Assembly: GCF_047495875.1 (NCBI RefSeq)
Contig: NC_092463.1
Coordinates: forward strand, 36,211,724 to 36,275,723
From: Pithys albifrons albifrons
Lineage: Eukaryota; Chordata; Aves; Passeriformes; Thamnophilidae
DNA: 64,000 bases
Direction of reading: 5' to 3'
The position numbers and the translations under genes are program-made. Numbering within the stretch: position 1 is the first letter of the stretch; every line of letters starts with the position of its first letter. Positions 1 to 64,000 of this stretch are shown in pieces. Under the pieces are notes generated by a model. That model was not told where the DNA came from. It made no database searches and saw nothing but the letters and a program-made list of their open reading frames with translations.

Positions 1-1760
1 TGCATTGCTTCTTTTAAAAAAGAATCATACTCCTTAGGTATTATACACACTTATTGGAGGGCAATAAATCTTACTCTGTTGTGAACATACAGCTGATGAC
101 TTTACAAAAGAGGAGTAGTGTAGCCCTGTTGTGGCATGAAAGTCAAGGGTACAGGGGGAGGATAGCACTCCACAACTGCTCCTGAATTGTCAGACCACAG
201 AAAATGTAGCAAGACAGGAGAACCCCCAGTTACAAAACCTGTGCTTGAACACTCAAAACAGGATGGGAGCTGAAGGTTCAAAGAGTTTTCTAGAAATGGC
301 TGTCCTACCTATCTCAAAGGCAAAGCCTCATAACCTTTCATTCAAAGCATTTTCTGCATGTGGGAAAAAATAACTTATCTATACTTATAGCAGCATGAAC
401 GGAAGGACCACCACTTACCCACGAACCCAGTCCCTTCAAAAGCCCAAGGGCAATGCTATAAATTACTGAGTTTTACCTAAATGCTTTCAAGCAGAACACA
501 GACTAAGAAAAAAAGCTATTAGTTGTATTCCTTGGAGATACGGCCTAGATAGGACAAAGCATGTTTTCACTCTTACTTTCTAGAAAAGCCTACTAGTCTG
601 AAGATTTTTCTCTGCCCCTCCCCATAAAAAAGCATTATCCTTGCCTGAATTGTCAACAGTGATAAACAGGATCTAGAAACAGTCATCCCATGCTGTTTCT
701 TTTTCCACAATTGTACGTAGCAGCTAAAAAAATGTAGAGATTAAATGGCCCTATTCTCTGTCTCCAACAAAGGCTTCAAAACTGCACTGAAGTTCACAGA
801 AACAAACCAATCCCTTCGTGCCTTCAGCATCATAACTTACTCAAGCAACCCTCATGCAGGCCTAGACAGAACTCATTCACAGGTATTTTAGGACAGAATT
901 TGTACAAGTGCAGAGGAACCTGGTAACACAAGTCAATTTAAGAATTTTTCAGTCAGAAATAATAAGCTTTTGGTTAGAAGGAAGATACTGAACAAGTATT
1001 AGCAGTGAATTAACACTGCAGAAAAGCAACTGCTTCCTATTCAGCAACCTCTCCTTAAGGATATTCTTAAAGGGAGAGTCAGCAGAGCCCCCAGTGACTC
1101 CACGATCGCACAGCCGACAGGCTTCAGTAATTTGATGAAAATTCATCAGCCTCTGGAAACACAGGATTTAACAATGGGACACTGCTCCTGGCGTCGGTGA
1201 AACGCCAACAACACACTGAGCGAGGTTCGGCCTCCCTGGAGCAGTGCGGTAGCCTGGAAGACAGGAGGGCACTGGTGCAGCAGGAATGCGTCCGCGGGTG
1301 GGGAAGGGAACGGACCGTGGTGCTGGGGCGGCCCGGGGGCGGGAGGGGCCGAGGCGCCGCAGCCCCTCCGCTCCCCGCCAAGGGCCATCGCAGGGCCCAC
1401 TCGCCCCAGCCCCCACACCGCCGGCGGGGCCCGCCACCTCCCACGGCCGCTCGCCACCGGGACGGGCCTTCCCTTCCCCTCATGCAGTGGTCCCGGCTCC
1501 CGCCTGGACCCACCGAAGGCCCGGTCCGGGCCTCCTCCCCGTCGGTGGCGGTCCCGCCTCCGCCCGGGGACCTCGGGAGGGCCGGGTCACGGCTCTCTGC
1601 GCCTCACCCTGGCGGTTCCGCCGGTCCGGTCCCCCTCCCACGGTGTCCCAGTCCCCCCTGGCCCAGGGGGATCTCCTTCCGTCCCCGCCTCTCTCCCTTC
1701 CTCCCTCCCTCCCGGCGGAGGGGCCGCACCACCCCCCCGCCCCGGCCCGGGTCCCCTTAC
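1..1760 (-). other. MAP3K9: MAP3K9 intron 1, 5' part
   Basis: This stretch lies downstream of the MAP3K9 exon 1 splice donor on the minus strand; the GT of the intron is the complement of positions 1759-1760, in a GTAAG context. From about 1190 to 1760 it is the GC-rich end of the promoter CpG island, and the long open frames there on both strands come from base composition. From 1 to about 1190 the DNA is AT-rich. I see no exon, RNA gene or recognisable repeat in that part. The acceptor of exon 2 lies outside the window. Confidence 0.8.
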
Positions 1761-2077
1761 GCTGTATGGCGGGGGGCGGTGGGTACCGGGCGCGCAGCTC
1801 GGGGCCGGCCCCCGGCACGCCGCTGCTCACGTAGTTGCTGGGGAAGATGCCGACGCGCTGGTCGATCTTGCCCGTCCACCAGCCCTCGTCGCCGGACACG
1901 TGCGAGTCCCGGGACAGCACCTGCACCACGTCCCCCGGCCGCAGGCTCAGCTCGTCCTCGCCGCACGCCTCGTACTCGAAGACGGCGGTCCAGAGCGGCC
2001 CGCCGCCCGGCGGCTCCCCGCCGCCCGCGCCCTCCTGGCTGAGCTCGGTGAGGGGCTCCATGGCGAGGCTGCTCCAT
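1757..2077 (-). other. Possible upstream ORF overlapping the MAP3K9 start
   Basis: An ATG at 2077-2075 lies 16 nt upstream of the MAP3K9 start in another frame and stays open past the end of exon 1. If it is in the mRNA, scanning ribosomes would meet it first; its context is weak at -3 (C) but has G at +4. A second upstream ATG at 2147 opens another overlapping frame that ends at 1947. The peptides look like GC-rich shadow sequence, so any role would be translational control and not a product. Confidence 0.3.
1761..2061 (-). CDS. MAP3K9: MAP3K9 (mixed-lineage kinase 1) exon 1: N-terminus and SH3 domain
   Basis: This is the first coding exon of a mixed-lineage MAP3 kinase. The full protein is a cytoplasmic Ser/Thr kinase that activates the MKK4/MKK7-JNK pathway, and its N-terminal SH3 domain is autoinhibitory. 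The exon encodes 100 codons plus one base. After a short Gly/Pro-rich leader (residues 1-23) an SH3 domain spans about residues 24-80, with AVFEYEA (26-32), the binding-surface motif GDEGWWTG (57-64) and GIFPSNYV (71-78). A Pro-rich linker follows and ends PPPPAIQ. The exon closes with CAG C|GTAAGG, so the next codon begins with C, as expected for the PPIQL junction of the family. The leader is shorter than the acidic/Ala-rich leader I recall for human MLK1. The ATG at 2061 has a GCCATGG context. SH3 and leader alone could fit another MLK, but the neighbouring PCNX1 favours MAP3K9. The kinase, leucine zipper and CRIB regions lie outside the window. Confidence 0.9.
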
Positions 2078-2600
2078 AGGGGGAGGCGCCCGCGGCAGCC
2101 GGGCGCTGCGGGGGGCGGCGAGGCCGGGACCGCCGCCTATTGTTCATGCGGCCCGGCGCCCGCCGGCACCAGGTGCCGCTGCCGAAAGGTCCCGGCGCGG
2201 CACCGCCTCAGCCCAGCGCGGGCAGGGGCAAGAACAGGAAGCCTGTGCCGTGGAGGAGCCGCCGCATCCCCCCCATCCGCCGCCGCCTCCTCCGCGCCCG
2301 CCTCCGCCTCCCGCCGCCGCCGCCGCGCATCCCGGAGCCACCTGACTCTCTGGCAGCTTCGACGGCAGCAGGGGCGGGCGGGGCGGCCCCGCCCCCGCGC
2401 CGCCATTGGCCGGCGCCGCCGCCCGTCAGCACCGCCCTGCCCTGACTGAGGGCCCGACCCGCAGCGCGCACTCACCGGCGTGCCCGTGATTGGCCCCCGC
2501 CTGGCCAGCTCTCGCTCCCCATTGGGCCTCGCTCTCCAAGCTCCGCCTTCCCCGCCCCTTCTCATTGGCTCGGAAAGGGGGCATGACACGGGACAGGGGC
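2062..2600 (-). promoter_or_regulatory. MAP3K9: MAP3K9 CpG-island promoter and 5' UTR
   Basis: The DNA upstream of the MAP3K9 start is strongly GC- and CpG-rich, with no obvious TATA box. On the gene's sense (minus) strand there are four CCAAT pentamers, read as ATTGG on the plus strand at 2405-2409, 2489-2493, 2521-2525 and 2564-2568. GC boxes (CCGCCC / CCCCGCCCC) lie between them. This is typical of NF-Y/Sp1-driven, TATA-less promoters. The transcription start cannot be fixed from sequence, but is most likely between about 2150 and 2400, downstream of the CCAAT cluster. Confidence 0.75.
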
Positions 2601-2700
2601 GGTCGGGGCGGCCCCTCCAGCCGAGCCGGGCCAGGCGGGGCGCCCCGTGGCGGGCTGCGGCGGAGCACACCGGGGGGCCGCGCGCGCCGCCCGCCCCGCA

Positions 2701-3083
2701 TGTGTCCCCGGCCCCGCCCCCACACCTGTGACCCCGCCCTCACACCGATGGCCCCGCCCGCACACCGATGGCCCCGCACCGGTGTCCCCGCCCCCCACAC
2801 TGCTGGCTCCGCCCCGACATCGGTGACCCCGTCCCGCCCCCACACCGTGTCCCCGCCCCCACATCGCTGGCCAGCACCGGTGACCCCGCCCCCGCACCGT
2901 TGGCTCCGCCTCCGCATCTCTGGCTCCGCCCCTGCATCGGTGACCCCGCCCCGCACACCGTTGGCTCCTCCCCCACATCGTAGTCCCGCCTCCGCATCAG
3001 TGACCTCTCGCCCGCTCCGCTGGCCCCGCCCCACACCGCTCGCCCCTCATGGGTGGCCCCGCCCCGCTGGCCCCGCCCCGCGG
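2701..3083. repeat. GC-rich minisatellite (degenerate GC-box/ACACCG repeat)
   Basis: About 380 bp is built from degenerate units of roughly 20-27 bp. Each has a GC box (CCCCGCCC), then CACACCG or CACATCG, then GGTGACCCC or TGGCTCC. More than a dozen units can be followed by eye. The plus strand is C-rich, so the minus strand (MAP3K9 sense) carries many G runs. Open frames read through it on both strands because it has few stop triplets. It lies directly upstream of the MAP3K9 promoter. Confidence 0.85.
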
Positions 3084-3229
3084 TACCGGAGCCTGGCTGG
3101 GATCGGAACGGACGCGCGGTCTTCGTGCTCGGTTACTCCACGTTCCTCCGGGCTCGGTCCGGGCTCGACCGGGGGTATCAGGTGGCTCCCGCACGAGGTT
3201 AACCTGGCGCATCTCCGCTGAATGCCTTT

Positions 3230-6140
3230 GTTAAAAATAAACGGAATCTACTGCGCACTCTTGAAATCATCATGTAGCTTCTTGGTCTGAAAACCCAAAT
3301 TCCTACTGCTGCTATCAAGGTTTTCACAGCTTGTCGAAACGCCAAATCTTGTGAATAAAATCTGTTTGCACTTTATGATATTACAGGGAGATTTTTTTTC
3401 CATTTCACTCCAGTTATCTTTAAAAATCCTCGTTTGCTTTTCAGTGGTAAAACTGGAAGTGAAGAGTCTCTGCTCATGTTTCATCATAATGAAGCCAACT
3501 GATGCCAAATGAGAGTCCAGGTACCCTGACCACATCTGATGTCTTCCCACTTACACAACCCCCTGGGCTTAGTTATTCTTTAGTTTTTAGTAAATACAAT
3601 TACACAATTCTCTGCAAGATGAATTTTTTAAAAGTTCTCAATTCTCAAGTGATGCCTTTGCTTTGGTTCATGTACAGAGTAACTGCTAATAACTCTTTAC
3701 TTTTGTGCATTGTGGTTTTATGTATTTATCTATCTTTGTGTGCTGCTGTTCTTTTAGGAAGCACCGGAGTTTAGGGTTTTAAAAGAATAATGAAGATCTT
3801 AAGTGTAGCATGCTCTGAGATAATTCAAAATCCTTATCATTTTTTGTAAAATATTTGAATTTACTTGTCTGGTTTCTGGAAATACACCCCCCCAACTGAA
3901 ATTTAGTAACAAGTATTGTGAAAAACCCTACAGGCAACTAAAATGATTCTAGTTTCTCTCTTCCTCGAATTTCAGAGTCCTTATTTCTCACAGGAAACAG
4001 AAACGCCTTGCCTAGAAAAAGCTGTTACATTAATATATAAATATCTATATAAATATATCTAGTTGCGGTCGGTACTAAAATTTCACTGTGACACATGCGA
4101 GATATAGACATGCTGCAGCTCTACATTTCAATTGAAAACTAAGTACTGAAGTTTAGATTTTCCCCTCTGCCTCCATTACCTCTTGCCAGCGGGAGCTGAA
4201 CAGAGGATGCGTCCTCTCCACTATTCCTTTGTTATTTAGGGGTGTATTTTCACAATTAGCACAGGCTTATCCAATACTACTTTGTTGCTGAAAGGGACTT
4301 TCCTGCCCCTTGTCCCATGCTTGACCTGCTTTCCTGATTGCAGCAATAGTGACTGCGTGGCTGTGGAGTCATTTCAGCTCGTTTATCTCGCTGAAAACAA
4401 AGCCTCCGAGTAAAAGCAACTAGTTTTCAACCAGCTTTTTAGGTTGATCTGAATTGCATTAGGACTGAAGGCACGGGCATTAAAGCCAGCAAAAGGAAGC
4501 AAGACAGGTGAAAGTGACAGCAGACCTGGCTTTTTCAGCAACATCCCATAGTTAGATTACCTTGTCTTGATCATGAAGACGAGGGGTAACAAATAGCTGA
4601 ATTCATGATTTTTGGAGTTCAAATAATAGGTGACTGAGCTGGAAGTGAAGCACTGATGTAAATATCCCTAATTAAAATACTTTTCTGTCCAATTTTATTT
4701 AGGAAATAATATTTCTTTAATTCACACAGTGGGAAATTATCATGCTTAATGTGAATATTGTGCTTTAAATGTTGTAAGAAGAAAATGTGAGAACATGAGA
4801 AAATAGAGGCTTCCTATATTTCACCTGTCTACCACTAATTTTGATCACTGCTTTGATCAGAACACTGATAAGTTTAAAGTAGAGAGTTGTGTTATTGATG
4901 GTGAAAACTACGACAGGAGGAAAATTACTTCTGTAAAGGCTGGGGTTGCCTGCTGTGATGACCTGCCAAGCCAGAACCCTGCCATCTGGTGGAATCCCTT
5001 AGTACAGAATGACACAGCTTTGCTTTTCAAAAGACATCTTGCTTTTCTTTTTTCTTTTTTTTTCTTTTTTCTTTTTTTTTCTTTTTCCCCCAGTGATTTG
5101 TTTGTTTCTACAGAAACGGTGTGGCTCAGGAAGCCCAGAGCAGCCAGTGCCTAAAGCTGTGAGAGTGTCCAGGGAAATGCTCTGAAGAGCCATGATAGGA
5201 TTTTCCCAGTCTCGCACACTTCTCTTGGCATCTTTTAGCAGCCATGTCAGAGACTGGTTTCTGAATGAAAAGATTTAGCCAGATTGGGTAGGCTGTCCCT
5301 AGCATCAAGGTAAATAGAACAGTCAGTAAATGTTAAACTCTTATTTCTGTAACTGGCAAAAGGTAAAGGAAAAGAACATTGAAGCCTGTGTGCAGTCTGT
5401 GAAAGATGACATTTTAGCATTTGCAAGATAAAGGAAGATTTTTGAAATGGTACATGCATTTCTGATGAACATAAAGCCCAATTGCTACACTGAAGGCTTT
5501 TTCTTCTGTATTTTCTAATAAGAACATATTTTTCCATTATTATTCAGCAGATCTGAATAATGGGAATTAGATTCTAGATATAGTAGATCCAGTTCTTACA
5601 ATCCGTATTTGAATACACACCCTGAGCTTCTCAAAGTTTGGACATGGATTTTGTTATGTTTCAAAAGAAGAGTCTAATCTGCAAAATGTAGATGATTCTC
5701 TGAAGGTAGTTCAAACTTCCTCCATACTGGGAACTTTGGATCAAAGCTTTTAATTCAGGCTCAGTTTTGCATCTACATTTTAAAAATACTAACAAATTAT
5801 GAAAGGATAAAGAAAAAGGCTGGTTTATCCACAGTCCTTGTTTTGAGAAGCAATGGACAATACTCCGCTTATTCAATACCATTATTAATATAAATGTGGG
5901 ATGATGATCTCAACTTTGTTCTGTCTTTTCTAGAGGCTTGTGTAGACTACCAAACTAGTACTGTCTCTTTCAATGGATGTCTTTCCTCTCTCTTTGCTGG
6001 ACTTAGCAGCTCTACAACATGTTAACACTTGGCAGCCCATAGTTATAAATCTACACTGGATATCAAAATGTTGGCAGTCTAGGCTTGTAGTATCTGTGCT
6101 CTGTGAGGGGGAAAAACCAGAATGGTACAAAAAAGCCTAG
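3230..6140. other. Intergenic DNA, no gene seen
   Basis: This is AT-rich intergenic sequence between the MAP3K9 promoter and the rest of the spacer. The composition drops abruptly from GC-rich at about 3230. A T-rich tract lies at 5041-5090. Short open frames here match no family I recognise and lack codon structure. Confidence 0.6.
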
Positions 6141-6333
6141 CCAACAAACAAACAAAAACCCAAACAACCTCCCCCCCACACACAATAAAACCCAAACCAA
6201 ACAAACAAAAAAAAAAAGACCAGAAAAAACCACCACTACCAACAAAACAAAACAAAACAACCAACAAAAAACCAAAAACAAAACAAAAAAACCCAACAAA
6301 AAAAAACAACAAAAAAAAACCACCAAAAAAACA
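6141..6333. repeat. A/C-only low-complexity tract
   Basis: About 190 bp are almost entirely A and C on the plus strand, with CAAA and AACC motifs and only a handful of G or T. The opposite strand is correspondingly T/G-only. Open frames on both strands (Lys/Thr/Pro-rich on plus, Phe/Val/Gly-rich on minus) are a consequence of this composition and are not genes. Confidence 0.85.
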
Positions 6334-8064
6334 ATGAAGTAAGTAGAATGTCCAGAAAAAAAGAGTACCAGCATAGTGCGGCTACACTGCAGTACCAGAA
6401 ACACACTGTACTTCCAACTGTATGAAAGCACATCTCTATCAGCACGGCAAGAAAGTATAAAAGATTAAGGAGATGCCCCTTGGCACATCTGCTTACTGCA
6501 GCTCACTCCTTTTACATCCTGTGGTAATTTATATTGCATGTTAAATTAACCCAGACTAACGCTCTCCTTTGGACTCTCTCCTGGACTGTGTTTTTTTCCC
6601 CCTTTAGGACAGTACTGCTTTGACATCATTTCAGTGTAGGTTTGTTCTTCATGCAGGAAGAGAGGTAAGCCACTGGCAGCAGAAGCTTTATGAACTGTGC
6701 TGTGCTAGCTGGGAAGCAGGCTGCAAATCTGGGTCTTTAGCATCTGAGTCAGTAAAGAGAGAGCTCTACTCTGCTTCATAAAATATATATGCTAATCTCC
6801 CAGATGGCTTTATCTTCTTTCTCCATAGAACAGATGACCTGGAAAAATAAAAAAACTAAAAACACCGGGGAGTGGGAATTCTGGGCCAAAATCTGGGAGC
6901 TTGCAGTAGATTTTACAAACAGACGTGGCTCTTAAATTTAGTTTAAATCTCATTTGATAACAAAGTATATCAATGGCTATTATTATAGGTCACACTACAA
7001 TTTCACATGTAATGAGCCATTCATACAGCTGCATCCCTATAAAAAAAAAACAAAACAAAAGAAGACTTTCAAATGAAATTTCTCCCTGCACTAGAAGATA
7101 TACATGTAACAGAAATAATGTTTAACTTTGATTTAGTAGTGATTAACATTTGCATACTGTGTATTACCTCAATCCAAGCCACATGTATAGCTCTTGTTTA
7201 ATTTGTCATTGATTGAGTTGCTGCTCCTGGAAAGGAATATCAGAATCACGCTGCAACATTGGCAACACTGTGCCACAGTTTTGTAAGTGTGTGGCACAAA
7301 AATTTAACATATTTGAATAGAGAAACTGAGATTAGCGCAATGAAAATACTCTCACCACAGTTCAGCAAAGACACTAAAGGTTTCTGAAATCTTTATGGGT
7401 GCAGACGGCCTTGATCTTCCTTTTTTGTGTTTCATGGGAAAAATGAAGCAGCAGCACAGCAACCTTCAGTGACACAGCCAGCATATGGTGCAGCACTCAC
7501 TTAGAGTGTTCTGCACTGCCCCCGGCACCTTGTCCCTCATTCAAAGCCTTCTGCCCATGGAATGACCAAGTCTCCTTTGTTTCTGAGGGCAATGAGATTT
7601 TGTTTGGAAATAACAAAGCCAAGAAAGAAAACAAGGTATTTTGTTTAGGTTTTAAGTTTGTCAAATAAAACCTTTGGGCCAGTTTTCAGACCACTGAAGT
7701 CGCCTTTGAATAGCTTCAGAAACATAACACAAAAAAAAAGAATCCTGCCTCTGATTTCAAACTGTAGGGGACTGATGCAAAATTTATTTCTACAATATAG
7801 AGAGATGTACAACATCCATTAGATACCAGCATTCATATGCAAATCGTAGCTTTAAACCCAAATAATAACTCTGCTAAATCTGTCATTATAAAGTTATGGA
7901 TGTAGAATAGATAGCCTTTTAATTTGGAGTCACATAATCCTTTTTTTCATTGAGACTAATATCTTTTTGTTCTCTAATTTGTGTTTAGTAAGTTAACTTA
8001 CTATCGAGAATAATAAACCTCAATTTAGTATAAGACCAACTAGGTCAGTGCAATAGTAATTGTT
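6334..8064. other. Intergenic DNA, no gene seen
   Basis: AT-rich spacer with no recognisable coding, RNA or repeat feature. Confidence 0.55.
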
Positions 8065-8440
8065 ATAGAATTATATAATGGTTTAGGTTGGAAGTGACCC
8101 TAAATATCATCTAGTTCCACTGCCTACCATGGTCAGGGACACCTTCCACTAGACCAGGTTGCTCAGGACTTCATGCAACTTGGCCTTAAACACTTCCCCA
8201 GGCATGGGACATCTGCAGCCTCTCAGAGCAACCCATTTCAGTTCCTCATCACCCTCACATAAACGAATTTCTTCCTTATATCTAATCTAAACATACCCTT
8301 TGTCGCTTGTCCTATTACTACTTGCCCTTGTAAACTGTCTCTCTGCAGCTCTCCTGTAGCCCCTTTTATGTTCTGGAAGGCTCTACCTGGAGCCTTCTCC
8401 TCTCTCTCAGTCTATCTTCATAGTAGCTGTGTTCTTCAAT
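8065..8440 (-). mobile_element. CR1 LINE 3' fragment (minus orientation)
   Basis: Reading the plus strand, the segment opens with a degenerate TAGAATTATATAATGGTTTA and then follows the reverse complement of the avian CR1 3' end. It passes through the GGTTGGAAGTGACC, ACACCTTCCACTAGACCAGG and TTGGCCTTAAACACTTCC landmarks and reaches the CTCAGTCTATCTTCATAG region. The element's sense strand is therefore the minus strand. It is 5' truncated and has no intact coding capacity. Divergence is moderate. Confidence 0.9.
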
Positions 8441-9375
8441 GTTGTCTTGTGAGACTAGGTGAGATTTGCTTGCTGCCTCCTTTTATTTGCAATCCCAGTT
8501 TAATTCTTAGCAAAATTAGTTAGAGGATCCCCTTTCAAAAAATGGATGACTACTGGAAATTCTTCTGTCTTGATTTTCCCTTACAGTGTTTACTCTGTGC
8601 CTGGTGACTAAGCTCAGATATCATACTGCATCAATTTGATATTTCATAAGGCAACTAGAAGGAGATTTCCTCATACTTACTTGGAAACAGACCTAGGTCT
8701 GTTTTGATCTTTCAGTTAAGTGTGGGCAGAGAGACACATCATGTTTTTATCATGATGCCATCTCTCCGTGCTGGCAGCACCAGATCCACAGCCAGCCAGA
8801 GATATGCATTGAGCAGAGATTTCATGCTGAAAAGTTGCAACCATCCCAAAGAGTCTGCCTTTACTCCAGAATTAATTTGCATGATCTATTTACTTTTTTT
8901 TCTTTCACAAATTTGTGGTCTTAATTAATGGTCTCTGGTCACAACATCAAGGCTCTGTACAGTTCACTCTGCAGCTGAAGCTTTGGTAGGATGAGGGCAA
9001 CATGGTTCACAGAGTGAGCCTACACAAATCAGTCCCAGACTACAGACTGTTCAGTGTCTTTGAGTCTAATTGGTACCTGACTAGTTTTCAAGAAGATAAT
9101 ATTAAACATAATTAACTTCTAAAGGATACATGCCTCCTTCTTTCTCGTGGTGTGGTACCTCCCTTCCAAATTATGCCACTAAAAGGGCCTCTAAAAAGAT
9201 TTATTTAGCATATGAATGACATAATTTTTGCACATATGTCCTGCTTAAGCGTAACTCTTCCTGCTCCATTGCTGGTAGGATCTAAAGTTTTCTATCACTG
9301 GGAAGAGGAAAGTCTCAGCTTTGATCCCAAAAGATCAACAGGTCAGACTCAAGTAGGACTCAGCTCTTTCTTAAG
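8441..9375. other. Intergenic DNA, no gene seen
   Basis: Unremarkable AT-rich spacer between a CR1 fragment and a small CpG island. Confidence 0.5.
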
Positions 9376-9570
9376 TCAGCTCTGGCGTTGTCAGGGGGAG
9401 GCGGTGAAGCCCCGCAGCCCTGCGGGGGGCGCCGGACCCCGCTGTCTGTCGGTCCGTCCCCGCGTCCCTCCGTCCCGCTGCTCCCGCCGCGCCCTCGGCC
9501 GCGCCGCGCCCAACCATGCAGGGATGCTCTCCCGGGATATTTCTGGCCCCGCTGGAGCCGAGCGCTGTTT
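9376..9570. promoter_or_regulatory. Isolated short CpG island
   Basis: About 190 bp of very GC- and CpG-rich DNA sits alone in AT-rich spacer, about 7 kb from the MAP3K9 promoter and 12 kb from PCNX1. It contains several CCGCC/GCCCCGC motifs and GCCGCGCCGCGCCC. Short frames cross it on both strands, but none matches a family I know. It could be a promoter for an unannotated non-coding transcript, an enhancer-type island, or a relic inserted from elsewhere. Direction of transcription, if any, is unknown. Confidence 0.5.
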
Positions 9571-9599
9571 CCTCAAGGCTCAGAGCTCATTGTTTTTAT

Positions 9600-12500
9600 T
9601 CACTTAGATGAACCAATTGTAGTCTACGCAGGACAAATTTGTTTTCCAGTTCCTCAAACCATTATTTTTGTTTCTGTTCCCCTTGAGAAAATGGACTTTT
9701 GACACTCTGCCAGGCTGCATTACTGAATTCCCTTGGCCATTTCAGGGTGAAATCATGATGAAGACAGGCGCTTTTACTGTAAGGAAAAAAAAAGTCACAG
9801 TAAAAATGTGGAAGAAAACTTTACCGTGGAAAAAAAGCAAGTTGTGTAATAGTGAAGGAATGAGGTAGTGTGAGTCATCCTGCTCATGAGCACTTCATCT
9901 GGTGAAGTTACCACCATCAGGAGGGAGTTTGCCCTGCTTGCAACCCACAGCCAGTAAGCCTAGCCAGGGGTATAGCACTGAAAATAGAACTGTATCTAGC
10001 AATCCCCTGGCATATATGAGAAACCATATCACTGTTGTCCTCAATAGAAGCGTCAACCCTCTTTATCTCCATTTTATTATGAATGACACCACCAAACCTG
10101 GCCTCATCTAGGTCCACAAGGTAGTCTGGAAGACTACTTAGGTGCACAGACTCCCCTACACACCCAGTTCCTCCAAGGAAGACTCCTTTTTATAGTCCAT
10201 GCTTCTTACTACTCTTACCATGCTTTTCTCCAGCTTTACCTTGAGAACAAGTTCTTTTATCCTCTGAAACTGGAGTTGATTTCAGTTCTTTCCTGTTTGT
10301 TCTCCAGTTTACCCCTTTTAATCTTCTATGGGATGTACAAATCTTAAGGGATGCTTTAAAAGTGAGAGAAAAGAAACACAGGCATTTTGAATGTAATCTT
10401 GTTTCTTTTTCTTTAAAACTTTGCAGTAGATGAAGCAGATTAACTAATCTTCACTTGAAGTTTGAGTTAGTCTTAATTAAAATGTAACTGTACATGCACA
10501 TCTAGGACTTCTGGTTTTTCCTCAGCTCTGCTATCAATGGATTCAGAGAATGTGACAGTTTTCAGGTTTGTACCTTCAGACACTGACTAACTGTCAGCTC
10601 ACTCCTATCCTTTATTTTGTATAGAGAGTTTTAGAAAGAAAGATGAGTCACAAAAAAAAATGGCCATTGCTTTCTTATTGGTGGGAAGAAGATGATGTGT
10701 TACTGAAAAGTACAAGTTTTCAGTAATGAAGTCTCTCCTTTTCCCAAGACTACACAAGGCCACACACACTGCCTGTGCAGCCACCTCCTCTTGAATTTCC
10801 TTGAAGGTCACCCTAGCTAATTAAATTCCATGGATTTTCTGGAGACATCAGTCCCACTCCTGAACACTTTTAGCCTGGACCTGATGTTCATCCATCACTC
10901 CATTAAACTCAGTCTCTTATAATTTCTCTGTTATGTTTTTGAGCAAATTTGACAATTTAAGCACTTGTCTTGAAGTTTTATGAGATGATGAGGTTCATAG
11001 AAAGAGGAGATGAAATCAGCTACTGAGAATAGCACCTGACAGAAGATCCTACCAAACCTGCCAGTCACATAGAAGTCTTTTTGAGAAAGTATGTGTTGTT
11101 TAGATCTGTTCTAAGGAGTGAGGCAGAAAGGAGGCCAGTGAAAAGTTGGATAATTATAAGCTCTGAACTGTTCACTTATAAGATCCAGATCCTAGACACT
11201 TTCTGTATTAAAAAAAATGCAGAGATATGTGCAGTTTTCCTAATGTCAGTAATAGTAATAGTTGTGAATAAAGATGTTTTTCAATCTCTAGCTTTCAACA
11301 TTATGCTGGAAGCTTTGACTTATATATCTTTGTTATATATATGTTTTGCTTGTTTTCCACCAAATATCTTTAAAGATTTTCAAGAAAGCACTTAGTTGCG
11401 TTGCTATAACATAACTGTGAAGCAGGATGTTCCAGAAAATTCAAAATTCAGCCCAAGAGTCAAATTACTTTGACCACCTGTGCTTAATTCAGCTGTTACC
11501 ACAGTGAAACTGTTTTTCATATGATTTGTGTAACACTCAAATTAAATCTTGGAAGTACATTTTCTGCTGCAAAATAACTTTTTGTGGTTGAAACACTGTT
11601 TGCAACAAAACCTCCTTTTTTCACATCATGTCACATGCTGAAACAATGGCTAAAAGATAAATCACTCCAAAACTAATTTTAACTGTTTCAAATTTTGTAA
11701 CAGGGTCTCTGATTTCTATGTCTAGAACACTGTGCATAACAGCTATAGGCATGTAGCTTACAGATTTGTGATGTAACCTTCACTGGCATTTCTGGGTTCT
11801 ATAAGCAGCACAAAACAGAGCATAAGTCTCTCCAAAAGGGTTGCTTACTCCACCCTTCCTTTGTTTCAAAGTGGTTTCTGACTTTTTGCCTTTTGGGTTA
11901 TTTTGAATGTCAGATCATTTCCATTGTTTATTTCCAGAAAAATGTTTCCAGATCATTTTACAGTCATCACTGTTCTGGGAAGGCCTATGAAAAGCTAAAG
12001 GTTATATGTTTCTCTGGCAGATATAATCAGAAATATATGACTGTCATCAGCATTGTACACCTGCATCTAATTCCTTCGCTTTCTAATTATTTTCTCCCTG
12101 ATCATTGTCATTCCTTAATCCATCAAACATGTTCCAAGGGTCTGAATATATCTTTCTGTGCTGCAGGCAATAAAGAATGCACCAAGACAAATGCCATTGA
12201 GATGGACAGTGCCCTGGAGTGAAGAACAGAGCAGCTGCACAAGGCACCCATGCAAGTGGTCTCAGGAAACACAGGTGCCTCTGGATGCCTGAAGATTCCT
12301 AAGAATCTGCCATGAGGGATCTACAGGCTGCCTCATGATGGGCAAAATCCCTCATTCCTGAGCAAAAGATTAGGAAGAAACTCTGCAAAGGGTGCACCCT
12401 CTCAGAGCACCTCCTGTGGCTTTTACCACAAGAAGGATGGACCAACAAGAAATGCCTGTAGAAAAACCTTGAGCCTGGCTGAGAGCTGGAATTCATCTGC

Positions 12501-15500
12501 CTGCAGTTTTCTGATCTGTGAACTTCACTGCCACTGTGCTGATCAGTATCTGCTCTTGATACAAAGTGAGGAACACTCTCACGTGATAAATAAATATAGA
12601 AGAATGAATAGCCTTAGTTTCATCCCACTGCTTTGTCTCTGAACCAAGAAGAAACTCACTTGTCTAGTACTGACTCTGCAGAAGCTGTGACAGTTTGTGC
12701 AGATGCACTTCATGTAAAACATCACTCTGTTTAATGGATCAGGTCTTGGGAGATCTGGGTGCTGCCTTTGTTGAAGGTTTACATAATGAACCAGAGCAAA
12801 TCACTCTATTTGCAAGCATTTTAAGACCTGTACAAAAGAATTAAGGATGCCTCCTTTGCAAGTTCCTTTCATTCAGAGAAGAAAATATATATCCAACATG
12901 TGTGTTAGTATCAGTGCCACTTAACAGACAATGTTGAGTTGCAAAGAGGTAATCTGTTTCTAAGTCTCTTTTTCTTGGTCCCACGTAGTGCACCCTATTC
13001 AATCTGGAGCTGTCATGACACTGTTCATGATAAGTATCACCAGGCCTTACCTCTGTGGGTGAGGACAAAGACTTACACACAACGAAAAATGTAAAAAGTG
13101 AAACACAGACTGATGTGAAAACAGACTGAAGACTATCAGCTCATTCAGATGAAAGAATATTTGCATGAAAAATGATGCTATCTCAGAACCTGTGGTGTAT
13201 CTATATTTGTGCGTGAACACATTTGTTTATACACATGTCTATGTGTGCTCTGTGTTCACAGGGACTGTCTTAGTGGGTTGTTGCAAAGACAGGAAGGGCT
13301 GCAAGGAGAGCCAGGTTACTGTGTGCATGTTTCTCTATAGCTGTGGGTTTCCCTTACACTAAGTTTCCTTCCACATCAAGTTAATATGGAATGCAGTTTT
13401 TGGAGAGTAGGTTAAAACCCGTTGGCCATTGAATGGTGCAACAAATCTATTCAGCCAGCAGGGGAAGGAGAGGACCTTTGTACCTGCTGTTGTTTTCCTG
13501 ATGAGTACTTTGGCCACCTCCAGCTTGCTGCTAAAGACCCTTTCTTTAAAAGCCATATGTCCTCTCTAATAAAACTGTCATCACACCTCCTTCAGGCTTC
13601 CCTCATCCTGCTGTTCTTATGCCTGATTTCATTTAGTTCATGCAGTGGCACAACTTGTAGGATGATGGCTTCTTTCAGCTTGTGCTTAGAGAAAACATGG
13701 CCTAGAGAACAAGAAAAGATTGTCTGGGACAGCAAATGTTACTCACTGGGTAGCTCATACAGGTTTTCTTTCTAGATAGGTCTTTAAAGGGTTGCTGGAA
13801 CCCAAATTACTTTAGATCTGCCATAAAGTGGCAGTGTTTCAGGGCACTCCCTCCAGATTAATGATTTTCACATTCTGAAATGTGTCAACTAAACCTTCAG
13901 GCACTGCCAATTCAAGCAAATACAAAAAATAGTAGTCACAACACCTCAGGTCATGGTTTCACCTGATCTTCTACACCAAGCAGGTCCAGCCTGCCCAATA
14001 TTTATCTGGGAGACCTCCTAAGAACAGAAAGAAGAGTACAGGAATTGGCAGGTATTGTGAGGCAGCAGAAATTTCTTGCCAGTATAAATCATACAACATC
14101 TCTGGGAATTTAAACTTTGGTTGCTTAAAAAATAGCACTTTTGTGACTGACCTATATTGGTGCTGAAGCAGTGTGTGGCTAGAGATGCTACCTTCAAAAA
14201 GGGACTTAAAACTGAGATTTTTGCAGTTCCTTTCTCAAATTCAGGTTGTTAAGTATGGCCACATTCCATCTCAAGGCAATGAATTACATACTGTTTCCAA
14301 TAGATTTGAATGTCAAAATTATCCTTCACACCTCCTACTAAAGCACACAGTGACTGCCATATCCTGCTTCAGACGGGGCTGTATTCAGGAAGGAGTCTTA
14401 CAGGCACAGTTAGCAAAGGAGTTGAAATCAGATGGAAATACAAAGCTCTTTTTCTAATTATTCATAATGAAGCTGAAATCAAGAAAGATTTAGGGAAACT
14501 GCTAAGACTTGCAGGACCTCTCAACTGATTTACCCAAGCAAATCCTTGTAAGAAATCCAATTGCATGAAATTGTGACTTATATCCACAACTATCATCCTG
14601 CAATGCCACTAGTTATTCCACAGATTTCCACAGTTCCCCATTGATAAGCCAGTTGTCTTAACACTATTGTCCAAACTCTGCCTATATCTCCTCCTCAGTG
14701 TTTCTAATTTTGGCCTCTTTTCATTACCCTGAAATTGATAGATGTTTAATATTCATTGTAACTCTGCCTCTGACAATGTACTTTAAACTGGAACTATTTC
14801 ATAGGCAGGGATTGACCAATTCAAAAATGCTTAACTTTCTTAGGAAAATGGCTAAAAAGCACCATAAGAGAGAGGAAATCCTTTGAAATTGAGAAGACCA
14901 TCTTGGGAACTCATTAGCATGCTATGGGAGCTTTATACTTCAGACAGAGAGTTTTAACTGTGAACAAAGATCTTAAATCACAATTTATCCCAATGGCATC
15001 ATGAATCATTGTTTGGTAGAAATTGCTAACAGTGAGGCACCACTGTGCTGTACTTTAAAGAATGTGGTATAAATGCTGCTAAAATACTGTCAGCTGAGTG
15101 TTTGGATATTCTAATTCTAGCCTTGTTGGTTATGTTTCTTCTCCATGGTGTCTTTAGGCAATTCATGTAGCAGCAATGCTAGCAAATTCCTCTTTTTCAG
15201 AGACCTAGCAGTCACTGGGACTCTGATGACACTTCTTATTGTGATTTCCGTATGGGCACATTCATGCAATCAGGTTCTGTAATGTCAAAGTGCACAATAC
15301 CCTCACAATTTTCTTGTGAGAAGCACTGATGGAGCTATCTTTAGGAGGAAACATACATGTTAAAATTCCACTCTTTCTCTAATATTAGGACCATTAAGCC
15401 ATTTTGAGTGATTTTTCAGCCATGCTGAAGCAGCTACAAGAGGTTAGGACGGGGAGACTGTGGCCCACATAGCTGCTAGAAGTGTACAGCAGAAAGATGT

Positions 15501-16800
15501 ATAGATACATATTCTAGACAACAAATAAAAAGAGTGGAATTGAAGATGCTGTTGTTTGAGTGGCAGCTTACAGAAAGCAGCTATCAACAAGTTGGTAAGA
15601 ATTTGTTTTTATTAGCTGTCATGGGACTTCTTTGTGTGGATCTATTTTAATCGGTTTTCCCCTTTCAGCACTCCCTGATAATAAGAAACTTATGTAAGTG
15701 CTCTTATTCAGAGAGAATCTGGCTGTGGTCTTCTTATTTTGTCTTGAGAAAACCACAGGGCTCAGACAGTGTTTGAACAGAGCTTACATATTCAAAGGTA
15801 CAGCTGAGACAAACTGCAGGGACAGGATTAGGGGGACTGTGGGCTTTACAGTTCAGCTGTTTGCAGATGAGTAATTAGCATCCTCCACCCAGTGAATTAT
15901 CTCTTCTTCAGTAGAACTGTGAGGTACTGTGGAGAGCTATATTAGTCATAGCCATAACTGAAAAAAACTCCCAAAACTAAAGCAAACCCAAATCTTTCTT
16001 CCCTTTTCTTGGTTTGTGGGATGGGGCAAGAACTATGTTGCCCCACACTGAGAGAATGGGAATGCTTTGGCCTTTTCCACAAGCTGCTGGGCAGAGTGTA
16101 TCCTGAAAGCCCAGGTGGCTGTGGGAGTGTGTTTGGTGGTGTGGCTGTCTGTGATAAAGGTGAGTGTGGGCAGCAGCCTGGCCCACAGCTGGGGTTGCAC
16201 CATGTGCTGTGAGTGCTGAACCTGTGGGCACAGCACGGAGAGGAGTCTGCCATGAAACACTAGAGAATAGGCATATTTTTCTTATTGGTTTTAAAGGCTT
16301 TATTTCAGTTGGGAGTGGGAGTAATATGCCAGGCTGGACTTCATGGAGTAATTTCATACCAATCCCTTAGTGTGTAAGGCTGAAACTGGTGTGGTTTCTC
16401 TGCTAGAAAGGAAGTGTGGTCTGTGAAAGGACCCAGTTCTTGCTTAGAAATTTGTTTAAATGCCATGTAAATAGCCGAAAAGCTGCTGTCAGACACAAAT
16501 ATGACAGCAACATGTTAAGTACAGTCCTGCAGTTGACAAAATGCACTCTACTGTAATTAAAAGTAAATCTAGAACAAAGCCCTGACAGGCTTTATAGGAA
16601 AATAAGCTATCTTACACTGAAACTAGGCTAGCAAATATTATTATAGAATGACTTTCTGCTTCCTATCACCCTTATAAATAAGTCTACTTCTAAATTCTCA
16701 TATAAGATAATGAGAGAATAAAACACATCTATCATGATTTATGACAATATTCCAAATTTGGATAAAATATTTTTAACCAGGTTGCAGTTACAGGGAATGG
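9600..16800. other. Intergenic DNA, no gene seen
   Basis: Seven kilobases of AT-rich spacer. All open frames are short (largest 117 codons), unrelated to anything I recognise, and lack paired splice sites in a consistent phase. I see no tRNA, snRNA or clear repeat. Confidence 0.5.
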
Positions 16801-16810
16801 TGGGGGGAAA

Positions 16811-16888
16811 AAAGTCAAAAGTTATAATTATGCAAAGGCTTAATGCCCAAAGTCAAAAGTTATAATTATGCAAAGGCTTAATGCCCAA
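16811..16888. repeat. 38-bp perfect tandem duplication
   Basis: The block AAGTCAAAAGTTATAATTATG and its continuation to TTAATGCCCAA occurs twice in a row, at 16811-16850 and 16849-16888. The period is 38 bp with no mismatch. Two exact copies suggest a recent duplication. Confidence 0.97.
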
Positions 16889-19314
16889 GTATCAGGGTTT
16901 TATTTTACCATTGTTTCTTCAAGAAAAAGTTATACCAAAAAATTGAGTTTAGTCTTTTTTTTCTTGCTTATTATTTTAGAGCCAAAGTTGCTGCTTCGGA
17001 TACTGAATCCAATCCACAGAGAGTAGTATGTGTCAGCAGGATCCAAAAATTTGGGTTGAAATGCTGCTGTCTAACTATAGATCCTGAGTCAAGGAATCAA
17101 TAGAAAGAAGTATGTGAAAGTTGGTAGTGAGCCATGAAAGCCTAGTTTGTCAGTGGTCATCTGGGAATAAATGCTGTATCCAGCACAGAGAGAGAAATGC
17201 TAACCCTCATAATTGTTCAGTGAGTAAATTGGTGCTTTTCTTATTTTCTGCTGACTACTGGCTACTTACAGTTCAGTATCATACTGCAATAACTTACTGT
17301 AATGAAAAATTACAAGGAAGTGCCAGTCATAAGCTTGTTTCTGGACATAAAGTTTGCCCAGTTTAAGCAAAATACTCTTTTTCACTTTGTTTCACCTCTT
17401 GTCCTAATTATTTGAGTTATGTTCTTATAAAACTTAGGAATTCTCTTGATCATCTTGATAACTTATTTAAAAATTATAATTTTGGGTATCCCATGAAAGA
17501 TGTCTGGAGGGAAAGTGTAGAACCTCATTCCCCTGAATGAGAAGAGAGACTAAAGTACTTCCAATGGTGCAAAGCATGCTGCAGTATTATTCTTAGAAAT
17601 GGCAACATGTTGAAGCATTTTTGTGGCAGATTTCAGTGTTTTATTACTGTTTTGATTAACTTCTGTTCTTGAAATAGCACACGTTGGTTGGTCTCCAATA
17701 ACGTGATTTAATGCCCCCTTTCTTAAGTTTTATCCAATAAATTGTCTGGTCTTCATTGATGGTGCACTTTATTTTTTTCTAGAGCAAGTTATTTTCCTGT
17801 ATCCATCCTAAAGAAATACTGTAAGGCCAAAGTACAATGCAGATGATAAACTAGTTATCTGTTGGATTGCAGACGTTTGATACTCAGATTAAATCTACTG
17901 CTGTTACTTTCTATGCAGATGTGGATGTTTTGCTTGTTTCCTCTTAAAAGCTAATAATAGTTTCTTTTTTCTTGCTTTGTTAGTGATACGTACAACTGGT
18001 CTTGTTATCAATTTTACTTTAGGGCATGGATGGATGCCAATATTATTTCCCTGTCTTGTGTTCTAATGTTTTCAATCTGTCTGAATTTACATAGCTAAGC
18101 AATGAAATTTAATTGTCTTCTCAAGCATGTGATATTTGCTCGCTTATTCTACTGGATGCAGAGTAGATCATCCCATGACGAAATGCTCTTGAACGGGCAA
18201 CTAGGAGCTATTGGAACTAGGTTAAGCTCTTTAGGGTCAGAGTTCAGCCTGTAATATTTCTGTTTTGTTGCTTCTGTTTATTCTTTGCTTTTACCCCCTC
18301 CACCCTCCAAGCCTCTATCACTTCATGGCTGGTCAAAAGGTCCAGTGGCTTCTAGGAGTGGGGCTGGGAAAAGAGCCACAAGCTTCCACAGCATCCAGCT
18401 TCTGACACTGGGGCACTGTTTAACATGAATCATTACTAGGACACTGAGGCTAATCTATCCAGACTTAATCAATGGCTCCTCAACTCAAGGAGTTATAAAG
18501 GTTTTTAAAGCACTTACTGCAGCCTTCAGACATGTTATTAATAGAAGTTATCCCTCTTCTCTCTTTTTTGTGGAGAAAGGGAACAGCTTTTATGTAATTC
18601 ATAAAGCAGCTGCTGGAAAAACTAACGCTTCATAATCATGATCACTACAGTGTCACAGTATATTTAGGGATAACACATTCTAAAAATGTTCATCTTTTAA
18701 CAGCCATATTTGTAATTTTAATTTTTAATGGTATTTTGGCAAATCATGTAGATAAACCAGGCTTCATAGTTTTATTTTTTTTTCTGAGCATACTGTAACT
18801 GGTGAGGCTTCTCATGCTTGGCTTTAACTCAAAAGGATAAAGGGAATTCCCCCTCCTCACCCATGATGATCCTCTGTAAGTTTTTACTGTTTCTTTTCCC
18901 TTCCCCCCAACCTTTTCTGCTTTTAGATCTCAATCCTGTTTGACAAAGTGAAAAAATTCTCTTTTTCAAAATACTGCTAGCAGTTTTGTATTTGAAAATG
19001 TACTATTTGAAAAAGCTTTATTTGTTTATACTGGAGGAGAGAACCATTGTGGTTGGGGGTTTATGTCCATCCTTTCTCCCTACTCTCCAACTGGAGAAAC
19101 AAAAAATAGAATAAATACATCTGCTCTGAGTCAGTAACTTCTGTCTTCTGGTTTTCCAAGAATAGGCAAATGCTGCCATTGGCTCACTAACTGTCAGGGA
19201 GACAGTGGAGTCTGAGGAATTAGTGCAGCCTCTTGAAAACACCAACTCAAATGCATGCTCATCATGAGTCATGGCTGAGTGCTTGGGTTATATCATTGCT
19301 GCGATTCTTCTGCC
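16889..19314. other. Intergenic DNA, no gene seen
   Basis: AT-rich spacer with no recognisable feature. Confidence 0.5.
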
Positions 19315-19925
19315 GCAGAGCCTCAGAGTTACAGAGTGGGTAAGGCTGAAAGAGACCACAGTGGCTCATCTAGTCCATTCTCCCTACACAAGCGGGGTCA
19401 TCCTAGAGCAAATTGCACTGGAACAAATTCTGCTGGAACTTCTGTGCACTTGTTTCTGCCCACTGCCTCTTATCCTATTGCTTGGCAGCACTGAGCCTGG
19501 CTCCTTCCTCTTGACACCCTCCTCTAAGGTACTTGTACAGACATTGATGAGGTCCCTCTCAGTTGTTCCTTCTCAAGGCCGAACAGGCTCAGCTCCTTCA
19601 GCCTTTCCTCATAGGAAGTGCTCCAGTCTCCTGTGATCCTCACAGCCCTCTGCTCCAGGAGCTCCATGTCTCTCTTGTCCTGAGGAGCCCAGAACTGGAT
19701 ACAGCAGTACCAGTGTGGCCTCACCAGGGCTGAGTAGAGGGACAGGATCATCTCCCTCAACCTGCTGGCAATGCTCTTTCTAAATCATCCCAGGACTCCC
19801 CAGTTTCTTGGGGACTTGTATCTTCTTGGCCACAAGGGCATGCTGCTGGCTCAGGGACATCTTGTAGTCCACCAGGACCCCCATGTCCTTCTCGGCAGAG
19901 CTGCTTTTGAGCATCTGCTGGAGTG
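19315..19925 (-). mobile_element. CR1 LINE fragment with reverse-transcriptase C-terminus remnant
   Basis: The plus strand follows the reverse complement of the CR1 ORF2 end. The minus-strand frame at 19760-19524 keeps the CR1 landmarks YSALVRPH, QFWAPQDKRDMELLE and SYEERLKEL. Upstream of it (plus-strand 19760-19925) the AEKDMGVLVDYKMSLSQQ-type region remains, but a deletion and frameshifts separate the two. The piece is a dead, 5'-truncated copy. It lies about 1.6 kb upstream of PCNX1 exon 1 and opposite in direction to the gene. Confidence 0.92.
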
Positions 19926-20601
19926 GGAGAGTAACTTAGTTTGAGGACAGAAACTGTGTGAGACAGTATCATCACATTTCCTCAAAGTCCCAAAACAATA
20001 CTGGAGAGTCAGGTAATGTTATGAGGGATCCTCAGCATTACTCATTCACAGTGTTTGAAGGAAGAGGGTTCCTGACAGCACTCTCTAAATTCATTTCCTA
20101 ATCTGTCCCTTTCCAAATCACATGTGACTTCAGGGATGTGCTTGTCTAAGGGAAAAGTTTGGAAAGCCAGGACTTTATGAGAATTAGTGAACTATAAAGA
20201 CAGGTGAATGTGTGAGGGACTCGCACCCAGGGCCTGCTGTGCTGTGTTCTCACAGTAAACCCTGATGAGTTTGGCTTTGTAGGTGTTGCAGCCAACAAGA
20301 AACCCTCTGGTAGGGAGAGGCACTCCAGGGATTTGGGAACAGCATGTGTTGATAGCGAATGGGGGGACTCCAGAAATGGTGAGGTTGTTGTCTTGCTTTA
20401 ATTTTAGAGAATTAAAGCGTGTGCTGGACAAACATCCTCCTGCCCTGCTGCAAGAAGAGGATGTAGCACCTCAGCAGGAGTCAGGCCCTGGGAGAGGGAA
20501 AAAAAGGTTTGAAGGGGGCAGGGGATGACCCCAGGGTTGCTAGAGGTGAGCCTGGGGATGGTGTGCCTGAGGTGGGGCAAAGTGCTGACAAGTTGGGAGA
20601 G
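19926..20601. other. Spacer between CR1 and SINE fragments
   Basis: No gene or clear repeat is seen. The segment becomes G-rich from about 20480, next to the SINE fragment. Confidence 0.45.
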
Positions 20602-20817
20602 GGAGCTCAGCAGGGTCAGCCCCAGTCAGTGCTTGGATGAGAGACCTCCTGGGAATACCGGGGGCTGTAGGTTCTAGTCCTGAGGACTTCACTGTCACCG
20701 TCCAAGCTCGCTCGGCCGTGGCAGATGAACCTGAGGAGTTAAAGGGTGGAGCCACTTCTGCGTGGGGAGAGCCCTGCCCAAAGCTCCGTTTGCAAAGCCT
20801 GGCCATGATGATGATGA
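20602..20817 (+). mobile_element. 5'-truncated SINE: 5S-rRNA-like segment, body and (ATG)n tail
   Basis: The fragment starts inside a 5S rRNA-like region. GCTCAGCAGGGTCAGCCCC, CTTGGATGAGAGACCTCCTG and GGGAATACCGGGGGCTGTAG track the second half of 5S rRNA. The body that follows shares CTGAGGACTTCACTGTCACC, CTCGGCCGTGGCAGATG and GGGGAGAGCCCTGCCCAAA with the full-length copy at 52815-53184. It ends in GGCCATGATGATGATGACATGG, an (ATG)n simple repeat. There is no tRNA head, and I find no target-site duplication. Confidence 0.85.
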
Positions 20818-20869
20818 CATGGGACATGGATTGTCACAAACCAAGCATGCTAAAGTCTGGACACAGCCA

Positions 20870-38582
<17,713 letters not shown>

Positions 38583-38628
38583 GTTGGATCTGGTTTATCT
38601 CGTCTGGGAACTGCAGCAACCATCAAAG
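38583..38628 (+). CDS. PCNX1: PCNX1 exon 4 (46-nt small exon)
   Basis: A very short exon encodes VGSGLSRLGTAATIK (residues 157-171) plus the first base of codon 172. Flanks are CTGTTTCTAG| and G|GTGAGA. The phase fits both neighbours, and the translation matches the family sequence around SRLGTAATIKGDTDTAK. It is too short to appear as an open frame by itself. Confidence 0.94.
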
Positions 38629-43537
<4,909 letters not shown>

Positions 43538-46500
43538 TAAATGACCTACCGGAAGTACCTTGTGTGTACCTTTTGTGTATGACTTAAGTTAAAACTGTAC
43601 TGAAGTGTCCTCATGATTCTTCATTCTTGCCCAGTAAAACTGAAGAAGCATTTCCTTCATAATCTCTTGGAAGATGTACAGTTGAATCCAAACAACTGTT
43701 AGGAAATCTATACATAGAAGTGTTTTTAGTTTGTTGCCAGCAGTCTTTGTTAATTAGACCTGTATCTTAAAACTATTATTTATGGTCATATCAAAACCTA
43801 CTCCGTTGTACTGAGTAGTGCAAATGCCTGCTGCCTCTCTGGTGTGGCTTGAGGTGGTATAAACAAATAAAATCAATCCCAAACCTTTACTATGCTGCCT
43901 TGAATTGTGCATTCTTACAACAGTCTAGTTATTAAGTTGAATTCTGCTAGGGATTTGATTTTGCTAGCTTTGCCATTGCTGGTTAGACAGTGTTTAATTT
44001 GCTTTTAGTTTGGGTTTTTTGTCTTCATTATGTGAACACTATAATGTTCCAGCACTGGAGAGGAATGTAGTTTTCCTCTTACTCGCTGTAACTTGCTTTG
44101 CGTGGTGTAATGTGAACACTAAGCTTACCTGTAGTGGCCATTATTAATATAGATTAATGGTGGCATTTAAACAAAACCCAAACTATTGAGTGCTCTGATT
44201 TTTTTTTTATCACTTTTCATGATATTTCAGCTCATTTTCTTGGTTAGCTATATTGACTGCCTTAACTGGAAGACTTTGTGTCATGGAAGATAAGTGGCTT
44301 TAAAATACCTTTTCAGAACAGTATGGTATAGCTAAGATTACTTCAGTCTGACTTTGGGTATTGTTGGAGGGTAGGGGCTACCACATAATCTGGATATTAT
44401 AGCTAAGCACACAAATGTTTCATAACATTTTATTTTAGATCAAGACATAAATGGTTTTAAGAAGTTGTAGCAGATTTTCTGTTCTTGTTATATAGACTGC
44501 CTAGACAAAATATAGTGACTATTTTACCTTAAAAGGAGAGGCTTCTAGCTGACAGTGTTATGGTTTTGTTTGGGGTTTCTGTGTGGCTGGGTTTTTTTGG
44601 TGAGTGCGTCCCCCATCGTTGAAACAAAAACTATAAACATCAACACAGTTAATTTCTGGGGAGGAAAAAGAGGATGTGCCACACTGAAGTTCAGCTGTGT
44701 ATTTATTGCAGATCAAACTTGACTGGTTTACAATTAGTTCAGACCTATTTAGATGCCTTCACTTTACCAGTATATGCAGATTGTTATTTTTTTAATTTCT
44801 TTGTTATTTCTAGTAACAGAGTTCTGCAGTAGGTTTAATGAAAGAGTCCAAGTTGCTCCTCTAGTATGAACTCTGCAAACCAAATACTCAAAAGATACTC
44901 TTCTTATGCCTTGTTAAAGTGACAATGCCTCTTTATGTCTACTGAGAGTAATTTGACTTAAAAAAAGGCTGTTTTATGTTTTTACCATTTTGACTCTATG
45001 CTTTCCTTAGTAGATTTAATTTCATTTAAATTCGCATTATTACAGCTTAAAATTGTTAAGTTTCTTTCCTTATGTGTGGAGGATTAATATGCCTTACCTT
45101 ACAGAGCATGTGAGACTTACATGTGCTTACTATTAGTCAGTAGTCTGAAAGAATTCATTAACTGGTGCTGTGTGTTATGAAATATTTTGTTTGCTCTTTT
45201 GAAGAATGAGATGGTGGGGAAGACAAGCCTTAACATCTATTAAAGCAATCTCAAAGCTACATGTCTGTAGCAGTTTAAGCAGCAAAGGCTTGCCGTCATT
45301 CTACCTGCCCTAATCTGTTTCTCCGTTAAAATTTTACATGCTGGTCATTTTCAAGTTGTTAGTATTTTTAGTAAGTGGCAAGCATCCAGGTGTTCCTTGC
45401 CCATGGGCTACAGACTGTCTTTAAGGAGCAATCTGAAATTGGGTTTTTCAGATTTGGTGACATCAATGGTTAGTAACCCTTTCTGTATATTATGTTTCTT
45501 ATTACCAAGAAATGAGGAAGTACTTCCTTTATGGTTGTAAAAAGTGAATGTCATTCTGCTTGTTTGTTTTTTTTTTGAAAGCAAAACAAAATTTTGCTTT
45601 TCTTTAGCATTCCTTTATGTTGTCCTTCTCCACTGGTTTTCTTCTGTGTGTGTGTTGGTTTCTCCCCCCACATTTATAGCTTCCATTACAAAATTTGTAA
45701 CATCTGTATCTTTAATTGTGCCTTTCTTCTTTAGGCTCACTTATGGACTAATAGTACTGAGAGAAAATGCTGTAATGTCTGAGAGTTGAAGTTGCTTGAT
45801 AGTTGTATTTCTATTGAGTTGTCTTCACCTCTTGGGGGGTCACTTAACATACATGTGTAATATAAATACATATCATATTTGTATATATGTATAGTAGTTA
45901 TTTGAAAAAATTTAAGTTATTGTCGAAGGTGAATTACAAAACAAGCTTGGTTCTGATTTTCGTAAGATTAGGGGATGCTGGTTGGATGTGACTTATAGAA
46001 GTAGTCCGGTTCAAACTCCTCCTGAAAAGATTATCTCATATTTTTATGTAAATATTTGAATTATCTGTGTTAGCTTGCGATGACTTTCTGAAACAAATAC
46101 TTAACAGATGCACCCTGGATAGCTAAAAGACTGATACTAACACCACCTCCTCTTTTTCAGTCAGCAACTTTCATTCCTGTTTTCTAAAGTTGACTCAAAT
46201 AGTAATTAGAACTTAATTTTATATTTCAGTTTTTAGTCAGTAAACTGAAAAGTACATTCTTACTTCTGTAACTGCTAAAATGTGTTTCATAATGAATATG
46301 GCTTTTACTAATCTACTGAGCAAGATGATACACAAACTTGTATGTATTTCACTTCAACAGATACAACTTAGTAGTTTCATTTCTGTATTATTATGGCAGG
46401 AAGTGGTGAATGACTCACTTGCTATGAGTGCATGCATTTGAATAGCAGTTACAATTCCTTAAAATGCAGAGACAGTATCTGAAAATCCTGAAATTCAGTA

Positions 46501-49500
46501 TGTGTGGTGGATATATAACAAAAAATGGAAGATCCTTACCATAGCTACCCTTGTTTAACTACTCAGACTCTAAAAGTAGCTACTGAATTGATGAGTTATG
46601 GATTATCTGAAGTTGTTCAGATATCTGAAAGTTTTCCTACATGTCTAGTGATATTTTGGAAATACCACCTTTGCAGTGTCCTCTGCCTGATTTCTGTTAG
46701 ATGTGTGTTATTTCTGGATTGGTGTTTGTAAAGATTGAAAGAACCAACATAATTATATGACACAGTGGTGTTTTGTGAAACTTGAGCTGACCTGAAAAGT
46801 TAAGTGCTCTCCCCAGTTCTGTATTAACTGTAAAAGATGTGCCCTTTAAGTTGCTCCTCTGTTTTACAGCTTGCTGTAGTTTAAGCTTTATTTACTGTAA
46901 GTTCTTGAGACACATACATACCCTTTTGTGAATAAAACTGCATGTAATGTAATGCTTTTTTTCCTTCTGTACATTGCATAGCAATATTGGAGTAACAGCT
47001 CATACTGTTCCTCCATGTTTTGGCGTCTGCAGTACATCTCTAGAGGGAGGCCAAGTAGGGGTTTGTGAGTTTGGGTTTGTTTAGCATTTTACATGGTATA
47101 TGGAAACCTGTTCATATTTTCAGTCTGTGTGTATTTGTACATATATGCTTAGTAGGTCTGCCTGTGATCATTGCACAGTGTCCTCTCCAAAATTAAAAGT
47201 ACAATTCAGTTCTCTGTTATGTCAGCTGTTACTAATATATCACTGGTGTTTTACTGTGCTTATGTTACACCTGGTCTACAGTTACAACTTTTGTCAGTGT
47301 TGTGGAACTGTTCCATGCTTGCTGTGAGTCGCCAGTTCAGTCAAACTGCTAAACCAGGCACTGTTCCATGAGAAATCTGAGTTTAGAAATTTTAGAAACT
47401 GAAAAATGTGTAAAGTTACTGTCATCTGCTTGTGTGCATGTTGCTATCTCTGTTAATGTGTGCAGCAGGACCTCTTCTGAAACTGGATCCAATTAAGCAG
47501 GTAGGACAAGTAGAGAGGGCTCTCTTCTACATGAGGTTCCTTCTTAAAACAAAAAGATTGTATTCCATTACTTAATTCTTTCAGATATTAATTAGCAGTG
47601 TCATAATGTACGTGGATTTTTGTTCAAGCATGACACAGAAATTTTCATGTTAGCCCTTTCCAATATCTGACTTTGGAAACACTGTGTTGTACTGTCACAG
47701 CTTTTGTGTGTATAAGTTTTTTACAGAACTGCCTCTGATGTTGGATATCTCATTATCTCAGTAGGGGTCAGATTGTTGCCATTCAACACAGAAAGATGTA
47801 GACAGTGTTAGGAATGATGTGTGAGGCTACAGTGGAGTTTTGCAGTTTTGGAGTTTAACAATGAAATAACACTTGGAGTGAATTTTCCATCTACTTATCG
47901 TTAATGACTTCTTAGTAAAGCACAATTTTAGTATGTTTTGTGGGCGCTTCATCATGTCTGTTTTGTTCCCTTTCTGGTATTTATGGATAATGTAAAGGCT
48001 TTCGTTAGGTCACTTTTACTATGTTTGGAAGGAGTGCTTCAATTTTGTTGACATGTGCTGTTCATAAATTTGCTAAGTATTCATCTCAAACACAAGTTGA
48101 GTAGGAATTCTTACTACTAGATAAAAAGGAGGCTAACTTAAGTTTATAAGCAACTTTTTCCATGCTGCTTTGTAGATGTGTGTGGGTTTACTGTTAGGCA
48201 TACAGCCAAAAAGAGGCAAGAGCTCTGTGAACTGTGATGGAAGTGCTCACTTTCTGGCAAATGTAACTATGAGATGTAACCCCAGGATGTATTGAAGTTG
48301 ATTACTAATTAATGTTTGGTGTTATAGTTAAGGCTGTGCAGCGCAAACACGAATTTTGCGGATGACTCACTAATGTAGTATGCCACATATGAAGGAAGGG
48401 CTGTGTTCTGAAGACTTGCAGCATCTTTTCCTTAAGGTGAATAAATCTAAATACAGAGTTAACTTTTGTAGAGACTAATACAGACTATGGACATTTGTCT
48501 GCTATGTGAACTTAATATTGTTTATTGTTAGCCGAATCCCATGATACAGGACTGTATTGGGCAGGGGATCAGATGAGTTCTTTGATCCAAAATCCATTAA
48601 TGTGTTATATTCAAGAGGTCTGTGTGAGTAACCTAATGTTTTCAGAACCAGAATAATTCAAGTGGGAAGTACAGTGAAGTAGAATAACTAACACTCCTAG
48701 TTTTACTTTGGCATTAGTATGAAAATTGGACTGTCAAGCTGGTCTGTAAAAATGTTTGGTTCAGAATTCAGCCGGATGGTTTTATTGTTATTGTCCTGCT
48801 TGCTACCTCCTTGACAGTGTTTTTCTTTTCTGATTCTTGTAGTGACTGTTTACACATAATTGTAAATATTTCTAGTCTCAGACTTGGTTTTGTTTTCTTT
48901 CCCCCCCTCCATAAATTCACCTACAGCACTGAAATTGTGGGATTTGCTTTCCTTCCCCAATTGTGTGTTCTTTTCTTCTGCCCTATTTTGTGGTGAAAGT
49001 TTGTACCGTGGAGATGTCCCTGTGTTCTACATTGTTTCTCCTTTGCTGCCCACATCTCCATTCTTCAGGAATATTCATTATATTCATTAGTGATATTTTT
49101 TGTTAGACATCCACAGTGAGTTATTGTACTCTAAGCTGATAATTTGATTTTTCATCTGAGAAGTGTAAGAAATCCCTGCAATTGTAGGTTTTATTATGAT
49201 GCATAATAATATGGTGAATAACAGCTATATACTGAAGGTATAGACTGAACAGACTCCTTTACACCAGGGTATCTTATAAGTATGGTTTGGAAAACAGGGT
49301 TAGGGCACATGAAAATAAACTAGGAATGCCTCAATTATGAAGAGAGTGGTGGAGTGAACCAGTAAATGCATGTGAAAGGTGTCCTTTCTCAGGGTTTGAG
49401 CACATGAGCTGTAGATGCTTGATATGGAAGAACAAAATTTCAGCTGTTTCCTTTGGTGAAGTATGTTCTGTTTTAGAAGACAGATTTCATTGCTTGTGTG

Positions 49501-49607
49501 AGTGCACGAGCCATAAACAATTCATTTCAGCTCTTGATGAGAATAGGTAGGCTTAGTAATTAAAGTGATTGCAAACAAATCACAAATTTCCATTTGATGG
49601 GGAGAGA

Positions 49608-49660
49608 CATGCCCAAGCATTGCTCAGGTTCCATGCCCAAGGATTGCTCAGGTTCCATGC
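49608..49660. repeat. 24-bp tandem duplication
   Basis: CATGCCCAAGCATTGCTCAG and its following GTTC are repeated directly with a 24-bp period. The copies at 49608-49631 and 49632-49655 differ at one base (AAGCATT versus AAGGATT), and a third copy begins at 49656. Confidence 0.93.
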
Positions 49661-51176
49661 ACACCTTTAACCATCTTTAACTTGACATGTTCGAAACAAT
49701 CTGAGCATCAATGATGGCACTGGGGGGGAGGGTCTTTTTCTCTTAGGGCTTTTTTTCGTCTTCTTTCTTGAGAAAACTGAGTGACACAGTTTCCATTGTG
49801 GTGTTTTGGTGGTTTCTTTTGTTGCTTGCTTTCCAGTTATACTGATGTTTGCAGTTTTATTCTGAGAACTTTGTGGTTTTCCCCATGGATACTTCACTGC
49901 TGTATTACCTTCAAGCTGTATCTTTCCAGGAATCTTCTTGTGAAGAATTTACCAGTATTTCAGAATTTATAGAAGGCATTGGGTTTAGTATTTTTGTGTA
50001 ACAAAATGAAATGGACTTGTTCATGCAATAAGATTAGGAAATTCTGCTTCTTCAACTTCCATTCTCAAAGTTTTGGTGAGAAGCAGTGGTAAATAAGTGT
50101 TTGTATCAATGCTCCCATTTGAAAGAAAATACTAGTTCTTTGTTTCTTAAAGCTGGTTGTATTATACTATGGTCTTGTAGTTGTAGTGTAAAACTATGAG
50201 TTTTCAGTTTTATTTAAATTTTTGAAGAACTACAGAGGTTTAAGTCAAAACCTTTCCACTAAAGTATCATTTGTAGTGTCTGATGACAAATGATATCCTA
50301 GTGACTTTTTGAGTAACTGTTATTTTGGCTTTTGTCCAGTCAGAGGTTTTAATTTTAATGCAACTTTCATGGATGTGCATCTTCATGAGCAAATAACAAA
50401 AGTCTTATTTCCTCTTTGAAATGAGATGTATTATAGTTGGGAATAGGTGTGTTAGGGGTTAAGTTTGCTACAAAGTTGTCATTAGGTCTCCACCTCTTAT
50501 TTTATTGATCTGTGGGATGTAAGTTTGTATTTCAAACTCACGCACTTTGAACTTCAAACTTGAACTGCAAACTTGATTTTTCTGTTCTTGAGAACAAATA
50601 ACACCAGGGACTCACATTCACATGACAACGTGCAGAGGAAATGTATACTTAAGTTTCTTGACATGAATTAATGTAGTGTTTTTGTATAAAGTGTAGAATA
50701 AAACAAAACAAAAACAGAGCACATTTTAACCAACATTCTGTAAGCTCCAAGGCTTGTCTTCCTCTGTTGATCTAATTAAAGTAAGCAGGAATTTAAAAGT
50801 ATAATCTGTGTTATCTCTTCCTGTTATATCTGTATTTTGTACATGAGTGTAGATGTTGGATCTTGCTGTTCTGGAGACCAGAGTAAGTTGTTGTAAGCAG
50901 CAGTATTGGTCAAGTGTGTGTATCACATTGTAAATATTAAAGAAAAACTACTGATTTTAAAACAGAGCAATTTCCCTCATGGTTGAGCTGCTCTTGGATA
51001 ATGGTAGAAGGTAATTTAGGAACTTATTCCTACTAGTGAACTCACAAGTAGTTGCTCTGCTCCTTATTAAAGGGCAGTAGAAACACAAATAATACAAATT
51101 ATTAACATAGGTAACTTTCCATGCTGGTATACATTTTTTAGTTGTATGTGTTCTTAAAAATTATTTTAAAACAAAT

Positions 51177-51247
51177 CACCAAAAAGCCCGCCACAAAAAC
51201 AAACAAAGCCCAGCCAACAAACAACACAAAACCACAACCAAACCCAA
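51177..51247. repeat. A/C-rich low-complexity tract
   Basis: About 70 bp on the plus strand contain almost only A and C (CAAA, AACC and CAACC motifs), similar in style to the longer tract at 6141-6333. Confidence 0.75.
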
Positions 51248-52814
51248 GTTTTACTCAGTTTGGCTTTCACACTTGAAACTAATCTCTGCCCAGCTAGCCT
51301 TTCCCCTCCTCCCACTTTCTTAGTCATGATTTCAGTATGTAGCTTCTTGATGTTGTTTTGTGTTAGCAGACCTGGAGCCTGTTAGTTTGAAAAGTTCTCT
51401 TTTCAAAAGACCTTTCAGGCTTTCTTAGTGATCGTGAATGTCACCACCTACACTGAGGAAGAACGCATGAAGATGATGTGCATTGAACAAAAGTTTGAAG
51501 ATAAATCAAAAGTCTCTGTAAATTAGGTAGAAAGATACATCAAAATCCATTTTGACCTTTAAATGTTAAAGTGAAATAATACAAAGTTCAAAAATGCCAA
51601 AGCTGTTTGCCTGTGCAGCTTTAATCTTCAAGTGCATACAAGGGTTTTTTCCCCAGAATGTGTTTATATTTGTGTTTTTCTCAGAGGACACTGCCTCTGT
51701 CAATCCTTGAGGTGGACTTGGCTTAGTGATAAACTGGAGCTGTGTAGGAAGGTCTTCTTGTGTTTCTGTAATCTGGGCTTCAGTTATTGCAGAAGGTGGT
51801 GTTGGTGAGTAAAGGACATGGAAAGAAAAACATGTTGTCAGTGTTAACTTTGCTGCCTTGAAGAATTGCACTTAAATGGTGCTTTTGCTAAGTAGTTGCA
51901 CTTGATAATTAGGATGTAATGTGGTAATTCAGATATTTACATTTCAGTAGACTAGTCACTGTTCTTTACTTCATGGTGGTTGACTATGATCTGATTACCA
52001 GAATTGCTGTGTTGTGAATGTGGATTTTTGTATGCTGATGTGTAGACTAGAAAAAATGACTTTCACGAATAGACACCCAGAATTAGTGGGTGGTTTTGAC
52101 CTAGTATGTCAGGATTCATACTGTCTTATTGAGTGTGTTTTACTTGCTCTGTACTTCAAGTATGAGAGCTATAGAGAAATCCTTGAAGAAATTAGGCAGT
52201 TATTAAAATAAAGCTGCATATTAAACCACAAGAGAAATGTATTGAATTCTTGCCAAAATACACCGGAAAAGAAGTGTGATTTATTTGTGCCTAGAATTGT
52301 AAAACAGTTGTGGAGGAATGAGGAGAAATGAGCAATCCCACAGGTTCCCTGAAAATACAGGAAAGGACTGAATTAAGGATGCCTTTAACTTTGGGTGTTT
52401 TGGTAAGGAAATGCTTGTAACTTGAGTGTTGATGTTAGTGTATCTCTTCATGTAGTTTCTTAGCTTTCACTTAGTAGCCTGTTATTTGTGGATGGAATTA
52501 CTCTTCTTATCTGCAGTCTTGATTGCTGGGCCATGGCAGTCAGACACAGCCGAAGTAGGTTGCTGTAGGTTGGTACTTCCTGTAGACCAGCATTAGGATG
52601 TTTGCTGGTAAGTTTTGAAAGCTTAAATGCAGCCATGTTGTAACTCGAACTGTGCTGAAGTGAACATGTGCTACTGTGACTGATCTTTCTGCCATTAAAA
52701 AAGGGCATTGCTCTCTCTGTTGGGTTATTTTTGTGCTTTGTTTTGGGGGATTTTTTTGGTTTGGGTTTTTTGTTTGACACATCTCTTGCTTTTCTCACTT
52801 TAGTAACTTGGCTA

Positions 52815-53184
52815 TGGGACGGTCCCGTGGTGTAAAGGAGAGCACTCTGGACTCTGAATCCCAAGGACCTGAGTTTGAGTCTCAGTGGGACCGTCCCCTG
52901 GCAGTTCAATGCCTCCCTGCCATCCCATCCCGTCAGATCCCGGATGCTCAGCAGGGTCAGCCCCGGTTAGTACCGGGGGCTGTGACAGTCCCGAGGACTT
53001 CACTGTCACTGTCCAAGCTCACTCGGCCGTGGCAGATGGACCTTGGGACTTAAACGGTGGGGCCAGTTCTGCACACGCTGTGCCTCACCTGAAAAATCCA
53101 CTGCGCAGGCTGGAAGGGCACCCACGTGGGGAGAGAGCCCTGCCCAAATCTGCATTCGCGAAGTCTGCCCATACATACATACAG
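52815..53184 (+). mobile_element. Full-length composite SINE: tRNA-Gln head, 5S-like segment, body, (ATAC)n tail
   Basis: The 370-bp unit is bounded by the 8-bp direct repeat CTTGGCTA (52807-52814 and 53185-53192), the mark of a retrotransposed insertion. In order it has: a 6-bp leader TGGGAC; a tRNA-Gln(CUG)-like head (52821-52892); a linker; a 5S rRNA-like segment (about 52920-52985, containing CCCGTCAGATCCCGGATGCT and CAGCAGGGTCAG); a body with no host homology that I know (about 52986-53170); and a tail of ATAC repeats (53171-53182). The body is shared with the fragment at 20602-20817. It lies sense in PCNX1 intron 6. A simple-repeat tail argues for an RTE-like mobilising LINE. No protein is encoded. 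Confidence 0.88.
52821..52892 (+). pseudogene. tRNA-Gln(CUG)-like SINE head
   Basis: The 72-nt segment aligns along its whole length to eukaryotic tRNA-Gln, with the anticodon loop CTCTGAA giving CUG. The acceptor stem GGTCCCG/TGGGACC pairs at all seven positions with one G-T pair. The T-arm CTGAG/CTCAG is perfect. The anticodon stem CTGGA/TCCCA has lost two outer pairs, and the T-loop reads TTTGAGT with the invariant C56 changed to T, which also alters the Pol III B box. Because it is embedded in a SINE with a target-site duplication, I treat it as a retroposon promoter head and not a working tRNA gene. Confidence 0.85.
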
Positions 53185-54140
53185 CTTGGCTACCAAGCTG
53201 TGACTTCCTGTCAATATTGTGATTCTCCTCTTGTACTGACTTCATGTCAGGTTTTTTTTCTTCTCCTTCCCTTGCCTGGCAAACCTTATTTTCTTTGGGA
53301 CCGATTCATTTGAGCTCTCTAATGCTCTGCATTCAAATTGGCAGGAGCTTCCTTGGCTCAGGAGGAAGACTTTCAGATTGTAGACCCATCATGAAGCAGT
53401 CCAAATCTGTAATTGTTCAGACTATGAAGCTTAAGGAGCACAGGTGGATTTGGGGCATATTATATGGACAAATATTTGAATCCCTTGAGTACATACAAAC
53501 TGTTTTTCACATGTTGCTTTATAAGTGAACCAAACCTTTTGTTTGGGGACTTGAAATAGGAAAACCATCTATCCCTACAAAGAAGTTATTTTCTCACTTG
53601 TTCTCAACCCTCCTGCTTCTGTAAATTATATTGTAACTAGTCTAGAATGAGCCACATGTATCCCTTGCTGCTCATGAGGAAAAAAAAAAGGCAACTCTTT
53701 TTGCCCCCTGAAAGATCCGTGATGAGGTTGACCCCAGACCTGTTTGGCAGATGTTAAAAAACTGAAATGATTATGACAACTTTGCTAGGTTGTCTTTTAG
53801 GTTTCTGCTTAAATGAAATAAAGGGTGAGATCAGTCTTGTCTCTTCCTGCCCTGTGTAAAGGGAAGGGACTTGGGACATCCGCCTTCTTTTGCACCCTGG
53901 CTATTTGGATCTTGTGGTAAAAAACAAAACAATAAAAAGCTCTATTCAAGAACAACCCGGAACCACCCCGATTTTTGCAAATAACTGTGTTGTGATCCTG
54001 TCTTGAGGCAGGTTATTTGAACAGTCAGGGCATAAGCTACTTTTGTTATTGCAAGTCAAGTTGATTAACTTGGGGAGGGTCAGAGGGAAGAAAGCAGTCT
54101 TAAGTTACTGTGTACGTAACTAGGATGGGTTCTGATTTGA

Positions 54141-63940
<9,800 letters not shown>

Positions 63941-64000
63941 CAATGCAGTCTGAGAGCAGCAATATTAATACAGTAAATTTTGACAGATTCAAAGATCAGT
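63941..64000 (+). CDS. PCNX1: Probable PCNX1 exon 9, cut by the window end
   Basis: TTGTTATATCCCACCACAG| is a plausible acceptor. From 63941 the phase inherited from exon 8 (one base, G) gives A-MQSESSNINTVNFDRFKDQ with no stop to the window end. The Ser/Asn/acidic composition resembles the surrounding pecanex linker. I do not clearly remember this exact segment in the reference protein, so it may be a constitutive exon or an optional one. Another acceptor beyond the window could be the main partner of exon 8. Confidence 0.6.

Follow-up and report, generated by a model that had tools for sequence, protein, structure and literature searches.

A probable AviRTE SINE with a tRNA-Gln head stacked in front of a 5S rRNA-derived segment

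Introduction

The question raised by this locus is whether a tRNA-Gln and a 5S rRNA-like sequence, lying one behind the other, form the head of a single SINE and, if they do, which machinery mobilized the element and how far such a head has spread. We analysed the whole stretch of 64 kb in which the locus lies (hereafter, the window) and refer to the composite at 52815-53184 as copy 1. The small RNA references used throughout were tRNA-Gln in its TTG form (a mammalian sequence) and in its CTG form, and a vertebrate 5S rRNA. AviRTE primers were matched as printed in Suh et al. 2016. The features that we delimited are listed in Table 1.

Results

The composite is enclosed by a single target-site duplication

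Our results show that the region from 52815 to 53184 is a real, well-bounded unit: one retroposed unit of 370 bp with direct repeats on both sides. The repeat is an exact octamer, CTTGGCTA, found at 52807-52814 and again at 53185-53192, and constitutes the target-site duplication (TSD) that the initial annotation had described around a single insertion of this length. Apart from the TSD pair, the + strand of the window has the octamer once more (62110), and no recurrence of it was found inside 52815-53184. When 400 random boundary pairs were taken with a slack of ±8 nt, an exact repeat of at least 8 bp was present in about 1% of them. The tRNA starts 6 nt inside the single TSD pair that surrounds the composite, and the unit ends in an (ATAC)n microsatellite, so that the ATAC tail reported earlier can be read directly from the sequence. 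One TSD pair surrounds the tRNA, the 5S segment, the body and the tail together, which supports the insertion of the composite as a single unit and, with it, the earlier proposal of a tRNA-then-5S SINE moving as one piece.

Table 1. Coordinates of copy 1, its flanking duplication and the related copy 2 within the window
Feature	Position	Strand	Evidence
5′ target-site duplication CTTGGCTA	52807..52814	.	exact repeat of 53185-53192
Leader TGGGAC	52815..52820	+	last 5 nt pair with 5 nt starting at the discriminator position
tRNA-Gln(CTG)-derived head	52821..52893	+	ARAGORN, Rfam RF00005 46.1 bits, A/B boxes
Linker between tRNA and recognizable 5S	52894..52923	+	B-box-like AGTTCAATGCC at 52903
5S rRNA-derived segment, nt 29-78 and ~102-114, box C deleted	52924..52983	+	alignment to vertebrate 5S
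Body between AviRTEint-F/-R sites, very probably AviRTE 5′-UTR-derived	52990..53116	+	2 mismatches to each primer
Remainder of body	53117..53169	+	alignment to copy 2
(ATAC)n microsatellite tail	53170..53184	+	sequence
3′ target-site duplication CTTGGCTA	53185..53192	.	exact repeat of 52807-52814
Copy 2, 5S-derived segment, nt 47-117, box C present, no tRNA	20601..20671	+	score 87
Copy 2, AviRTE-derived body	20675..20804	+	AviRTEint-F exact at 20679; AviRTEfull-4R (3 mismatches) at 20794 to 20812, into tail
Copy 2, (ATG)n tail	20805..20816	+	sequence

The element begins with a tRNA-Gln

ARAGORN called a tRNA-Gln(CTG) at 52820-52896, and the Rfam tRNA model RF00005, whose gathering score is 29, gave 46.1 bits over 52821-52893, this being the sole above-threshold Rfam match in the 64-kb window. 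The tRNA-Gln(CUG) head read by eye from the letters is thus recovered by both programs; Rfam marked two non-standard pairs in its fold. The head is identical to the reference Gln-TTG at 59/71 positions and to the reference Gln-CTG at 58/71, with 3 gap positions. Its acceptor stem, GGTCCC/GGGACC, fits the Gln-TTG reference, and its anticodon is CTG.

Promoter boxes were scored against assumed A-box and B-box consensus sequences (GGTTCRANNCC for the B box). The A box at 52828 shows 0 mismatches to its consensus, a perfect match of which there are 29 in the whole window. The B box of the tRNA itself (52872) is off consensus and ranks below the top three B-box matches found in copy 1; the highest-ranking one lies in the linker that follows the tRNA (AGTTCAATGCC at 52903, 1 mismatch). 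Judged from these motifs and from the fold, copy 1 carries a putative internal RNA polymerase III (pol III) promoter taken from a small RNA gene.

Before G1 of the tRNA stands a leader of 6 nt, TGGGAC. The last five of these (GGGAC) can form five Watson-Crick pairs with a trailer, GTCCC, that runs from the discriminator position on, extending the acceptor stem to 12 bp; the background of 5-bp pairing at this leader/trailer spacing is 100 of 63910 window positions. The extension may be the scar of a snap-back of the cDNA during tRNA capture, or it may be due to chance, and it could shield the RNA against tRNA 3′ processing. The pairing is a clue worth noting and does not prove any mechanism.

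The 5S rRNA-derived segment of copy 1 has lost box C

Downstream of the linker, 52924-52973 aligned without gaps to nt 29-78 of 5S rRNA, with a score of 55 when the maximum reached by 200 shuffles was 30. The match picks up again as TACCGGGGGCTGT (52971-52983, 5S nt 102-114), and the 5S rRNA-like segment that the initial annotation had placed behind the tRNA is therefore upheld. The two parts are separated by a deletion of 26 nt in copy 1, which can be written as a loss of nt 76-101 or, equivalently, of nt 79-104, since its ends share TAC. We take box C of the 5S promoter to be nt 80-97, and this is the box that the deletion removes.

We also considered whether copy 1 contains the whole of the 5S rRNA, and had to reject its first part. 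Indeed, the alignment of nt 1-33 was equalled by 1364 of 2000 shuffles and by 227 of 2000 random pieces of the window, and nt 1-27 were not recognizable in copy 1 (6/27 identical without gaps). Rfam did not list a 5S match in copy 1 even when E values up to 10 were allowed. The linker of about 30 nt (52894-52923) has no significant likeness to the 5S start or to tRNA-Gln. Read as a collapsed second tRNA, it gave a weak result against the reference Gln-TTG, with 54/1000 shuffles and 81/1000 random window pieces scoring as well; compared with the tRNA of the element itself it was equalled by 237/1000 shuffles and 327/1000 random window pieces. As a patchwork of the remaining element (with free gap extension) it came down to a few short pieces, and 28/1000 shuffles and 27/1000 window pieces did as well. 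We claim none of these origins for the linker.

A second, headless copy shares the 5S segment and the body

A blastn search of the unit against the window returned one relative, in three pieces from 20605 to 20806, which we call copy 2. The 64-kb window hence contains the 5S-AviRTE part twice and the tRNA part once. Copy 2 is headless and begins at 5S nt 47, with a score of 87 for its 5S segment (shuffle maximum, 26). It retains 5S box C with 2/18 mismatches, and here Rfam does list a 5S match, of 15.2 bits and E 3.4, under the gathering score of 38. In the part of the 5S rRNA that both copies have kept, five departures from the 5S sequence are common to the two, which argues for common descent of their 5S-AviRTE part. 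On the other hand, copy 2 says nothing on whether its source carried a tRNA, because it is 5′-truncated at 5S nt 47.

The bodies of the two copies diverge by 12.2% over 82 sites and by 18.8% over 48 sites, and about 50 nt of copy 1, including the AviRTEint-R site, are missing from copy 2. The tails differ as well, copy 2 ending in (ATG)n and copy 1 in (ATAC)n. Around copy 2 the longest TSD candidates measured 5 bp, and Pfam found no domain in the ORF that lies over this copy.

The body points to the retrotransposon AviRTE

Matching of the published primers placed AviRTE landmarks in both copies. AviRTEint-F, which lies in the 5′ UTR, matched copy 2 with 0/21 mismatches and copy 1 with 2/21. 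AviRTEint-R matched copy 1 with 2/19 mismatches and had 9 mismatches in copy 2, which misses that stretch. The AviRTEint-F and -R sites are the best in the 64 kb and, in copy 1, they are correctly oriented and 127 bp apart, vs 126 bp published. AviRTEfull-4R found its best site of the window at the end of copy 2 (3/19 mismatches) and was not significant in copy 1 (9/19), so that the 3′ end of AviRTE is matched in copy 2 only. The stretch of copy 1 from 53117 to 53169 aligns to its counterpart in copy 2, the end of which carries this match to the 3′-end primer.

The remaining primers gave no landmarks. AviRTEfull-1F was rejected as being at chance level: it has 5 mismatches in copy 1, a fit that the window offers 5 times, and 6 in copy 2, a fit offered 20 times. 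For primers full-1R, 2F, 2R, 3F, 3R and 4F, even the best sites in either copy have 7 to 11 mismatches; this is what SINEs devoid of an ORF would give, these six primers presumably lying in or near the ORF of AviRTE.

The body of copy 1 is thus very probably derived from the AviRTE 5′ UTR, as judged from two primers (40 nt with 4 mismatches in all) and from the alignment to copy 2. The initial annotation had called this body unique, a description that has to be abandoned: AviRTE 5′-UTR sequence is found in it, and the window holds a second copy at about 20600-20816. The 5′-UTR fragment that is a trait of AviRTE-mobilized SINEs is present, AviRTEint-F and -R standing 127 bp from each other, and the element very probably belongs in the group of AviRTE-mobilized SINEs of Suh et al. 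2016. Pattern searches with the AviRTE-type body gave 0 hits in viral contigs (three patterns) and in a collection of prokaryote contigs (one pattern), outcomes that have no bearing on birds.

The order of the head parts is the reverse of that in AmnSINE1

AviRTE was found in seven bird lineages in a 2016 survey, and the SINEs that it mobilizes are described as having a common bipartite tail, made of 5′-UTR and 3′-UTR fragments, joined to differing heads: tRNA-Glu in ManaSINE1, 5S in GymnSINE, 28S in MeloSINE and GC-rich sequences in BuceSINE and ManaSINE2 (PMC4844689). These SINEs, the 5S-headed GymnSINE among them, were published and submitted to Repbase in 2016 (PMC4844689). As a consequence, the suggestion of a lineage-specific and possibly uncatalogued family is tenable only in part: it may stand for the tRNA-then-5S arrangement, and it falls for the 5S-headed AviRTE SINE as such.

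GymnSINE, of the antbird lineage, is the closest to our element, being alike in the 5S-derived part of the head, in the AviRTE 5′-UTR body and, through copy 2, in the AviRTE-like 3′ part (PMC4844689). Nevertheless, by its description GymnSINE has a 5S promoter (PMC4844689), whereas copy 1 has a tRNA-Gln in front and has had 5S box C deleted. AviRTE would place the host in one of the seven bird lineages of the 2016 survey, provided that this list is still valid, and a 5S-headed AviRTE SINE would in itself point to antbirds. ManaSINE1, of manakins and tyrant flycatchers, combines a tRNA head with an AviRTE tail as here, but its tRNA is tRNA-Glu (PMC4844689) and it is not known to carry a 5S segment, whereas the present element has tRNA-Gln and 5S.

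AmnSINE1 and the DeuSINEs also bring 5S- and tRNA-derived parts together within one SINE. The order is nonetheless the opposite: the AmnSINE1 consensus is given as 5S promoter, tRNA region, Deu-domain and tail (PMC3234267), which agrees with the contrast drawn in the initial annotation, and this order of 5S first and tRNA second was not found in copy 1. Furthermore, these SINEs are tabulated with a CR1-type tail (PMC3747384), and the tail here is RTE. The same table pairs the 5S-headed Ped-1 of the springhare with BovB, a LINE of the RTE clade (PMC3747384). Ped-1 and the 5S SINEs of fruit bats resemble our element in being 5S-headed, but they are mammalian and associated with a different LINE. 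Fruit-bat SINE variants mixing tRNA and 5S parts exist. A tRNA gene joined to a 5S gene is also met outside retroposons, in the dicistronic tRNA-5S genes of Yarrowia lipolytica, which are host genes; these were reportedly described by Acker et al. in 2008, with TFIIIA-independent 5S expression according to the title.

Among avian SINEs, PittSINE and TguSINE1 are passerine elements mobilized by CR1, with heads of tRNA-Asp or tRNA-Ile and CR1 tails ending in AUUCURUG (PMC5729268). The corresponding ATTCTRTG repeat is absent from our element, the tail of which is (ATAC)n. PittSINE did acquire a new tRNA head, but there the head was joined to the CR1 tail (PMC5729268), whereas here it is stacked on another pol III head. 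Overall, the element is an unusual and informative variant of the known AviRTE SINE group and no new kind of element; it is the order of its head, tRNA before 5S, that is unusual.

Proposed origin and life cycle of the stacked head

We consider it highly probable that copy 1 is an AviRTE SINE with a stacked tRNA-5S head that was inserted as one unit. Its head would consist of two stacked pol III genes, tRNA-Gln first and the 5S rRNA-derived segment second. Transcription by RNA polymerase III would start from the tRNA-type A and B boxes, and the transcript could span the element, since neither copy contains a TTTT run, the first T run downstream of copy 1 being at 53252. The AviRTE reverse transcriptase would then recognize the AviRTE-derived end of the RNA, and target-primed reverse transcription would yield a new copy with a microsatellite tail and a TSD.

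As to how the head arose, the most likely course is that an older 5S-headed AviRTE SINE, similar to the GymnSINE of antbirds, had a tRNA-Gln added at the 5′ end, probably when the reverse transcriptase switched templates. Such a switch has been proposed for PittSINE, the avian SINE that gained a new tRNA head (PMC5729268). Once a tRNA promoter stood upstream, the 5S promoter would have become expendable, and the loss of box C in copy 1 fits this expectation. According to a view cited in PMC8010984, 5S promoters rely on upstream signals more heavily than tRNA promoters do. On that view, capture of a tRNA would rescue a 5S-headed SINE, which offers a testable idea on why 5S-headed SINEs are few.

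AviRTE was passed horizontally between filarial nematodes and some birds, and the heads of its SINEs are very different across bird lineages (PMC4844689). A tRNA stacked on a 5S segment would show the replacement of one head by another in mid-course, with the new promoter in before the old one is lost.

How far has the stacked head spread?

How widely the stacked head occurs is a question apart from the identity of the element, and it is on this question that the next readings differ. It is quite possible, if short of an even chance, that copy 1 is a one-off chimera: the reverse transcriptase, at work on the RNA of a 5S-headed AviRTE SINE, would have jumped to a tRNA-Gln transcript, and the product would never have multiplied. 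This agrees with the single tRNA-bearing copy seen in the 64-kb window, a template switch would account for the one TSD around the composite, and PittSINE, a known avian head switch, is explained likewise (PMC5729268). The divergence of the tRNA part argues the other way. Indeed, 12 of its 71 aligned positions differ from the reference Gln-TTG, where half the distance between copies 1 and 2 would lead one to expect 6-9%. The excess has a binomial P of 0.001-0.03, or of 0.006-0.15 when CpG-related sites (judged by eye) are left out. The result leans slightly towards propagation before insertion, but the test is a weak one, since a mammalian sequence served as reference tRNA and the number of sites is small.

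Propagation before insertion would suit a true multi-copy family of avian SINEs, undescribed so far, in which tRNA-Gln precedes a 5S-headed AviRTE SINE, a reading that we find tenable but doubtful. Under it, and just as tentatively, the element would have passed from a 5S-type (type 1) to a tRNA-type (type 2) pol III promoter and then lost box C, and copy 1 would be a two-promoter SINE caught in transition. In the open-access literature, judged on titles and the opening lines of abstracts, we saw no tRNA-then-5S AviRTE SINE; the name GymnSINE turned up in one paper there.

It is unlikely, on the other hand, that the composite simply shows what a catalogued AviRTE SINE such as GymnSINE normally looks like at full length, with an arrangement that is already known. 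GymnSINE does combine a 5S-derived promoter with the bipartite AviRTE tail, parts that are present here too (PMC4844689), yet the figure legend of that work gives it a 5S-derived promoter alone while naming tRNA-Glu for ManaSINE1 (PMC4844689).

Two further alternatives concern the identity of the element itself. Two independent insertions, with a retropseudogene of tRNA-Gln integrating directly in front of a 5S-AviRTE SINE already in place, are very improbable given that a single TSD pair encloses everything from tRNA to tail and that CTTGGCTA is not repeated within the unit. Least credible of all is that the resemblance arose by chance, or that a functional tRNA gene happens to lie next to repeats with which it has nothing to do: ARAGORN and Rfam do accept the tRNA fold, but the TSD, copy 2 and the AviRTE primer sites tie the parts together as a single retroposon, and the two non-standard pairs and the off-consensus B box speak against a working gene.

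The element probably lies in an intron of PCNX1

A frame of 573 codons at 41819-43537 (+), a large exon, belongs to pecanex-like protein 1 (PCNX1), as seen from its similarity to named vertebrate proteins; the 120 matches listed include no named bird. A plausible start codon of PCNX1 lies at 21546. Copy 1 probably sits in an intron of this gene, in sense orientation, and its presence or absence at this and similar loci could serve as a phylogenetic marker. Pfam found no domain in the PCNX1 exon or in the ORF at 21515-21841, the frame of which differs from that of the PCNX1 start.

At the other end of the window, the minus-strand frame at 1483-2136 encodes an SH3 domain whose closest relatives in the PDB are those of the mixed-lineage kinases MAP3K10/11. 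It is probably the first exon of a mixed-lineage kinase on the strand opposite PCNX1, and this kinase is probably MAP3K9, a name given on the assumption that MAP3K9 is the neighbour of PCNX1.

The sequence that follows copy 2, at about 20840-21075, resembles a presumed CR1 LINE 3′ end. Two tandem repeats were also recorded: a perfect duplication at 16811-16888 (38-bp unit, 2.1 copies, 100% matches), and a GC-rich repeat with a 35-bp unit at 21127-21232 (3 copies, 92% matches), which lies within CpG-rich sequence ahead of the putative PCNX1 start.
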